This document shows, one piece after another, positions 1 through 64,000 of a stretch of DNA of 64,000 bases. Origin of the DNA: Enhydrobacter aerosaccus (GTDB lineage: Bacteria; Pseudomonadota; Alphaproteobacteria; Reyranellales; Reyranellaceae); contig NZ_FUWJ01000002.1 of the NCBI RefSeq assembly GCF_900167455.1, positions 496,305-560,304 on the forward strand, in the 5' to 3' direction. The translations under genes were made by a program, and so were the position numbers. Below the pieces are notes generated by a model, which saw only the letters and a list, made by a program, of their open reading frames with translations, searched no databases and had not been told where the DNA came from. Within the stretch, counting starts at the first letter, position 1. Each line of letters starts with the position of its first letter.

Positions 1-6
1 TTCCAT
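1..6 (-). CDS. atpA: F1 ATP synthase alpha subunit, first two codons only
   Basis: Only the start codon and one further codon (Met-Glu) lie in the window. The ATG directly abuts the atpH stop codon, the usual delta-then-alpha order of alphaproteobacterial F1 operons. The identification rests on this context and on the typical Met-Glu start of AtpA, not on protein sequence. Confidence 0.6.
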
Positions 7-570
7 TTAAGCAACTCCCTTCATGGCGAGCTGCAGGCGCTGCAGCTTGCTGCGGATGGATGAATCGAACAGGCGGGAACCGACTTTGACGACGAGGCCG
101 CCGAGAATGTCGGGATCAACCTGCGCATCGACGGAGACCTTGGCACCGCCCAGCACGCCCCGCAGCGTGTCGGTGAGCTGCTGCAGCTGCGCCTCGGTCA
201 GTGGAATGGCGGTGGTCACGGTCGCCGTGGTCTCGCCGCGACGGCGCGCCAGCTCGGCAAGGAACGCCTTGGCCATGCCGGGAAGATCCCTAGCGCGACC
301 ATTGGCGGCGACGGTGCCGACGAAATTGCGGGTCAGGCCCTGGATGCCGACCGCATCGAGCACCGCAAGCAGCCCCTTGGTCTGGGCGGCACGGCCGATG
401 ATCGGGCTGGCGATCAGCCGCGCGAGGTCCTTGCTCTCGGCGATCAGCTTGCGGATGGTGGCCAGGTCCTGCGCGACCTGGTCAAGAGCCCGCGCATTGT
501 CGGCCAGATCGAACAGCGCACTGGCATAGCGGTCGGCAACGGCCGATGTAGCCGAGGTAGCGTTTGACAC
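7..570 (-). CDS. atpH: ATP synthase F1 delta subunit
   Basis: This 187-residue protein is the delta subunit (OSCP family), part of the peripheral stator that joins the F1 catalytic head to the membrane b/b' subunits. The N-terminal helical domain (Val-Ala-Asp-Arg-Tyr-Ala-x-Ala-Leu-Phe, about residues 11-20) and the C-terminal DPDILGGLVVKVGSRLFDSS stretch are typical. The start is GTG, preceded by a purine-rich ribosome site (GGGGAGAGG). It is the first F1 gene; the next gene, atpA, starts right at its stop. The 185 bases up to priA presumably hold the F1 promoter, which I could not place. The F0 genes are in a separate operon near 53-55 kb. Confidence 0.97.
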   Translation of the reverse strand: MSNATSATSAVADRYASALFDLADNARALDQVAQDLATIRKLIAESKDLARLIASPIIGRAAQTKGLLAVLDAVGIQGLTRNFVGTVAANGRARDLPGMAKAFLAELARRRGETTATVTTAIPLTEAQLQQLTDTLRGVLGGAKVSVDAQVDPDILGGLVVKVGSRLFDSSIRSKLQRLQLAMKGVA

Positions 571-755
571 GTCGAAAGCCTCTCCCCTGCCGAGTCCGGC
601 TGGTAAGCCCTTGAAAACCCAAAGTCTTTCCCGGCAGAACGCCCCCTTTGTCGCGCGCCGCCCAGGCCGGAAAAGCGCGCGTTGCTACCATGCGCCCCTT
701 CCCGCTGCAAGGTCACTAAAGCCCCGTATTACCTGCCTTTTCCGCAATCCCCTCT

Positions 756-2939
756 CTACATGAAGGAATAGGGATCGATATCGATCTGCAGACGGACCGA
801 AGCCGGCAGGCCGATCTTGCTGAGCCAGGCGTGCAATAGCGGTTGCACCGCAATATCGCGCCCTGTCTTGAGCAGGAACCGCCGGCGATGCCGGCCGCGC
901 AGCAGCGCCAGCGGTGCGGTGGAAGGTCCGAGGACCGTGACGCCCGGCTGATGCGGTGCCTGGCGGGCGATGGCGGCACAGACGTTATCCACCAGGGCGG
1001 CATCGGGTCCGGAGACGACGAGCGCCGCCAGCCGACCATAGGGCGGCATGCCGGCGGCGGCGCGGCCCGCGAGCTCGGCCGTAACAAAGCGGTCACGATC
1101 GTTGGCCACCAGCGCCTGCATCACCGGATGCTCGGGCATGTGCGTTTGAACCAGCGCCCGGCCAGGCCGATCCTGTCGGCCGGCACGACCAGCCACTTGA
1201 TAGAGGAGCTGGAACGTCCGCTCGCCGGCGCGCAGGTCGCCGCCGTTCAATCCCAGATCGGCATCGACCACCACGACGAGCGTGAGATTGGGAAAGTGGT
1301 GGCCCTTCGCCGCCATCTGCGTGCCGATAAGGATGTCGATCTCGCCGGCAATCATGCGTTCGACGGCGGCCGTCGCCTCGGCGCGGCTGACGAGGCTGTC
1401 CGAGGTGAAGAGTTCGACCCGCGCCTCCGGAAAGAGCGCATGCGCCTCTTCCGCCAGCCGTTCCACGCCCGGTCCGCACGCCACGAAGTGATCGATGGCG
1501 CCGCAATGCTTGCAGGTCCGCGCCGGCGGCTCGCTGTAGCCGCAATGGTGGCAGATCAGCACGCGCCGGAAGCGATGCTCCACCAGCCAGGCCGAGCATT
1601 GCGGACATTCCAGCCCGTGACCGCAGGCACGACACAGCGTGATCGGGGCATAGCCGCGGCGATTGAGGAAGAGCAGCACCTGCTCGCCGGCTGCCAGCGT
1701 CTCCTTCATCGCGTCGATGACCGGCGGCGACAGCCAATGGCCGCGCGGCGGCGGCGCCTTGCGCAGATCGACGGCGGCAAGGGTCGCCAGTTTCTGGCCG
1801 CCGTGGCGTGCCGGCAGATGAAGCGCGCCATAGCGTCCCGCCGTGACGTTGGTGATGCTTTCGAGCGACGGCGTCGCCGAGGCAAGAACGACCGGGGCGG
1901 AAACGAGACGCGCGCGCACCACCGCCATGTCGCGCGCATTGTAGGTGACACCTTCTTCCTGCTTGAAGGAGCCGTCATGCTCCTCGTCGACGACGATCAG
2001 ACCGAGATCGGCGAAAGGCAGGAACAGGGCGGAGCGCGCGCCGACCACGACGCTGACGCGACCATCGGCAATGGCGCGCCAGGTCTCGCGCCGCTCGAGG
2101 CTGGTGAGATCCGAGTGCCACGATGCCGGTGCGGCGCCGAAGCGATCCTCGAAGCGTTTCAACCATTGCGCCGTCAGAGCGATCTCCGGCAACAGCACCA
2201 GGACCTGTCGCCGCTCCGCCAGCGTCGCCGCGATGGCTTCGAAATAGACTTCCGTCTTGCCGGCGCCCGGGACACCGTCGAGCAGAGTCGCGGAGAAAGC
2301 ATGGGCCTTCACCTTGTCGATCAGCGCATCCGCCACGCGTCTCTGTTCGGGGGAAAGCGTCGGACCATCGTGCAGGCCGTCCGGCTGCGGGAAGGATCGC
2401 CGCATGACCCGCGCCTCGGCCGACAGCAGGCCGATCGAGGCCATAGTCTTCACCACCGACGGACCGACGCCGGCAAGATGCGCGAGCTCCGCAACGGGCA
2501 TGGCCGGCCCATCCTTCAGCGCCTCGAGCACGCGGCGCCGTGCCGCGGTAAGCTTGAGGTCGGTGTCGCCGATGGCCTCGGCCGGGCGATAGACGAGTTC
2601 GGTCCGGGGCGCCTCGAGCGCGGATGTCGATCCCATGGTCATGCGCAACACCGCGCCCGGCGGCGCCAGAGTGTAGGCGGCGACCCAATCGACGAAGCGA
2701 CGCAGCGTCTCCGCCATCGGCCGCGCCGGCAGCACACTGACGATATCGCGCAGCTTCTCGCGCGGCACCTCGCCCGTCCCCTCGCCCCAAACCACCCCCA
2801 ATATTTCGCGCTTGCCCAGCGGCACGACCACGAAGCTGCCCGCCGGAACCTCCAGACTGTCGGGCACGCTGTAGTCGTAGGCATCGGCAAGCGGCAGCGG
2901 CAGCAGGACCTTCACCGTCCTGAGGTCGATGTTTTCCAC
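756..2939 (-). CDS. priA: Primosomal replication restart helicase PriA
   Basis: PriA is a 3'-to-5' superfamily 2 helicase that reloads the replisome at collapsed forks. The N-terminal 3'-DNA-binding domain begins near [20 protein letters not shown] Walker A motif (GVPGAGKTE), a DEEH Walker B box and the CxxC zinc-finger clusters (CRACG, CPQC, CHHC, CKHC) follow in the usual order. I prefer the GTG at 2939 (727 residues), which puts the conserved N-terminus about eight residues in. An ATG at 3035 in the same frame would add 32 residues without family resemblance and leave only 13 bases to the divergent fsa gene. Confidence 0.95.
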
Positions 2940-3048
2940 CGATTCCGGACGCGCCGGTCCCAACCCCTCGGCTTGTGGCTGCGAGGGCGAATCGCTAGAA
3001 ATTGCGGCGGCGCGCCAATCCGAACCACTGGCCATTGGGGTATTTTAT

Positions 3049-3705
3049 ATGAAGTTCTTTGTCGATACCGCCGATGTCGCCGAGATCAAGGACCTCGCGT
3101 CGTCGGGGCTCTTGGATGGCGTCACGACCAATCCCTCGCTGATCATGAAGGCCGGCCGGCCCATGCTCGAGGTGATCAAGGAAATCTGCGCCATCGTTCC
3201 TGGCCCGGTCAGCGCCGAAACGGTCGCGACCGACCACAAGAAGATGCTCGAAGAGGGCAGAAAGCTCGCCAAGATCGCCAAGAACGTGGCGGTGAAGGTG
3301 CCGCTGACGCCCGACGGGCTCAAGACCTGCAAGGCGCTGGCGGCCGAAGGCACGATGGTGAACGTCACCCTGTGCTTCTCCGCTGCGCAGGCGCTGCTCG
3401 CGGCCAAGGCCGGCGCCACCTTCGTGTCGCCGTTCGTCGGTCGTCTCGACGATATCGGCCAGGACGGCATGTATCTCATCGAAGAGATCATGACGATCTA
3501 TCGCCAGTATCCCGATCTCAAGACGCAGGTGCTGGTGGCCTCTGTCCGCCATAGCCAGCATGTCGTGCAGGCCGCCAAGCTCGGCGCTCATGTCGCGACC
3601 GTGCCACCGGCGGTCTTGCGCAGCCTGTTCAAGCACGTCCTGACCGACAACGGTCTCAAGGCTTTTCTCGACGACTGGGCCAAGACCGGCCAGTCGATCC
3701 TCTAG
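3049..3705 (+). CDS. fsa: Fructose-6-phosphate aldolase / small transaldolase family protein
   Basis: This 218-residue protein belongs to the short transaldolase family (FsaA/TalC/MipB), class I aldolases that work through a Schiff base in sugar phosphate metabolism. [16 protein letters not shown] at the start, GVTTNPSL, the catalytic-lysine segment [12 protein letters not shown] and [10 protein letters not shown] all fit. Length matches the family. Whether it acts as aldolase or transaldolase cannot be decided by eye. It is divergent from priA and 15 bases upstream of the DUF484 gene, which in turn precedes xerC, so the three probably form an operon. Confidence 0.93.
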
Positions 3706-3720
3706 GCGCGGAGATCGGGG

Positions 3721-4452
3721 ATGGCGAACGACGGTATCGTTACGGCGCCGGACGGATCGGGCCGGCAGGTCAAGCTGATCACCGCTGACGACGTCGTCGC
3801 CTATCTGAAGGCGCATCCCGACTTCTTTACCAAGCAAGCCGAGCTGGCGGCCGAGCTCGGCCTGTCCTCCGCTCTGCAGGGGCCGGGCGTGATCGACATG
3901 CAGCAGGCGATCCTCAAGCGCCTGCGCGGCGAGATCGATCGTCTCAAGAGCGAGCGCACCGAGATCATCGCCAATTCCAAGCAGAACCAGATCGTCCAGA
4001 ATCGCATCCAGGCGGCGGTCATCAGCATCATCCAGGCGCCGACCTTCGAGAAGATGATCCAGGTCGTGACTCACGACCTGCCGGAACTCCTGGACGTCGA
4101 CTTCATCACTCTGGCGATCGAGGCCAATGCCGACGCACCGCGGAAGGCGCCGGTGCGCGGCATCTACGTTCTGGCGCCGGGCGCGATCGATGTTGCGATC
4201 GGCGAGGAAAAGCATGCGCGGCTGCGCAGCAACGTCGCTGGCGAGGAAGCCTTCTTCGGCGATGTCGCCCGCTTCGTGCAGTCCGACGTCCTGCTGCGCC
4301 TGCGCGTCTCCACCGGTTCGCCCGATGGCGTGATGTGCTTCGGATCGCGCAATCCGGAGGCGTTCGGACCGGACATGGCGACCGAGCTGCTGTTCTTTCT
4401 GGCCAAGGTGCTGGAAAACACGATCCGCGCCTGGCTCGATCTGCCGGAATAG
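3721..4452 (+). CDS. DUF484 family protein
   Basis: This 243-residue protein matches the DUF484 family, whose members have a GAF-like fold and commonly sit directly before xerC. The segment VVAYLKAHPDFFTKQAELAA near the N-terminus is the family hallmark. A short helical stretch rich in Arg, Lys and Glu follows (about residues 65-85), then a GAF-like part ending in LLFFLAKVLENTIRAWLDLP. Its role is not established; a link to chromosome dimer resolution is suggested only by conserved neighbourhood. It lies 9 bases before xerC. Confidence 0.9.
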   Translation: MANDGIVTAPDGSGRQVKLITADDVVAYLKAHPDFFTKQAELAAELGLSSALQGPGVIDMQQAILKRLRGEIDRLKSERTEIIANSKQNQIVQNRIQAAVISIIQAPTFEKMIQVVTHDLPELLDVDFITLAIEANADAPRKAPVRGIYVLAPGAIDVAIGEEKHARLRSNVAGEEAFFGDVARFVQSDVLLRLRVSTGSPDGVMCFGSRNPEAFGPDMATELLFFLAKVLENTIRAWLDLPE

Positions 4453-4461
4453 AAACGCTCC

Positions 4462-5403
4462 ATGGCCATGAGCCTGACAGCCGCACGGGAGGCCTGGAGG
4501 GACTGGCTCAAGAGCGAACGTCGGCTCGCGGCGCATACCCTGGTCGCCTACGAACACGACGTCGCGACCTTCCTCGATTTCATGACGACCTATCTCGGCG
4601 CGCCGCCGACCTTGACGGCGCTGGAGAAGCTGAAGCCCGCCGAGTTTCGCGCCTGGCTTGCGGACCGTGCGCATCAGGGGCTGGCGCGCACCTCGACCGC
4701 ACGCGCCTTCTCGTCCGTGCGGTCCTTCTTCCGCTTCCTCGACAAGAACAAGCTCGCCCACAATGCCAGCATCGGCGCGCTCAAGACTCCGAAGCTGCCG
4801 CATTCGGTGCCGAAGGCGCTGTCCGAACCGGACATGGAGGGTGTGCTGGACGCCGAGTCGGAACAGGACCGCGCGCCCTGGATCGACAGGCGCGACACAG
4901 CCGTCCTGCTGCTGCTCTACGGTGCCGGGCTGCGCATCGCCGAGGCGCTGGAACTGACAAAGGGCACCGTCGAGGGACTTCTCAAGGCAGGGCAGGACAC
5001 GCTGGCTGTCACCGGCAAGGGCAACAAGACCCGGATCGTCCCGCTCCTGCCGCAGACGCTCGAGGCGCTGGTCGCGTATCGCGACTCCTGCCCCTATCTG
5101 GCCGCCCTCGCCCCCCACCATGCCTTTTTCCTCGGCGCGCGTGGCGGGCCGCTCGATCCGGCCATCATCCAGAAACGCGTGCGCGAGATTCGCCGGCAGC
5201 TCGGCCTGCCCGAAAGCGTCACGCCGCATGCGTTGCGTCATTCATTCGCGACCCACCTGCTCGGCGCCGGCGGCGATCTGCGCACCATCCAGGAACTGCT
5301 GGGCCACGCCAGCCTGTCGACCACCCAGCGCTACACCGATGTCGACAGTGCCCGGCTGAGCGCCGTCTATCGCGCCGCCCATCCGCGCGCCAAGCTCCGC
5401 TGA
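4462..5403 (+). CDS. xerC: Tyrosine recombinase XerC
   Basis: XerC (313 residues) with XerD resolves chromosome dimers at dif during division. An N-terminal SAM-like core-binding domain (about 10-100) is followed by the catalytic domain. The tyrosine recombinase residues can be placed: Arg in YGAGLRIAEAL, Lys in VTGKGNKTR, His and Arg in HALRHSFATHLL, His in LLGHASLSTTQ, and the nucleophilic Tyr in QRYTDV. The operon context with DUF484 supports XerC rather than a phage integrase. Confidence 0.95.
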   Translation: MAMSLTAAREAWRDWLKSERRLAAHTLVAYEHDVATFLDFMTTYLGAPPTLTALEKLKPAEFRAWLADRAHQGLARTSTARAFSSVRSFFRFLDKNKLAHNASIGALKTPKLPHSVPKALSEPDMEGVLDAESEQDRAPWIDRRDTAVLLLLYGAGLRIAEALELTKGTVEGLLKAGQDTLAVTGKGNKTRIVPLLPQTLEALVAYRDSCPYLAALAPHHAFFLGARGGPLDPAIIQKRVREIRRQLGLPESVTPHALRHSFATHLLGAGGDLRTIQELLGHASLSTTQRYTDVDSARLSAVYRAAHPRAKLR

Positions 5404-5419
5404 GCGGCTTGACAAGGAC

Positions 5420-5450
5420 GGCGATCGCGGGATCGCCATTAAATAAATGG
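5420..5450. repeat. Two abutting hairpins between convergent genes
   Basis: Two perfect inverted repeats overlap here. GGCGATC/GATCGCC (5420-5437) has a four-base loop. CCATT-AAATA-AATGG (5436-5450) follows directly. They lie after xerC and before the convergent reductase gene, so a role as xerC terminator is possible, although there is no clear T-run. The second motif recurs in related form at 55456-55476. Confidence 0.5.
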
Positions 5451-5596
5451 AACAATAATGGGAGCTGGATCCTGCCGAGGTGAGTCACGGTATGCTGGGA
5501 TCGGGGCGCTCGCTCGCGGGACATGGTTCCACCGGCAATCATAAGGCCGGGCCCGCAACCAACCGATTCCGGTCGCCAACGCGACCTTCGACCCGG

Positions 5597-6130
5597 CTAA
5601 GCCGGATGTGCCACCTCATAAACGAGATGCAGCGCCCCACGCGATCGCTGCGTACAGCTCGCCAGACGCAGATGGAGTTCCGGCGTCCCTGGCCGAAACA
5701 GAGGGATGCCGTCCCCCAGAACGATCGGGATGAGGGCCATCTCCAGCACGTCAAACCGGCGGGCAGCGATCATCCCCTGGATCACCTGGCTGCCCCCTTC
5801 GATCCAGACGCGGCGGCAGCCGCCCTGCTCGAACCCGGCCGCGACAGCGCCGAGATCGCCCGACCGTGCTTCGACGCCCTCCGGCGGGTCGGGCAAGGGC
5901 CGATGGGTCATGACGATGGTGCGCTTGCCAGGATAGGGCCAGTCGCCCATCCGGCGAATCGCCTCGTAGGTCTGCCGCCCCATCAGGATGCCGTCGACGC
6001 CGGCCAGGAAGGCGCCGATACCGAACTCCTCTGCCGGATAGCCTTCCAACCAGTCGAACGAGCCATCCGGCCGGGCGATCTTGCCGTCCAGGGAAACGGC
6101 GATGTGGCAGTGCCATACGGTTCCAGTCAT
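5597..6130 (-). CDS. Dihydrofolate reductase family protein (RibD C-terminal-like)
   Basis: This 177-residue protein has the fold of the dihydrofolate reductase/RibD C-terminal family, NADPH-dependent reductases of varied substrate. Supporting segments are HIAVSLDGKIARPDGSFDWL at the start, GILMGRQTYEAIR, and the C-terminal glycine-rich WIEGGSQVIQGMI followed by PIVLGDGIPLF. These are typical of the YyaP/YwjB type rather than the essential FolA. The substrate is unknown. It is convergent with xerC and divergent from the small secreted protein gene. Confidence 0.85.
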   Translation of the reverse strand: MTGTVWHCHIAVSLDGKIARPDGSFDWLEGYPAEEFGIGAFLAGVDGILMGRQTYEAIRRMGDWPYPGKRTIVMTHRPLPDPPEGVEARSGDLGAVAAGFEQGGCRRVWIEGGSQVIQGMIAARRFDVLEMALIPIVLGDGIPLFRPGTPELHLRLASCTQRSRGALHLVYEVAHPA

Positions 6131-6190
6131 CGGGTCGAACTCTCTCCTCGCCTTCGGCTGTGAGACTTTGGCAATTTAGGCGAAAGGCGT

Positions 6191-6218
6191 GGGAATAAGT
6201 CGTCCTCGCGAGCGTCTC
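6191..6218 (+). promoter_or_regulatory. ECF-sigma-type promoter
   Basis: GGGAATAA (6191-6198) and CGTCTC (6213-6218) are separated so that GGGAAT and CGTCTC are 16 bases apart. This matches the general GGGAAT / CGTC pattern of many ECF sigma promoters. It lies about 35 bases upstream of the small secreted protein gene, which is followed by an ECF sigma and its anti-sigma. Autoregulation is therefore inferred. Confidence 0.55.
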
Positions 6219-6252
6219 TCTCCTGTCAGCACCCGCACGCAGGAGATACCGC

Positions 6253-6630
6253 ATGAAATTGCTCGTCCTTACCGCCCTCGCCACGACCGTCGCCGCCACC
6301 GCGGCCTTCGCCGGCGAACCCGCCGCCACGGCGCCAATGGCCAAAAACGGCATGTTCGTCGACGCCAAGGGCATGACCCTCTACACCTTCGACAAGGATA
6401 CGGCCGGCAAATCGGTCTGCAACGGTCCCTGCGCCACCAACTGGCCGCCGCTGGCGGTTGCCGACGGCGCCAAGGCCTCCGGCGACTGGTCGATCGTCAC
6501 CCGAGACGACGGGCTGAAGCAGTGGGCCTACAAAGGCAAGCCGGTCTACGCCTGGAGCAAGGACAGCAAGCCCGGCGATACGACCGGCGATGGCTTCCTG
6601 AATGGTGCCTGGCACGTGGCCAAGCCCTGA
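6253..6630 (+). CDS. Secreted Yx(FWY)xxD repeat protein (COG4315-like)
   Basis: This 125-residue exported protein has an N-terminal signal peptide (MKLLVLTALATTVAATAAFA, cleavage near residue 20). Two short repeats of the lipoprotein family with the Yx(FWY)xxD motif follow: LYTFDKD with its partner CNGPCATNWPPL, and PVYAWSKD. The start has a good AGGAG site. Function of the family is not established; such proteins often accompany ECF sigma modules. Here it is first gene behind an ECF-like promoter and 77 bases before the sigma factor, so it is probably a target of that sigma. Confidence 0.85.
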   Translation: MKLLVLTALATTVAATAAFAGEPAATAPMAKNGMFVDAKGMTLYTFDKDTAGKSVCNGPCATNWPPLAVADGAKASGDWSIVTRDDGLKQWAYKGKPVYAWSKDSKPGDTTGDGFLNGAWHVAKP

Positions 6631-6707
6631 GCCGCTTCGGGACGCCGGCCGCCCGTCCCCACTCCCTCCGGCCGGCGTCCCTTCTTTTGCCCTAGACTGC
6701 CGCCTGC

Positions 6708-7214
6708 ATGGCCGACGCCACAGCCCTTCTCGAGCCGCAGATCCCGGCGCTGCGCCGCTACGCCTATGCCTTGCTGCGCGACCACGATCTCGCCGACGAT
6801 CTGGTGCAGGACACGCTCGAACGCGCGCTGGCGCGCTGGACGCAGCGCCGCGACGATGGCGACTTGCGCGCCTGGCTGTTCACCATCCAGCGCAACCTCT
6901 ATGTCAGCGGTGGGCGCCAGCGGCGCCGTCGTGGCCCGGCGATCGGCCTCGACGAGGCGTTGCTGCCCGGCACGGCCCCCAAGCAGGAGGCGGCTCTCGA
7001 GGTACACGACGTGCTGGCCGCCCTGGAGCAACTGCCCGAAGAGCAGAAATCACTCCTGCTGCTGGTGGGGGTCGAAGACTTCTCTTACGACGACGCCGCG
7101 CGGATCCTGGATCTGCCGATCGGCACCGTCATGTCGCGGCTGTCGCGCGCCCGGCAGCGGCTGCGGTCGATCGTCGAGACCGGCAAGACGACGTTTCTTC
7201 GGAGAGTGAAATGA
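6708..7214 (+). CDS. RNA polymerase sigma factor, ECF family
   Basis: This 168-residue sigma factor has region 2 (LRRYAYALLRDHDLADDLVQ, with the DDLVQDT motif) and region 4 (LEQLPEEQKSLLLLVGVEDF followed by IGTVMSRLSRARQRLR). Region 3 is missing, as expected of ECF sigma factors. Its stop overlaps the anti-sigma gene by four bases (ATGA), so the two are translationally coupled. The upstream GGGAAT/CGTC-type promoter is the likely self-regulated site. The inducing signal is unknown. Confidence 0.93.
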   Translation: MADATALLEPQIPALRRYAYALLRDHDLADDLVQDTLERALARWTQRRDDGDLRAWLFTIQRNLYVSGGRQRRRRGPAIGLDEALLPGTAPKQEAALEVHDVLAALEQLPEEQKSLLLLVGVEDFSYDDAARILDLPIGTVMSRLSRARQRLRSIVETGKTTFLRRVK

Positions 7215-8014
7215 CTGGCGACCCTGCCGCTATCGTCGAGGACGATCTGCAGGCCTATGTCGATGGGCGATTGACGGGCGAGCGACTGGCCGCGGTCGAA
7301 GCCCATCTTGCACAACATCCCGATCTGCGCGAGCGCCTCGCGATCGAGCAGCGTCAGCGGGCCCAGCTGCGCGGCCAGCTCGAGGCCAAATTCGCCGAAC
7401 CGATTCCGGCGCGGCTGCGGATCGCGAATATCCGCGCGGCACGCCGCCATCGCTGGCTGCGTGGATTTGGCATCGCCGCGGCAGGGCTGCTGCTGTTCGC
7501 GGCCGGCGCCGGCGCGGGCTGGTTCATCGGCCATCGCAGCCCCGATATTGCCGCCGCACCGGCAACATCGGCGGTGGCGCAGAACGCAGCGGTGGCCTAC
7601 CGCACCTATGTCGTCGAAGTGGCGCATCCGGTCGAGGTCGATGCGCAGCATCAGGCGCATCTGCTGCAATGGCTGTCGCGCCGCCTCGGCAAGCCGCTGG
7701 TCGCGCCCGATCTCGCCCCCTTCGGCTATCGTCTGATGGGAGGCCGCCTGTTGCCGGCTGGCAGCGGCGCGGCGGCCCAGCTGATGTACGACGATGCCAG
7801 CGGCAAGCGCCTTACCGTGTATGTGCGCGCCGCCGAAGGGAGCGAGACCGCCTTCCGGTTCCAGCACGAGGGTGAGGCCTCGACCTTCGCCTGGATCGAC
7901 CAGGGCTTCGGCTTCGCCGTCACCGGCATGCTGCCGCGCGAGGAATTGCTGCCCATCGCCGAGGCGGTCTATCACGGCTTCGCAGGCGACGCCGACACGA
8001 CGAGGAAGAATTAG
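7211..8014 (+). CDS. Membrane anti-sigma factor
   Basis: This 267-residue protein has a cytoplasmic N-terminal part with a zinc-less anti-sigma helix set (DDLQAYVDGRLTGERLAAVE, then HLAQHPDLRERLA). One membrane helix follows (FGIAAAGLLLFAAGAGAGWF, about residues 85-105), then a periplasmic domain. This is the layout of anti-sigma factors that hold an ECF sigma at the membrane. The ATG overlaps the sigma stop. The periplasmic part (VEVAHPVEVDAQHQAHLLQW onward) resembles sensor domains of Fec/RsiW-like regulators found in alphaproteobacteria. Confidence 0.85.
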   Translation: MTGDPAAIVEDDLQAYVDGRLTGERLAAVEAHLAQHPDLRERLAIEQRQRAQLRGQLEAKFAEPIPARLRIANIRAARRHRWLRGFGIAAAGLLLFAAGAGAGWFIGHRSPDIAAAPATSAVAQNAAVAYRTYVVEVAHPVEVDAQHQAHLLQWLSRRLGKPLVAPDLAPFGYRLMGGRLLPAGSGAAAQLMYDDASGKRLTVYVRAAEGSETAFRFQHEGEASTFAWIDQGFGFAVTGMLPREELLPIAEAVYHGFAGDADTTRKN

Positions 8015-8021
8015 GCCTGCC

Positions 8022-8085
8022 GGGGGCGCGCCACTCCAGTGGCGCGTCTTATTTCCTGAGCGCGCCACTGGAGTGGCACGCCCCC
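8022..8085. repeat. Long hairpin between convergent genes, with nested palindromes
   Basis: Arms of about 25 bases (8022-8046 and 8060-8085, one or two mismatches) enclose a short AT-rich loop. Each arm is itself a palindrome (CGCGCCACT next to AGTGGCGCG). It sits between the anti-sigma gene and the convergent small membrane protein gene, suggesting a bidirectional terminator or a REP-like element. Confidence 0.7.
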
Positions 8086-8092
8086 AGCGCGA

Positions 8093-8359
8093 TCATTTGT
8101 CCGGATCGGTGAGGTCCTCGAACTCGTGCAGATGGCGCGGCGCCCAGCGATGGTTGCGTGCCTTCACGATCCAGCGCGAGAGAAGCGGCCAGCGCCGTCG
8201 CGCCGCCTTCACGTAGTGCCGGCCGGCATCGAATTCGGTTGCGAACAGATAGAGCGCGAGGACGAAGAAGATCCAGCCCTGCAGGATCGGCAGCAGGCCG
8301 CCGACCACGGACATGATCAGACAGGCGATGATCGCCAGCGCCATCAACGGCTTGCGCAT
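8093..8359 (-). CDS. Small inner membrane protein of unknown function
   Basis: This 88-residue protein has a hydrophobic N-terminal half with two membrane segments (about 5-22 and 26-42). The segment GGLLPILQGWIFFVLALYLF resembles the PGPGW type of small membrane proteins. A basic cytoplasmic tail ends in HEFEDLTD. No function can be assigned. It is followed by the convergent sigma/anti-sigma unit, and no operon partner is evident. Confidence 0.75.
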   Translation of the reverse strand: MRKPLMALAIIACLIMSVVGGLLPILQGWIFFVLALYLFATEFDAGRHYVKAARRRWPLLSRWIVKARNHRWAPRHLHEFEDLTDPDK

Positions 8360-8495
8360 GCGGGCTCCTGGATCGCGTTCATCCCAGCCGAAGCCAATGC
8401 CCGCGCGCCGTCAAGGTTCCTCGGCGGCCGAGAGCCATCACATACGAACTTCTGCCGCCGCTCTTGCCCTGCTGTGGACGGAGCGCCCTGTTCGG

Positions 8496-9908
8496 TCAGA
8501 GGTGGATCGGCTTGTCCCAGGCGGCCAGCGCCGCCTCCTTCATCGCCTCGTTGACCGTGGGATGGGCGTGGCAGACGCGGCCGATATCCTCGGCGGAGGC
8601 CGAGAACTCCATGGCCAGTGCCGCCTCGGCAATCATGGTGCCGGCCTCGGCGCCGATGATGTGCACGCCCAGCACCTGGTCCGTGGCCTTGTCGGCCAGC
8701 ACCTTCACGAAGCCCTCGGTGGCGCCGTTGGCGCGGCTGCGCGGATCGGCGGTGAAAGGATACTTGCCGATCTTGTAGGCGATGCCGGCGGCCTTGAGCT
8801 GCTCCTCGGTCTTGCCCACCCACGCCACCTCGGGCTGGGTGTAGATGATCGACGGCACCAGGTCCCAGTTCACATGGCCCTTCTGGCCAGCCAGAGTCTC
8901 GACACAGGCGACACCGTCTTCGCTCGCTTTGTGCGCAAGCATCGGCCCGTCAATCACGTCGCCGATCGCATAGATGCCGGGAACCGAAGTCTGGAAATGC
9001 GCGTCGACCTCGATGCGGCCACGGGCGGTCAGCTTCACGCCGGCCTTGTCGAGGCCAAGTCCTTCGACGCACGGCCGCCGTCCGATCGACACCAGCACGA
9101 CATCGGCCTCGAGCGTCTCGGCCGCGCCGCCCTTGGCCGGCTCGATCGTCAACGTGACGCCGCTCGCGGTCGTCTCGGCCTTAGTCACCTTGGAACCGAG
9201 CTTGAACTTCAGCCCCTGCTTCGCCAGCGCCCGCTGGAAGTGCTTGGTCACCTCGTCGTCGACGCCGGGCACGATGCGGTCGAGGAATTCGACCACCGTC
9301 ACGTCGGCGCCCAGCCGGCGCCACACCGACCCCAGCTCGAGGCCGATGATGCCGCCGCCCACCACGACCAGGCGCTTCGGCACTTCGCCGAGTTCCAGCG
9401 CGCCGGTCGAGGAGACGATCTTCTTCTCGTCGACGGTGACACCCGGCAGCGGCATCACTTCGGAACCGGAGGCGATCAGGACGTTGCGGGTCGACAGCGT
9501 CTCGGTCACGGCGCCATCGGCGCCCAGCACGGCGACCGAGCCCGCCTTCTCGATGCGGCCGGTACCGGTGAACCAGGCGATCTTGTTCTTCTTGAACAGG
9601 AAGGCGACGCCCTTGGTGGTCGCCTCGACGACATCCGCCTTGCGCTTCATGAGCTGGGCGAAGTCGAGCTTGGGGGGGGCAAGCTGGATGCCATGCACGG
9701 CGAGATCGTGCCCGGCCTGTTCGAACAGATGCGAGGATTGCAGCAGGGCCTTGGACGGGATGCAACCCACGTTGAGGCAAGTGCCGCCCAGGGTCGCGCG
9801 CTTCTCGATCACCGCGACCTTCATGCCGAGCTGCGCCGCGCGGATCGCCGCCACATAGCCGCCCGGACCGGCACCGATCACGACGAGATCAAAGGTTTCG
9901 TTTGCCAT
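8496..9908 (-). CDS. lpd: Dihydrolipoyl dehydrogenase (E3)
   Basis: This 470-residue FAD flavoprotein reoxidises dihydrolipoamide in the 2-oxoglutarate dehydrogenase complex. The FAD-binding GAGPGGYVAAIRAAQLG, the redox disulfide in GGTCLNVGCIPSKALL, an NAD-binding GGGIIGLELGSVW, ATGDV-like AIGDVIDGPMLAHKASEDG and the catalytic HAHPTVNEA pair are all in place. Full length. It is last in the mdh-suc-odh cluster, 125 bases after odhB, with an interspersed hairpin in the gap. Confidence 0.97.
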   Translation of the reverse strand: MANETFDLVVIGAGPGGYVAAIRAAQLGMKVAVIEKRATLGGTCLNVGCIPSKALLQSSHLFEQAGHDLAVHGIQLAPPKLDFAQLMKRKADVVEATTKGVAFLFKKNKIAWFTGTGRIEKAGSVAVLGADGAVTETLSTRNVLIASGSEVMPLPGVTVDEKKIVSSTGALELGEVPKRLVVVGGGIIGLELGSVWRRLGADVTVVEFLDRIVPGVDDEVTKHFQRALAKQGLKFKLGSKVTKAETTASGVTLTIEPAKGGAAETLEADVVLVSIGRRPCVEGLGLDKAGVKLTARGRIEVDAHFQTSVPGIYAIGDVIDGPMLAHKASEDGVACVETLAGQKGHVNWDLVPSIIYTQPEVAWVGKTEEQLKAAGIAYKIGKYPFTADPRSRANGATEGFVKVLADKATDQVLGVHIIGAEAGTMIAEAALAMEFSASAEDIGRVCHAHPTVNEAMKEAALAAWDKPIHL

Positions 9909-9936
9909 GGCGCTACACTGCCTGATCCACTCTCGC

Positions 9937-10008
9937 TGTCATCCCGAGCGTGGCGAGGGATCTTTCGCCGCGCCCGAACAAGGATCCCTCGCTTCGCTCG
10001 GGATGACA
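9937..10008. repeat. Interspersed palindromic repeat (REP-like)
   Basis: Inverted arms of 26 bases, with two mismatches, run TGTCATCCCGAGCG... on one side and ...CGCTCGGGATGACA on the other. They fill most of the odhB-lpd gap. The same core occurs at 61011, 62049 and 62165. A role in mRNA stability or attenuation between the two genes is possible but unproven. Confidence 0.8.
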
Positions 10009-10033
10009 CCGAGCGCGAGGCAACACAAGTGCC

Positions 10034-11272
10034 TCAGACCCCGAGCAGCAGCCGCTCGGGATCCTCGATGCATTCCTTCACGCGCACCAGGAACAGCACC
10101 GCCTCGCGGCCGTCGATGATGCGATGATCGTATGACAGGGCGAGGTACATCATCGGCCGCACCTTGATCTCGCCGCCGACCACCATTGGCCGCTGCTGGA
10201 TCTTGTGCATGCCGAGGATGCCGGACTGCGGCGGGTTCAGGATCGGCGTCGACATCAGCGAGCCGTAGACGCCGCCATTGGAGATGGTGAAGGTGCCGCC
10301 GGTCAGGTCGGCAATCGACAGCTTGCCGTCGCGTGCCTTGCGGCCGAGATCGGCAATGCCCTTCTCGATCCCGCCGAAGGACAGCGCATCGGCGTCGCGC
10401 AGCACCGGCACGACCAAGCCCTGCGGCGTGCCGACGGCAACACCGATATCGTAGTAGTTCTTGTAGACGAGCTCGTCGCCCTCGATCTCAGCATTGACCG
10501 CCGGCAGCTCCTTGAGCGCGGCGATGCAGGCCTTCACGAAGAACGACATGAAGCCGAGGCGGGCGCCATGCTTCTTCTCGAAATCGTCCTTCAGCCGCTC
10601 GCGCAGCGCCATGACGTTGGTCATGTCCACCTCGTTGAAGGTGGTGAGCATGGCGGCCGTGTTCTGCGCTTCCTTGAGACGATTGGCGATGGTGCGGCGC
10701 AGACGCGTCATGCGCACGCGCTCCTCGCGATCGGCGCGCAGGCGCGGACCGGCCGGCACCGCCGGCTTCGCGGCAGGTGCGGCGCTCGGCGCCGAGACGG
10801 ACTGCAGCGCCGACAGGATGTCGGCCTTGGTGGCGCGGCCTTCCTTGCCGGTTGGCTGGATCGCGGCGGCGAGAATGCCCTTCTCTTCGGCGAGCTTGCG
10901 CGCGGCCGGACCCGAGGCCGCGAGGTTGGCGCCTTGGGCTGGCGGCGCCGCGGCGGGTGCCAGAGCGGGCTTCGGCGGCGGGGGAGCGGCAGGTGCGGAA
11001 GTCCCGGCCGGCTTCGCAGGCGCGGCACCACCGGCACCAGCCTCGATGTGGCAGAGCACGCCGCCCACCTGGACGGTGGCGCCTTCCGCCACGGCCAGAT
11101 CGGCCATGGTTCCGGCCACCGTCGCATTGACCTCGACCGTAACCTTGTCGGTCTCCAGCTCGCACAACGGCTGGTCTATCGCCACCGCGTCGCCCGCCTT
11201 CACCAGCCACTTGGCGACGGTCGCTTCGGTGACCGATTCACCCAGTGCAGGGACCTTGATTTCGACGGCCAT
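10034..11272 (-). CDS. odhB: 2-oxoglutarate dehydrogenase E2, dihydrolipoyl succinyltransferase
   Basis: This 412-residue E2 forms the core of the 2-oxoglutarate dehydrogenase complex. The N-terminal lipoyl domain carries the modified Lys in [13 protein letters not shown]. An Ala-Pro-rich linker follows (about 85-125), then the peripheral subunit-binding domain ([14 protein letters not shown], about 120-160). The C-terminal acyltransferase domain ends with the active-site [12 protein letters not shown]. The Ala-Pro linker is long, as usual in alphaproteobacteria. It is 40 bases downstream of odhA. Confidence 0.97.
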
Positions 11273-11312
11273 GTCTCTAAACCCTCCTCGCTCGCGGCTC
11301 CGCTGTCCGTTT

Positions 11313-14213
<2,901 letters not shown>

Positions 14214-14233
14214 TGATCTGAACTCCTCTTCCT

Positions 14234-14319
14234 CCTCTCCCCGAAGAGGAAAGGACGAGTGAGGGGAAACTAAGGCCGAAGCCTCCCCTCACCTGGCCTC
14301 TTCCCATCAAGAAGAGAGG
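14234..14319. repeat. Inverted repeat in the odhA-sucD gap
   Basis: Two imperfect arms (about 14234-14266 and 14284-14319) contain GAGTGAGGGG opposite CCCCTCACCTGG and purine-rich GAAGAGGAA opposite CCTCTTCCC. It resembles interspersed hairpins found between genes of high-GC bacteria and could cause partial termination or protect the upstream sucCD messenger. Confidence 0.55.
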
Positions 14320-14332
14320 AACCTGAAGCGAC

Positions 14333-15208
14333 TCAGCCCTTCATTGCCTTAAGCATTTCCTCGCCCAGGGCGGCCGGCGAATCGGCGACCCTGATGCCAG
14401 CCGCGCGCATGGCAGCGACCTTGAACTCGGCCGTGTCGTTGCCGCCCGAAATCACGGCGCCGGCATGACCCATGCGGCGGCCCGGCGGAGCGGTACGGCC
14501 GGCAATGAAGCCCACGATCGGCTTCTTGGTCTTGGAAGCCTTGATGAACTCGGCGCCCTTGACCTCGGCGTCACCGCCGATCTCGCCGATCATGATGACG
14601 CCCTCGGTCTCGGGGTCGGCCAGCAGCATCTCCAGGCACTCGACGAAGTTGGTGCCGTTGACCGGGTCACCGCCGATGCCGATGCAGGTCGTCTGGCCGA
14701 GGCCCGCCGCCGTGGTCTGGGCCACGGCCTCGTAGGTGAGCGTGCCGGAGCGGGAGACGATGCCGATCTTGCCGCGCTTGTGGATGTGGCCCGGCATGAT
14801 GCCGATCTTGCACTCGCCCGGGGTGATGACACCCGGGCAGTTGGGCCCGATCAGGCGCGACTTGGAGCCGGTCAGCGCCCGCTTCACCTTCACCATGTCG
14901 AGCACCGGAATGCCCTCGGTGATGCAGACGATGAGCGGGATTTCCGAGTCGATGGCTTCGAGGATCGAATCGGCCGCGAACGGCGGCGGCACGTAGATCA
15001 CCGACGCGGTGCAGCCGGTCTTGTCGACCGCCTCGGCCACGGTGTTGAACACCGGCAGGTCGAGATGCGTGGTGCCGCCTTTGCCCGGCGTCACGCCGCC
15101 CACCATCTTGGTGCCGTAGGCGATCGCCTGCTCGCTGTGGAAGGTACCCTGGGCGCCGGTGATGCCCTGGCAGATGACTTTCGTGTTCTTGTCGACCAGG
15201 ACGGCCAT
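14333..15208 (-). CDS. sucD: Succinyl-CoA synthetase, alpha subunit
   Basis: This 291-residue subunit binds CoA and carries the phosphohistidine in the ADP-forming succinyl-CoA synthetase. The CoA-binding Rossmann part includes [14 protein letters not shown] and the segment with PPPFAADSI. The active-site His lies in [14 protein letters not shown] near residue 246. [10 protein letters not shown] is also typical. Its ATG shares one base with the sucC stop, so the two subunits are translationally coupled. Confidence 0.97.
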
Positions 15209-16404
15209 TAGTTCGACTCCTTGACCGCCTTGACGATCTTTTCCGCCGCATCGGCGAGATTCTCAGCCGACGTGATCTTGAGCCCGGATTCCTTGAGGAT
15301 CTTCTTGCCGAGATCGACGTTGGTGCCCTCGAGCCGCACGACCAGCGGCACGTGCAGGTTGACCTCTCGGGCCGCCGCGACCACGCCTTCGGCGATGACG
15401 TCGCAGCGCATGATGCCGCCGAAGATGTTGACCAGGATGCCTTCGACGTTGGGATCCTTGAGGATGATCTTGAACGCCGCCGTGACGCGCTCCTTGGTAG
15501 CGCCGCCGCCGACATCGAGGAAATTCGCCGGCGCCGAGCCGTAGAGCTTGATGATGTCCATGGTCGCCATGGCAAGGCCGGCACCGTTCACCATGCAGCC
15601 GATCTGGCCATCGAGCTTGACGTAGTTCAGCGCGTACTTGGCGGCCTCGGTCTCGGCCGGGTCTTCCTCATCGACATCGCGCAGGTCCTCCAGCTCCTTG
15701 TGCCGGTAGAGCGCGTTGTCGTCGAAGTTCATCTTGGCATCGAGGGCGACCACGTCGCCGGCGCCGGTCACGACCAGCGGATTGATCTCGATCAGCGAGC
15801 AGTCGAGGTCGACGAAGGCCTTGTACAGGCCGCCCAGCAGGGCGACGAAGTTGTTCACCTGCTTGCCGGTGAGGCCAAGCGCGAAGGCGATCTTGCGGCC
15901 CTGATAACCCTGATAGCCGGCGGCCGGATCGATCGCCTGCTTGACGATCTTCTCGGGCGTCTGGTGCGCCACGGTCTCGATGTCCATGCCGCCTTCGGTC
16001 GAAGCGACGACGGAGATGCGGCCCACGGCGCGATCGACCAGCAGCGAGATATAGAGCTCGCGCTTGATGTCGCAGCCTTCCTCGATATAGAGGCGCTTCA
16101 CCGTCTTGCCGACGGGACCAGTCTGCTTGGTGACGAGGTCGTGGCCGAGCATGGCGGCGGCGCTGGCGCCGACCTCCTCGATCGACTTCACGACGCGCAC
16201 GCCGCCCTTGCCGTTGGGATCGTCCTTGAACTTGCCGGCGCCGCGGCCGCCGGCATGGATCTGCGCCTTCACCACGGTGACGGGGCTGCCCAGTTTGCGG
16301 GCAACATCCATCGCCTCGTCCTTGGTATAGGCAACGCCCCCTTTCAGCAGGGGGACGGCGAACTTCGCCAAGAGGGTCTTGGCCTGATATTCATGAATAT
16401 TCAT
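15208..16404 (-). CDS. sucC: Succinyl-CoA synthetase, beta subunit
   Basis: This 398-residue ATP-grasp subunit binds nucleotide and succinate and forms the alpha-beta enzyme with Suc[21 protein letters not shown] at the start, [37 protein letters not shown] and [15 protein letters not shown] are conserved landmarks. Length is normal. The 165 bases upstream separate it from mdh and hold a weak terminator-like hairpin, so a promoter of its own is likely. Confidence 0.97.
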
Positions 16405-16543
16405 GGAGTCCTATCGTTCGGGACCGGTGCAAAAAGCGTGCGCAACACTTGAGTTGCAAAACGCTACTCACTCGAACCTGCGGCACTGTATGCGCGCCGC
16501 AGGGCCTTTGCAACGATGGACTGATGATCGTTCGGAGTCCGAT

Positions 16544-16566
16544 CAAAAATACGCAGATATACTGCG
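16544..16566 (-). terminator. Weak hairpin with T-run after mdh
   Basis: On the minus strand, three bases past the mdh stop, CGCAG-TATAT-CTGCG is followed by TATTTTT. The stem is only five pairs, so termination would be partial and some mdh transcripts could continue into sucCD. Confidence 0.4.
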
Positions 16567-16568
16567 AA

Positions 16569-17630
<1,062 letters not shown>

Positions 17631-17766
17631 TTATCGGGACACCGAATACGAGGACTGGCGCGGATATTTCCCCGACCTGGCGCCGTCTATGTCATACGCC
17701 TGGCCCGACGGACCTGTTGCCGGTCGCGGGCTGGCCCAAGACGGCAACATCGCGAAGGAAATCATC

Positions 17767-18216
17767 ATGTCCAAGGAACAGGACAACAAGGCCGTGGTCG
17801 GTCGCTGGTTCACGGAATTCTGGGGCAATCCCTGGAATCCGAACATCGTCGAGGAACTCGGCGCACCCGATATCCTGTTGCAGTACTCGCTGCATGCGCC
17901 GCGGCGAGGACGGGAAGATGTGAAGCAGTTCATGATCGGCTTCCGCGAAGCCTTTCCGGATCTGGGCTTCGAGGGCGCAGCGGATCTCATCGCCGAAGGA
18001 GACTATGTGGTCGGCCGCTGGCAAGGCGGCGGCACGCACACCGGGCCGGCCTTCAGCGATTTCCTTTTCGGGTCGCTGCCCGCCCGGTCCGGTCGGAAGA
18101 TGTCCTTCACCGGCACCACGGTGCTGCGCGTCGCGAACGGCCTGATCGCCGAGGAGATCGGCCTCGACGATGGCGTGACGGCACTCCAGCAGCTTGGCCT
18201 CATGAAGGCGGCCTGA
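17767..18216 (+). CDS. SnoaL-like ester cyclase family protein
   Basis: This 149-residue protein has the SnoaL/NTF2-like alpha+beta barrel signature: WFTEFWGNPWNPNIVEELG, then DVKQFMIGFREAFPDL, and the C-terminal strand pattern GRKMSFTGTTVLRVANGLI. The family includes polyketide cyclases and many proteins of unknown role. I chose the ATG at 17767 because GAAGGAA lies at proper distance; an upstream ATG at 17689 would add 26 residues of unlikely sequence. It is divergent from mdh. Function unknown. Confidence 0.8.
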   Translation: MSKEQDNKAVVGRWFTEFWGNPWNPNIVEELGAPDILLQYSLHAPRRGREDVKQFMIGFREAFPDLGFEGAADLIAEGDYVVGRWQGGGTHTGPAFSDFLFGSLPARSGRKMSFTGTTVLRVANGLIAEEIGLDDGVTALQQLGLMKAA

Positions 18217-18235
18217 GCGACCGCCAGCACCGTCG

Positions 18236-18266
18236 CCTCCTCCATCGCACCGGCCGGTGGAGGAGG
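18236..18266. terminator. Hairpin between convergent genes
   Basis: CCTCCTCCA (18236-18244) pairs perfectly with TGGAGGAGG (18258-18266) across a 13-base loop. It lies between the SnoaL-like gene and the convergent hydrolase gene, so it may terminate both. A T-run is lacking. Confidence 0.4.
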
Positions 18267-18267
18267 A

Positions 18268-19128
18268 TCAGATCGGATGCCGCTTGAAATGCTGCAGCAT
18301 CAGATCCGTGGCCCGGGCGGCGGCCTGATCCATGACGAAATGGCCGACGCCCGGCAGGACTTCCATCGCATAAGCGGCGCTGACGAACTCCCGAGTGCCA
18401 TGAGCGGCATCGGGACCGACCGTGGCATCGGCATCACCCCAGACATAGAGCGTCGGCACCCGGATCACGCCGATATCGGCCGCCAATCCCTTGTTCGAAC
18501 GATACCAGGCAAGCGCCGCCTCGAGTGCGTCGGGATGGCCCAGGACGCCCAGATGCTCCTCGATGGCCGCGTCGGGCACGCCTTGCGAGGCGAGGTTGCG
18601 ACGGAGGCGGCGCGCACCGTCTTCGAGCAACATGGGTCCGGTCTGCGGTTCGAGGAACTTGCGATGGTGTCGAGAGCGATGCTTCTGGTCGCCGTCCTCT
18701 TTCAGAAGCGCCCGTCGGAACGACGAGGGATGCGGCCGCGACAGGATGGTGAGCGAGGCGAGCCGATCCGGATGCCGACCGGCCACACCCCAGGCGACCT
18801 GTCCGCCCCAGTCATGACCGACGAGATGGAATCGGCGGCCGGCCGCGCCGGACGCATCGGCAATATCGATGGCATCGCCGATCAGCTTGTCGAACGCATA
18901 GTTCGCCAGATCCGCTGGGTCCGGTCGGGCCCCTGGCGAATAGCCACGCTGATCGGGCGCAATCGCCCGATAACCGGCCTGCGCCAAGGCCGGTAGCGCT
19001 GCCTGCCAGCTATGCCGGGACTCCGGAAAGCCGTGAAGCAGGAGAACAAGATCGCCGCCGGCAGGGCCAGCGGAGTCGATCGTGAAAGTGAGCCCTGAAC
19101 GGGTCTTGAGGTCGAGCGTTTCCACCAT
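18268..19128 (-). CDS. Alpha/beta hydrolase, epoxide hydrolase-like
   Basis: This 286-residue alpha/beta hydrolase has the oxyanion segment HGFPESRHSW and an Asp nucleophile in GHDWGGQVAW. The second acid lies in YVWGDADATVG and the catalytic His in PGVGHFVMDQ. Asp at the nucleophile elbow, together with the HGFPE motif, points to the epoxide hydrolase/haloalkane dehalogenase branch. The substrate is unknown. It starts four bases after the stop of the dienelactone hydrolase gene, so the two form an operon. Confidence 0.88.
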   Translation of the reverse strand: MVETLDLKTRSGLTFTIDSAGPAGGDLVLLLHGFPESRHSWQAALPALAQAGYRAIAPDQRGYSPGARPDPADLANYAFDKLIGDAIDIADASGAAGRRFHLVGHDWGGQVAWGVAGRHPDRLASLTILSRPHPSSFRRALLKEDGDQKHRSRHHRKFLEPQTGPMLLEDGARRLRRNLASQGVPDAAIEEHLGVLGHPDALEAALAWYRSNKGLAADIGVIRVPTLYVWGDADATVGPDAAHGTREFVSAAYAMEVLPGVGHFVMDQAAARATDLMLQHFKRHPI

Positions 19129-19132
19129 CCAC

Positions 19133-20014
19133 TCAGGTTACACCGTTCGCCTTGAACCAGGCGAGGCAGCGCTTCCAGCCGTCTTCCGCCGCTTCCTTGC
19201 GATAGGACGGCCGGTAGTCTGCGTTGAAAGCGTGCGGTGCATCCGGATAGACGTGGATCTGCGACTTGGCCGCGGCCGGATTCCCGGAATCCTTGAGAGC
19301 GGCGCGCATCTTCTCGACCTGTTCCTGCGGGATGCCGGGATCGGCTCCGCCATAGAGGCCGAGAACGGGCCCGTGCAGTTGCTTCACCACATCGGGCGGA
19401 TTGTTCGGCGTATTCGCTGACGGCTTGTAGCCGAGCGGTCCGTACCAGGCGACCGCGGCCTTGATCGCCGGATTGTGTGCATCGTAGAGCCAGGCAATGC
19501 GTCCGCCCCAGCAGAAGCCGGTGATGCCGAGCTTCGTCGCGTCCGCCTTGCCTTCGCCCTTGGCGAAGGCGGCGGTCGAATCGAGGTCGTTCATGACCTG
19601 CTCGTCCGGCGTCTGGGACACGAAATCCTTCATCAAGGTCTGGATGTCGCTGACCTTGGTGGCGTCTCCCTTGCGGAAGTAGAGATCCGGCGCGATGGCG
19701 TAGTAGCCGACCTTGGCGAAGCGGCGGCAGATGTCGGCGATGTGGGCATGCACGCCGAAGATCTCCTGTACGACCAGGATCGTGCCGAAGCCCGTCCCGG
19801 AAGCCGGCATGGCCCGATAGGCCATCATCTCCTTGCCGTCCTTGGTCTTCACCTGCACCGTACCGGCGGCAAGGCCATCCGAAGGCGTGACGATCATGGT
19901 CTGTGCCTGGATGGGCTGGGCCGCGAGGGCGAACGTGGTGCCCAACGCCGCTGAGCCGAGCAGGGCGCGGCGCCGCGAGACGATTTGGTCGAACGAGATG
20001 TTGTCGCCGTCCAT
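19133..20014 (-). CDS. Exported dienelactone hydrolase family protein
   Basis: This 293-residue protein belongs to the dienelactone hydrolase family. Residues about 14-37 look like a twin-arginine signal (SRRRALLGSAALGTTFALAA), so it is probably exported. The catalytic Cys is in GFCWGGR; the Asp is likely in YGGADPGIP and the His in PHAFNADYR. VQEIFGVHAHI near the start is a family landmark. It precedes an epoxide-hydrolase-like gene by four bases. Substrate unknown. Confidence 0.88.
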   Translation of the reverse strand: MDGDNISFDQIVSRRRALLGSAALGTTFALAAQPIQAQTMIVTPSDGLAAGTVQVKTKDGKEMMAYRAMPASGTGFGTILVVQEIFGVHAHIADICRRFAKVGYYAIAPDLYFRKGDATKVSDIQTLMKDFVSQTPDEQVMNDLDSTAAFAKGEGKADATKLGITGFCWGGRIAWLYDAHNPAIKAAVAWYGPLGYKPSANTPNNPPDVVKQLHGPVLGLYGGADPGIPQEQVEKMRAALKDSGNPAAAKSQIHVYPDAPHAFNADYRPSYRKEAAEDGWKRCLAWFKANGVT

Positions 20015-20094
20015 ATCAAAGCCTCCTCGGATTGATCCCGCGACGGTATCGCGCGCCAGCCGGCGACGTCGATCACAATCCGGCGAGGTGACAA

Positions 20095-21252
20095 CTACTC
20101 GATATGCTCCAGGGCGAGATATTCGGGACTCTGCATTTCCATCAATCGCGACACGGTACGCTGGAACTCGAACGCGCCATCGCCCTCGACGTAGAGCTTG
20201 TCCGGCGCCGCCGCCGCCGAGCAGATGAACTTCACCTTCCGCTCGTAGAACGAGTCGATCATGGTGACGAAGCGCGCCGCCTTGTCCCGATTGTCCGGCC
20301 CCATCTTCGGGATTTCAGCCAGGATCACGGTATGGAAATGATCGGCGATGCAGAGGAAATCGGCGGCACCCATCGGCTTGGCGCACCAGTCGATATAGTG
20401 CGCCATGGCGACGCCCGGCGCGGCACGCGGCACCTCGACATCCCGCCCCTGCGTGCGCAATACGCGCGGCTCGCCATCGGCACCGCCGGTGAGGGTGCGA
20501 AAGGCCTCGTCGAGCTTCTTGGTCGCCCAGGCACCCAGCGGCGTCAGATAGAGATCGAGATTGCGCATGCGGCCCATGCGGTAATCCTGGGCGCCGCCCA
20601 GTTCCAGGATCTCGAGCCGCTTCTTGATCAGCTCGATGAACGGCAGGAAGCGGTCCCGCTGCAGCCCGTTCTTGTAGAGATCGTCCGGTGCCCGGTTCGA
20701 GGTTGCGATCACCGTCACGCCCGCGTCGAGCAGCGTCTCGAAGAAGCGACCGAGGATCATCGCGTCGGCGATGTTGGTGACCTGGAATTCGTCGAAACAG
20801 AGCAAGCGCGTTTCGCGTGCGATCTCCCGGGCGATCGGAACGATCGTATCCGACTCCGGCGGTGCGCCCTTGGCGGCCAGTTCCTCGCGTCGCCGATGCA
20901 GCCGCTCGTGGACCTCGAGCATGAATTCATGGAAATGGACGCGCCGCTTCTGCGCGACCGGCGCATCGGCGAAGAAGAGATCCATCAACATCGACTTGCC
21001 GCGGCCGACCGGGCCCCAGATGTAGAGCCCGTGCGGTCCGCTTGCCGGCTTTTCCGTGCGGCCGAAGCCGAGTCGCGCGAGGAAGCCGGTCCGGGCTGCT
21101 GGCGCGGACACCGCCCCGAGCTGGTCGTAGATGGCCTGCAGACGCTGAACGACGCGTTCCTGGACAGGATCGGCATGGACCTGCCCCGCGGCGCGGCGGG
21201 CGGCAAGGTTGGCGGCAGGTCCCTTGCCGGTCGTGGGGATATCTGACTCCAT
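20095..21252 (-). CDS. zapE: Cell division ATPase ZapE (AFG1 family)
   Basis: This 385-residue AAA-type ATPase matches the AFG1/ZapE family, linked in Escherichia coli to constriction-stage division. The Walker A motif is YIWGPVGRGKSMLMDLFF and the Walker B box CFDEFQVTNIADAMIL. ATSNRAPDDLYKNGLQRDRF is a family sequence, and the C-terminal HFHTVILAEIPKM stretch is also typical. It is divergent from fmt with 50 bases between. Confidence 0.92.
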   Translation of the reverse strand: MESDIPTTGKGPAANLAARRAAGQVHADPVQERVVQRLQAIYDQLGAVSAPAARTGFLARLGFGRTEKPASGPHGLYIWGPVGRGKSMLMDLFFADAPVAQKRRVHFHEFMLEVHERLHRRREELAAKGAPPESDTIVPIAREIARETRLLCFDEFQVTNIADAMILGRFFETLLDAGVTVIATSNRAPDDLYKNGLQRDRFLPFIELIKKRLEILELGGAQDYRMGRMRNLDLYLTPLGAWATKKLDEAFRTLTGGADGEPRVLRTQGRDVEVPRAAPGVAMAHYIDWCAKPMGAADFLCIADHFHTVILAEIPKMGPDNRDKAARFVTMIDSFYERKVKFICSAAAAPDKLYVEGDGAFEFQRTVSRLMEMQSPEYLALEHIE

Positions 21253-21302
21253 TGCGGGCGATACCTAGCTCACCCGAGCGCGCCTGCCTATAAGATGCGG
21301 CA

Positions 21303-22277
21303 ATGAAGATCGCGTTTCTCGGTACGTCAGCTTTCGCCGTTCCCGCCTTGAAGGCCCTGGTCGAGGCCGGCCATGAGGTGGTGGCGGTCTATACGCGCGC
21401 GCCCAAACCGGCCGGGCGGGGCCAGCAGGAGCGGAAGACGCCCGTGCATCAGACGGCCGACGCGCTGGGCCTGCCCGTTCGCACCCCCAAAAGCCTGCGC
21501 AACGAGGAGGAGGCTGCGGCGTTCAAGGCGCTCGATCTCGATGCCGCCGTGGTGGTCTCCTACGGCCACATCCTGCCGAAGAGCTTTCTCGAAGCACCGG
21601 TGCTGGGCTGCATCAACATCCACGGCTCGCTCCTGCCGCGCTGGCGCGGGGCGGCACCGATCCATCGCGCGCTGCTGGCCGGCGACCCCGAGACCGGTGT
21701 CACGACCATGCGCATGGATGAGGGACTCGATACCGGGCCGATGCTGCTGGCCGAGCGCACGCCGATTTCCGCCGCCGACACGGCGCAGACCGTGCACGAT
21801 CGCCTGGCCGAGATGGGGGCGACGCTGATCGTCTCCACGCTCGATGGCCTCATGCGCAAGACGCTCGAGCCGGTACCGCAGCCTGAGGAAGGCGTTACCT
21901 ACGCCCACAAGCTCGGCAAGGAAGAAGGCCTGCTCGATTGGCGGCGGCCGGCAGCGGAGCTCGAACGCAAGGTGCGGGCCTTCCATCCCTGGCCGGGCAC
22001 GTTCTTCGACGCCCCAAAAGAAGGCGGACTGGAGCGGATCAAGGTTCTCGAAGCCGGCCTGGCCCTGGCCGCCGGTGCAGCCGGCACGCTTATCGTCGGC
22101 CGCGATGGATTTCCGGTCGTCGCCTGCGCCAGCGGTGGCCTGCGCCTGCTGAGGCTGCAGCGTCCCGGCAAGGCGGCGCAAGCGGCGGACGCTTTCCTGC
22201 GCGGCTTCGCGCTGCCCGCGGGCACGGTCCTTCCCTCACCGACCGTCGTGCCGTTCCCGCAGACAAAGCCCGGCTGA
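21303..22277 (+). CDS. fmt: Methionyl-tRNA formyltransferase
   Basis: This 324-residue enzyme formylates initiator Met-tRNA using 10-formyltetrahydrofolate. The start MKIAFLGTSAFAVPALKALV, the catalytic INIHGSLLPRWRGAAPI region with conserved Asn and His, and GVTTMRMDEGLDTGPML are diagnostic. The C-terminal domain includes VRAFHPWPGTFF. Full length. It is three bases upstream of truA, so the two are cotranscribed. A peptide deformylase gene, often adjacent, is not seen here. Confidence 0.96.
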   Translation: MKIAFLGTSAFAVPALKALVEAGHEVVAVYTRAPKPAGRGQQERKTPVHQTADALGLPVRTPKSLRNEEEAAAFKALDLDAAVVVSYGHILPKSFLEAPVLGCINIHGSLLPRWRGAAPIHRALLAGDPETGVTTMRMDEGLDTGPMLLAERTPISAADTAQTVHDRLAEMGATLIVSTLDGLMRKTLEPVPQPEEGVTYAHKLGKEEGLLDWRRPAAELERKVRAFHPWPGTFFDAPKEGGLERIKVLEAGLALAAGAAGTLIVGRDGFPVVACASGGLRLLRLQRPGKAAQAADAFLRGFALPAGTVLPSPTVVPFPQTKPG

Positions 22278-22280
22278 TCC

Positions 22281-23069
22281 GTGCCGCGTTACAAGATCAC
22301 TGTCGAGTATGACGGCGGATCGTTCGTCGGCTGGCAGCGCCAGGACACCGGCCCCTCGATCCAGGCCGCTCTTGAAGACGCCGTCTTTGCCTTCACCGGC
22401 GAGCGGGTGCACGTGCAGGGAGCCGGACGCACCGACGCCGGAGTCCACGCCCGCGGGCAGGTGGCGCATTTCGACCTCGTCAAGCCGCAGCCGACGGAAA
22501 GCATCCGCGGCGCGCTCTGCTTCCATCTGCGTCCTCATCCGATCGTCGTGCCGACAGCCGAGATCGCCGCGCCGGATTTCCATGCCCGCTTCTCGGCAAC
22601 CTATCGCCGCTACCGTTACCGTATCCTCAATCGGCGCTCGCCGGCGGCACTCGATCGCGGACAGGTGTGGCATGTCCCGGTTCCGCTCGACGCCGACAGC
22701 ATGGCGGCAGCGGCGGCGGTCCTGGTCGGGCGTCACGACTTCAACAGCTTCCGGTCGATCAATTGCCAGGCAGCTTCGTCGATCAAGACGCTCGACATGC
22801 TGAGCGTCCGGCGCGACGGTGAAGAGATCGCGATCGATGTCGGTGCGCGTTCGTTCCTGCACAACCAGGTGCGCATCCTGGTCGGTACGCTGCAGTTGGT
22901 CGGCCGCGGCCAGTGGAGCAAACGCGACGTCGAGGAAGCGCTGCGGGCGTGCGACCGCACACGTGCCGGTCCCACCGCGCCGCCGGTCGGCTTGTGCCTG
23001 ATGGAAGTGCGCTACGGCCTAGCTGCCGACGACCGTCGAAACGCCGAGGACCTGGTTGACGATGAGTGA
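22281..23069 (+). CDS. truA: tRNA pseudouridine synthase A
   Basis: TruA (262 residues) makes pseudouridine 38-40 in tRNA anticodon arms. The catalytic Asp is in GAGRTDAGVHARGQVAHF; FSATYRRYRYRI and SFLHNQVRILVGTLQLVG are conserved. The start is GTG, three bases after fmt. The last 51 bases overlap the end of the convergent membrane protein gene, and the C-terminal residues after MEVRYG extend past the usual end of the family. Confidence 0.95.
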   Translation: MPRYKITVEYDGGSFVGWQRQDTGPSIQAALEDAVFAFTGERVHVQGAGRTDAGVHARGQVAHFDLVKPQPTESIRGALCFHLRPHPIVVPTAEIAAPDFHARFSATYRRYRYRILNRRSPAALDRGQVWHVPVPLDADSMAAAAAVLVGRHDFNSFRSINCQAASSIKTLDMLSVRRDGEEIAIDVGARSFLHNQVRILVGTLQLVGRGQWSKRDVEEALRACDRTRAGPTAPPVGLCLMEVRYGLAADDRRNAEDLVDDE

Positions 23070-23603
23070 CAGGAACAGTGACGGCACCCAGTTCACGATC
23101 AGCAGCAGACCGGCGACGAGCCAGTTGACACCCAGCACCATGCGCGTGGTCGTCGCGATCCAGTAGAAGAGCAACGCCTGCAGCGCGATATCGAAGATCA
23201 TCGGAAAGGGCATCGGCGTCACGTTGGCGACCAGCGCATCGGCAAGCAGCAGCCCCATGGCCGGCAGGCTGATCCAGTTCAAGGCACCGATATAGCGCGG
23301 GTAACGATCGAGCCATCTCCGGTGGCGTGCGATCTCGTAGAACAGCACCGGATACAGCAGCCAATCCACGAGGTAGCGCAGCGCCTCCACCAGCGCGATG
23401 TCGATCTCGTCCGCGGCTACGTAGAGGCCCGAATAGGAGATGATGACGTAGAGGGCATAGAGCGGTGCGACCAGCACCATGACCCAGAATGAACGCAAGC
23501 AGGCCTGGACGCTGTTCTCGAAATAGAACGGCGCCGAGGGATCGCGCTGCAGGAACCGAAGCGCGCCCTGCGTGCCGCGGCCGATTTCACCACTCGTCAA
23601 CAC
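23019..23603 (-). CDS. Multi-spanning membrane protein of unknown function
   Basis: This 194-residue protein has about five membrane segments (SFWVMVLVAPLYALYVIISY, RYLVDWLLYPVLFYEIA, WISLPAMGLLLADALV and a C-terminal pair ending VLGVSTVVGS). It begins with FLQRDPSAPFYFENS. I chose the GTG at 23603, seven bases after the dapE stop; longer in-frame sequence upstream is antisense to dapE and not protein-like. Coupling to dapE is likely. No function is recognised. Confidence 0.75.
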   Translation of the reverse strand: MLTSGEIGRGTQGALRFLQRDPSAPFYFENSVQACLRSFWVMVLVAPLYALYVIISYSGLYVAADEIDIALVEALRYLVDWLLYPVLFYEIARHRRWLDRYPRYIGALNWISLPAMGLLLADALVANVTPMPFPMIFDIALQALLFYWIATTTRMVLGVNWLVAGLLLIVNWVPSLFLSLIVNQVLGVSTVVGS

Positions 23604-23610
23604 GATGCAG

Positions 23611-24801
23611 TCAGGACCCGAAGTAGCGGTCGAGAACCGTCTCGTAGACACGCGACAGCGTCTTGAGATCGGAGATGGCGCTCTTTTCATCGACCTTGTG
23701 CATGGTCTCTCCGACCAGACCGAATTCCAGTACCGGACAGTAGGCGCTGATGAACCGTGCATCGGAGGTGCCGCCGGTCGTCGACAACTCCGGGTCGATC
23801 CCGGCGACGTCGCGGACGGCACCGGCCACGAGATCGACGAGCGCGCCCGGCGGCGTGTAGAACGACTCTCCCGAGACCTCGACATTGCGGTACTCGACAA
23901 CGCCGTTGCCACCAACGGCCGCACTGGCCTGCTCGATCCGCTCCTTGAGATGGGCAAGCAGGGTCTTCGACGTCCAAAGATCGTTGAAGCGCGTATTGAA
24001 GCGCGCCGTCACGGTTCCAGGGGCGATGTTGGTCGCCTTGTTGCCGACATCGATGGTCGTGAACTGCAGCGAGGTCGGCTGGAAGTGCGTGCTGCCCTTG
24101 TCGATCGGCTCGCGCACCAGAGCTTCGACGATGGCCGACAGACGGTGGATGGGATTGTCCAGACGCTCCGGGTAGCCGACATGGCCCTGGATGCCGCGCA
24201 CCACGAGGTCGACGGTCATGCTGCCGCGACGGCCGATCTTCATCATGTCGCCGAAGCGCTTGGAACTGGTCGGTTCGCCGACAATGCAGGCATCGATCGT
24301 CTCGCCGCGTTCGGCCAGCCGCTTCAGCATCTTCACGGTCCCGTTGACGGCCGGACCTTCCTCGTCGCCCGTGATCAGCAGGCTGATGGAGCCGCCGAAG
24401 TCGCGGCCGCGCCGGGCCGTGAAACGGGCCGCCGCTTCGGTGAAGGCGGCGATCGCGCCCTTCATGTCGGCAGCCCCTCGGCCAAATACATAGCCGGCCG
24501 ACAATTCGGCCGAGAACGGCCCGATGGTCCAGGAGGAGAGATCGCCCACGGGCACGACGTCGGAATGGCCGGCGAAGCAGAAATGCTTCCCGCCGGTGCC
24601 GATGCGCGCGTAGAGGTTGGCGACGTCGTCGGTGCCAGTCTGGGTGAAATCCATGCGCTCGCAGCGGAACCCGAGCGGCGTCAAGGTCCGCTCGAGGAGC
24701 TGCAAGGCGCCGGCCTCGCGCGGCGTCACGCTCTCGCAGCGCACCAGGGCACGCGTCAGTTCGACCACGTCGGTGACGGAAGGAACCACTGTGTCGGGCA
24801 T
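23611..24801 (-). CDS. dapE: Succinyl-diaminopimelate desuccinylase
   Basis: This 396-residue M20 metallopeptidase-type enzyme cleaves succinyl-diaminopimelate in lysine and peptidoglycan precursor synthesis. Zinc ligands and catalytic residues appear in CFAGHSDVVPVGD, FGRGAADMKGAIAAF, ITGDEEGPAVNGTVK and GEPTSSKRFGD. GGTSDARFI is a DapE signature, and the last His lies near FGLVGETMHKVDE. Full length. It is upstream of, and probably coupled to, the membrane protein gene. Confidence 0.95.
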   Translation of the reverse strand: MPDTVVPSVTDVVELTRALVRCESVTPREAGALQLLERTLTPLGFRCERMDFTQTGTDDVANLYARIGTGGKHFCFAGHSDVVPVGDLSSWTIGPFSAELSAGYVFGRGAADMKGAIAAFTEAAARFTARRGRDFGGSISLLITGDEEGPAVNGTVKMLKRLAERGETIDACIVGEPTSSKRFGDMMKIGRRGSMTVDLVVRGIQGHVGYPERLDNPIHRLSAIVEALVREPIDKGSTHFQPTSLQFTTIDVGNKATNIAPGTVTARFNTRFNDLWTSKTLLAHLKERIEQASAAVGGNGVVEYRNVEVSGESFYTPPGALVDLVAGAVRDVAGIDPELSTTGGTSDARFISAYCPVLEFGLVGETMHKVDEKSAISDLKTLSRVYETVLDRYFGS

Positions 24802-24828
24802 GGGCGGACACTACATCCGCCACCCTCC

Positions 24829-24864
24829 AAAGAGAAGGGCGCCGGCTTGCCATAGCCGGCGCCC
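24829..24864 (-). terminator. Rho-independent terminator after smc
   Basis: GGGCGCCGGCT and AGCCGGCGCCC (24837-24864) form a perfect 11-pair stem with a six-base loop. On the minus strand it is followed by TTCTCTTT. It lies about 50 bases past the smc stop and before the dapE start. Confidence 0.75.
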
Positions 24865-24911
24865 AGTCGATTTGAGAGGAAGAACTGTCTTGTTGTTACT
24901 GAAGCTCTTGG

Positions 24912-27900
24912 TCAGGCCACCATCCTGTCGGCTTCCATCAGGTTGACCGAGACGAGCTGCGACACACCGCGCTCGGCCATGGTGACGCCGTACAGTCGGT
25001 CCATCCGCGCCATCGTGACGCGGTGATGGGTAATGATCAGGAAGCGCGTGTCGGTACGACCCGCGATTTCCTGAACCAGCGCGCAGAAGCGCTCCACGTT
25101 CAGATCGTCCAGCGGCGCGTCCACCTCGTCCAGCACGCAGATCGGCGCCGGATTGGTCATGAACACCGCGAACAGAAGCGACAGCGCCGTCAAGGCCTGC
25201 TCACCACCCGAGAGCAGCGACATGACCTGCAGCTTCTTGCCCGGCGGGCTGGCATGGATCTCGAGCCCGGCCTCGAGCGGATCTTCCGATTCGGTGAGAC
25301 GGAGCTCAGCCTTGCCGCCGCCGAACAGCTTGGTGAAGAGCTGCTGGAAGTGGGTGCTCACCTGCTCGAAGGCGGCCACGAAGCGCTCGCGCCCTTCCCG
25401 GTTCAGGCTCTGGATGCCCTGGCGCAGGCGACCGATGGCGGCGATCAGGTCGTCGCGCTCCGTCGTCATGCCGGTGATCTGCTGCTCGAGCTCGTTCGCC
25501 TCTTCCTCGGCGCGCAGATTGACCGCGCCCATCGTCTCACGCTCGTGCGTCAGCCGTTCGAGCCGGTGTTCGGCCTTCTCGAGTTCCGGCAGCTCCTCGA
25601 GCGACTGCACTTCGGCAAGCGCCAGCACATCGCTGATCTCGCAGCGGAGCCGCTCGATGATGCGATCGACCACCATCTCGCGGTCCTTGGTGGCCTGCTC
25701 GACCTGGCCTTCGCGCCGCACGCGGTTCTCGCGCGCCGTGGAGAGTTCGGCCTCGGCCTGGCGCAGCGCCTTGTCGGCTTCGCTCAACCGGGTCTCGCCG
25801 ATGGCAAGGCGGTCCGCCGCCTCCTGGCGGTTCTGTTCGGCCTTGGCGATCTCCTCACCGAGCGTGGCCTGCTTGGCTTCGATCTCGGCCGGCTTGGCCT
25901 CGAGCTCCGAGATCGTCGCCGCGATCTGCTCGCGGCGCGCGTCGAGTTCGCCGATCTGGCCGTCGGCATCGCCCAGACGCTTGCTCCAGCTCTCGTGGTC
26001 CTGCGCGATCTGGGCCAGTCGCTCGGTGCGCATGGCCGATTCACGCGCCAGACGATCGCAAGTGCCTTCCGCCTCGACGAGCTGCGCCCGCAGTTCGGCG
26101 ATGCGCGCCCGCAACGTGCCGGCGGTGACCCGATCGGCCTGTGTGTCGGAGATCGCCGACAGGCGCGCCTGACGGAAAGTCCGGCGCATCTCGGCATCCG
26201 CCATGTCGCCGGCGATTTCCGCCACCACCCGTTCGATACCGGCCAAGCGGGTCGTCAGCTGATCGGTGCGGCGCGCGATCTCGGCATGGCGGTCGCGGGC
26301 CTGCATGGCCATCCGCTCGGCCGCGGCGATGGCACTCTGCCCGGCACGCTCCGCTTCCCGGGTCGCCTCGCCCGCCTCCTGCGCCTTGCGGCGGGAGGCT
26401 TCGGCGATGCGGCGTTCATGCAGACGAGCCTGCTCGACGCAGGTCTTTTCCGCGGTACGCGCGGCAGCGAGCCAAGTGGCCTCGGCATCCACGCGGGCCT
26501 GTTGAGCCGCCTGCTCTTCCGCCACGCCGTCGATCTGGCGGCGGATCTCGGCCAGCCGATTGCGCTGGCTCAACCGAACGGCCGCCGGCGAGGGCGCGCC
26601 GGCGCGCATCGTGTAGCCGTCCCAGCGCCAGACCGCGCCTTCGCGGGTGACGAGTTGCTGGCCGGGCTTCAGATCCTTCTGCAATGCCTCGCCAACGGCA
26701 TCGTCCTCGACCAGGCCGATGAAAGCGAGCCGCCGCTCGAGTTCGGGCAGCGCCTGCACATGCTGCGCCAGCGGCGTGACGCCCTCCGGCAGCGACGGCG
26801 TCTCGGCCAGTGGCCCCAGCGGCAACCAGTGCACCGGTGCGCCGCGATCGGAGGAGGCTTCCAGTTCCTCGCCGAAAGCCGCGCCCAGCGCCTTCTCGAA
26901 GCCCGGTTCCACGGTCAGTGCATCGAGCAGCGGCGGCCACAGCGAATCGGCCGCCGACTTCAGCGCCGCCGCGACACCCGCCTCTTCGGCACGCAACTTG
27001 GTCAGCCGCGCATTGGCTTTCTGCAGAAGCTCGTTGGCCGCCGCATAGCTCTGCTCCGCCGCCTGCCGTTCGGCGGCGCGGGCCTGCTCCATGTCGATGC
27101 GCTCGGCTTCGGCCTTCGCGACAGCGGCACGGGCCGCGTCCGATTCATAGCGCTCGGCTTCCCGGGCGCTTTCGATCTTCTCGGCACTGCCGAGGCGCGT
27201 CTCCTCGAGCGCAAGGCGAGCGGCTTCGAGGGCTGCCTCGACCTCGGACAAGGCCGGCAGGTTCCGCAGCTCGTTCTCGATCTGCTGCTGCTGACCGGCC
27301 ACTTCGGCGCGCCGCGCCTCCAGTCGGCGCAGCCGTTCCTGAACTTCGGCGATCTCGCGGCTCACGCTGCTGCGCAGCGCCTCGTCGTCCGCGATCTGGC
27401 GCGTCAGGCGATCGTGCTCGGCCTCGGTGGCAGCGGTCGCCGACCGCGCTTCGTCACGTGCCTGCTCGGCGGCCTCGGCGCGATCCTCCTCGCCCACCCG
27501 CTCCTGTTCGAGTCGCTCCCGCTGCGCATCGAGATCGGCGATCGCCCTCTCGGCATCGCCCTTGCGGCCCCGCTCGCGTCCCAGATCCGACTCGGTCTGC
27601 TGCAGCCGGGTCTCGGCTTCCTGCTGTGCCGAAGCGACACGTTCGGCTTCGGCAGCCAAGGCATCGTGCGCCACGCGCAGGCGCTGAAGGGCGGCCGCCG
27701 CAGCAGCTTCCTCGTTGCGCAACGGTGGCAGCGCAGTCGCTGCTTCCGCCTGCGCCGTCGTGGCAAGGCCCACCAGCCGGGTCAGATCGGCGACCTGGGC
27801 CTCGGCTTCCTTCAGCCGTTCCCCTGCCTCGGCCAGCTCACGCTCGGCGGCGGCCAGCTTGAGGGCCAGCACGGCCGCCTCGGCGCGACGGATATGGTCG

Positions 27901-28568
27901 CTGAGGTTGCGATAGCGGCTGGCCTGGCGCGCCTGTCGCTTCAATCCCTTGTGCTGCTCCTCGAGCGCCACCAGCACGTCCTGCACCCGGGCGAGATTCT
28001 GCTCGGCGGCCCGCAGCCGCAGCTCGGCTTCATGACGGCGCGCATAGAGGCCCGTGATGCCGGCGGCCTCGTCGATGATGGTGCGCCGATCGGCCGGCTT
28101 GGCATTGATGAGGGTGCCGATGCGGCCCTGGCTCACCAGCGCCGTCGACCGCGAGCCGGTGGCGGCGTCGGCGAACAGGGTCTGGACGTCGCGGGCGCGG
28201 ATGTCGCGACCGTTTACCGAATAGGACGAACCGTGGCCGCGCTCGATGCGCCGCACCACATCGAGCTGATCGGCATCGTTCACCATCGCCGGCGCGGTGC
28301 GGGTCCGGTTGTCGAGCGACAGCATCACCTCGGCGATGTTGCGCGCCGGCCGAGTGCCGGCGCCGGCGAAGATCACGTCCTCCATCTCGCTGCCGCGCAT
28401 CTGCTTGGCCGAGGTTTCACCCATGACCCATTTCAGCGCCTCGACGAGATTCGACTTGCCGCAGCCGTTGGGCCCCACGATGCCGGTCATGCCGGGCTCG
28501 ATGGCGAGCTCCGTCGGATCGACGAAGGACTTGAAGCCGGAGAGCCGGAGCTTGTCGAAATGGACCAT
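24912..28568 (-). CDS. smc: Chromosome segregation ATPase SMC
   Basis: This 1218-residue SMC protein, with ScpA/ScpB partners elsewhere, compacts and segregates chromosomes. The N-terminal ATPase lobe has GIVGPNGCGKSNLVEALKWV. Two long coiled coils surround a hinge near residues 520-660. The C-terminal lobe has the signature LLSGGEQALTALSLLFAVFM and Walker B CVLDEVDAPLDD. It is slightly longer than many bacterial SMCs because of extended Glu/Ala/Arg-rich coils. It is downstream of the DsbA-like gene, as in related genomes. Confidence 0.97.
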   Translation of the reverse strand: MVHFDKLRLSGFKSFVDPTELAIEPGMTGIVGPNGCGKSNLVEALKWVMGETSAKQMRGSEMEDVIFAGAGTRPARNIAEVMLSLDNRTRTAPAMVNDADQLDVVRRIERGHGSSYSVNGRDIRARDVQTLFADAATGSRSTALVSQGRIGTLINAKPADRRTIIDEAAGITGLYARRHEAELRLRAAEQNLARVQDVLVALEEQHKGLKRQARQASRYRNLSDHIRRAEAAVLALKLAAAERELAEAGERLKEAEAQVADLTRLVGLATTAQAEAATALPPLRNEEAAAAAALQRLRVAHDALAAEAERVASAQQEAETRLQQTESDLGRERGRKGDAERAIADLDAQRERLEQERVGEEDRAEAAEQARDEARSATAATEAEHDRLTRQIADDEALRSSVSREIAEVQERLRRLEARRAEVAGQQQQIENELRNLPALSEVEAALEAARLALEETRLGSAEKIESAREAERYESDAARAAVAKAEAERIDMEQARAAERQAAEQSYAAANELLQKANARLTKLRAEEAGVAAALKSAADSLWPPLLDALTVEPGFEKALGAAFGEELEASSDRGAPVHWLPLGPLAETPSLPEGVTPLAQHVQALPELERRLAFIGLVEDDAVGEALQKDLKPGQQLVTREGAVWRWDGYTMRAGAPSPAAVRLSQRNRLAEIRRQIDGVAEEQAAQQARVDAEATWLAAARTAEKTCVEQARLHERRIAEASRRKAQEAGEATREAERAGQSAIAAAERMAMQARDRHAEIARRTDQLTTRLAGIERVVAEIAGDMADAEMRRTFRQARLSAISDTQADRVTAGTLRARIAELRAQLVEAEGTCDRLARESAMRTERLAQIAQDHESWSKRLGDADGQIGELDARREQIAATISELEAKPAEIEAKQATLGEEIAKAEQNRQEAADRLAIGETRLSEADKALRQAEAELSTARENRVRREGQVEQATKDREMVVDRIIERLRCEISDVLALAEVQSLEELPELEKAEHRLERLTHERETMGAVNLRAEEEANELEQQITGMTTERDDLIAAIGRLRQGIQSLNREGRERFVAAFEQVSTHFQQLFTKLFGGGKAELRLTESEDPLEAGLEIHASPPGKKLQVMSLLSGGEQALTALSLLFAVFMTNPAPICVLDEVDAPLDDLNVERFCALVQEIAGRTDTRFLIITHHRVTMARMDRLYGVTMAERGVSQLVSVNLMEADRMVA

Positions 28569-28595
28569 CTACACCACGCCTGTCGGTTAGCCGGT

Positions 28596-29267
28596 TTACT
28601 TGTTCAGAAGCTTGCTGAAGGCGGCGTCGAGCTCATCGAGCGAACGCGCGCCTGTGAACTTCTCGCCGTTGATGAACAGGGTCGGCGTCGAATTCACCCC
28701 GACCTGCTCACCCGTGCGATAGGAATTGATCACGCCGTCGGCCACGGCCGGATCGGCAAGGCAGGCCTTGACCTCCTTGTCGCCCATGCCGGCGATGCGG
28801 AAGGACTTGGCCAGTTCGGCCAGCGGATCGGAGGCGGTGGCCCAGTTGCCCTGGCCGCGGAAGATCATGTCGACCACGGCATAGTACTTGTCGTTGCCGG
28901 CGCACTGCGCCAGCTGCGCGGCCCGCGCCGCGGTCTCGTCGAGCGGGAAGTCGCGATAGATGAGCTTCACCTTGCCGGTGTCGATCCACTTCTTCTTGAT
29001 CTCCGGCAGCTCCACCGTGTTGAAGTGGGCGCAGTGCGGGCAGGTGAACGAGGCGTATTCGATCAACGTGATCGGCGCCTTGGGATCGCCCTCGACATGG
29101 TCGTTGGGCTGGACCTGCAGAATCGCGGCCTTGTCGGGCGCAGCCGTCGTCGCTGCCGCCGGAACCGGCGCCGGGCCGGTCGTGGCGGGGCGGGTCCCGA
29201 AGTAGACGCCGGCCGCGATGGCAGCCACCGCCACGACGCCGCCGGCGATGATCAAGATATTCCGCAT
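28596..29267 (-). CDS. DsbA-family thiol-disulfide oxidoreductase, membrane-anchored
   Basis: This 223-residue protein has an N-terminal membrane anchor or signal (MRNILIIAGGVVAVAAIAAG), an Ala/Pro/Thr-rich linker and a DsbA-like thioredoxin domain. The redox motif is CPHC (residues 76-79) in YASFTCPHCAHFN, and the cis-proline lies in VNSTPTLFINGEKF. The ATG at 29267 has a good GAGAGGAAG site; a longer frame to 29318 lacks support. It forms or isomerises disulfides in the periplasm. It is a paralogue of the DsbA half of the adjacent upstream fusion gene. Confidence 0.9.
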   Translation of the reverse strand: MRNILIIAGGVVAVAAIAAGVYFGTRPATTGPAPVPAAATTAAPDKAAILQVQPNDHVEGDPKAPITLIEYASFTCPHCAHFNTVELPEIKKKWIDTGKVKLIYRDFPLDETAARAAQLAQCAGNDKYYAVVDMIFRGQGNWATASDPLAELAKSFRIAGMGDKEVKACLADPAVADGVINSYRTGEQVGVNSTPTLFINGEKFTGARSLDELDAAFSKLLNK

Positions 29268-29322
29268 ACCCAACTTCCTCTCTACTACATCTTGGAAATT
29301 CAGCCTGTGGGGAGTCAAACGT

Positions 29323-30441
29323 TTACCGGCCTATTTCATCCAGAATCTTGCCGATGGCGTCGGTGCTGCCGGGATTCCCACAATTCTGGCCATTGATGAA
29401 CAGGGTCGGGGTCTGGTTGACCCCGAGCGTCTGGCCGGACTGCACGTCGTCGATGATTTTGTCCAAAAGCTGGTCGTTGGCGAGACAATCGGCCGCCGCC
29501 AGGCCCTGCGCGGACAGAATCTTCACCATCTCGCCCTCGGGATCCTGCGCCGTCAGCCAGTCGACCTGGGAACGGAACAGCGCGTGGATGGTGTCGAAGA
29601 ACCTGGCCGTTCCGCCGCATTCGGCGAGCTGGCTGGCATGCGTGGCGATCGAATCGGAGGGAAAGTGCCGGTAGACGAAGCGGACCCGGCCGCTCTCGAC
29701 GAACTGCTTGCGAATACCCGGAAGCACGGCCATGGCGAAATTGGCACAGTGCGGACAGGTCAGCGAGAAATAGTCGATGATCACGTTCGGCGCGTCGGCT
29801 CTGCCCAGGACATGATCGGTCGGCCGAACGACCAGCAGCTTTTCCTGATCGTCCGTCCACTGAGCCAGCACGGTCTGGGCCCGCGATGTCCGCATGAACA
29901 GCATCGCCCCCAGAGCGCCCAGCATCAGGCTGCGGCGGCCGCGGGCGATGTGCGTGCCGAGCCGCGCCAGCGCCGCCTTGAGGTCGGGATCCTCGACCTT
30001 GGCCACACGTTCGGCGAGGCGCGCCGCGAGCTGCGGATCGACCGGCGCCACCGGCGGAGCCAGCGTTGGCGCTGTCACGCCGCCCTGGACCAGCCGGATC
30101 TCGTCGATGAAGCGATGACCGAAATAGGCATTCACCCGTTCGACGAGCTGATTGGCCCGGTGCTGGATCTCGAGCGATGCGGCGCCCTCGACGCGCAGTC
30201 GCAGGACCTTGCCGCCTCCGGCCTGCACTGCCCGGCCACCGCGGCCGGCCAGCAGGGCATCGGGACGCGACACGCGGGCAATCTCGGCGCCGACGATGGC
30301 GGACCACTCGGTCTTCAGACGGGCCAGCGGCGCTCCACTGGCTTTCGCGCCCTTCTTCCCCTTGGGAGACAGGCCCGAGGTGAGCCGCTGGGCGACACCG
30401 CCGATGGCGCGAAAGCCGTTTTCCCGCATGGACCCTTTCAA
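29323..30441 (-). CDS. Fusion protein: DciA-like DUF721 domain plus DsbA-like thioredoxin domain
   Basis: One continuous 372-residue reading frame joins two usually separate proteins. Residues about 10-165 match DUF721/DciA, a cytosolic helicase loader (LKTEWSAIVGAEIARVSRPD, QHRANQLVERVNAYFG, VEDPDLKAALARLG). Residues 168-190 read GRRSLMLGALGAMLFMRTSR, a twin-arginine-like hydrophobic stretch. Residues about 195-372 are a DsbA domain with CPHC at 229-232 and VNQTPTLFINGQ. The start is TTG at 30441, supported by AAGGAG six bases upstream; an ATG four codons later lacks a site. No internal start precedes the Arg-Arg pair. In related genomes the two are separate neighbouring genes. Confidence 0.85.
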   Translation of the reverse strand: MKGSMRENGFRAIGGVAQRLTSGLSPKGKKGAKASGAPLARLKTEWSAIVGAEIARVSRPDALLAGRGGRAVQAGGGKVLRLRVEGAASLEIQHRANQLVERVNAYFGHRFIDEIRLVQGGVTAPTLAPPVAPVDPQLAARLAERVAKVEDPDLKAALARLGTHIARGRRSLMLGALGAMLFMRTSRAQTVLAQWTDDQEKLLVVRPTDHVLGRADAPNVIIDYFSLTCPHCANFAMAVLPGIRKQFVESGRVRFVYRHFPSDSIATHASQLAECGGTARFFDTIHALFRSQVDWLTAQDPEGEMVKILSAQGLAAADCLANDQLLDKIIDDVQSGQTLGVNQTPTLFINGQNCGNPGSTDAIGKILDEIGR

Positions 30442-30475
30442 ACTCCGCTCCTTATGCTAGGGCACGCCTCCTTAC

Positions 30476-31543
30476 ATGACCATGACCCACGCCGCGCGCC
30501 TGCCCGCCAAACTACTCGCCTGGTACGACCGTCACCGACGCACCCTCCCGTGGCGCGCAATGCCCGGAAAACGCACGCCGCCTTATCTCGTTTGGCTGTC
30601 CGAGATCATGCTGCAGCAAACCACGGTCGCCACGGTCGGGGATTACTTTCACCGCTTTGTGAAGCGCTGGCCGACCGTGGAGGCCCTGGCCGCGGCGCCT
30701 CTCGACGACATCCTGTCGGCCTGGGCCGGCCTTGGTTACTACGCACGGGCCCGTAACCTGCATGCCTGCGCACGCACCGTGATCGAACGTCACGGCGGCC
30801 AGTTCCCGGACAGCGAGGCCGACTTGCTGGCCCTGCCCGGCATCGGCCGCTACACGGCCGCCGCCATCCGCGCCATCGCCTTCGACCAACCGGCGTCCGC
30901 TGTCGACGGCAACGTCGAACGCGTGATCGCCCGCCTGTACGCGATCGAGACGCCCTTGCCGGACGCCAAAGCCGAGATTCATGCCCGCGCGGCAGAGCTC
31001 GTGCCGCAGCAGCGCGCTGGGGACTATGCCCAGGCGATGATGGATCTCGGCGCCACGGTGTGCACGCCGCGCAGCCCAAGCTGCGTCATCTGTCCGCTGA
31101 TGGATGGATGCGAGGCGCGCCGGCGCGGCATTGCCGAGGAACTGCCGCGCCGCGCCCCAAAGGCGGAGAAGCCGACGCGCCGGGGCGTCGCCTTCGTGCT
31201 GTCACGCAAGGACGGCGCGGTGCTGCTGCGCAAGCGGCCGCCGCGCGGACTACTGGGCGGCATGGACGAAATACCGTCGAGCGACTGGCGCGAGGGCGAA
31301 CTCCTGATGGCCGAGGCGCTCAAGCAGGCACCAGTGCCGGCGAACTGGAAGATGCTCGACGGCGGGGTGCGCCACACTTTCACACACTTCCACTTGGAGC
31401 TCGCCGTCGCGCATGCCATCGCGACCACGGCCGGCCTGGCCAAGCTGGCGCCCGGCAGCGCCTGGTGCACGATCGACCAGCTCGACGAGCGCGCCTTGCC
31501 GACCGTCATGCGCAAGGTGATCGCGCATGCGATGAGCCGCTAA
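30476..31543 (+). CDS. mutY: A/G-specific adenine DNA glycosylase
   Basis: MutY (355 residues) removes adenine mispaired with 8-oxoguanine. The catalytic Glu is in SEIMLQQTTVATV. The helix-hairpin-helix reads LPGIGRYTAAAI, with the catalytic Asp in SAVDGNVERVIARL. The iron-sulfur cysteines are in CTPRSPSCVICPLMDGC. A NUDIX-like C-terminal domain (about 230-355) reads the 8-oxoG. An alternative ATG lies two codons in. It is divergent from the DciA-DsbA gene with 34 bases between. Confidence 0.96.
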   Translation: MTMTHAARLPAKLLAWYDRHRRTLPWRAMPGKRTPPYLVWLSEIMLQQTTVATVGDYFHRFVKRWPTVEALAAAPLDDILSAWAGLGYYARARNLHACARTVIERHGGQFPDSEADLLALPGIGRYTAAAIRAIAFDQPASAVDGNVERVIARLYAIETPLPDAKAEIHARAAELVPQQRAGDYAQAMMDLGATVCTPRSPSCVICPLMDGCEARRRGIAEELPRRAPKAEKPTRRGVAFVLSRKDGAVLLRKRPPRGLLGGMDEIPSSDWREGELLMAEALKQAPVPANWKMLDGGVRHTFTHFHLELAVAHAIATTAGLAKLAPGSAWCTIDQLDERALPTVMRKVIAHAMSR

Positions 31544-31564
31544 GGATCGTTTGACCAGGGACGG

Positions 31565-32748
<1,184 letters not shown>

Positions 32749-32780
32749 TCCATTGGACATACCAGACCTAGAGCCAGCCT

Positions 32781-33032
32781 TCAGGGCAGAAGGCTCGACA
32801 ATCGGGACAGGAACGGCGCCACGGCCGCCGCGTCCTCCTCTGCCTCCTCGGCGAAGGCCTTCAGGTGCGTCCCAAAGGACGAGCTGTTCACGGACGTCTC
32901 GAGATGGTCGAGGCGCGTGAGCAGCCGCTCGCGCGTGGCGGCGTCCGTATGCTTTGTGATGACGGCGCGCAGTTCCTCGAATAGCGGACCGTGTTCCGCA
33001 CCCTGCGTCGGAACTTTGTCTTTCTCGTCCAT
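32781..33032 (-). CDS. Small conserved-looking protein of unknown function
   Basis: This 83-residue acidic, helical protein (LFEELRAVITKHTDAATRER, then LDHLETSVNSSSFGTHLKAF) has no signal or membrane segment. It sits 15 bases after rnhB and 109 bases before ccrM in the same direction. Codon use matches the neighbours. No family was recognised. Its position suggests an accessory role in this DNA-maintenance operon, which is speculation. Confidence 0.65.
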   Translation of the reverse strand: MDEKDKVPTQGAEHGPLFEELRAVITKHTDAATRERLLTRLDHLETSVNSSSFGTHLKAFAEEAEEDAAAVAPFLSRLSSLLP

Positions 33033-33047
33033 GATCTGCGCCCCGTT

Positions 33048-33701
33048 CTAAAGCAACTCAGCCGTCTCAGCGTATTTCGCGCGGACCGGCGCGAAGCTGG
33101 CGCGATGATGCGGCGTCGGGCCCAGCCGGTCGAGTGCGGCAAGATGCTCGGCGCTCGAATAGCCGCGATTGGTGTCCCAGCCGTAGCCGGGGAAGCTCTC
33201 GGCCAGCTTGGCCATGTAGCGATCGCGCGTGACCTTGGCAAAAATCGACGCCGCCGCGATCGAATAGGAGGCCGCGTCGCCGCCGATGATGGTTTCGGCG
33301 CGGCAGCCGAGCTGCGGCGGCAGCTGATTGCCGTCGATCAGCACGATGTCCGGCTGTTGCGTCAGCGACTGCAGTGCGCGCCGCATCGCCAGGAAGGTCG
33401 CCTGCAGGATGTTGATGCGATCGATTTCCTCGACGCTGGCTTCGCCGACGGAGAATTGCACGATGCCGGACGAGACCATCGCCTCGTAGGCCGCCTCGCG
33501 ATCCTCGAGCGCCAGCTTCTTCGAATCGTCGATCAATCTCAGCAGCTTGCGTTTGGCGGCGCCGCGCTCGATCACGGCGATGGCGGCCACGACCGGCCCG
33601 GCAAGCGGACCGCGTCCGGCCTCGTCGATGCCGGCGATCCGGGCAATGCCCTGCCCCTCGAAGCGCATTTCATGACGAAAGCTCGGCATATCCCCCGGCA
33701 C
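33048..33701 (-). CDS. rnhB: Ribonuclease HII
   Basis: RNase HII (217 residues) removes ribonucleotides from DNA. The catalytic acidic residues are in IAGIDEAGRGPLAGPVVAAI (Asp-Glu pair), and in IDGNQLPP and AAASIFAKVTRDRYM further on. GYGWDTNRGYSSAEHLAALD is a family landmark. The start is GTG at 33701, with an ATG four codons later as an alternative. It leads the rnhB - small gene - ccrM run. Confidence 0.95.
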   Translation of the reverse strand: MPGDMPSFRHEMRFEGQGIARIAGIDEAGRGPLAGPVVAAIAVIERGAAKRKLLRLIDDSKKLALEDREAAYEAMVSSGIVQFSVGEASVEEIDRINILQATFLAMRRALQSLTQQPDIVLIDGNQLPPQLGCRAETIIGGDAASYSIAAASIFAKVTRDRYMAKLAESFPGYGWDTNRGYSSAEHLAALDRLGPTPHHRASFAPVRAKYAETAELL

Positions 33702-33719
33702 AGTCCCTAGACTGGAGGC

Positions 33720-34274
33720 ATGGCGCCCCCGACCTCGATCGTTGCCGACATCATCGCCCAGGACCCTGTGGGCATGAAACAGCTTCGTGCCGTCCGCAGC
33801 CTCGGCCTACCCGACTGGTGCATTGCCGCAGGTTTCGTGCGCAATCGGGTGTGGGATCATCTGCACGCGATTACCCCACCGCGGCCGCCGGCGGATATCG
33901 ACGTGCTCTATTTCGACGCGGCCGATCTCTCAAAGGTGCCAGAGGCACGCTACGAGGCCCGGTTGACGGATCTGATGCCGGACTTGCCGTGGCAGGTCCG
34001 CAACCAGGCGCGCATGCATGTTTGGAAGGAAGTGCCGCCGCATGCGGACACCGCCGATGCCATGCGGCATTGGCTGGAAACCGTGACCGCGGTCGGCGTG
34101 CGGTTGGAGACGGACGATACGCTCACCGTCATCGCCCCGCTCGGCATCGACGATCTCGTCAACCTTCGCTGCCGTCCCACCGACTTCGGCCGAACGCGCC
34201 GCCACGAATATGACGAGCGTATCGCCCGCAAGGGCTGGCGCACCCTGTGGCCGCGGGTGCAGTTCCTCGATTAG
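33720..34274 (+). CDS. Nucleotidyltransferase family protein (DUF925/COG3575)
   Basis: This 184-residue protein matches the small nucleotidyltransferase-like family COG3575. The segment DWCIAAGFVRNRVWDHLHAI is followed by PPADIDVLYFDAADLS, where the Asp pair would bind metal. VRNQARMHVWKEVPPHADTA and IDDLVNLRCRPTDFG are also conserved in the family. Substrate unknown. It is divergent from rnhB with 18 bases between, and its stop overlaps that of the convergent cyclase gene by four bases. Confidence 0.88.
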   Translation: MAPPTSIVADIIAQDPVGMKQLRAVRSLGLPDWCIAAGFVRNRVWDHLHAITPPRPPADIDVLYFDAADLSKVPEARYEARLTDLMPDLPWQVRNQARMHVWKEVPPHADTADAMRHWLETVTAVGVRLETDDTLTVIAPLGIDDLVNLRCRPTDFGRTRRHEYDERIARKGWRTLWPRVQFLD

Positions 34275-35296
34275 GGCGTCGCCCGCTTCGCCAGCGAGAA
34301 GAGTTCGACCGCCTGCCCCTTGCCGCGCAACTCGATCGGCCCCAGCGGTTGCGCGATCAGGCCTGTCGGCAGGGCAAGCTTGTCCAGCAATACGGCCGAG
34401 ATCAGGACCGGCTGTCCGCTATCGCGGCAGGCGTCGACGATGCGGGCCGTCGTATTCATGGTATCGCCGATCAAGGCGATCTCCTTCTTGACCGAGCCCA
34501 TCTCGCCCACGACCACCGGCCCGCAATGCAATGCCGCCCGAACCTGCACCGGCGCGCCGAATTCATGCCGATAGGCCGGACCGAGCTCTTGCAGTCTTCC
34601 GATCACGGCGAAGCAGGCACGCAGACAGCGGGCATCCTTCACGCCCCTTGCAAGCGGCCAGGTCGCGATCAGTTCATCACCGACATATTTGTGGATTTGG
34701 CCGTCGAATCGCACGATCGGACCCGCCAGGTCGTTGACGAAGCGATTCAGCAGCCGATGAAACGCGACTTCGCCCAGTCGTTCGGCCGCGGCAGTGGAGT
34801 CCTTCATGTCGATCATGAGGAAGAGGCGCTGCTCCACCCGAGGACGATGGTAGCGGCCGGTGATGAAGGCCAGCAGCACACTCTGCCCCAGCAGGCTGTT
34901 CACCTCGAACAGGAAGCTGATGACGAAGGTCGCGGCAAAGCAGAAGAGGATATCGTCGCGCGAGATCTCGATGCTGGCGAGGCTTTGTGCCGTCAGTAGC
35001 TGGGCAGCGGCGATGCCAACCAGGAATACGCCGAGATAGATCAGCGATCTCACGCTGGTATTGAGCAGGAAGGAAGCGCCGGCAAGGCGCGAGCCTGGAG
35101 CCTGGAGAACGAAGGCGTCGAGCGTGCTGATCATGGCGCCGATCAGGGCACCGCTTAGGGCGCCACGCGTGATGCCGAGGGCGATATCGGCATCCGACCC
35201 AGCGGCATAGGCATAAATGGCGCCTGCCCCCGCGGCGATGAGGATGAGACGAACGATCCTGAAGAGGAGGATACGGGTCTGGTCGTCGAGGACCAT
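34271..35296 (-). CDS. Membrane-bound adenylate/guanylate cyclase
   Basis: This 341-residue protein has an N-terminal membrane part of about four helices (residues 10-160) and a C-terminal class III nucleotide cyclase domain. The metal-binding Asp lies in FLMIDMKDSTAAAERLG, and the second acid in HKYVGDELIATWPL. ALHCGPVVVGEMG and GDTMNTTARIVDACR are typical. It would make cyclic AMP or GMP from a membrane signal. No linked effector gene is seen. Confidence 0.88.
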   Translation of the reverse strand: MVLDDQTRILLFRIVRLILIAAGAGAIYAYAAGSDADIALGITRGALSGALIGAMISTLDAFVLQAPGSRLAGASFLLNTSVRSLIYLGVFLVGIAAAQLLTAQSLASIEISRDDILFCFAATFVISFLFEVNSLLGQSVLLAFITGRYHRPRVEQRLFLMIDMKDSTAAAERLGEVAFHRLLNRFVNDLAGPIVRFDGQIHKYVGDELIATWPLARGVKDARCLRACFAVIGRLQELGPAYRHEFGAPVQVRAALHCGPVVVGEMGSVKKEIALIGDTMNTTARIVDACRDSGQPVLISAVLLDKLALPTGLIAQPLGPIELRGKGQAVELFSLAKRATP

Positions 35297-35445
35297 GGGC
35301 GGCGCGAGCTTTCGGCAATGACGTCCGCACCATAGGGATGGCCGACGACAAATCTCAAGTTATTGCAGATCGCGTTTCGCTTCAAAGGGACTCGGCTGAT
35401 CTCCATGCGGACGAGAGTCACATTCCTGGCCTAATCTCCGCGTTG

Positions 35446-36363
35446 ATGATTGCAGCATTCCTTCCCCTGGCAGCGATCGCCCTGCTGGGTGCCCTCCTCC
35501 GACATTTCAATCCCGCCATGGAGCAGACACGCCGGTCGATGAACCAGCTCGTGCTCTATGTCTTCCTGCCCGCGCTGGTCTTCCGGACGGTGATGGACAG
35601 TCACCTCGATCTTCTGTTTCTCGAGATACCGGCCGCCGCGGCCACCGGCGTCCTGGCCTGCCTGGTGGTGGGCTTTCTCGTCTTCCATTTCCTGCCCATA
35701 CCCGGCCCGACCAAGGGCGCCATGATGCTGGGCAGCGCCTTCGGCAACGTGACTTATCTGGGCCTGCCCGTCCTGCTGGGCGTCTTTCCGGCCAAGACTG
35801 GACAGGTGTCGGAAGTCTCGGTGCTGTTCGAGGTCACCAAATCCTCGCTCAATCTCACCCTGGGCGCGATGATCGCGATTGCCTATGGCAGCCAGGAACC
35901 GATCACCTTCCGCAAGACGGCGCTCGAAGCGCTGAAGCTGCCGCCGCTCTGGGCGCTCGCCCTGGCCATCGTCTGGAAGGTCTCGGGCATTCCGTGTCCC
36001 GACATCGTCATGAACACGGCCGCGATCCTGGCCGTCGCGGTCAGCGGCATCATGATGCTGTCGCTCGGCATGGCGCTGAAATTCACGCCGACACGCATGA
36101 TGGCGCTGGCGGCGCCGGTTTCGGCGATCAAGCTTCTCGTGTCGCCCCTGATCGTGCTGTTTGCCGCGGCGCCGATCGGTCTCAGCGGTATCTATGCCAA
36201 CGCCGCCGTGCTCGAGGCGGCGATGCCCAGCCAGCTCTTGTCCTTCATCATCGCCGGAAAATTCAAGCTCGACGAGGAGACGCTCGCTTTCGTCATCATG
36301 GTCGATACCATCCTGGCGTTCGTCACGCTTCCCCTCGTGCGGTCGCTCCTGCCCTCTCTGTGA
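35446..36363 (+). CDS. AEC family transporter (auxin efflux carrier-like permease)
   Basis: This permease of about 305 residues has some ten membrane helices and the AEC pattern: MIAAFLPLAAIALLGALLRH at the start, NQLVLYVFLPALVFRTVM, GSAFGNVTYLGLPVLLGVF and LEAAMPSQLLSFIIAGKF near the end. Members export organic acids or other anions; substrate unknown. I chose the ATG at 35446. An ATG at 35338 in the same frame would add 36 residues with codons low in G/C at the third position and no family likeness. Confidence 0.85.
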   Translation: MIAAFLPLAAIALLGALLRHFNPAMEQTRRSMNQLVLYVFLPALVFRTVMDSHLDLLFLEIPAAAATGVLACLVVGFLVFHFLPIPGPTKGAMMLGSAFGNVTYLGLPVLLGVFPAKTGQVSEVSVLFEVTKSSLNLTLGAMIAIAYGSQEPITFRKTALEALKLPPLWALALAIVWKVSGIPCPDIVMNTAAILAVAVSGIMMLSLGMALKFTPTRMMALAAPVSAIKLLVSPLIVLFAAAPIGLSGIYANAAVLEAAMPSQLLSFIIAGKFKLDEETLAFVIMVDTILAFVTLPLVRSLLPSL

Positions 36364-36373
36364 TCGTTGCCGG

Positions 36374-37480
36374 CTATGCGAGCGTGCTCAGCCCATGGAC
36401 GGCCTGAAGGGCGATCGAGCGGAACTGGCCCAGGACCTGTCCCTTCCAGAAGTCGGTCTCGACATAGAAGGAGCGACGCACGGCCTTGCGGATGTCCTGG
36501 CGCAGGCCGGACGCAGCGTCGGGGTGATTGCGCAGCCAGATCTCGCCGCGCAGGGCCCGCGTGGCCTCGTCGAACGGCACGGTGCCGAACTCCAGGGTCA
36601 TGAAGGTATATTCGGCGCCTGGACATTCTGTCGGACCCGCTGTGCCGATATAGCCCTGCGTATGCGGCGTGACCGAGCGCGGCGAGCTCGACAGCACGAC
36701 ATCGCGGCCGTACCAGGCGAGCGCGCGGGCGGTCGCCTGGGGGCCCCACATCGTGCTGCCAAAGATTTTCTCGCCGTGTCCCGATGGCCCCAACCCGGAA
36801 TGCAGATCGATCCAGGCCACGCGCTTGCGGAGCGCGCCATGGCGCCTCAACAGAGCGCGGATCGTGCGATTGCTCCAGGAAGGTCCGGTGCCGGAATAGA
36901 ACAGCCCGTCGGAATGACTGCCTTGGCCGCCGACCATCGCCTGACGCGTTGCCAGGCCGCCCGCTTCGAGCCTGCGCTGCAATTCCGCTTCGTTGGTGTC
37001 GGATGGCGGCCAATGATCCGGCACCAGCAGCGGATGCAGCTCGCCATAGCCACCGGATGTCGACGCCTCGACCGGAAAGTCGAGGAAGTTGCGGTTGAGA
37101 TCGATGCCGTCCTCGTTGGTGCGCGCCGAATGGGAAAAGCCCCAAGGATTCAGCGCATGGACCAGCAGCACGGCGACGCCGCAATCCTCGAGGCGCCGCA
37201 CAAGGGTGTCGTCGCGCAGCAGGGCGATCTGGCACGCCGAGCCGCAGAAGCCTTCGACGCCATGCGTCCCCGACGTCAGCACGAACACCGCTTCGGCCGA
37301 GGCTGGTCCCACCTCGACGGCATCCATGGCCAGCGGCTCCCCCTCGACGCCGAGACCGACCGGATTGATCTCGCTTGCGACTGTGAGATTGCGACGCGCT
37401 GCGGCGGCAAGGAATTTCTCTCGGGCTTCACGATAGGTGCGGGAGAAACACTCGACGAGAGAGGCGGCAGCGGCAGTCAT
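36374..37480 (-). CDS. M14 family metallopeptidase-like protein (DUF2817)
   Basis: This 368-residue protein resembles DUF2817/M14 carboxypeptidase-like enzymes. Zinc ligands are likely His and Glu in SGTHGVEGFCGSACQ and a later His in VAWIDLHSGLGPSGHGE. The segment NPWGFSHSARTNEDGIDLNR is strongly conserved in the family. The catalytic Glu is probably in TFMTLEFGTVP. I chose the ATG at 37480; the open frame further upstream is antisense-like. Substrate unknown. Confidence 0.87.
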   Translation of the reverse strand: MTAAAASLVECFSRTYREAREKFLAAAARRNLTVASEINPVGLGVEGEPLAMDAVEVGPASAEAVFVLTSGTHGVEGFCGSACQIALLRDDTLVRRLEDCGVAVLLVHALNPWGFSHSARTNEDGIDLNRNFLDFPVEASTSGGYGELHPLLVPDHWPPSDTNEAELQRRLEAGGLATRQAMVGGQGSHSDGLFYSGTGPSWSNRTIRALLRRHGALRKRVAWIDLHSGLGPSGHGEKIFGSTMWGPQATARALAWYGRDVVLSSSPRSVTPHTQGYIGTAGPTECPGAEYTFMTLEFGTVPFDEATRALRGEIWLRNHPDAASGLRQDIRKAVRRSFYVETDFWKGQVLGQFRSIALQAVHGLSTLA

Positions 37481-37533
37481 GGCGCGCGCACCGTAGTGCA
37501 ATCGCCGCGTATCGGCACGCCGAAAGACGACGG

Positions 37534-38688
37534 CTAGAACAGCTTCATCTGACGGGCATCGCGCTTGGCGTCGACCAGGGCGGTGCGCGCCGACTCGGGC
37601 ACAGCGAAGCGAAGCGTATCCAGGCGGTACCGGATCCTGTTGAGGCCGAGCCGCTTGACCGCGGCCGTAAAGCGCGCGCTCAACAGTTGCGCAATCGGCC
37701 CTTCCCCGCGCATGCGCAGGCCGAACTCGGCCTGGTAGAGGGCGCCGCCGCGCATCTGCCGGATCAGCGACAGGACCCGCTCGGCACGGTCGGGCCGGTG
37801 CGTGCGCAGCCATTCCTCGAACAGGTCCTTGATCTCGAGCGGCAGGCGCAGAACGGTGAAACCGGCCCGCGTCGCGCCGGCTTCCACCGCCGCTTCGAGG
37901 ATGGCTTCCATCTCGTGGTCATTGAGGCCGGGAATCATCGGCGCCGTCATGACCCCCACGGGCACACCCGCCTCGGCGAGCTTGCGGATGGCGTCGAGCC
38001 GCCGATGCGGCGCCGACGCGCGCGGCTCCATCGTGCGGGCGAGGTCCTTGTCGAGCGTCGTCACCGACAGGAACACCTCGGCCAGATTGCGCTTGGCCAT
38101 GTCGGCCAGGATGTCGATGTCGCGCGTCACCAGATGATTCTTGGTGACGATGCCGACCGGATTGTTGAAGTCGCTCAACACACGGACGATCTGGCGGGTA
38201 ATCTTGAGCTCCCGCTCGACCGGCTGATAGGGATCGGTATTGGTGCCCATCGCCACCACGTCGCAACGATATTTGGGCGAAGCCAGCTCCGCCGTCAGCA
38301 GCTTGGCCGCGTCGGGCTTGAACAGCAGCTTGGTTTCGAAATCCAACCCTGGCGACAGGCCGAGATAGGCATGCGTCGGCCGCGCGAAGCAGTAGATGCA
38401 GCCATGCTCGCAGCCGCGATAGGGATTGATCGAGCGATCGAAGGGAACGTCGGGCGAGGTGTTGCGCGCCAGGATGGTGCGCGTCGCGTCACGCGTCAGC
38501 GTCGTCCGCAACGGCGGCAGGAGATCGTCTTCCGATGGCGTCTCGGATTCCGTCTCCCATCCATCCGTCGTGCGGATGCGCTTCTCGCTGTCGTAGCGAC
38601 TCGATGCGTTCGACAAGGCGCCGCGGCCATTATGCTGAGGCTCGGGGATCGCATCGTCGGGATAAAGCGGTTCACCGGGCTGCTTCAT
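37534..38688 (-). CDS. PA0069-type radical SAM protein
   Basis: This 384-residue radical SAM protein belongs to the PA0069/Rv2578c group related to spore photoproduct lyase. The iron-sulfur cysteines are in INPYRGCEHGCIYCFARPTH (C-x3-C-x2-C). NPVGIVTKNHLVTRDIDIL and a C-terminal IRYRLDTLRF stretch follow. The true role is not known; DNA photolesion repair is sometimes suggested by family. The ATG at 38688 lies 15 bases from a perfect GAAC-N7-GAAC LexA-type box, so SOS control is likely. Confidence 0.9.
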   Translation of the reverse strand: MKQPGEPLYPDDAIPEPQHNGRGALSNASSRYDSEKRIRTTDGWETESETPSEDDLLPPLRTTLTRDATRTILARNTSPDVPFDRSINPYRGCEHGCIYCFARPTHAYLGLSPGLDFETKLLFKPDAAKLLTAELASPKYRCDVVAMGTNTDPYQPVERELKITRQIVRVLSDFNNPVGIVTKNHLVTRDIDILADMAKRNLAEVFLSVTTLDKDLARTMEPRASAPHRRLDAIRKLAEAGVPVGVMTAPMIPGLNDHEMEAILEAAVEAGATRAGFTVLRLPLEIKDLFEEWLRTHRPDRAERVLSLIRQMRGGALYQAEFGLRMRGEGPIAQLLSARFTAAVKRLGLNRIRYRLDTLRFAVPESARTALVDAKRDARQMKLF

Positions 38689-38702
38689 GCAGCCGACTCT
38701 TA

Positions 38703-38717
38703 GAACAAAAAGAGAAC
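38703..38717. promoter_or_regulatory. LexA-type SOS box (GAAC-N7-GAAC)
   Basis: GAAC (38703-38706) and GAAC (38714-38717) are separated by exactly seven bases, the alphaproteobacterial LexA consensus. The box is in the divergent gap, 15 bases upstream of the radical SAM start and 63 bases upstream of the GNAT start. Repression of the radical SAM gene in the absence of DNA damage is inferred. Confidence 0.65.
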
Positions 38718-38779
38718 GAGTCAAGCCGCTACCCATTGCGCCTCTTGTGCACGCTGGACCGCGATCCTTAGAGAGTACC

Positions 38780-39247
38780 ATGCTCAGCATCACTCTCCGC
38801 CCGGCCGCCGACGCCGACATGGACTTCGTGCACAGCCTTTCGCCGCGCCTGTCGGGTGTGCCCCGGCCGCCATGGCACGACCTCGCCGCCATGGAGGGCT
38901 TCCAGGACCGCTACATGACTGCGACCTTCGACGCGCCGGACAAGGAGGCGCGGACCCTGATCGCCTGGTCGGCGGAAGGGCATCGCCTCGGATACATCCA
39001 CATGCGGCCCGGCAAGGACGGCGTAACCGGAGAGCCGTGTGGCTACGTCTCGCTGCTGGCGCTCGCCAAGGAGGCTGAAGGGATGGGTGTTGCCCACGCC
39101 CTCATGCAGGCCGCGGAAGAGTGGGCTCGGAGTCTCGGATATCGGCTGCTCAGCCTCGACGTCTTCGCCCACAACCAGCACGCCGTGGACTTCTATACGC
39201 GACGCGGCTTCGAGGCCGAGACGATCCGACTGGTGAAGCCTCTGTAA
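38780..39247 (+). CDS. GNAT family N-acetyltransferase
   Basis: This 155-residue protein has the GNAT fold: LSITLRPAADADMDFVHSL at the start, the acetyl-CoA segment LAKEAEGMGVAHALMQAAEE, and the C-terminal LDVFAHNQHAVDFYTRRGFE. This resembles the RimI-like branch. The start ATG at 38780 begins the family sequence; a longer frame to 38687 runs through the LexA box and is unlikely coding. Substrate unknown. Divergent from the radical SAM gene. Confidence 0.88.
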   Translation: MLSITLRPAADADMDFVHSLSPRLSGVPRPPWHDLAAMEGFQDRYMTATFDAPDKEARTLIAWSAEGHRLGYIHMRPGKDGVTGEPCGYVSLLALAKEAEGMGVAHALMQAAEEWARSLGYRLLSLDVFAHNQHAVDFYTRRGFEAETIRLVKPL

Positions 39248-39260
39248 GGCGTTCGTCTCC

Positions 39261-40643
39261 TCAGCCTCGGGCCGATCTTGCGCCGAGGTAGAAGGCGAGA
39301 TCCGGAAACAGAGGCAAGACCCAGCGATCGAGGGCCAGCACGAGCACAAGAGATGCTCCGAGCAGAGGCAAGGCGACGCCGAGGATCACCAGACCGCCCC
39401 AGAGAGCTGGCAAGGTGATGAGCCGCCGCCGAGGCATGGGAGCACCGAGGCGATGGGCCGGACGTCGCTTCCACCACATCATCACACCACTGACGCTCAC
39501 GACGACGAGGCCCACTGCCGTGAAGACACCCAGCGCCTGATTGAACCAGCCGAACAGGTGTCCCTCATGGATGGCGACGCCGTAGCCGACGAGCTGGTCG
39601 ATCAAGGGCCACTCGGCGAAGGTCGTCCGACTCGTCACGGCTCCCGTGCTGCCATCGAGGGTCACGCTTTGCCGCAAGGGCCGGTTGCGCGCCTCCGAGC
39701 GCGCGGTCCAGGTCGGAGACAGCGCCGATGGCGGAGAGATCAGCACGGGTGGAGCAAAGCCCAGAGGCGCTACGATCGGAACCAGGCGGTCGAGTTCGCC
39801 ATAGAGGGTGCCAGACATTGTCGATCCCCTGCCGCCGCCAACAGCAGGTCGATGCTGGTCGTGGGCCTCGACCCGTTCGGCGGCTTCGGATTCGCTGCCG
39901 GTGGTCCAGGGCTGGCGCACCACCGTCTCGCTGCCGATCTGGCGCACCGCCTTCAGCATACCGCCCCAGGAGCTTGCCCAGGGCAGGCCCGACACCAGCA
40001 GGAAGAGCGTGCAGAACGACACCCAGAAGCCGAAGACCGCGTGCAGGTCGCGCCATAGCGGCCGCCCGCGCGCAGAGAAGCGGGGATAGAGAATCCCGCC
40101 GGCTCCGCGGCCGTCTCTCGGCCACCACAGGTACCAGCCCGTCAGGATCAGCATGATGGTCCAGGAGGCGGCCAGTTCCACCAGCATGGATCCCGGCCAT
40201 CCCAGCAACAGCTCGCCGTGCAGATAGAACAGCAGCCGCGTCAGTCGTTCGTTTTCCGGCACCACCTTCAGGATCTTGAGCGTCGGGGGATGCACATAGA
40301 CGCGATACAGGTCGCTGCCGCGCCCGATGAGGACGCGGCTCGCGGATCGCGGACCGGCCGGCAGCTCGTAGGCGTTGAGAACCAAGCCATCCACTGTTGC
40401 CAGCGCCGCCGCGACTTGCGCCGAAGGAGCGGCTGCGGAGCCTCGCATCTCCAGCATGTCGTAGCGGCGATCGATCAAGGCATCGAGCTGCGGCTGGAAC
40501 AGGTAGAGCGCGCCGGTGACGGCGAGCCACAGGACGAACGGCACGCTGACCAACCCGGCATAGAAGTGCAACCGCCAGACCACGGTGTAGGCACGACCTT
40601 CGCCGCCCTGCCCGTCGCCTGTCGCCAGACTGGGCGCGATCAT
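39261..40643 (-). CDS. PepSY domain membrane protein (PiuB-like)
   Basis: This 460-residue inner membrane protein matches PepSY-TM/PiuB proteins that accompany siderophore or metal receptors and may reduce or handle iron chelates. An N-terminal helix (LHFYAGLVSVPFVLWLAVTG) is followed by a periplasmic PepSY part. Further helices include VELAASWTIMLILTGWYLWW and VFGFWVSFCTLFLLVSG, with more at the end. Start ATG at 40643 has AGGAGG upstream. It lies 93 bases after the TonB receptor gene in the same direction. Confidence 0.88.
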   Translation of the reverse strand: MIAPSLATGDGQGGEGRAYTVVWRLHFYAGLVSVPFVLWLAVTGALYLFQPQLDALIDRRYDMLEMRGSAAAPSAQVAAALATVDGLVLNAYELPAGPRSASRVLIGRGSDLYRVYVHPPTLKILKVVPENERLTRLLFYLHGELLLGWPGSMLVELAASWTIMLILTGWYLWWPRDGRGAGGILYPRFSARGRPLWRDLHAVFGFWVSFCTLFLLVSGLPWASSWGGMLKAVRQIGSETVVRQPWTTGSESEAAERVEAHDQHRPAVGGGRGSTMSGTLYGELDRLVPIVAPLGFAPPVLISPPSALSPTWTARSEARNRPLRQSVTLDGSTGAVTSRTTFAEWPLIDQLVGYGVAIHEGHLFGWFNQALGVFTAVGLVVVSVSGVMMWWKRRPAHRLGAPMPRRRLITLPALWGGLVILGVALPLLGASLVLVLALDRWVLPLFPDLAFYLGARSARG

Positions 40644-40736
40644 TGCTCGACCTCCTGCCTCGAGGCGGCCGACGGAAAACCACTCCGTGCCGACGAGCGG
40701 CAAAAGTTGTGCATGCACATGGACTCCTCCCGCTCG

Positions 40737-42950
40737 TCAGAACTTCGCTCTCAGCCCGGCGATGACGGTCAGCGGCATTCCCATGGTCGGGATGGCCGTC
40801 GCGTTGACCGTCGGCCCCTCGAACGTCGTCGTCGTGTAGCCCATCGCGAGGTACTGGAAATTCGTCAGGTTCTGCACACTTGCGTACAGGTCGACGTTCT
40901 TGATCGGCGAATAGGACGCGCCGACATCGATGATCGTGGCGCCCTGATTGAGCTGGGTATGGCCGGTGTCGTTCCAGTAGGCGGGGAAGGAGCGCAACGA
41001 CGCCGTCAAGGCAACCTCTGGGACCGGCCGCCATTCCGCAGTGGCGGTCACCGTCCAGGTGGGAACCTGGCCGAGTTGCACGCCGGTGCGATCGATGGCC
41101 GGAAAGTTGGAGCTGGTCAGATAGGCCGTCGTATTGGTGAAGCCCGCCGTCAGCTGCAGCTCCTTGAAGGGCTGCCATCCGCCGATGATCTCGATGCCCT
41201 GGAAAGTGGCGCTGCCGACATTCTGGTACTGGCGCACCGTGGTGAAGGAGGAGCCGAGACCGGCCGCCATGACGTAGGGCGAAGCGCAGGTGGCGTTGGC
41301 ACTGCAGATCGTGATGAGGTCGATGAAGTTGTCGAGGTTGTTGTTGAAGTAGGTCATCGACAGGTTGAAGCCACGCCACTTGAAGTCGACGCCGATTTCC
41401 TCACCGACATTCGTCATCGGCTGCAGGTTGGGATTGACGGTGGTGTAGGTCGTGCCGCCGGCGAAGCTCCGGTACATCTGGTTCATGCCCGGCGCTGAGA
41501 AGTTGCGATAGACCGCGCCGCGTACCACCAGGTCGTCGGTCATGTAGAACTTCAGCCCGACGCGCGGATCGAAGCTGGAGGCGCTCGAGTTGGCGATCGG
41601 CAGGTTGGCGCCGGAATTCACCGTCTGAACGCTGGCGTTCAGGGCCTGATAGAAGTCGCCGCGCAGGCCGATCGTCACCTCGAGCGGCACGCCTGAGAAG
41701 TGATAGGTACCCTGGCCGAAGACCCCTTGAAGCCGATGTTCGCCATTGGCGACGAAGGTGGTCGGCGCCGAGGTGGCGCTGGAGTAGAGGTTGTTGTAGT
41801 CGCTGATGACCATGCGCCTGGCGTCGACGCCGATCTTGATATCCTTCAGCGACCCGATCTCGAACTGATAGAAAACCGAGCCGCCCTGGTCGGCATTCGG
41901 CGCCGTCTCCTTCTGGCTGACATACTGATTGGTGGCGCCGATATTGTTCAGCGTGTAGCTGCCGTTGGCCGTGTTGATCGTGCCGTAGACGCCGCCGCCG
42001 GCCCAGGCGCTGAAGGCGACCGACGACTTGTCGTCGATCGTATAGCTGCCGCCCAGAAGCAGGCGGTAACTGGACCAGTTGTTGTGCGACAGGCTCCAGA
42101 CCCAGCCATCCTCGTAGGCCTGATGGAAATAGGCCTTGGTGAAGAGTTTGAGATTGCTGCCCGAATCGAAGTGGAGCGTGAAGTCGACATTGTCGGCCTT
42201 CGACGCGGTCGGCACGAGATTGGCATTCTGATACTGGGCCGGCGTGAGATTGTAGCCGGAGCTCTGGGCGTGATTGTAGCTCACCCCGGCCTTGAGATTG
42301 TCGTTGAACGCCGCCGTCGCCCCGACATTGGCATTGGTGGTGTTGTAGCTGCCGTAGCTCACGTCGGCCTCGGCGCCGGTCTTGCTCGGCTGCCGGGTAA
42401 CGATGTTGATCACGCCGCCCATCGCCATGTTGCCCCACAGGCTGGTGGCGCCGCCGCCACGAATGACCTCGACACGTTCCACGGAATCCTTGGGAATGCG
42501 GCTCCAGTCGACCGTCCGGAAGTAGGGATCGTTGATGGGGACACCGTCCATCATCACCAGCGTGTTGATCGTCGTGGTGGTCCCGAAGCCGCGAATGCTG
42601 ACCGGCTGTCCGGTCGGATGAAGCTGCCCCGTCGGCACCGTATAGGTCCAGATGCCCGGGATGCGGTTGAGGATCTGGTCGACGCCGGTTTCGGGCATCG
42701 CCTGGACTTCCTGGCGCGTCAGCACCGTCGTGCTGACATCAAGCTTCTCGAGGTCGGAGCCGCGGCCGGCCGTCACCATGACAGGCGGCAGCTCGACAGG
42801 CGTCGATGTTGGCGAGGATGACGACGATGATGGCGATGAAGATGGCGACGAAGCCGGTTGGACCGGCGGTGGAGTCTGGGCTTCGGCCAACGCCGGGACA
42901 AGCACCAGCCCCACGGCAGCGACGACTGTCGCGGCACGAACGGACGACAT
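40737..42950 (-). CDS. TonB-dependent outer membrane receptor
   Basis: This 737-residue receptor has a signal peptide (MSSVRAATVVAAVGLVLVPA, cleaved near AEAQ), then a Ser/Pro-rich linker. The plug domain includes VTAGRGSDLEKLDVSTTVLT and VEVIRGGGATSLWGNMAMGG. A beta-barrel follows and ends in Phe (LRAKF). Ligand is unknown: metal chelate or vitamin. The downstream PepSY gene and upstream DUF2946 gene suggest a metal-uptake operon. Start ATG at 42950 has GGGGGAGA upstream. Confidence 0.92.
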   Translation of the reverse strand: MSSVRAATVVAAVGLVLVPALAEAQTPPPVQPASSPSSSPSSSSSSPTSTPVELPPVMVTAGRGSDLEKLDVSTTVLTRQEVQAMPETGVDQILNRIPGIWTYTVPTGQLHPTGQPVSIRGFGTTTTINTLVMMDGVPINDPYFRTVDWSRIPKDSVERVEVIRGGGATSLWGNMAMGGVINIVTRQPSKTGAEADVSYGSYNTTNANVGATAAFNDNLKAGVSYNHAQSSGYNLTPAQYQNANLVPTASKADNVDFTLHFDSGSNLKLFTKAYFHQAYEDGWVWSLSHNNWSSYRLLLGGSYTIDDKSSVAFSAWAGGGVYGTINTANGSYTLNNIGATNQYVSQKETAPNADQGGSVFYQFEIGSLKDIKIGVDARRMVISDYNNLYSSATSAPTTFVANGEHRLQGVFGQGTYHFSGVPLEVTIGLRGDFYQALNASVQTVNSGANLPIANSSASSFDPRVGLKFYMTDDLVVRGAVYRNFSAPGMNQMYRSFAGGTTYTTVNPNLQPMTNVGEEIGVDFKWRGFNLSMTYFNNNLDNFIDLITICSANATCASPYVMAAGLGSSFTTVRQYQNVGSATFQGIEIIGGWQPFKELQLTAGFTNTTAYLTSSNFPAIDRTGVQLGQVPTWTVTATAEWRPVPEVALTASLRSFPAYWNDTGHTQLNQGATIIDVGASYSPIKNVDLYASVQNLTNFQYLAMGYTTTTFEGPTVNATAIPTMGMPLTVIAGLRAKF

Positions 42951-43008
42951 GGAAAATCTCCCCCAAAGGACAAGCAAACGCGCGACGTGCTGCGTCGCGT
43001 TTCAGATG

Positions 43009-43395
43009 TCAGACGGGGAGAGTGGGAGGCGCTCGAGGCTGATTGGGCCCGTCGCGGATGCCGACGGGCGTGAGGGCATTGACGCCGGGTGCGAAGCGGA
43101 TCGCGACGGCGATCGGCTCGAACGGAATGAAGCCAGGATTTGGAGCGACCAGGGCCGGCGCATGGGCGAGGCCCAGGCAGCATTCGTGCGGCGTGCCTTC
43201 CGGCATCGAGGTCGGAGAGCTGCCCTCATCGTGCGCTGGCAGGCAGATCGACGCCCAGACACTCGCCGCCAACGATCCGCCGTCACGCGCGAGCGCGGCA
43301 TGGACCAGCGGCTGCAGGAAATTGAGAGTGATCGCAAGAAGCGCCGCGACGATTGCCGAGGCGCGCCAGCCCCGATCAGAGCGTCTGCGATCCAT
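43009..43395 (-). CDS. DUF2946 family protein, small exported protein
   Basis: This 128-residue protein has an N-terminal hydrophobic segment (IVAALLAITLNFLQPLVHAA) as signal or anchor. It has the DUF2946 cysteine pattern ICLPA ... PHECCLGLAHA and the C-terminal PRAPPTLPV. Cysteines and His suggest metal binding, perhaps copper, but this is inference. It lies 58 bases upstream of the TonB receptor gene in the same direction, as is common for DUF2946. Confidence 0.8.
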   Translation of the reverse strand: MDRRRSDRGWRASAIVAALLAITLNFLQPLVHAALARDGGSLAASVWASICLPAHDEGSSPTSMPEGTPHECCLGLAHAPALVAPNPGFIPFEPIAVAIRFAPGVNALTPVGIRDGPNQPRAPPTLPV

Positions 43396-43455
43396 TACTC
43401 AGACTAGCCAGGAAAGCCGATCGAGTGGAAGAAATGTCTTGGCGTGCAACGAAAA

Positions 43456-43478
43456 CAGATGTGCATGAATCGCATCTG
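43456..43478. promoter_or_regulatory. Inverted repeat upstream of the DUF2946-TonB receptor operon
   Basis: CAGATG (43456-43461) and CATCTG (43473-43478) are perfect arms 11 bases apart, about 60 bases upstream of the DUF2946 start. It does not match a Fur or Zur consensus. It may be an operator for a regulator of this metal-uptake set, but no regulator gene is adjacent. Confidence 0.3.
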
Positions 43479-43635
43479 ATTCCGAAGCGCGGTCCGAACT
43501 GGCTTTGATCCAGTGCTTGCCGAGCGCCGGTCATTGAGCCCGAGACGATCCGCATGACGAAGCCATTGTAGCGGTTGCCGGGCTCGCGCATGCTAGTGTG
43601 CGTGCGCTCGGTGCGCGGTTGCCGAATGAGGGGAG

Positions 43636-44610
43636 ATGAAACGGCGGGCTGTGCTGGTTGCAATGACCGGCGTCGTGGCGATACCGGAAATATCGGTCGG
43701 GCAAACACGGTCGATGCCGGAAGTCGGCTTCCTTCATCCCGGCAAGGTCGAGGCGTCCAATCCGCGCCTCGCCTCTTTCGCCGAAGGTTTGCGCAGCAAA
43801 GGCTTCATCGATGGGAGCAACGTGTCGATCATTGTCCGCGCGGCCGACTACGACGTCGGTCGACTGGGACAATTCGCGGGCGAGCTGGTCGAGCGCAAGG
43901 TCGCCGTCCTGTTCGCCGTCGGACCGCAGGCAACCCGTGAGGCTCGGGCACGCACCACGGCGCTGGCGATCGCCTCCCTCGACCTCGAATCGGATCCGGT
44001 GGCCAGCGGATTCATAGCGAGCCTGGCCCGTCCCGGAGGAAATCTTACCGGCCTGTTCTTCGACTATGCGGACTTCAGCGGCAAATGGCTGGAACTGATG
44101 GGCGAGTTGATCCCTGGTTTGCAACGGGTCGCCGCCCTGTGGGATCCGACCACCGGGTCGGTGCAGACCGACGCCGCACGAGCCATCGCCACCGCCCGGG
44201 GCCTCTCGCTCGAGATCGTCAGCGTCGAATCGCCCAAGGTCATGGAGGCCGGATTTCGAGCCGCCGTCGACAAGAAGGCGCAAGCGGTGCTGTTGATGTC
44301 GTCGCCCGTGTTCGGAACAGTGCCGAAGCAGGTTGCGGATCTCGGCCTGCGCTACCGACTGCCCACCATCAGCATGTTCCCGGAGTTCGCCGAGATGGGC
44401 GGGCTCATCACCTACGGTGCGGACCAGCGCGACCTGTTCCGCCAGAGCGGCGAAATCGTCGGCAAGATACTGGCCGGCGCGCGCCCTGCCGATCTGCCCG
44501 TCGAGCGGCCGTCGCGCATCGTACTGGCCGTCAACACCAGGACGGCTGCCGCGCTCGGCCTTACGGTTCCCAGCGCGATCCTGCTACGGGCCGACCAGCT
44601 CATCGACTGA
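43636..44610 (+). CDS. ABC transporter substrate-binding protein (TrpX/COG2984 type)
   Basis: This 324-residue protein has an N-terminal signal (MKRRAVLVAMTGVVAIPEIS) and the two-lobed binding fold of COG2984. PEVGFLHPGKVEASNPRLAS starts the mature part, SLARPGGNLTGLF is the family signature, and LGLRYRLPTISMFPEFAEMG comes later. No permease or ATPase gene is adjacent, so the partner transporter is unknown. Such orphan copies are frequent in Bradyrhizobium-like genomes. Confidence 0.88.
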   Translation: MKRRAVLVAMTGVVAIPEISVGQTRSMPEVGFLHPGKVEASNPRLASFAEGLRSKGFIDGSNVSIIVRAADYDVGRLGQFAGELVERKVAVLFAVGPQATREARARTTALAIASLDLESDPVASGFIASLARPGGNLTGLFFDYADFSGKWLELMGELIPGLQRVAALWDPTTGSVQTDAARAIATARGLSLEIVSVESPKVMEAGFRAAVDKKAQAVLLMSSPVFGTVPKQVADLGLRYRLPTISMFPEFAEMGGLITYGADQRDLFRQSGEIVGKILAGARPADLPVERPSRIVLAVNTRTAAALGLTVPSAILLRADQLID

Positions 44611-44626
44611 CGCTGCAGACAGACGC

Positions 44627-45175
44627 TCAGCCGCTGCGCGGCATCTTCCCTTCGTTGAGCCGCGGCATCAGCTCCGCGAAGTTGCAGGGGCGGAAGCGGA
44701 TATCGAGCTGCCAGTGCAGGATCTCGTCCCAGCCGTCCTTGCAGGCGCCGGTCGAGCCGGGCAGCGCGAAGATATAGGTGCCGTTGGCGACGCCGGCGGT
44801 GGCGCGCGACTGCATGGTCGAGGTGCCGATCTTCTGGAAGCTGACCCAGCGGAACACTTCGCCGAAGCCGTCGATCTTCTTCTCGAACAGGCCTTCCAAC
44901 GCCTCCGGCGTGACGTCGCGACCGGTAACACCGGTACCACCGGTGGTGATCACCGCCTCGACCTTGGGATCGTCGATCCACTTCTTCACCCGGGCGCGGA
45001 TCGCGGCGATATCGTCGGTGACGATGGCACGATCGACGAGGACGTGGCCGTCGCGCTTGAGGCGCTCCACCAGCGTGTCACCTGACTTGTCCGTTTCCAG
45101 AGTGCGGGTATCCGACACGGTCAGGACCGCAATATTCACCGGCTTGAACGGCTTGGTCTCGTCGATCTTGCTCAT
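44627..45175 (-). CDS. moaB: Molybdenum cofactor biosynthesis protein MoaB
   Basis: This 182-residue protein matches MoaB, a MogA-like fold that adenylylates molybdopterin. NIAVLTVSDTRTLETDKSGD, TGGTGVTGRDVTPEALEGLF and LPGSTGACKDGWDEIL are signature segments. It is convergent with the orphan binding-protein gene and divergent from a cupin gene. No other moa gene is nearby. Confidence 0.94.
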   Translation of the reverse strand: MSKIDETKPFKPVNIAVLTVSDTRTLETDKSGDTLVERLKRDGHVLVDRAIVTDDIAAIRARVKKWIDDPKVEAVITTGGTGVTGRDVTPEALEGLFEKKIDGFGEVFRWVSFQKIGTSTMQSRATAGVANGTYIFALPGSTGACKDGWDEILHWQLDIRFRPCNFAELMPRLNEGKMPRSG

Positions 45176-45265
45176 GGCGTCATTCTAGCGCCCCTGGCTT
45201 GTCGAGGCGAGGCGCAGTCCTTAGATGAAGACCAAGGCGCAGCGCAACTCAGGCAGATCAGCATC

Positions 45266-45727
45266 ATGACCGATTGGAAACATGACGGCGTAAGGGTGAT
45301 CCCCGCCGGCTCCCTCGACACCAACACCGCGCAGACGCCCGGCATGAACCGCGCCGCCGCCATCAACTTCGCCCGTGTCGGCGCACAGAAGCTGTGGGCC
45401 GGCACCGTCACTATCCATGCCCACGCCAAGACCGGCGCGCATCACCATGGTCATCTCGAGAGCGTGATCTACGTGGTGAAGGGCAAGGCGCGCATGCGCT
45501 GGGGCGAGAAGCTCGAATTCATCGCCGAAGCCGGCCCGGGCGACTTCATCTACGTGCCACCCTACGTGCCCCACCAAGAAATCAACGCCTCCGACACCGA
45601 GCCGCTGGAATGCGTGCTGGTGCGCTCCGACAACGAGGCGATCGCCATCAATATCGACCTCGAGCCGGCGGAAAAGCCGGAGACGGTGTACTGGGTCGAT
45701 CCGACCCATCCGCATCCCAAGCAGTAG
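45266..45727 (+). CDS. Cupin domain protein
   Basis: This 153-residue single-domain cupin has a metal-site segment KTGAHHHGHLESVIYVVKGK (His cluster and Glu). The second motif is GPGDFIYVPPYVPHQEINAS, with a later His. It may be a dioxygenase, isomerase or sensor; function unknown. It is divergent from moaB with 90 bases between and convergent with the exported hydrolase gene. Confidence 0.85.
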   Translation: MTDWKHDGVRVIPAGSLDTNTAQTPGMNRAAAINFARVGAQKLWAGTVTIHAHAKTGAHHHGHLESVIYVVKGKARMRWGEKLEFIAEAGPGDFIYVPPYVPHQEINASDTEPLECVLVRSDNEAIAINIDLEPAEKPETVYWVDPTHPHPKQ

Positions 45728-45739
45728 CGCCTGCGGCTT

Positions 45740-46765
45740 CTAACGAGGCAGGCTCTTCAGCAAGGCGGCGAAGAAGCGGTCCGGATCCTGGATGAAGGAC
45801 GCGTGCCCGAGGTCGGCGAATTCGACCAAGGTGGCGTGCGGAATGCGGCGGGCGATTTCCTTGCCGAGGACGTCGTAGTGCCCGATCTTCGCCTGCACAT
45901 CGGGCGGCGCCAGCGCCTTGCCGATCGCGGTCGTATCCTTGTCGCCGATGATCAACAACACCGGCATGGCCAGCTTCTCGAACTCGTAGAACACCGGCTG
46001 CGTGAAGATCATGTCGTAGATCAGAGCCGAATTCCAAGCGACGATGTCCCGGCCGGACCCGGCATATAGGCCGGCATACATCTCGACCCACTTGTCGTAT
46101 TCCGGCTTCCAGGTGCCGGCGTAATAGGTCGAGCGCTCGTAGGCGCGGACCTTGTCGGCCGTGACCTGCCGCTCCTGTTGATAAAGGGCATCGACTCCCT
46201 GCCAGGGCACCCCTTTGGCCTTCCAGTCCTCGAGGCCGATCGGACTCACCAGCACCAGTTGCTCGATCTCGGTGGGATGCATCAGGGCATAACGGACCGC
46301 CAGCATGCCGCCGGTCGAGTGTCCCATCGGGATGACCTTCTCGATGCCCAGCGACTTCAGGAGGGCGCGCGTATTCTCGGCGAGTTGCTGGAAGCTGTAC
46401 TGGTAATGCGCCGGCTTCGAGGACTTGCAGAAGCCGACCTGATCGGGCGCGATCACGCGATAGCCCGCAGCGTTCAGTCTACGGATCGTCGTATCCCACG
46501 TCGCCGCGCAGAAGTTCTTGCCGTGCAGCAGGACCACGGTGCGGCCATTGGGATGGTCAGGACGCACATCCATGTAGGCCATCTCCAGCTTCTCGCCCTG
46601 CGACGAGAACGGGAAGTGGGACACCGGAAACGGATAGTCGAAGCCTTCGAGTTCCGGCCCGTAGGCCGGCCCGGCCGCGAACGCCGTGGTGCCGACCGTG
46701 GCGGCAAGACTGGCAGCCAGCAGACAGCGACTTGCCGAGACGACAAGCGACTTGAACACGCGCAT
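45740..46765 (-). CDS. Exported alpha/beta hydrolase
   Basis: This 341-residue hydrolase has a signal peptide (MRVFKSLVVSASRCLLAASL, cleaved near AFAA). The oxyanion segment is VVLLHGKNFCAATWD, the nucleophilic Ser lies in MGHSTGGMLAVRYA, the acid in LIIGDKDTTAIG and the His in FADLGHASFIQD. The ATG at 46765 starts the signal; further upstream sequence is not protein-like. It lies 46 bases after the thiol dioxygenase gene in the same direction and may belong to that unit. Substrate unknown. Confidence 0.85.
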   Translation of the reverse strand: MRVFKSLVVSASRCLLAASLAATVGTTAFAAGPAYGPELEGFDYPFPVSHFPFSSQGEKLEMAYMDVRPDHPNGRTVVLLHGKNFCAATWDTTIRRLNAAGYRVIAPDQVGFCKSSKPAHYQYSFQQLAENTRALLKSLGIEKVIPMGHSTGGMLAVRYALMHPTEIEQLVLVSPIGLEDWKAKGVPWQGVDALYQQERQVTADKVRAYERSTYYAGTWKPEYDKWVEMYAGLYAGSGRDIVAWNSALIYDMIFTQPVFYEFEKLAMPVLLIIGDKDTTAIGKALAPPDVQAKIGHYDVLGKEIARRIPHATLVEFADLGHASFIQDPDRFFAALLKSLPR

Positions 46766-46811
46766 GGATGCAGCGTGTCCAGCAATTGTGATGATTCGAT
46801 GGAGCGGCTGA

Positions 46812-47423
46812 TCACGAAGCCGCGCGCGTCTCCGCCGAGCGGTCCCAGAGATTGGGCACCATCTGGTTGGTGTAGCCCGACACGAACAGGCTCGGCGTGC
46901 CGGTGGCGGGATCGAACGTATGGCGGCGGACCGCGCCGATATTGCCGCCATAGACGTGGATGCTGATGGACGGTTTGTCCTTCAGCACATTGGTCACGCG
47001 ATGGATGTCGCCGGTGGCCGGCACCAGCACCTCGACCTCGCCCAACTGCATCTGCTTCGGCTCGCCGGCCGTCATCGCGCCGGTTGCCGGATCGCGCACG
47101 AAGGATTGCGACGTTTCCGCGCCGCGCAGCATGCCGACCAGGCCCCACATCTGATGATCGTGCACCGGCGTCTGCGCGCCCGGCGACCACACGAAGCTCA
47201 CCACTGAAAAGCGCTCGAACGGATCGCACCAGAGCAGGTTCTGCGCATAGCCGTGCGGCGGGCTCTTGGCCATGCTCTCGGGCAGCCAGTCGTCGTGGCT
47301 GACGAGCTCGCCGAGAAGCTTCTGCCCGACCTCGAGGACGGCCTTCTCGTCCTTGTCCTGCCAGGCGCCGCCAACAAGAGAGGTCATGTCGCCGATGAAG
47401 CGGCGCAAGCGGTTGATGTTCAT
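46812..47423 (-). CDS. Thiol dioxygenase, probably 3-mercaptopropionate dioxygenase type
   Basis: This 203-residue cupin belongs to the cysteine dioxygenase family. The iron ligands are His88 and His90 in TPVHDHQMWGL and His141 in GDIHRV, with Tyr158 in HVYGG. At the position where mammalian cysteine dioxygenase has Arg60 (Tyr-x-Arg-Asn-Leu), this protein has Gln61 (YAQNLL). That Gln type, with Arg166/167 near NIGAVRR, is known for 3-mercaptopropionate dioxygenases. It would oxidise the thiol to a sulfinate. The ATG overlaps the CoA-transferase stop by four bases. Confidence 0.82.
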   Translation of the reverse strand: MNINRLRRFIGDMTSLVGGAWQDKDEKAVLEVGQKLLGELVSHDDWLPESMAKSPPHGYAQNLLWCDPFERFSVVSFVWSPGAQTPVHDHQMWGLVGMLRGAETSQSFVRDPATGAMTAGEPKQMQLGEVEVLVPATGDIHRVTNVLKDKPSISIHVYGGNIGAVRRHTFDPATGTPSLFVSGYTNQMVPNLWDRSAETRAAS

Positions 47424-48571
47424 TCGGCAGCCTCTTTCGCGGGCAACGAGCCCAGAATGGATTGCGTGTCGGCGCCCAGCGCCGGCGGCTCCAGCCGCTT
47501 GTGCAGGTCGACGCCAGAGATGCGGACGGGCGAACCGAAGGTCCTGGTCTTCACGCCCGACGGCAACGTCATCTCCTCGACCCAGCCCATGTGGCGGACC
47601 TGCGGATCGTCGAGGATCTGGCTGTAGCTGTTGATGCGCCCGTGCGGCACGCCCGCCGCCTCGAACGCCGCGATCCATTCCTCCGCATCGCGCTTGGCGA
47701 ACTCGATCTCGAGCAGTTCCTTCAACACCAGCTGGTTCTGCGCTCGCAGCTGCGTCGTGGCGAAGCGCGGGTCGGCCAGCAGGTCGGGACGCTTCACCAC
47801 CTCGGTCACGCTCTGCCACAGCTTGTTGTTGCCGGCGGCGATGACGAAGTAGCCATCGCGGGCGCGGAAGGCCTGGTAGGGCGCGTTGCGTGGATGGGCC
47901 GAACCGAGCTTCTGCGGATCGCGTCCGGTGCCGAAATACTCGCTGGTCTGCAGCGCCGCCATGCCGAGGCTCGCCCCCAGCATCGAGGCATCGACATGCG
48001 CGCCCTCTCCGCCTTCGGCGACGCGGCGTAGCAGCGCGGCAATGGTGAAGGCGGCGTAGAGGCCGGTGCCGACGTCCGACACCGGCACACCGCACTTCAC
48101 AGGCGCGCCGCCGGGCTCGCCCGTGACGCTCATGATGCCGCTCATGGCCTGAACGGTGACATCGAAGCCGCCTTCGCCCGAGCGCGGGCCGCTCTGGCCG
48201 AAGGCCGAGATCGAGCAATAGATCAGGCTCGGCTTCTCCTTGCGGAAGGACTCGTAGCCAAGACCCAACCGATCCATCACGCCGGGCCGGTTGTTCTCCA
48301 GCAGCACATCGGCCCCCAGCACCAGGGCGCGCGCCGCCGCCTTCTGTGCCGGATCCTTGAGATCGAGCACGATCGAGCGCTTGTTGCGATTGATCGAGGC
48401 GAAGTTCTCGCTGTAGCCGCCACTGATGGGCGGCCACTGGCGCATCATGTCGCCGTCCGGCGGCTCGACCTTGATGACCTCGGCGCCCATGTCGGCCAGC
48501 AACATGCCGCAATAGGGCCCGGCCAGGACCTGGCAGAACTCGATGACCTTGATCCCGGCAAGAGGCAGCAT
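47420..48571 (-). CDS. Class III CoA-transferase (CaiB/BaiF family)
   Basis: This 383-residue enzyme matches the class III CoA-transferases: LAGIKVIEFCQVLAGPYCGM, LADMGAEVIKVEPPDGD, KRSIVLDLKDPA and VLLENNRPGVMDRLGLG. The catalytic Asp is likely in GEGGFDVTVQAMSG. It starts one base after the slt stop and overlaps the thiol dioxygenase gene by four bases. Known class III enzymes activate 3-sulfinopropionate, the product of mercaptopropionate oxidation, so that role is proposed here. Other acyl substrates remain possible. Confidence 0.88.
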   Translation of the reverse strand: MLPLAGIKVIEFCQVLAGPYCGMLLADMGAEVIKVEPPDGDMMRQWPPISGGYSENFASINRNKRSIVLDLKDPAQKAAARALVLGADVLLENNRPGVMDRLGLGYESFRKEKPSLIYCSISAFGQSGPRSGEGGFDVTVQAMSGIMSVTGEPGGAPVKCGVPVSDVGTGLYAAFTIAALLRRVAEGGEGAHVDASMLGASLGMAALQTSEYFGTGRDPQKLGSAHPRNAPYQAFRARDGYFVIAAGNNKLWQSVTEVVKRPDLLADPRFATTQLRAQNQLVLKELLEIEFAKRDAEEWIAAFEAAGVPHGRINSYSQILDDPQVRHMGWVEEMTLPSGVKTRTFGSPVRISGVDLHKRLEPPALGADTQSILGSLPAKEAAE

Positions 48572-48572
48572 C

Positions 48573-50435
48573 CTAGCGTCCCGTATCCTGCGGCACATAA
48601 CGCGGCCATTCATGCGCCGCGATCTGGTCGAGCGACGGCGTCGGCTGGCCGAGTCGGATCTGATACATCCAGTAATTCGCCAGCACGCGCTGCACGAAGT
48701 CGCGTGTCTCGTCGAGCGGAATCGAGGCGACGTAGAGCAGCGGATCGGCCGATGCGTTCAACGAGGTGTCCCAACGGAACACATTGCCCGGGCCGCCATT
48801 GTAGGCCGCCGCCGTGCGCACGAGATTGTCGTCGACGCTGCCCAGGAGCGAACCGATATAGGCCTGCCCCAGCGATATGTTGACCGAGGGATCGAACGGA
48901 TTGCCGCCCTCGGCCTCGAGTGCGTACTTGCTGCTGACGATCCGCGCCGTCTGCGGCATGAGCTGCAGCAGGCCCATCGCGCCCACGACCGAGCGGGCCT
49001 TGGGATTGAAGGCAGACTCCTGGCGCATGAAGCCCCACAGCAAGGCGCGATCGACGCTGTAGCCGCTGGCCGGCTGCCACGGCGGCTGCGGATAGGCGGC
49101 CGCATCGTAGCCCGGGATCTTGTGGCGCATGTCCCAGGCCGCGTTCGCCACCCGCACCGACAGCGCCGGCATCACCGCCTTGTTGGCAAGCGACAGGATG
49201 GTGGCGATGTATTGCGGGTCGGCATCGAGCGATGCGCCGAACAGCTCGCGCTGTGCCGCGGTCGAGGCGCCGAGCTGCAACAGCGCCAGCGCGCGCCGGC
49301 CGGCGCGGTCGTTGCGCAGGATGTCGGCTTCCTTGCGCTCGATCGGCGGCAGGTTCCAGTCGGCGACGATCTTCATGCCCAGCGCCTTCTGGGCGATCAG
49401 GCCGTAGAAGGTGCGGTTGTGCAGGGCGGCGCGCTTGAGATAGGGCGCGAACTTCTGCGGATTGCCGGCCAGCAGATTGGCCCGCGCGGCCCAGAAGGCA
49501 CCCGCGGACAGGGTCCACGACGAGGCCTGGTCGGGCGGCGCGTCGGCCACCATTTCGAAACGGCGGGCCGCTTCCGGCATGTTGCCGCTGGTGAAGGCGG
49601 CGAGGCCCGCGCTCCAGTTGGCGTCCGGCGGCAGGCTGACCTCGACCGGCACCTGCATACTGCGTTGCGAATCGGCTTCGAGCGCGCGCGTGCGGATGCG
49701 GCCGCGCCACAGCTCGGCCTCCTGCGGTCCCAGCAGATCGACGGTCGATTTGCGGTCGAGCAACGCAAAGGCGGCATTGAAGCCGCCGTCATCGGCCATC
49801 TGCTGCAGGCGCGTGCGCAGGGCGGCGGCGTCGGCAGCGTCGGCCCCCGTCACCGTGCGGGCGGCGGCGAAGGCTGGCGACGATTGCGCCTGGGTCACGA
49901 AGGTGGCCGGCGTCAGCTCGTCGGAAGCGCCGCGCGGCCGCTTGGCCAGCGCCAACCGATAGATCGCGGGCGCATCGGGATGATCGTTGTAATCCTGCAG
50001 CCAGGCGGCGAACTGCTCGTACCGGGCCTGATAGTTGGAGGCCAGCAGCCGCTGCGCGCCGACATAGCCCAGCAAGGTCTTGTCCGTGAGCTTGGCAATC
50101 TCGGCATCGGCCTCGGCCCAGTGACCGGCCGCCTGCTCCTGGAAGATGCGGCGATAGCGGTCGCGGGTTTCGGCATCGAGGACCGTCGGCAGATCGGGAT
50201 TGACGGCCACCTCGTCGAGCTCGATGACGGGCGGCGGCGGCACGAACACCGGACGGTGGACTACGGCGCGCGAGGCGGGCTGGAAGCCGGCATGGGCCGG
50301 CACATGGGCTGCCGCTTTGGTCGGTTTCACGGCCGGAGCCGGGCGGTGCGGCGGAGTGGTTGCGGTCTGGGCGAGTGCCGAAGCGGCCAAGCCGGTCACG
50401 GCGGCCAGCACGGCCGCTGGAAAAAGCTGCTTCAT
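48573..50435 (-). CDS. slt: Soluble lytic murein transglycosylase
   Basis: This 620-residue exported protein has a signal peptide (MKQLFPAAVLAAVTGLAASA), a long helical superhelix domain (about 80-430) and a C-terminal SLT domain. The catalytic Glu is in WGFMRQESAFNPKARSVVGA, followed by GLLQLMPQTAR and AAYNGGPGNVFRW. It cleaves peptidoglycan to anhydromuropeptides in the periplasm. It is the first gene of the run slt - CoA-transferase - thiol dioxygenase, and divergent from the cupin-rhodanese gene. Confidence 0.93.
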   Translation of the reverse strand: MKQLFPAAVLAAVTGLAASALAQTATTPPHRPAPAVKPTKAAAHVPAHAGFQPASRAVVHRPVFVPPPPVIELDEVAVNPDLPTVLDAETRDRYRRIFQEQAAGHWAEADAEIAKLTDKTLLGYVGAQRLLASNYQARYEQFAAWLQDYNDHPDAPAIYRLALAKRPRGASDELTPATFVTQAQSSPAFAAARTVTGADAADAAALRTRLQQMADDGGFNAAFALLDRKSTVDLLGPQEAELWRGRIRTRALEADSQRSMQVPVEVSLPPDANWSAGLAAFTSGNMPEAARRFEMVADAPPDQASSWTLSAGAFWAARANLLAGNPQKFAPYLKRAALHNRTFYGLIAQKALGMKIVADWNLPPIERKEADILRNDRAGRRALALLQLGASTAAQRELFGASLDADPQYIATILSLANKAVMPALSVRVANAAWDMRHKIPGYDAAAYPQPPWQPASGYSVDRALLWGFMRQESAFNPKARSVVGAMGLLQLMPQTARIVSSKYALEAEGGNPFDPSVNISLGQAYIGSLLGSVDDNLVRTAAAYNGGPGNVFRWDTSLNASADPLLYVASIPLDETRDFVQRVLANYWMYQIRLGQPTPSLDQIAAHEWPRYVPQDTGR

Positions 50436-50515
50436 GGTCCGCACCGTAGTTTGAGCGCCATCTGGCGACAAGCGCCCGGTCGTTATACTGATGCGAATGC
50501 GAATCGGAGGTACAC

Positions 50516-52717
50516 ATGACCCTGCATCAGCAGCGAGCCGCCGCCGTCCGGCAGCTCATCGGCCAGGCCCGCGAGATCGAGAAGGACGGAGTCACCCGTA
50601 ACAATCTCGAAAAGATCGGTGGTCTGCTCGCCGCCCTCGCCGCACGCAGCGACCTCTTCCCCCAGGACGAATTCCCGCTCGGCGGGGAGGGCGGCATCTA
50701 CCGCCTGAGCGAAGATCCGGACCACCGCTTCGCGCTCTATGCCTCGGCCGGCGGCGCCGGCAAGAAGGTGCCGCCGCACAATCACACGACATGGGCGATC
50801 ATCGCCGGCGTGCACGGCGCCGAGCGCAACGTCGTCTACGATCGCCTCGACAATGGCGCGCGGCCGGACGTCGTGCAGCTCCGCGAAGCGCCAGCGAAAG
50901 AGAAGACGCTGCGCCGTGGCGATTTCATCGCCTTCCTGCCGGAAGACTTCCACCATATCGAGACGCCAGCCGACTCAGGCGAGGCGTTGCATCTCCACTT
51001 CTACGGCCTCAGCCTCGAACACCTGCCGGATCGGGTCAGCGTCGATCTCGCGACCGGTGCCGCCAGGCGGTTCATGGCTAAGGCGAAGATCCTGACGCCG
51101 CTCGTGTCGGTGCAGCAGGTCAAGGCGATGCTGAACTCGGGCGAAGTCTTCGCCTTCTTCGACGTGCGGGAGGAAGGCGAATTCTCGACGCAGGGCCATC
51201 CGCTGTTCGCGACGCCGCTGCCGCTGTCGCGACTGGAGCCGCGCGCCCTGGCGCTGCTGCCCGATCCCGACACACGCATCGTGCTGATGGACAGCGGCGA
51301 GGAGGACCGCGACCCGCAATGGCAGGGCCGCGCCAACCGCGCCGCCGCGCGTCTCTCCAGCCTGGGCTACACCAATCTCGCCGTCGTGAAAGGCGGGCTC
51401 AAAGCCTGGCGCGAGGCCGGCTACGAGGTCTTCACCGGCGTCAACGTGCCGAGCAAGGCCTTCGGCGAGGTGGTCGAGCACGACAACGACACGCCCCGCA
51501 TCGATGCCGCCGACCTGCAGAAGCTGATCGACGACAAGGCGGACCTGGTGATCCTCGATTCGCGGCCGATGCCCGAGTTCCACAACATGTCGATCCCGGG
51601 CGGCGTCGACTGTCCCGGCGCCGAGCTCGTCTACCGCGTCAAGGATTTCGCGCCGCGGCCGGAAACGCTGGTCGTCGTCAATTGCGCCGGTCGAACGCGT
51701 TCGATCATCGGCGCGCAGTCGCTGATCAATGCCGGTCTGCCCAACAAGGTGATGGCGCTTAAGAACGGCACCATGGGCTGGCATCTCGCCGGCCTGAAGG
51801 TTGCCCGCGGCGAGACCCGCAGCTTCGGTCCGCAGGGAGCCGACGCGGCGGCCTTCGCCCAGGCCGCCGCGGCCAAGCTGGCCGAGCGGCTCCATCTCAA
51901 GAAGATCAATCTGGCCGGACTGGCGGCCCTCGAAGCCAAGGGCGGCCCGCTCTACCGGCTCGATGTGCGCGATCCCGCGGAATATGCACAAGGCCATCTC
52001 AAGGGCTTCCGCCATGCCGCCGGTGGCCAACTTGTTCAGGCGACCGATCAATATGTCGGCGCCCGCAATGCCAGGATCGTCCTGCACGACAATGACGGCG
52101 TGCGCGCCACCCTGACCGCGCACTGGCTGGTGCAGATGGGCTGGGGCGAGACTTATATACTCGACCACAAGCCCGAGGCCGGCGAACTCACGACGGAAGC
52201 GGAACCGCGCTACCCGGCAGGCTTCACCCTGCCGACCCCGCCCACCGTATCGGCGGCCGAACTCAACGCGCGGCTGGGTACCACCCTGGTGATCGACCTC
52301 GACACCAGCCTCAAGTACCGCGACGGCCACATACCGGGGGCGTGGTTTGCGGTGCGAGCGAATCTCAACAAGTCGATCCCGGCCATGCTGGCCCAGCAGG
52401 CCGGCGTCCTGCGCATCGTGCTGGTGTCACCGGATGGTGAAATTGCCACCCTCGCCGCCCCCGAAGCCCAGGAAATTGCAGGCACTCTCCCGGTCTCCGT
52501 CCTCGCCGGCGGCCTCAAATCATGGCGCGATGCCGGCCTCGCGCTCGAGACGGGGCATGTCCGAATGGGCGATCCGCCGACCGACGTCTGGTACCGCCCC
52601 TACGACTTCAAGGAGGATGTCGAGGCCGCCATGCGCCAGTACCTGGAGTGGGAGGTCGACCTCGTGCCGCAGGTCGTGCGCGACGGCGATGCCCGATTCT
52701 CGGTGCTGAAGGCCTAG
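50516..52717 (+). CDS. Cupin fused to four rhodanese domains
   Basis: This 733-residue protein joins an N-terminal cupin (about 1-185) with four rhodanese-like domains (about 195-305, 325-435, 455-560, 575-680). The cupin has His88 and His90 in VPPHNHTTWAI and a later His pair near EDFHHIE, a cysteine-dioxygenase-like iron site. Only the second rhodanese has the active Cys390 in VVNCAGRTRS. The matching loops of domains 1, 3 and 4 lack Cys (MDSGEED, HDNDGVR, SPDGEIA). It has no signal peptide, and GGAGG precedes the ATG. A coupled thiol oxidation/sulfur transfer role is inferred. Confidence 0.85.
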   Translation: MTLHQQRAAAVRQLIGQAREIEKDGVTRNNLEKIGGLLAALAARSDLFPQDEFPLGGEGGIYRLSEDPDHRFALYASAGGAGKKVPPHNHTTWAIIAGVHGAERNVVYDRLDNGARPDVVQLREAPAKEKTLRRGDFIAFLPEDFHHIETPADSGEALHLHFYGLSLEHLPDRVSVDLATGAARRFMAKAKILTPLVSVQQVKAMLNSGEVFAFFDVREEGEFSTQGHPLFATPLPLSRLEPRALALLPDPDTRIVLMDSGEEDRDPQWQGRANRAAARLSSLGYTNLAVVKGGLKAWREAGYEVFTGVNVPSKAFGEVVEHDNDTPRIDAADLQKLIDDKADLVILDSRPMPEFHNMSIPGGVDCPGAELVYRVKDFAPRPETLVVVNCAGRTRSIIGAQSLINAGLPNKVMALKNGTMGWHLAGLKVARGETRSFGPQGADAAAFAQAAAAKLAERLHLKKINLAGLAALEAKGGPLYRLDVRDPAEYAQGHLKGFRHAAGGQLVQATDQYVGARNARIVLHDNDGVRATLTAHWLVQMGWGETYILDHKPEAGELTTEAEPRYPAGFTLPTPPTVSAAELNARLGTTLVIDLDTSLKYRDGHIPGAWFAVRANLNKSIPAMLAQQAGVLRIVLVSPDGEIATLAAPEAQEIAGTLPVSVLAGGLKSWRDAGLALETGHVRMGDPPTDVWYRPYDFKEDVEAAMRQYLEWEVDLVPQVVRDGDARFSVLKA

Positions 52718-52731
52718 ACCAGCGACCGACG

Positions 52732-52757
52732 CCCGGAAATACGCCGTATTTTCCGGG
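52732..52757. terminator. Hairpin after the cupin-rhodanese gene
   Basis: CCCGGAAATAC and GTATTTTCCGGG pair with one bulged T and a three-base loop, 15 bases past the stop. No T-run follows, so the terminator call is tentative. Confidence 0.4.
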
Positions 52758-52777
52758 TCGTGAGCCTGCTCCCGTGC

Positions 52778-52807
52778 TTGACACCTCCGGTGCCCAGCCA
52801 ATAGGTT
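52778..52807 (+). promoter_or_regulatory. Candidate promoter of the F0 ATP synthase operon
   Basis: A perfect TTGACA (52778-52783) is followed after 18 bases by TAGGTT (52802-52807), ending 26 bases before the atpI start. It lies in the only gap upstream of the F0 genes. The -10 match is modest. Confidence 0.5.
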
Positions 52808-52833
52808 CCGGCGCGATTTCGCCGGAGCAGGTG

Positions 52834-53181
52834 ATGACCGAGGACGAGCGAAAAGCCGACGAACTGGACCGGCGTCTCAAGGACGTTCGCCAGGCCTATG
52901 ACAAGGGCGTCGGTAAGCCTTCCGGATCGACGGGCGGCAACGCAGGCGGCGGCAGCGAAAAGCTTGGCGTCGGCATGCGGATCGCAATCGAGCTGGTGGC
53001 GGGCGTCGTCGCCGGCGCGTTCCTGGGCCTGATGGCCGACCAGTGGTTGGGGACCAAACCCTGGCTTCTGATTGTCGGCTTCATCCTGGGATGTGGGGCC
53101 GCGTTCTCGAACGTGTACCGGGTCGCGCAGGCCGAAGAGCGGCGCGACAAGGCCGAACGGGATGCGCGGTTGAAGAAGTAG
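52834..53181 (+). CDS. atpI: ATP synthase assembly protein AtpI/AtpZ family
   Basis: This 115-residue protein has a charged N-terminal part with a Gly-rich loop, then two membrane helices (IAIELVAGVVAGAFLGLMAD and LLIVGFILGCGAAFSNVYR). That is the AtpI/Atp-Z pattern. It helps c-ring assembly or Mg uptake for the synthase; the exact role is debated. Start ATG at 52834, with GTG three bases earlier possible. It opens the F0 operon, 27 bases before atpB. Confidence 0.9.
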   Translation: MTEDERKADELDRRLKDVRQAYDKGVGKPSGSTGGNAGGGSEKLGVGMRIAIELVAGVVAGAFLGLMADQWLGTKPWLLIVGFILGCGAAFSNVYRVAQAEERRDKAERDARLKK

Positions 53182-53208
53182 TCGGGTGTTTTTGGGGGAT
53201 TGGGAATC

Positions 53209-53937
53209 GTGGCAGGTCCGCTAGAGCAGTTCGCCATCCATAACGTGACCGATCCGTTGTTCACGATCGGCAATCATCCCATCGCCCTCACCAACTCCGC
53301 GATCTTCATGCTGGGCGCCGTGGTCATCTCGTCCGGATTGCTGCTGGTCGGTTCCGGCAAGGCGGCGATGGTCCCGGGCCGCATCCAGGCGCTGGCCGAG
53401 GTCTTCTACGAATTCATAGGCAACATGGTACGGGACAATGTCGGCACCGCCGGCCGCAAGTTCTTCCCGTTCATCTTCAGCCTGTTCATCTTCACGCTGT
53501 TCGGCAACATCCTGGGCCTGGTCCCCTACGGCTTCACCTTCACCAGCCACATCGCGGTCACCTTCTTCATGGCCGCCGTCATCTTCCTGGCGGTGACGCT
53601 GATCGGCCTGTTCAAGCACGGCCTGCACTTCTTCTCGCTGTTCTTCCCGCATGGCGCGCCGCTGTTCACCGCGCCGATCCTGATCCCGATCGAGCTGGTC
53701 TCGTATCTCAGCCGTCCGATCAGCCTGTCGGTCCGTCTGTTCGCCAACATGACGGTCGGCCACGTGCTGCTGAAGGTGCTGGCGGGCTTCGTGGTGGCGC
53801 TGGGCATCTTCGGTGCCGTGCCGCTGGCCGTGCTGGTGGCGATCACCGCGCTCGAGCTGCTGGTGGCCGTGCTGCAGGCCTACATCTTCACCATCCTTTC
53901 CTGCATTTACCTGAACGACGCGCTGCATCTGCACTGA
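53209..53937 (+). CDS. atpB: ATP synthase F0 subunit a
   Basis: Subunit a (242 residues) forms the proton half-channels next to the c-ring. About five or six membrane helices are visible. The essential Arg is in PISLSVRLFANMTVGHVLLK, and ALQAYIFTILSCIYLNDALH-like sequence ends the protein. I chose the GTG at 53209 (then AGPLEQFAIHN, the usual start) with a GGGGGA site; a TTG at 53200 is less likely. Confidence 0.96.
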   Translation: MAGPLEQFAIHNVTDPLFTIGNHPIALTNSAIFMLGAVVISSGLLLVGSGKAAMVPGRIQALAEVFYEFIGNMVRDNVGTAGRKFFPFIFSLFIFTLFGNILGLVPYGFTFTSHIAVTFFMAAVIFLAVTLIGLFKHGLHFFSLFFPHGAPLFTAPILIPIELVSYLSRPISLSVRLFANMTVGHVLLKVLAGFVVALGIFGAVPLAVLVAITALELLVAVLQAYIFTILSCIYLNDALHLH

Positions 53938-53993
53938 TCGCCGCGCCCGTACCCATCAACGACAAACCTTTAGTAGAGAAACAGGAGACAGAT

Positions 53994-54218
53994 ATGGACG
54001 CCTCAGCCGCCAAGTTTATCGGTGCAGGCCTCGCCGCCATCGGCATGATCGGCGCCGGTATCGGCGTGGGCAACGTGTGGGCCAGCTACATCACGGCCCT
54101 GTCGCGCAACCCGGCCTCCAAGGGCGAAATCGGCGCCAACATCTGGATCGGCTTCGCGGTCACGGAAGCCATCGCGCTGTTCGCGCTGATCGTCGCGCTG
54201 ATCTCGCTGTTCGCCTGA
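53994..54218 (+). CDS. atpE: ATP synthase F0 subunit c
   Basis: The 74-residue c subunit forms the rotor ring. Two membrane helices flank the polar loop SRNPASKGEI. The proton-carrying acid is Glu58 in FAVTEAIALFALIVALISLF. The glycine-rich first helix (GMIGAGIGVGNVWASYI) is typical. It has the AGGAGA ribosome site of a highly translated gene and follows atpB by 56 bases. Confidence 0.97.
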   Translation: MDASAAKFIGAGLAAIGMIGAGIGVGNVWASYITALSRNPASKGEIGANIWIGFAVTEAIALFALIVALISLFA

Positions 54219-54226
54219 GCGCGGTC

Positions 54227-54808
54227 GTGCCTGTTTCGGCACTCCGAGCGTCGGGCTGGGGTCTGGTCCTGGCCATCCTGCCGGCGGCGGCGCATGCCGC
54301 TGGCGGCATGCCGCAGTTCGACGTCACGAGCTTCCCCACCCAGATCTTCTGGTTGGTGGTCTCGTTCGCCCTGCTCTATGTGCTGATGGCGGGCCTCGTG
54401 CTGCCGCGCATCGGCCATACGATCGAGGCGCGCGAAGGCAAGATCCAAGCGGATCTCGACGCCGCGCAGAAGGCCAACGACGCCGCCCGCGTCGCCGCCG
54501 AAGCGCAGCGCGCGGCGCTGGCCGAGGCGCGTGGCAAGGCAGCGGGAACGGTGCGGCAGGCGGCCGAAGCGGCTGCTGCCGAGACCACGGCGCATCTTAC
54601 CACTCTCGGTGAGAAGCTGGCGGGCCAGATCGGCGAAGCCGAGCGGCGCATCGCCGAGCAACGCGCCCAGGCGCTGGCCGGCCTGTCTTCACTGGCAACC
54701 GAGATCACGAGCTCCGTGCTCGGCAAGCTGGTGGGGAATGTCGACGGAACGCAGGTGGCCGCCAAGGTCGCCGAGGCCGTCGAGACCGCACGGAAAGGGA
54801 CCAAGTAA
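54227..54808 (+). CDS. atpF': ATP synthase F0 subunit b'
   Basis: This b-type subunit of about 193 residues has a membrane helix (IFWLVVSFALLYVLMAGLVL) preceded by GGMPQFDVTSFPTQ. A long Ala/Glu-rich coiled coil (about 65-190) follows. It is one of two different b subunits that pair in the stator. The GTG at 54227, eight bases after atpE, would add a signal-like leader (LVLAILPAAAHAAGG); an ATG at 54308 is the alternative start. The stop overlaps atpF. Confidence 0.92.
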   Translation: MPVSALRASGWGLVLAILPAAAHAAGGMPQFDVTSFPTQIFWLVVSFALLYVLMAGLVLPRIGHTIEAREGKIQADLDAAQKANDAARVAAEAQRAALAEARGKAAGTVRQAAEAAAAETTAHLTTLGEKLAGQIGEAERRIAEQRAQALAGLSSLATEITSSVLGKLVGNVDGTQVAAKVAEAVETARKGTK

Positions 54809-55347
54809 TGTTCGGGACCGCCCTGGCCGCGGACACGCACGACGCCGCCGCGCATGAGGAAGGCACCTTCAGCAGCCCGGAATTCTGGGTCGCCGTCGCC
54901 TTCGTCCTGTTCGTCGCCATTGCCGGCAAGAAGATCGTCCAGGGCCTGAACAAGCTCATGGACGACCGCACGGCCCTGATCAAGCGCACCCTGGGCGAGG
55001 CGGAAGCGCTTCGCGCCGAGGCGCAGCGGGCACGTGCGGAGGCCGAGAAGGCCCTCACCGAGTCGGCCAGTCTCGCCGAGGGCATCATCGCCCAGGCGAA
55101 GAAGGAAGCCGAATACCTGACGCGCAACGCTGCCGAGCAGCGGCAGGCGAGCATCGCCCGTCGCGAGCAGCAGGCCACCGACCGCATCGCGCAGGCGGAA
55201 GCCGCCGCGACCAAGGAAGTCCGCGACCTCGCCGTCGATGTCGCCATGGCGGCCAGCCGGGCCCTCCTGCGTGAGCAGGTTGCCGGCAACAAGGCCCAGG
55301 CGCTGGTCGACGACGCCATCGCCGAACTGCCGCGGCGCCTGCACTGA
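54808..55347 (+). CDS. atpF: ATP synthase F0 subunit b
   Basis: Subunit b (179 residues) has a membrane helix (FWVAVAFVLFVAIAGKKIV) after an Asp/His-rich leader. A coiled coil (RTALIKRTLGEAEALRAEAQ through the Ala/Glu-rich region) ends in AIAELPRRLH, which contacts the delta subunit. It pairs with b'. Its ATG shares one base with the b' stop. It is the last F0 gene and is followed by a strong terminator. Confidence 0.95.
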   Translation: MFGTALAADTHDAAAHEEGTFSSPEFWVAVAFVLFVAIAGKKIVQGLNKLMDDRTALIKRTLGEAEALRAEAQRARAEAEKALTESASLAEGIIAQAKKEAEYLTRNAAEQRQASIARREQQATDRIAQAEAAATKEVRDLAVDVAMAASRALLREQVAGNKAQALVDDAIAELPRRLH

Positions 55348-55397
55348 GCTTTCGATCATCAGCATCGCCCGCATAAAACAATCGCGGGCTACCTGGT

Positions 55398-55428
55398 GCC
55401 CCCGTCGCAAGACGGGGGCTTTTTCTTT
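55398..55428 (+). terminator. Rho-independent terminator of the F0 operon
   Basis: GCCCCCGTC and GACGGGGGC form a perfect nine-pair stem with loop GCAA (55398-55419), followed by TTTTTCTTT. It lies 51 bases after the atpF stop. Confidence 0.92.
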
Positions 55429-55455
55429 GTGCCGCGCCAACCCGCCGGCAGCGCC

Positions 55456-55476
55456 TTTCCGTTAAATAAACGGAAA
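55456..55476. repeat. Palindrome TTTCCGTT-N5-AACGGAAA
   Basis: Perfect eight-base arms flank AAATA. Its core is the same as the hairpin at 5436-5450, with a compensating base change in both arms, and it also lies between convergent genes. Terminator, protein site or repeat family cannot be told apart by eye. Confidence 0.55.
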
Positions 55477-55625
55477 TTAAACGGGACTGGCTTTGCCACG
55501 CTCGATCCGGCCCGCCGCTCCAGTCGTGACTTGGAGCTTGTCCGGCGTCTCCCGCAGCCCCCGCGCTTGGGCGCCAGCATCGAGGACGCCGCGGGTCCGG
55601 GTCCCCGCTCCGAAGAAAAACACTC

Positions 55626-55688
55626 TTCGGGAATTCCCGAAATCCTGCAATCTCAAGTCCTTAACGACCATTTCCCGAATTCGGGAAA
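55626..55688. promoter_or_regulatory. Pair of perfect palindromes in the gene-free stretch after atpF
   Basis: TTCGGGAATTCCCGAA (55626-55641, 16 bases) and TTTCCCGAATTCGGGAAA (55671-55688, 18 bases) are both exact palindromes with a GAATTC core, 46 bases centre to centre. They look like paired operator sites for a dimeric DNA-binding protein. Apart from these, the terminator and the other palindromes listed, I see no gene in 55348-55852. Confidence 0.5.
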
Positions 55689-55776
55689 GTTCGGGAGACT
55701 GGCTGCTCAGCGCCGAATACCCCGCATGCGCGTCCGTCCCTCCAACCGGAGAAGCTGACTGCTCTGTCCTCGAACG

Positions 55777-55807
55777 TTGCTGGATATTGCGTGTATCGCA
55801 ATATAAT
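55777..55807 (+). promoter_or_regulatory. Orphan promoter overlapping a 21-base operator-like palindrome
   Basis: ATATTGCG (55784-55791) and CGCAATAT (55797-55804) form perfect arms around TGTAT. A perfect TATAAT (55802-55807) overlaps the right arm, and TTGCTG (55777-55782) is a possible -35 at 19 bases. The arrangement resembles autoregulated helix-turn-helix or antitoxin promoters, but no gene follows on the plus strand: the isochorismatase gene ends head-on at 55853. Confidence 0.45.
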
Positions 55808-55852
55808 GTCAAGCGAATATCGCACTTTTGGACCAGCCCAGCGCTGGCGTCG

Positions 55853-56425
55853 CTACGGTTCAGTGCCGAGCCGCTCGATCACCTCCGATGTCCGAACAAC
55901 GCGCGCGAACTCCCGGTGCAGGTTCGACAGCGTCATCGCATGGATCTCCTCCGCCGTGTGCCGCTCGCCATCGGGTCCGATCCGATCGAACGTCCAGGTC
56001 GCATCGCGCACCAGCCAGGCATCGAAGCCGAGATTGCCGGCCATCCGCGTCGTGGTCTCGACGCAATGATTGGTCGTCGCGCCGCAAATGACGAGGGAGC
56101 GGATATTGGCCGCCCGCAGCTGCGCCTCCAGGTCGGTGCCGATGAAGGCGCTGTTCACCCGCTTGACGATGACGGGCTCGCCCGCGATCTCGCGCGCCTC
56201 GTCCTTGACCGGGTAGCCGGCCGCGTCGGGTGAGAAATAGGAACTCGGACGCTGGCTCGCGTGCCGGATATGCAGGATGGGCCGCTGGCTTCGCCTGAAA
56301 GCGGCCAGCAGATCGACGATGCGGGCGACGGCATCGGGATTGTTTCGGCGTTGCCCTTCCGCCTCCCAAAGATCGAAGGCCCGCTGCACATCGACGACCA
56401 GCAGCGCAATCGGGGCAGCATCCAT
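55853..56425 (-). CDS. Isochorismatase family cysteine hydrolase
   Basis: This 190-residue protein has the isochorismatase-like fold. The catalytic Asp is in ALLVVDVQRAFDL, the Lys in GEPVIVKRVNSAFIGTDLE, and the nucleophilic Cys in ICGATTNHCVETTTRMAGNL. The start ATG at 56425 begins the family sequence. It is divergent from a GlxA-type regulator gene with 99 bases between, a pairing often seen for these hydrolases. Substrate unknown; an amidase role is likely. Confidence 0.9.
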   Translation of the reverse strand: MDAAPIALLVVDVQRAFDLWEAEGQRRNNPDAVARIVDLLAAFRRSQRPILHIRHASQRPSSYFSPDAAGYPVKDEAREIAGEPVIVKRVNSAFIGTDLEAQLRAANIRSLVICGATTNHCVETTTRMAGNLGFDAWLVRDATWTFDRIGPDGERHTAEEIHAMTLSNLHREFARVVRTSEVIERLGTEP

Positions 56426-56524
56426 GACACGATCTCCGGGGTTGCGACGCACCGCGCGCACCCACGCGGCGCCAATTCCATTCCACTCGACCCGACCAGA
56501 TTAGCGCGGCAGCATTCGCGCCGA

Positions 56525-57535
56525 ATGCCACAGAACCCACGAATCCCGCCAGCACGGCCACTGTCGGTCGAGATCCTCGCCTTCCCGGGGGTCGACCTCC
56601 TCGACGTTGCGGGCGCTTTGTCGGTCTTCACGGTCGCCAATGACAGGCTTGCACGCACCGGTGGCCTCCCTGCCTATGCGGTGCGGGTCGTCGCCGATAG
56701 CGACCCGATGCTGGTTACGTCGGCCGGGCTCGGGATCGCGGCCGATCGGTTGCCGTCTCCGCGCCAAGCGGTGGACACGTTGGTGGTGGCCGGCGGTCCG
56801 GGCGTCTATGCGGCCGCCGACGATCGGCGACTGACCACCTGGGTACGGCGCCGGGCGACGGTTGCCCGCCGCGTCGTCTCGGTCTGCACTGGCGCCTTCC
56901 TGCTCGGCGCCGCCGGCCTGCTCGAGGGGCGGCGCGTCGTCACCCACTGGACACGCTGCGCCGAGCTCGCGCGGCGCTTCCCCAAGGCCAGGGTCGAGTC
57001 CGATCCGATCTTCCTGCAGGACGGCGCCATCTGGACCTCCGCCGGCGTGACGGCCGGAATCGATCTGTCGCTTGCCCTTGTCGAGCAGGATCTCGGTCGG
57101 CCGTTGGCGCTGGACGTCGCCCGTCAGCTGGTCGTGTTCTTCAAGCGACCCGGCGGGCAGGCGCAATTCAGCACGACGCTGTCGCTGCAAAAGGCCGAGG
57201 ACAGGTTCGGCGCGCTCAACGACTGGATCGGCAACCACCTGTCCGAGGATCTGTCCTTGACCGCCCTGGCCCGGAAGGCGGGCATGAGCGAACGCAGCTT
57301 CAGCCGCCACTATACAGCCGCGACGGGACTGAGCCCCGCCCGTGCCGTCGAACGCCTGCGCCTCGAAGCCGCGCGCCGATTGCTGTCCGATACACGCACG
57401 CCGGTGAAGCGCGTGGCGCTGCGCTGCGGTTTCGGCTCCGAGGAGATCATGCGCCGCAGCTTTCTCCGCGTGCTAGGCACGACACCAAGCGCCTATCGCG
57501 CGGCGTTCAGCCTCTTGGGCAGAGTCCCGAACTGA
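56525..57535 (+). CDS. GlxA-family transcriptional regulator (DJ-1/PfpI plus AraC domain)
   Basis: This 336-residue regulator has an N-terminal DJ-1/PfpI-like domain (VEILAFPGVDLLDVAGALSV, with VVSVCTGAFLLGAAGLLEGR at the Cys elbow). The C-terminal AraC DNA-binding domain shows LTALARKAGMSERSFSRHYT and RVALRCGFGSEEIMRRSFLR. It probably controls the divergent isochorismatase gene. The ATG at 56525 gives MPQNPRIPP; longer in-frame sequence upstream overlaps the hydrolase gene and is not plausible. Confidence 0.9.
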   Translation: MPQNPRIPPARPLSVEILAFPGVDLLDVAGALSVFTVANDRLARTGGLPAYAVRVVADSDPMLVTSAGLGIAADRLPSPRQAVDTLVVAGGPGVYAAADDRRLTTWVRRRATVARRVVSVCTGAFLLGAAGLLEGRRVVTHWTRCAELARRFPKARVESDPIFLQDGAIWTSAGVTAGIDLSLALVEQDLGRPLALDVARQLVVFFKRPGGQAQFSTTLSLQKAEDRFGALNDWIGNHLSEDLSLTALARKAGMSERSFSRHYTAATGLSPARAVERLRLEAARRLLSDTRTPVKRVALRCGFGSEEIMRRSFLRVLGTTPSAYRAAFSLLGRVPN

Positions 57536-57541
57536 TGCTGT

Positions 57542-58270
57542 TCACGGCAAGACTTGTCTTTTCCTTGGCCCCTTCCCTATTTCGACACTACCTGCCGCCG
57601 CGAGAGAACCGAGTACAGATCGTAGCTGATCAGCGAGATCGGGAGCGCCTTCCCCGTAGCGCACGACCGGCGCACCGAGCCGCTGCACCTCCATTGGCAC
57701 CAACGCCGATTCAGGAAGCAACACGATCGTGCACCCCGGCTTGGTCTTTTCGAGGTACGCGATTTCCCCATCTGATGGGTCCGCCTTGCGCGACAAATCG
57801 ATAACGGCAAAGCCGCAACCCCACCCGAGCCGCTCCCTCTCTTCCTCCAGTGCCTGCTGCGAGACACAGAGAGTAAGATCAGATCCCCCGCCAAGCCGCT
57901 GTCGCGAAACTTCGCTCCTGCTGATCCTCTTATAAATCTTGACGCCCATAAGGACGGCGATGATGAGACTAGAAACCGTCTTCAGCCTGAAGCCGTTCTG
58001 GCTCAAGTTGAGCAAGATAGCTAAGACGACAAACGGCAGCATCGTCAAAAGCGCGGTGTTGAGCACCTCAAGGGTGGCGTTCAACCACCCTTCATCGTCT
58101 TTCTGCGGAGCGTCCCGATCGAGATCGAGCGCCATGATCCGATAAGGCGCAAGATGGCGGACCAGTTGCGACAACGCCTCGACATTCGGCGCGACGTCGA
58201 GGGCCCTGAGAAACAGGACGTCGCTGCCACGGCTCACGGGCGCATCCGCTCGAATACTGGCGAACAGCAC
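57542..58270 (-). CDS. Membrane protein of unknown function
   Basis: This 242-residue protein has two membrane segments in the middle (ALLTMLPFVVLAILLNLSQ and TVSSLIIAVLMGVKIYKRI). A soluble N-terminal part precedes them and a soluble C-terminal domain follows (about 130-242; LGAPVVRYGEGAPDLADQL). The start is GTG at 58270. Base composition appears lower in G/C than the neighbours, suggesting acquisition. No family was recognised. It is convergent with the GlxA-type gene. Confidence 0.65.
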   Translation of the reverse strand: MLFASIRADAPVSRGSDVLFLRALDVAPNVEALSQLVRHLAPYRIMALDLDRDAPQKDDEGWLNATLEVLNTALLTMLPFVVLAILLNLSQNGFRLKTVSSLIIAVLMGVKIYKRISRSEVSRQRLGGGSDLTLCVSQQALEEERERLGWGCGFAVIDLSRKADPSDGEIAYLEKTKPGCTIVLLPESALVPMEVQRLGAPVVRYGEGAPDLADQLRSVLGSLAAAGSVEIGKGPRKRQVLP

Positions 58271-58429
58271 ATTACCGCCCGCTCGGTCGGCGCCATTTCA
58301 TCCATGCGGCGCGCCGCGAACACACTCATCATCGACGCAACCTTCGGCCGAACCCACCGAGATTACTATCGCTCGCGGTCATCAGCTAGCATGGCTGTTA
58401 CAAAGTCAGTGCAGCAACGATGCTGCCGT

Positions 58430-59464
58430 TCACGTCGCCGCGTACCGCGTCGGCAGGCGGGCGATGTCCTGGATCAGGTCAGGCGGCAGGTCGGCCGGTT
58501 TTGACGAGTTGGCGCTGGCGCTGATCGAATCGACCAGGCCGCCGAAGCGCTGCTCGATGGCCGCGGCGATCTGGTCGTGGCGGCCGACGGCGGCGAACAG
58601 ATGGACGACATCGTCGGGCACCTGCGCGGCGATCTCGCTCCACTGCCCTGCCTTGGTCATGGCATTGAGCTTGCGGCCGAGATCGCCCAAACCGTGCTCC
58701 TCGAACACCGGCCAGTAGGCCGGCGTCGAGCCGTAGAAGGCCACGCGATAGCGTACCCACTCGAACAGCTTCGCGACCGCCGCGTCGTCCTTGCCGGTGA
58801 CCACGAACCCGCCGCCGGAGATATCGAAGGCCTCGCGCGGCCGGCTCGCCTTCGCCAGCCCCTCGGACAGGATCGGCAGGATCTGCCGCTCGAGATAGCG
58901 CCGCGTGCAGAAGACATGGAGCTTCACGCCATCGCATTCCTCGGCCGCGACCTTCATCATGGCCGGGCCGACGGCGGCGATGCCGATGCGCGGCAGCGGG
59001 CCGTCATAGGGCTCGGGCACGAAGTTCGGCGTCATCAGGGTGAAGCGGTAGTGCTTGCCCTCGTAGGCGAGCTTGCCGTCGCCCTTCCACGCCGTCCAGA
59101 TCGCCCGCACCGCCTGCACATATTCGCGCATGCGCGGCGCCGGCGCCGACCAGGGCACGGAGAAGCGCTTCTCGTTGTGGGCGCGGATCTGCGAGCCCAG
59201 CCCCAGCGTAAAGCGGCCGCCGGTACTGGCGGCGAGATCCCAGCCGATATTGGCGCAGACCATGGGCGAGCGGGCGAAGGCGATGGCGACGCCCGTGTGC
59301 AGCTCGATCCGCCGCGTCGTGGCGCCGGCCACGGCGAGGGCCAGGAAGGGATCGTGCTTGTTCTCCTGCGTGCTGACGCCGGTATAGCCGTCGGCCTCGA
59401 TCGCCTGGGCCGCCGGAACCACCTTCCGCAGGTCCTCCTGCGGCAATGTCGTAAAGATGCGCAT
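58430..59464 (-). CDS. LLM-class F420-dependent oxidoreductase
   Basis: This 344-residue protein has the luciferase-like TIM barrel of the bacterial LLM family. MRIFTTLPQEDLRKVVPAAQ, DGYTGVSTQENKHDPFLALA, GVAIAFARSPMVCANIGWDL and GRFTLGLGSQIRAHNEKRF are typical of F420-linked members, including the TIGR03617 type. It may use F420 or FMN; this cannot be told by eye. No partner reductase is adjacent. Confidence 0.9.
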   Translation of the reverse strand: MRIFTTLPQEDLRKVVPAAQAIEADGYTGVSTQENKHDPFLALAVAGATTRRIELHTGVAIAFARSPMVCANIGWDLAASTGGRFTLGLGSQIRAHNEKRFSVPWSAPAPRMREYVQAVRAIWTAWKGDGKLAYEGKHYRFTLMTPNFVPEPYDGPLPRIGIAAVGPAMMKVAAEECDGVKLHVFCTRRYLERQILPILSEGLAKASRPREAFDISGGGFVVTGKDDAAVAKLFEWVRYRVAFYGSTPAYWPVFEEHGLGDLGRKLNAMTKAGQWSEIAAQVPDDVVHLFAAVGRHDQIAAAIEQRFGGLVDSISASANSSKPADLPPDLIQDIARLPTRYAAT

Positions 59465-59634
59465 CGGTTACCCGCCTGCCAGAGTGAAGAGGCGAAAGCC
59501 TAACATGGGCCGCGGCGACCGAAGCCCCCGGTCTGCTCTCTCCACACCGACTGGCGGCACGCAGCTAGCGTCTGATCCCAGCAGCGTCCGCCATCGCTGA
59601 TGCCGATGTCGCCCTTCAGGGCGAATCACCCGTT

Positions 59635-59934
59635 TCAGTTCGACATCGCCTCGGCATGGAGGCGGAGCCCAAGGGCACGGACCACCTTTAGTATCGTTCC
59701 GAACTCCGGGTTTCCGTCCGGCGACAAGGCCTTGTAGAGACTTTCCCGGCCAAGGCCCGTCTCGCGTGCCAGTTCGCTCATTCCCCTCGCCCTTGCAATA
59801 TTCCCAAGAGCAGCGGCGATAACGCGCGAATCGCCGTCCTCCATGGCCGCTTCCAGATATGCCGCAATATCTTCCGGCGTCTTGAGCAATTCGGCACTGT
59901 CGTAACGTGTCGTCCTGACTTTCTTGCGTCCCAT
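59635..59934 (-). CDS. HigA-type antitoxin (putative addiction module antidote)
   Basis: This 99-residue protein matches the antidote of the HigBA-like addiction modules. TRYDSAELLKTPEDIAAYLE at the start is the family hallmark. The helix-turn-helix reads RGMSELARETGLGRESLYKAL, then NPEFGTILKVVRALGLRLH. The ATG at 59934 has AGGAGA upstream. The gene lies ten bases after the toxin frame on the same strand, in the toxin-first order. The toxin frame is broken, so the antitoxin may be orphaned. Confidence 0.9.
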   Translation of the reverse strand: MGRKKVRTTRYDSAELLKTPEDIAAYLEAAMEDGDSRVIAAALGNIARARGMSELARETGLGRESLYKALSPDGNPEFGTILKVVRALGLRLHAEAMSN

Positions 59935-59944
59935 CAGGAATCTC

Positions 59945-60237
59945 CTAGAGGTTTCGAGCCATGGCCACCGCGCGCTTGATATCGCGGCTCTGGGTTCTCT
60001 TGTCCCCTCCAATCAACAGGATCACCAACTCGCGACCATGCTGCTTGAAGTACACTCGATAGCCTGGGCCATAATCTATTCGCAATTCACTCACGCCGCT
60101 GCCGACAGACTTCGCATCCCCGGCCAGGCCGAGGGCCAAACGATCCAATCGCACCTATAAATACGCGCCCGCGCCTGCCGATCTTCCAACCTTTCAAGCC
60201 AAGCGGCGAAGACCGGTGTCTGGCGTATTTTGACCAC
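59945..60237 (-). pseudogene. HigB/RelE-type toxin, frameshifted
   Basis: The C-terminal 68 residues (LDRLALGLAGDAKSVGSGVS through GDKRTQSRDIKRAVAMARNL) match addiction-module killer proteins. The expected N-terminus is present in another frame from a GTG at 60237: VKIRQTPVFAAWLERLEDRQ, then ARARIY. The two frames meet near 60155-60160, where two extra bases (or one missing base) break the frame. A short product from the GTG at 60154 would lack the first third. Inactivation or a sequencing error are both possible. Confidence 0.7.
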
Positions 60238-60292
60238 CCGATGATTGTATCCTATGGAATACTGGCGATCAAGGCGTAGATCTTGAAGGTCC

Positions 60293-60925
60293 CTACGGCG
60301 TCACCGGGTTGCGGGCGTCGGCGATGATGCGGCCGCCGATCAGCACGAACGACACTCCGGCGACGCGCTCGATCCAGTGACGCGCATGCTGGAAGCGGCG
60401 CATGACCGGCGCCGACGACATGAACAGCGAGACGATCGAATACCAGGTGAGGCTGCTGGCGACGACGAGGCCGATCATCAGCACCATCAGCCAGCCGGGC
60501 GTGCTGGCGGTGACCGCGGTCGCGAAGACGCTGGCGAACAGCACGATCGCCTTGGGATTGGTCAGCGTCACCAGGAAGCCGAACACGAGGGCGCTGCCGC
60601 GCATCGGACCGCAGGCGACATCGGCCTCGACCGGGGCCGGCTTGGCCCGCAGCAGCTTGATGCCGAGGTAGATCAGGTAGCCGCCGCCCAGCACGCGCAC
60701 GACCCAGGTGAGCCACTGATACTGGACCAGCACCGCCGAGAGCCCGAGCAGGCTGAGCGTCGCGTAAAAGCCGAGACCGGTGGAGACGCCGATCGTGGTC
60801 AGCAGCCCCGCCCGCGTGCCGCGCGTCAGCGACGAGCGGACCACGGCCACGAAATCGGGCCCCGGCAGCAGCAGCGCCGGAATGAAGACGCCGAACACCG
60901 GCACCAGTACGCTCATCGCTCCCAT
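60293..60925 (-). CDS. LysE family translocator
   Basis: This 210-residue exporter has about six membrane helices and the LysE/RhtB signature: VFGVFIPALLLPGPDFVAVV, RAGLLTTIGVSTGLGFYATL, YLIYLGIKLLRAKPAP and TNPKAIVLFASVFATAV. It probably exports amino acids; substrate unknown. The ATG at 60925 has GAGGAAG upstream; another in-frame ATG lies three codons in. No regulator gene is adjacent. Confidence 0.9.
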   Translation of the reverse strand: MGAMSVLVPVFGVFIPALLLPGPDFVAVVRSSLTRGTRAGLLTTIGVSTGLGFYATLSLLGLSAVLVQYQWLTWVVRVLGGGYLIYLGIKLLRAKPAPVEADVACGPMRGSALVFGFLVTLTNPKAIVLFASVFATAVTASTPGWLMVLMIGLVVASSLTWYSIVSLFMSSAPVMRRFQHARHWIERVAGVSFVLIGGRIIADARNPVTP

Positions 60926-61010
60926 GGCCTGCTTCCTCGCTGGTGGCGGCAAAGCCGCCTCGCCTGAACCAACCGATCGGGAGTGCCGCCTGTCCAGCCA
61001 TTTCCGGACA

Positions 61011-61152
61011 GTGTCATCCCGAGCGGAGCGAGGGATCTCGACCTGAAACCGCCAAGAATCCCTCCCTGAAGCGTGGAGGTTACTCCGCGCAACCAGGGAT
61101 GACACCACGGGCAATTCGAAAATGTCGATGCGCCGCAGGCAGGCCATTCGCC
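61011..61152. repeat. Interspersed repeat, left inverted copy
   Basis: A palindromic element begins TGTCATCCCGAGCGGAGCGA and ends near GGGATGACACC (61011-61107). It overlaps a 57-base outer part (61096-61152) that is an inverted copy of 62116-62173, with about 90 percent identity by eye. Confidence 0.75.
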
Positions 61153-61216
61153 ACGGAACGCCACCGGATGGCGCCCAGGCACGGCCCCGCTACACGCGGG
61201 GGTTGGCCTCTTCGAC

Positions 61217-62008
61217 TTGGCGAGTCTGCGACTCCTGAGAACATTCAAGAATGAATGTCATCATGGCTATATTTCCGCATCTCAGCCCGGCGACCACGCG
61301 CTCTTGATTATCGCTGGCGGATTCCCACAGTACTTGTGCCTGCAGGACTTGGATACCAACCATTCACAACGCCTCTTGGATACGAATCAAGAGTTCGACA
61401 GCATAAATAGCGCCCAATTCCTCTCGCAGGACGAAGTTCTTTTTATCGGATGGGGCCCAAGAGCGTCCGACACTATCGCGGCCGCAAAAGAAGTCGGAAG
61501 CACGTCCCGTGGAGTCGGCCTACCCTATCGTATGAAGTTCGGCAGCAAGCCGCAGATCGCCTTCCCCCAAATCCTCGCGCGCGACAGAGCCCTGTCTGCT
61601 CCGATTGAACTGTCCGGCCTTCCCGAAATCTCGACCTCTCGTGATGGCGAGCGTGTCGCCTACATCGCTCGCTCATTGAGCGAGGATGCACGAGCCGAGG
61701 AACAGCGAAAACATCCTAAACGGTATAGCGAGCCACATCGATACGACCTGTTTGTGATCGAAGGCGAGGTTACCCGGCAAGTCACACACTTAGAAACCTA
61801 CATGAGTTTAGTAGACTTATCTTATAGCGGCACAACAGCCGCGATAGGATTGTCGGTTGGCCCGATGACAAACGAAAAATATGTGAACCGGTCGCTACGC
61901 ACCTTTGAGCCCGCGATTGTCGACATCAATACCGGCGCGGTAACGCGCACAGACCTGATCGCCCGCGTCAACGCCAATCCGCAGTTTGCTCCTGTGGCGG
62001 CCAAGTAA
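61217..62008 (+). CDS. Orphan protein of unknown function, possible beta-propeller fragment
   Basis: This frame of up to 263 residues starts with TTG at 61217; no better start is evident, and the N-terminus may be truncated. Segments such as ISTSRDGERVAYIARSLSED and DLFVIEGEVTRQVTHLETYM recall TolB/WD40-like propeller blades, but this is weak. Base composition is clearly lower in G/C than the neighbours. It lies between inverted copies of an interspersed repeat, so transfer or insertion is likely. Confidence 0.55.
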   Translation: MASLRLLRTFKNECHHGYISASQPGDHALLIIAGGFPQYLCLQDLDTNHSQRLLDTNQEFDSINSAQFLSQDEVLFIGWGPRASDTIAAAKEVGSTSRGVGLPYRMKFGSKPQIAFPQILARDRALSAPIELSGLPEISTSRDGERVAYIARSLSEDARAEEQRKHPKRYSEPHRYDLFVIEGEVTRQVTHLETYMSLVDLSYSGTTAAIGLSVGPMTNEKYVNRSLRTFEPAIVDINTGAVTRTDLIARVNANPQFAPVAAK

Positions 62009-62048
62009 GCGGTCCTGCGACGGCGGCGTACCCTCCGCATTCCAGCAA

Positions 62049-62076
62049 GGGATCCCTCGCTCCGCTCGGGATGACA
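62049..62076. repeat. Short copy of the interspersed palindromic repeat
   Basis: The half-element GGATCCCTCGC followed by TCCGCTCGGGATGACA matches the right arm of the 9937-10008 repeat almost exactly. It lies 40 bases after the orphan gene. Confidence 0.75.
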
Positions 62077-62115
62077 CTGCCGGGGCGCTCTCATTGCTGT
62101 TCGGGGCGTTGCCTC

Positions 62116-62257
62116 GGGGAATGGCCTTGCCTGCGGCGCATCGACGTCTTCGAATTGCCTGTGGTGTCATCCCGAGCGCAGCGAGGGATCTCGACCTGAC
62201 GACGCCAAGGATCCTTCGTTGAAGCGCGGAGCTTACGCCGCCCGACTGGAGATGACA
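62116..62257. repeat. Interspersed repeat, right copy
   Basis: The outer 58 bases (62116-62173) are the inverted partner of 61096-61152. The inner part from TGTCATCCCGAGCGCAGCGA (62165) to GATGACACC (62257) resembles 61011-61107 in the same orientation. Between 62009 and 62312 I see only these repeats and no gene. Confidence 0.75.
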
Positions 62258-62312
62258 CCTGTCTGCCCGGGCCGATGGCGCCCCCGGCCCCCGGAGCCGA
62301 GGGCAGCGACGC

Positions 62313-63911
62313 CTACTCCGCCGCCTGGCGAAGGGGATCGGTGCCGGGCGGGTTGTTGCTGGGGCGCCAGCGCAGGATTGGCTTGCGGGCGGCCAGCGTT
62401 TCGTCGAGGCGGCGGCGCGGCGAGAAGCGCGGCGCGGCCTTGAAATCCTCGACGGCGGTACCGCTTCTGGCCCGCTCGGTGAGCGACCGCAGCGCGCCGA
62501 TGAACTGGTCGAGATCCTCCTTGGCCTGGCTCTCGGTCGGCTCGATCAGCATTGCGCCATGGACCACCAGCGGGAAGTACATGGTCATCGGGTGATAGCC
62601 CTCGTCGATCATCGCCTTGGCGAAATCGAGCGTGCTCACGCCGGTGTCCTTCAGGAAGCTGTCGTCGAACAGGGCCTCGTGCATGCACGGCCCGTCGAAG
62701 GCCGGCGTCATGACGTCCTTCAGCGCCGCCATCACATAGTTGGCCGACAGGACCGCGTCCTCCGAGGCCTGCTTCAGCCCGTCGGCGCCGTGGCTCATGA
62801 TGTAGGCCAGCGCGCGGCTGAACATGCCCATCTGGCCGTGGAACGCCTTCAGCCGCCCGAACGGCGTGCCGGCAACCGCGGTGCCCTCCTCCGCGACCGT
62901 CCACGCGTCCCCGTTCTTCACGATCCAGGGATAGGGCGCGAAGGGCGCCAGCGCCGCCGACAGCACGACCGGGCCCGCACCCGGCCCGCCGCCGCCATGC
63001 GGCGTCGAGAAGGTCTTGTGCAGGTTGATGTGCATGCAGTCGACGCCGAGATCGCCCGGCCGCACGCGGCCGGCGATGGCGTTGAAGTTGGCGCCGTCGC
63101 AATAGAAGTAGGCGCCCGCCTCGTGCACAGCCTTGGCGATCTCGACGATCTCCGATTCGAACAGGCCGCAGGTGTTGGGGTTGGTCAGCATGATCGCCGC
63201 CACCTCGGGACCCAGCGCCGCCTTCAAGGCGGCCAGGTCGACTCGGCCGCGCTCGTTGGCCGGGATCGCCTTGACGGTGAAGCCGAGCGCGGCGGCCGTC
63301 GCGGGATTGGTGCCGTGCGCCGATTCCGGCGCCAGAACGATCTTGCGCTGTGCCCGCTCGCCGCGCGCGTCCAGCGCAGCGGCGATCGCCATCATGCCGC
63401 ACATCTCACCGTGCGCGCCGGCAGCCGGCGACATCGCCACGGCCGGCATCCCGGTCAGGGTCTTGAGCCAGTGCGCCAGCGTGTCGATCAGCTCCAGCGC
63501 GCCCTGCACGGTCGAGATCGGCTGCAGCGGATGCAGATCGCCGATGCCGGCAAGGCGGGCGACCTTCTCGTTGATGCGCGGATTGTGCTTCATCGTGCAC
63601 GAGCCGAGCGGGTAGACGCCCATGTCGATGGCGTAGTTCTTCTGGCTCAGCCGCGTGTAATGCTGGACCACCTGCGGCTCGCTGAGGCCGGGCAAACCGA
63701 TCTCGCCGCCGCGGCGCAGGCCGTTGAGGCGGTCCTTCACCTTGGGCGGCTCCGGCAGGTCGACGCCGCAGCGTCCGGCTTGGCCCATCTCGAAGATCAG
63801 CGGCTCCTCGATCTGGAGCGCGCGGTTACCGGTGAAGGTTTTTGGCGCGGCGGTGGCGTCGGTAACGGCGGTGCCGGCGCGGCCCTGGCTACGGTCGAGC
63901 GACTGGACCAT
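62313..63911 (-). CDS. gcvPB: Glycine dehydrogenase (decarboxylating) subunit 2
   Basis: This 532-residue protein is the PLP-binding half of the split P protein of the glycine cleavage system. The PLP Lys is in MHINLHKTFSTPHGGGGPGA. Other landmarks are YPLGSCTMKHNPRINEKVAR, SPAAGAHGEMCGMMAI and ESAHGTNPATAAALGFTV. The ATG at 63911 has a perfect AAGGAGGT six bases away and overlaps the gcvPA stop by one base. The C-terminus is a basic, Pro-rich tail. Confidence 0.96.
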   Translation of the reverse strand: MVQSLDRSQGRAGTAVTDATAAPKTFTGNRALQIEEPLIFEMGQAGRCGVDLPEPPKVKDRLNGLRRGGEIGLPGLSEPQVVQHYTRLSQKNYAIDMGVYPLGSCTMKHNPRINEKVARLAGIGDLHPLQPISTVQGALELIDTLAHWLKTLTGMPAVAMSPAAGAHGEMCGMMAIAAALDARGERAQRKIVLAPESAHGTNPATAAALGFTVKAIPANERGRVDLAALKAALGPEVAAIMLTNPNTCGLFESEIVEIAKAVHEAGAYFYCDGANFNAIAGRVRPGDLGVDCMHINLHKTFSTPHGGGGPGAGPVVLSAALAPFAPYPWIVKNGDAWTVAEEGTAVAGTPFGRLKAFHGQMGMFSRALAYIMSHGADGLKQASEDAVLSANYVMAALKDVMTPAFDGPCMHEALFDDSFLKDTGVSTLDFAKAMIDEGYHPMTMYFPLVVHGAMLIEPTESQAKEDLDQFIGALRSLTERARSGTAVEDFKAAPRFSPRRRLDETLAARKPILRWRPSNNPPGTDPLRQAAE

Positions 63912-64000
63912 CACAGCACCTCCTTGAGGCCGGCGACGAGCGGCGCCATGCCGTGCTCGGTCGCGGTTTCGGTGGCGGCCAGCAGCAGCAGGTTCGCGAC
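63911..64000 (-). CDS. gcvPA: Glycine dehydrogenase (decarboxylating) subunit 1, C-terminal end
   Basis: Only the last 29 codons are in the window: VANLLLLAATETATEHGMAP, then LVAGLKEVL. The Thr-Glu-x-Ala-Thr stretch and order directly before gcvPB fit GcvPA, the other half of the split P protein. The gene continues beyond the right edge. Its TGA overlaps the gcvPB ATG by one base. Confidence 0.85.
   Translation of the reverse strand, partial: VANLLLLAATETATEHGMAPLVAGLKEVL

Follow-up and report, generated by a model that had tools for sequence, protein, structure and literature searches.

A dciA-dsbA gene fusion across the genus Reyranella, with a Tat-like signal at the junction of its two domains

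Introduction

Why should a protein that loads the replicative helicase in the cytosol share one reading frame with a disulfide enzyme of the periplasm? The question is raised by a gene in the genome of Enhydrobacter aerosaccus (Reyranellaceae; assembly GCF_900167455.1, contig NZ_FUWJ01000002.1), within a stretch of 64,000 nucleotides (positions 496,305 to 560,304) referred to here as the window. Among bacterial helicase loaders DciA is the ancestral one, and it has proved essential wherever this was tested; Reyranella, the genus concerned, is a soil and water bacterium.

Results

A single frame encodes DciA and DsbA

The fused frame, its domains and its paralogous neighbor are located as follows.

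29323–30441, minus strand: fused dciA-dsbA open reading frame, 372 amino acids, TTG start, TAA stop; open in 59 of 65 genomes of the genus
30448–30453, minus strand: Shine-Dalgarno-like AAGGAG, with 6 nt between its end and the TTG start
30091–30354, minus strand: DciA domain (PF05258/DUF721), residues 30–117, from Pfam and the predicted fold match
29335–29823, minus strand: DsbA domain, alpha-DsbA1-like, residues 207–369
28596–29267, minus strand: free dsbA2, a tandem paralogue whose hydrophobic N-terminal anchor lacks a twin arginine

The frame is flanked by mutY (30476–31543, plus strand) and by the free dsbA (28596–29267, minus strand), which is followed by smc. An AAGGAG-like sequence also precedes the aligned TTG in most relatives. 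Judged by its motifs and domain matches, the open reading frame is a complete DciA helicase loader followed by an internal Tat signal-like segment and a complete alphaproteobacterial DsbA. The original prediction had described an uninterrupted 372-codon frame at 29323–30441 without stating its strand, and such a frame is present on the minus strand. The DUF721 and DsbA sequences that it had read in one frame are both recovered by Pfam (residues 30–117 and 207–369), CPHC and the Arg-Arg pair lie where it had placed them (229–232 and 169–170), the well-spaced AAGGAG that it had assigned to the TTG ends 6 nt 5′ of that codon, and its twin-arginine-like hydrophobic segment corresponds to an R169-R170 pair that is invariant in 57/57 fusions and is followed by a weakly hydrophobic core. 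On the far side of mutY, an open reading frame on the minus strand of the window (31565–32689) contains the motifs of a site-specific DNA methyltransferase (DPPYN).

The fusion is fixed across the genus

A whole-genome search recovered the uninterrupted fused frame in 59 of 65 Reyranella genomes, single-contig assemblies included, and the fusions of the other genomes are 55–74% identical to the window's protein. The remaining six genomes, all fragmented assemblies, contain no detectable DciA. One sister-genus genome (G086) is also fused, at 52% identity. A sequencing error or lost stop, which the original prediction had named as a possible cause of the open frame, is ruled out by the 59 genus genomes with their single-contig assemblies, and the stop at about residues 168–172 that relatives with two separate genes would carry is absent in every relative of the genus. 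PF05258 matches once per genome, always within the fused frame, in all 59 fusion-bearing Reyranella genomes; no second, free DciA was found by this search in any of them.

Outside this group, no fusion was found in the three remaining genera of the family whose locus could be read, in the related order member G025 or in 66 named non-Reyranella loci. Wherever the sequence covered in these includes both dciA and dsbA, the two are separate; the separate genes are usually adjacent in the other alphaproteobacterial loci examined. No independent fusion occurs among the matches listed for a 385-genome sample of the class. Four genomes (G032, G350, G131 and G133) appear joined in the match tables, but stops separate their two genes.

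Fifty-seven fusions were aligned (56 from Reyranella and that of G086), three further genus members being cut by contig ends. The stretch from L161 to D209 takes 10 different lengths among them, all in frame, which is what translation across the junction would predict. Because the 59 Reyranella genomes keep the frame despite many in-frame length changes, the junction is open far beyond chance, and we strongly infer that the chain is translated through it. We conclude that dciA and dsbA are fused at the gene level and that this arrangement is fixed across the genus Reyranella. A search of the open-access literature found no paper that names DciA together with DsbA, and no earlier description of such a fusion.

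The DciA part keeps a putative helicase-binding helix

The fused protein matches the Pfam DciA family with E = 1.8e-9 (38.1 bits against a curated cut-off of 24). The DciA part was modeled alone, as the DsbA domain filled the PDB match list of the full-length model; its top Foldseek matches are 8a3v (VcDciA of V. cholerae in complex with DnaB) and 7ykm (the DUF721 domain of D. radiodurans DciA), the latter also matched by sequence profile (E 1.8e-7). The AlphaFold model has a DciA fold with a helix over residues 151–166 and no membrane helix before residue 170. This helix contains three leucines.

29944–29991, minus strand: DciA C-terminal helix, residues 151–166, with L154, L158 and L161, each invariant in 57/57

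In Caulobacter, DciA is essential and binds DnaB through the C-terminal residues L163, L167 and L170 (PMC9825169). The three leucines of the fusions have the same 4+3 spacing in 57/57 sequences and would be their equivalents, as matched by spacing and motif and not by full alignment. In most fusions this leucine motif lies 7–8 residues before the twin arginine. R102, invariant in the 57 aligned fusions, is by motif and spacing the likely equivalent of Caulobacter R106, whose function is described in PMC12547741. The fused DciA would be the sole DciA of the cell and would load DnaB through its conserved C-terminal helix.

The DsbA part is a complete alpha-DsbA

Residues 207–369 match Pfam Thioredoxin_4/DsbA with E = 7.9e-34, and in the full-length AlphaFold model this domain superimposes on Wolbachia alpha-DsbA1 (3f4t) with Z 21.7 and rmsd 1.9 over 176 residues; it has the thioredoxin fold with its helical insert. 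The residues expected of such an enzyme are conserved.

29746–29757, minus strand: active site CPHC, residues 229–232, both cysteines in 57/57
29407–29409, minus strand: cis-proline P345 (TPT), 57/57
29617–29619, minus strand: C275, first cysteine of a likely second (regulatory) disulfide, 54/57
29485–29487, minus strand: C319, second cysteine of the same likely pair, 56/57

A second disulfide of alpha-DsbAs has been described (PMC3839904), and C275 and C319 are likely to form the corresponding non-catalytic bond, the pairing being drawn by analogy with that work. Two of the most divergent fusions, L068 (G075) and L070 (G086), have CWSC/CAGC in place of CPHC. Other DsbA genes were also encountered. 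An extra stand-alone DsbA of CDHC type (L079–L082) occurs in a few Reyranella and sister genomes, and the two of these in the tree form a clade of their own. At another place in the genome of the window, a DsbB-like gene is the direct neighbor of a DsbA-like one (G000:C4:204444-205438, L083 being the DsbA part).

The fused DsbA groups with its free paralogue

Within the family, the DsbA tree joins the fused copies and those of free dsbA2 in one group, with support of 100/97 for the joint group and 98/95 for the family. Since fused and free copies stand together within the family, the tree identifies the fused DsbA as a tandem duplicate of the downstream free dsbA, specific to this family. The branching order inside the joint group is not fixed by the tree, and one long-branched outside sequence, likely an artefact, falls within it. 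The gene order mutY-dciA-trx-smc is ancient in the alphaproteobacteria (PMC5109545), so the fusion may simply have joined neighboring genes, and the functional link between replication loading and envelope redox that the original prediction had suggested is still a conjecture. The common ancestor of Reyranella and one sister genus would have acquired the fusion when a tandem duplicate of the adjacent dsbA was linked in frame to the 3′ end of dciA. In the sister genus g21 (G090; L077, ∼2060–2100, reversed strand) dciA ends in ...ILGRR, and a single TAG separates it from a dsbA that continues in frame, so that loss of this one stop would suffice for a fusion. The DciA tail ends in RR in some sister genera, and such a basic tail may be a partial source of the twin arginine or neighboring basic residues of the fusions.

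A Tat-like signal lies between the domains

The segment that joins the two domains has three parts.

29932–29937, minus strand: twin arginine R169-R170, invariant in 57/57, with variable flanks
29881–29931, minus strand: hydrophobic and c-region of the Tat-like signal, residues 171–187, from hydropathy; predicted helix over 170–201
29875–29880, minus strand: A188-Q189, predicted signal peptidase site with the cut after A188, invariant in 57/57

RR and AQ are islands of zero entropy among the 57 sequences, and the residues beside them vary, with up to 2.8 bits of entropy. The best 15-residue hydropathy of the segment has a median of 1.70 and a maximum of 2.05. The lowest value among the N-terminal anchors of free dsbA2 is 2.49, above every fusion, and none of these anchors has a twin arginine; hydrophobicity below that of all the dsbA2 anchors is as expected of Tat signals. 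Thus the 57 fusions contain the twin arginine, the weakly hydrophobic core and the predicted signal peptidase site of Tat substrates. Position −3 of the predicted site is L, P, A, V, S or T, and is proline in 11/57. Proline at −3 is poor for signal peptidase I. TatC was found in 62 and DsbB in 61 of the 65 Reyranella genomes. In other alphaproteobacteria, an RR followed by a hydrophobic stretch is present in 39 of 70 separate DsbAs encoded at or near dciA.

The signal of the fusion is internal and not at the protein N-terminus, its twin arginine occupying residues 169–170 of 372. In the papers examined (PMC5449189, PMC7317946), the internal Tat signals come after transmembrane helices, and no case of a folded soluble domain ahead of such a signal was found there.

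Export and cleavage is the favored route

The reading that we favor, and rate a little above even, is that a single polypeptide is made from which Tat exports DsbA, signal peptidase cuts after A188 and DciA stays inside. The DciA part would remain in the cytosol and load DnaB through its C-terminal helix while the internal RR-hydrophobic-AQ segment inserts N-in/C-out. The folded DsbA domain would cross the membrane by the Tat route, signal peptidase I would cut after A188 to free a periplasmic DsbA, and the freed enzyme could be reoxidized by the genome's DsbB, while DciA would retain a short piece of the signal peptide at its C-terminal end. Four observations argue against this route: the proline at −3 in 11/57 fusions, the membrane helices that precede the internal Tat signals of the papers examined (PMC5449189), the internal start codons with weak Shine-Dalgarno cores in 22/57, and the possibility that the basic residues come partly from the DciA tail.

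The segment could instead act as an uncleaved membrane anchor, holding DciA at the inner face and DsbA at the outer as in Rieske proteins, which we consider unlikely. The AlphaFold model has a long continuous helix over residues 170–201, Rieske proteins are known to keep uncleaved Tat anchors (PMC7317946), and the free dsbA2 is itself of an anchored type. However, an anchor would not need AQ, which is invariant in 57/57 beside varying neighbors, and next to the dsbA2 anchors the core is short and of low hydrophobicity. It is mainly on the invariance of AQ that cleavage is preferred to a permanent tether. The original prediction had offered a membrane-spanning fusion or post-translational cleavage as alternatives; its logic of DciA inside and DsbA outside is retained, and the invariant AQ at the predicted site tips the choice toward cleavage. 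That the whole fusion anchors the sole helicase loader in the inner membrane, tied to a periplasmic disulfide enzyme, seems to us distinctly unlikely.

It is more doubtful still that, alongside reading of the long frame, a start codon inside the end of dciA also, or mainly, gives rise to DsbA. The original prediction had seen no start codon before the Arg-Arg pair; this holds for the nearest 22 codons, but in-frame GTG codons lie 23, 38 and 47 codons before it. An ATG, GTG or TTG occurs 2–54 codons before RR in all 57 genomes, with a weak Shine-Dalgarno core near a start in 22/57, a rate that nevertheless falls within the range of control stretches (0–25 of 57). The best start-codon column between residues 120 and 168 is filled in only 33/57, and synonymous sites at the junction show no conservation (z about −2.5 to 0), those of the N-terminus being mildly conserved. 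A conserved internal start or ribosome-binding site within residues 120–168 is thus not supported in the 57 aligned fusions, and an internal start may be used genome by genome, as extra initiation. Finally, a wholly cytosolic fusion, in which the hydrophobic segment is a linker and DsbA a thioredoxin-like domain acting on replication proteins, agrees with the intact thioredoxin fold on the same chain but is highly improbable given RR, AQ and a hydrophobic core in 57/57 and the second cysteine pair of exported alpha-DsbAs, which is nearly always kept.

Discussion

The only DciA gene of Reyranella makes up the first half of the frame for an enzyme that appears to be exported, and in most relatives fewer than 10 residues separate the DnaB-binding leucines from the twin arginine. 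If the favored export and cleavage is correct, an essential cytosolic protein would, surprisingly, be the signal peptidase leftover of an export event. The fusion also raises the question whether Tat can accept a signal that lies internally, after a soluble domain that has folded. A tether would be no less surprising, with helicase loading membrane-tethered across a whole genus; were the entire fusion anchored, envelope redox or the Tat/DsbB machinery could influence where or when DnaB is loaded.

Each part of the protein resembles a known system. Caulobacter DciA has the DUF721 domain, the C-terminal helix with three DnaB-binding leucines and the mutY-dciA-trx-smc order (PMC9825169, PMC5109545), but is 179 residues long and ends soon after the helix, whereas the fused protein adds an export signal and DsbA. 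Wolbachia alpha-DsbA1 shares the fold (Z 21.7), CxxC, the cis-proline and the second cysteine pair, and differs in being a separate protein without a preceding cytosolic domain. The neighboring dciA and Tat-type dsbA of other alphaproteobacteria are the same genes in the same order, often in frame with one stop between them, yet they have their own start and stop codons, and the 66 named non-Reyranella loci are without a fusion. Dual Sec-Tat proteins (actinobacterial Rieske, Sco3746) likewise have an internal twin arginine with a segment of weak hydrophobicity after it, and their C-terminal domain is exported (PMC5449189), export being predicted for the fusion; in those proteins transmembrane helices precede the twin arginine, whereas in the fusion a soluble DNA-replication domain does.
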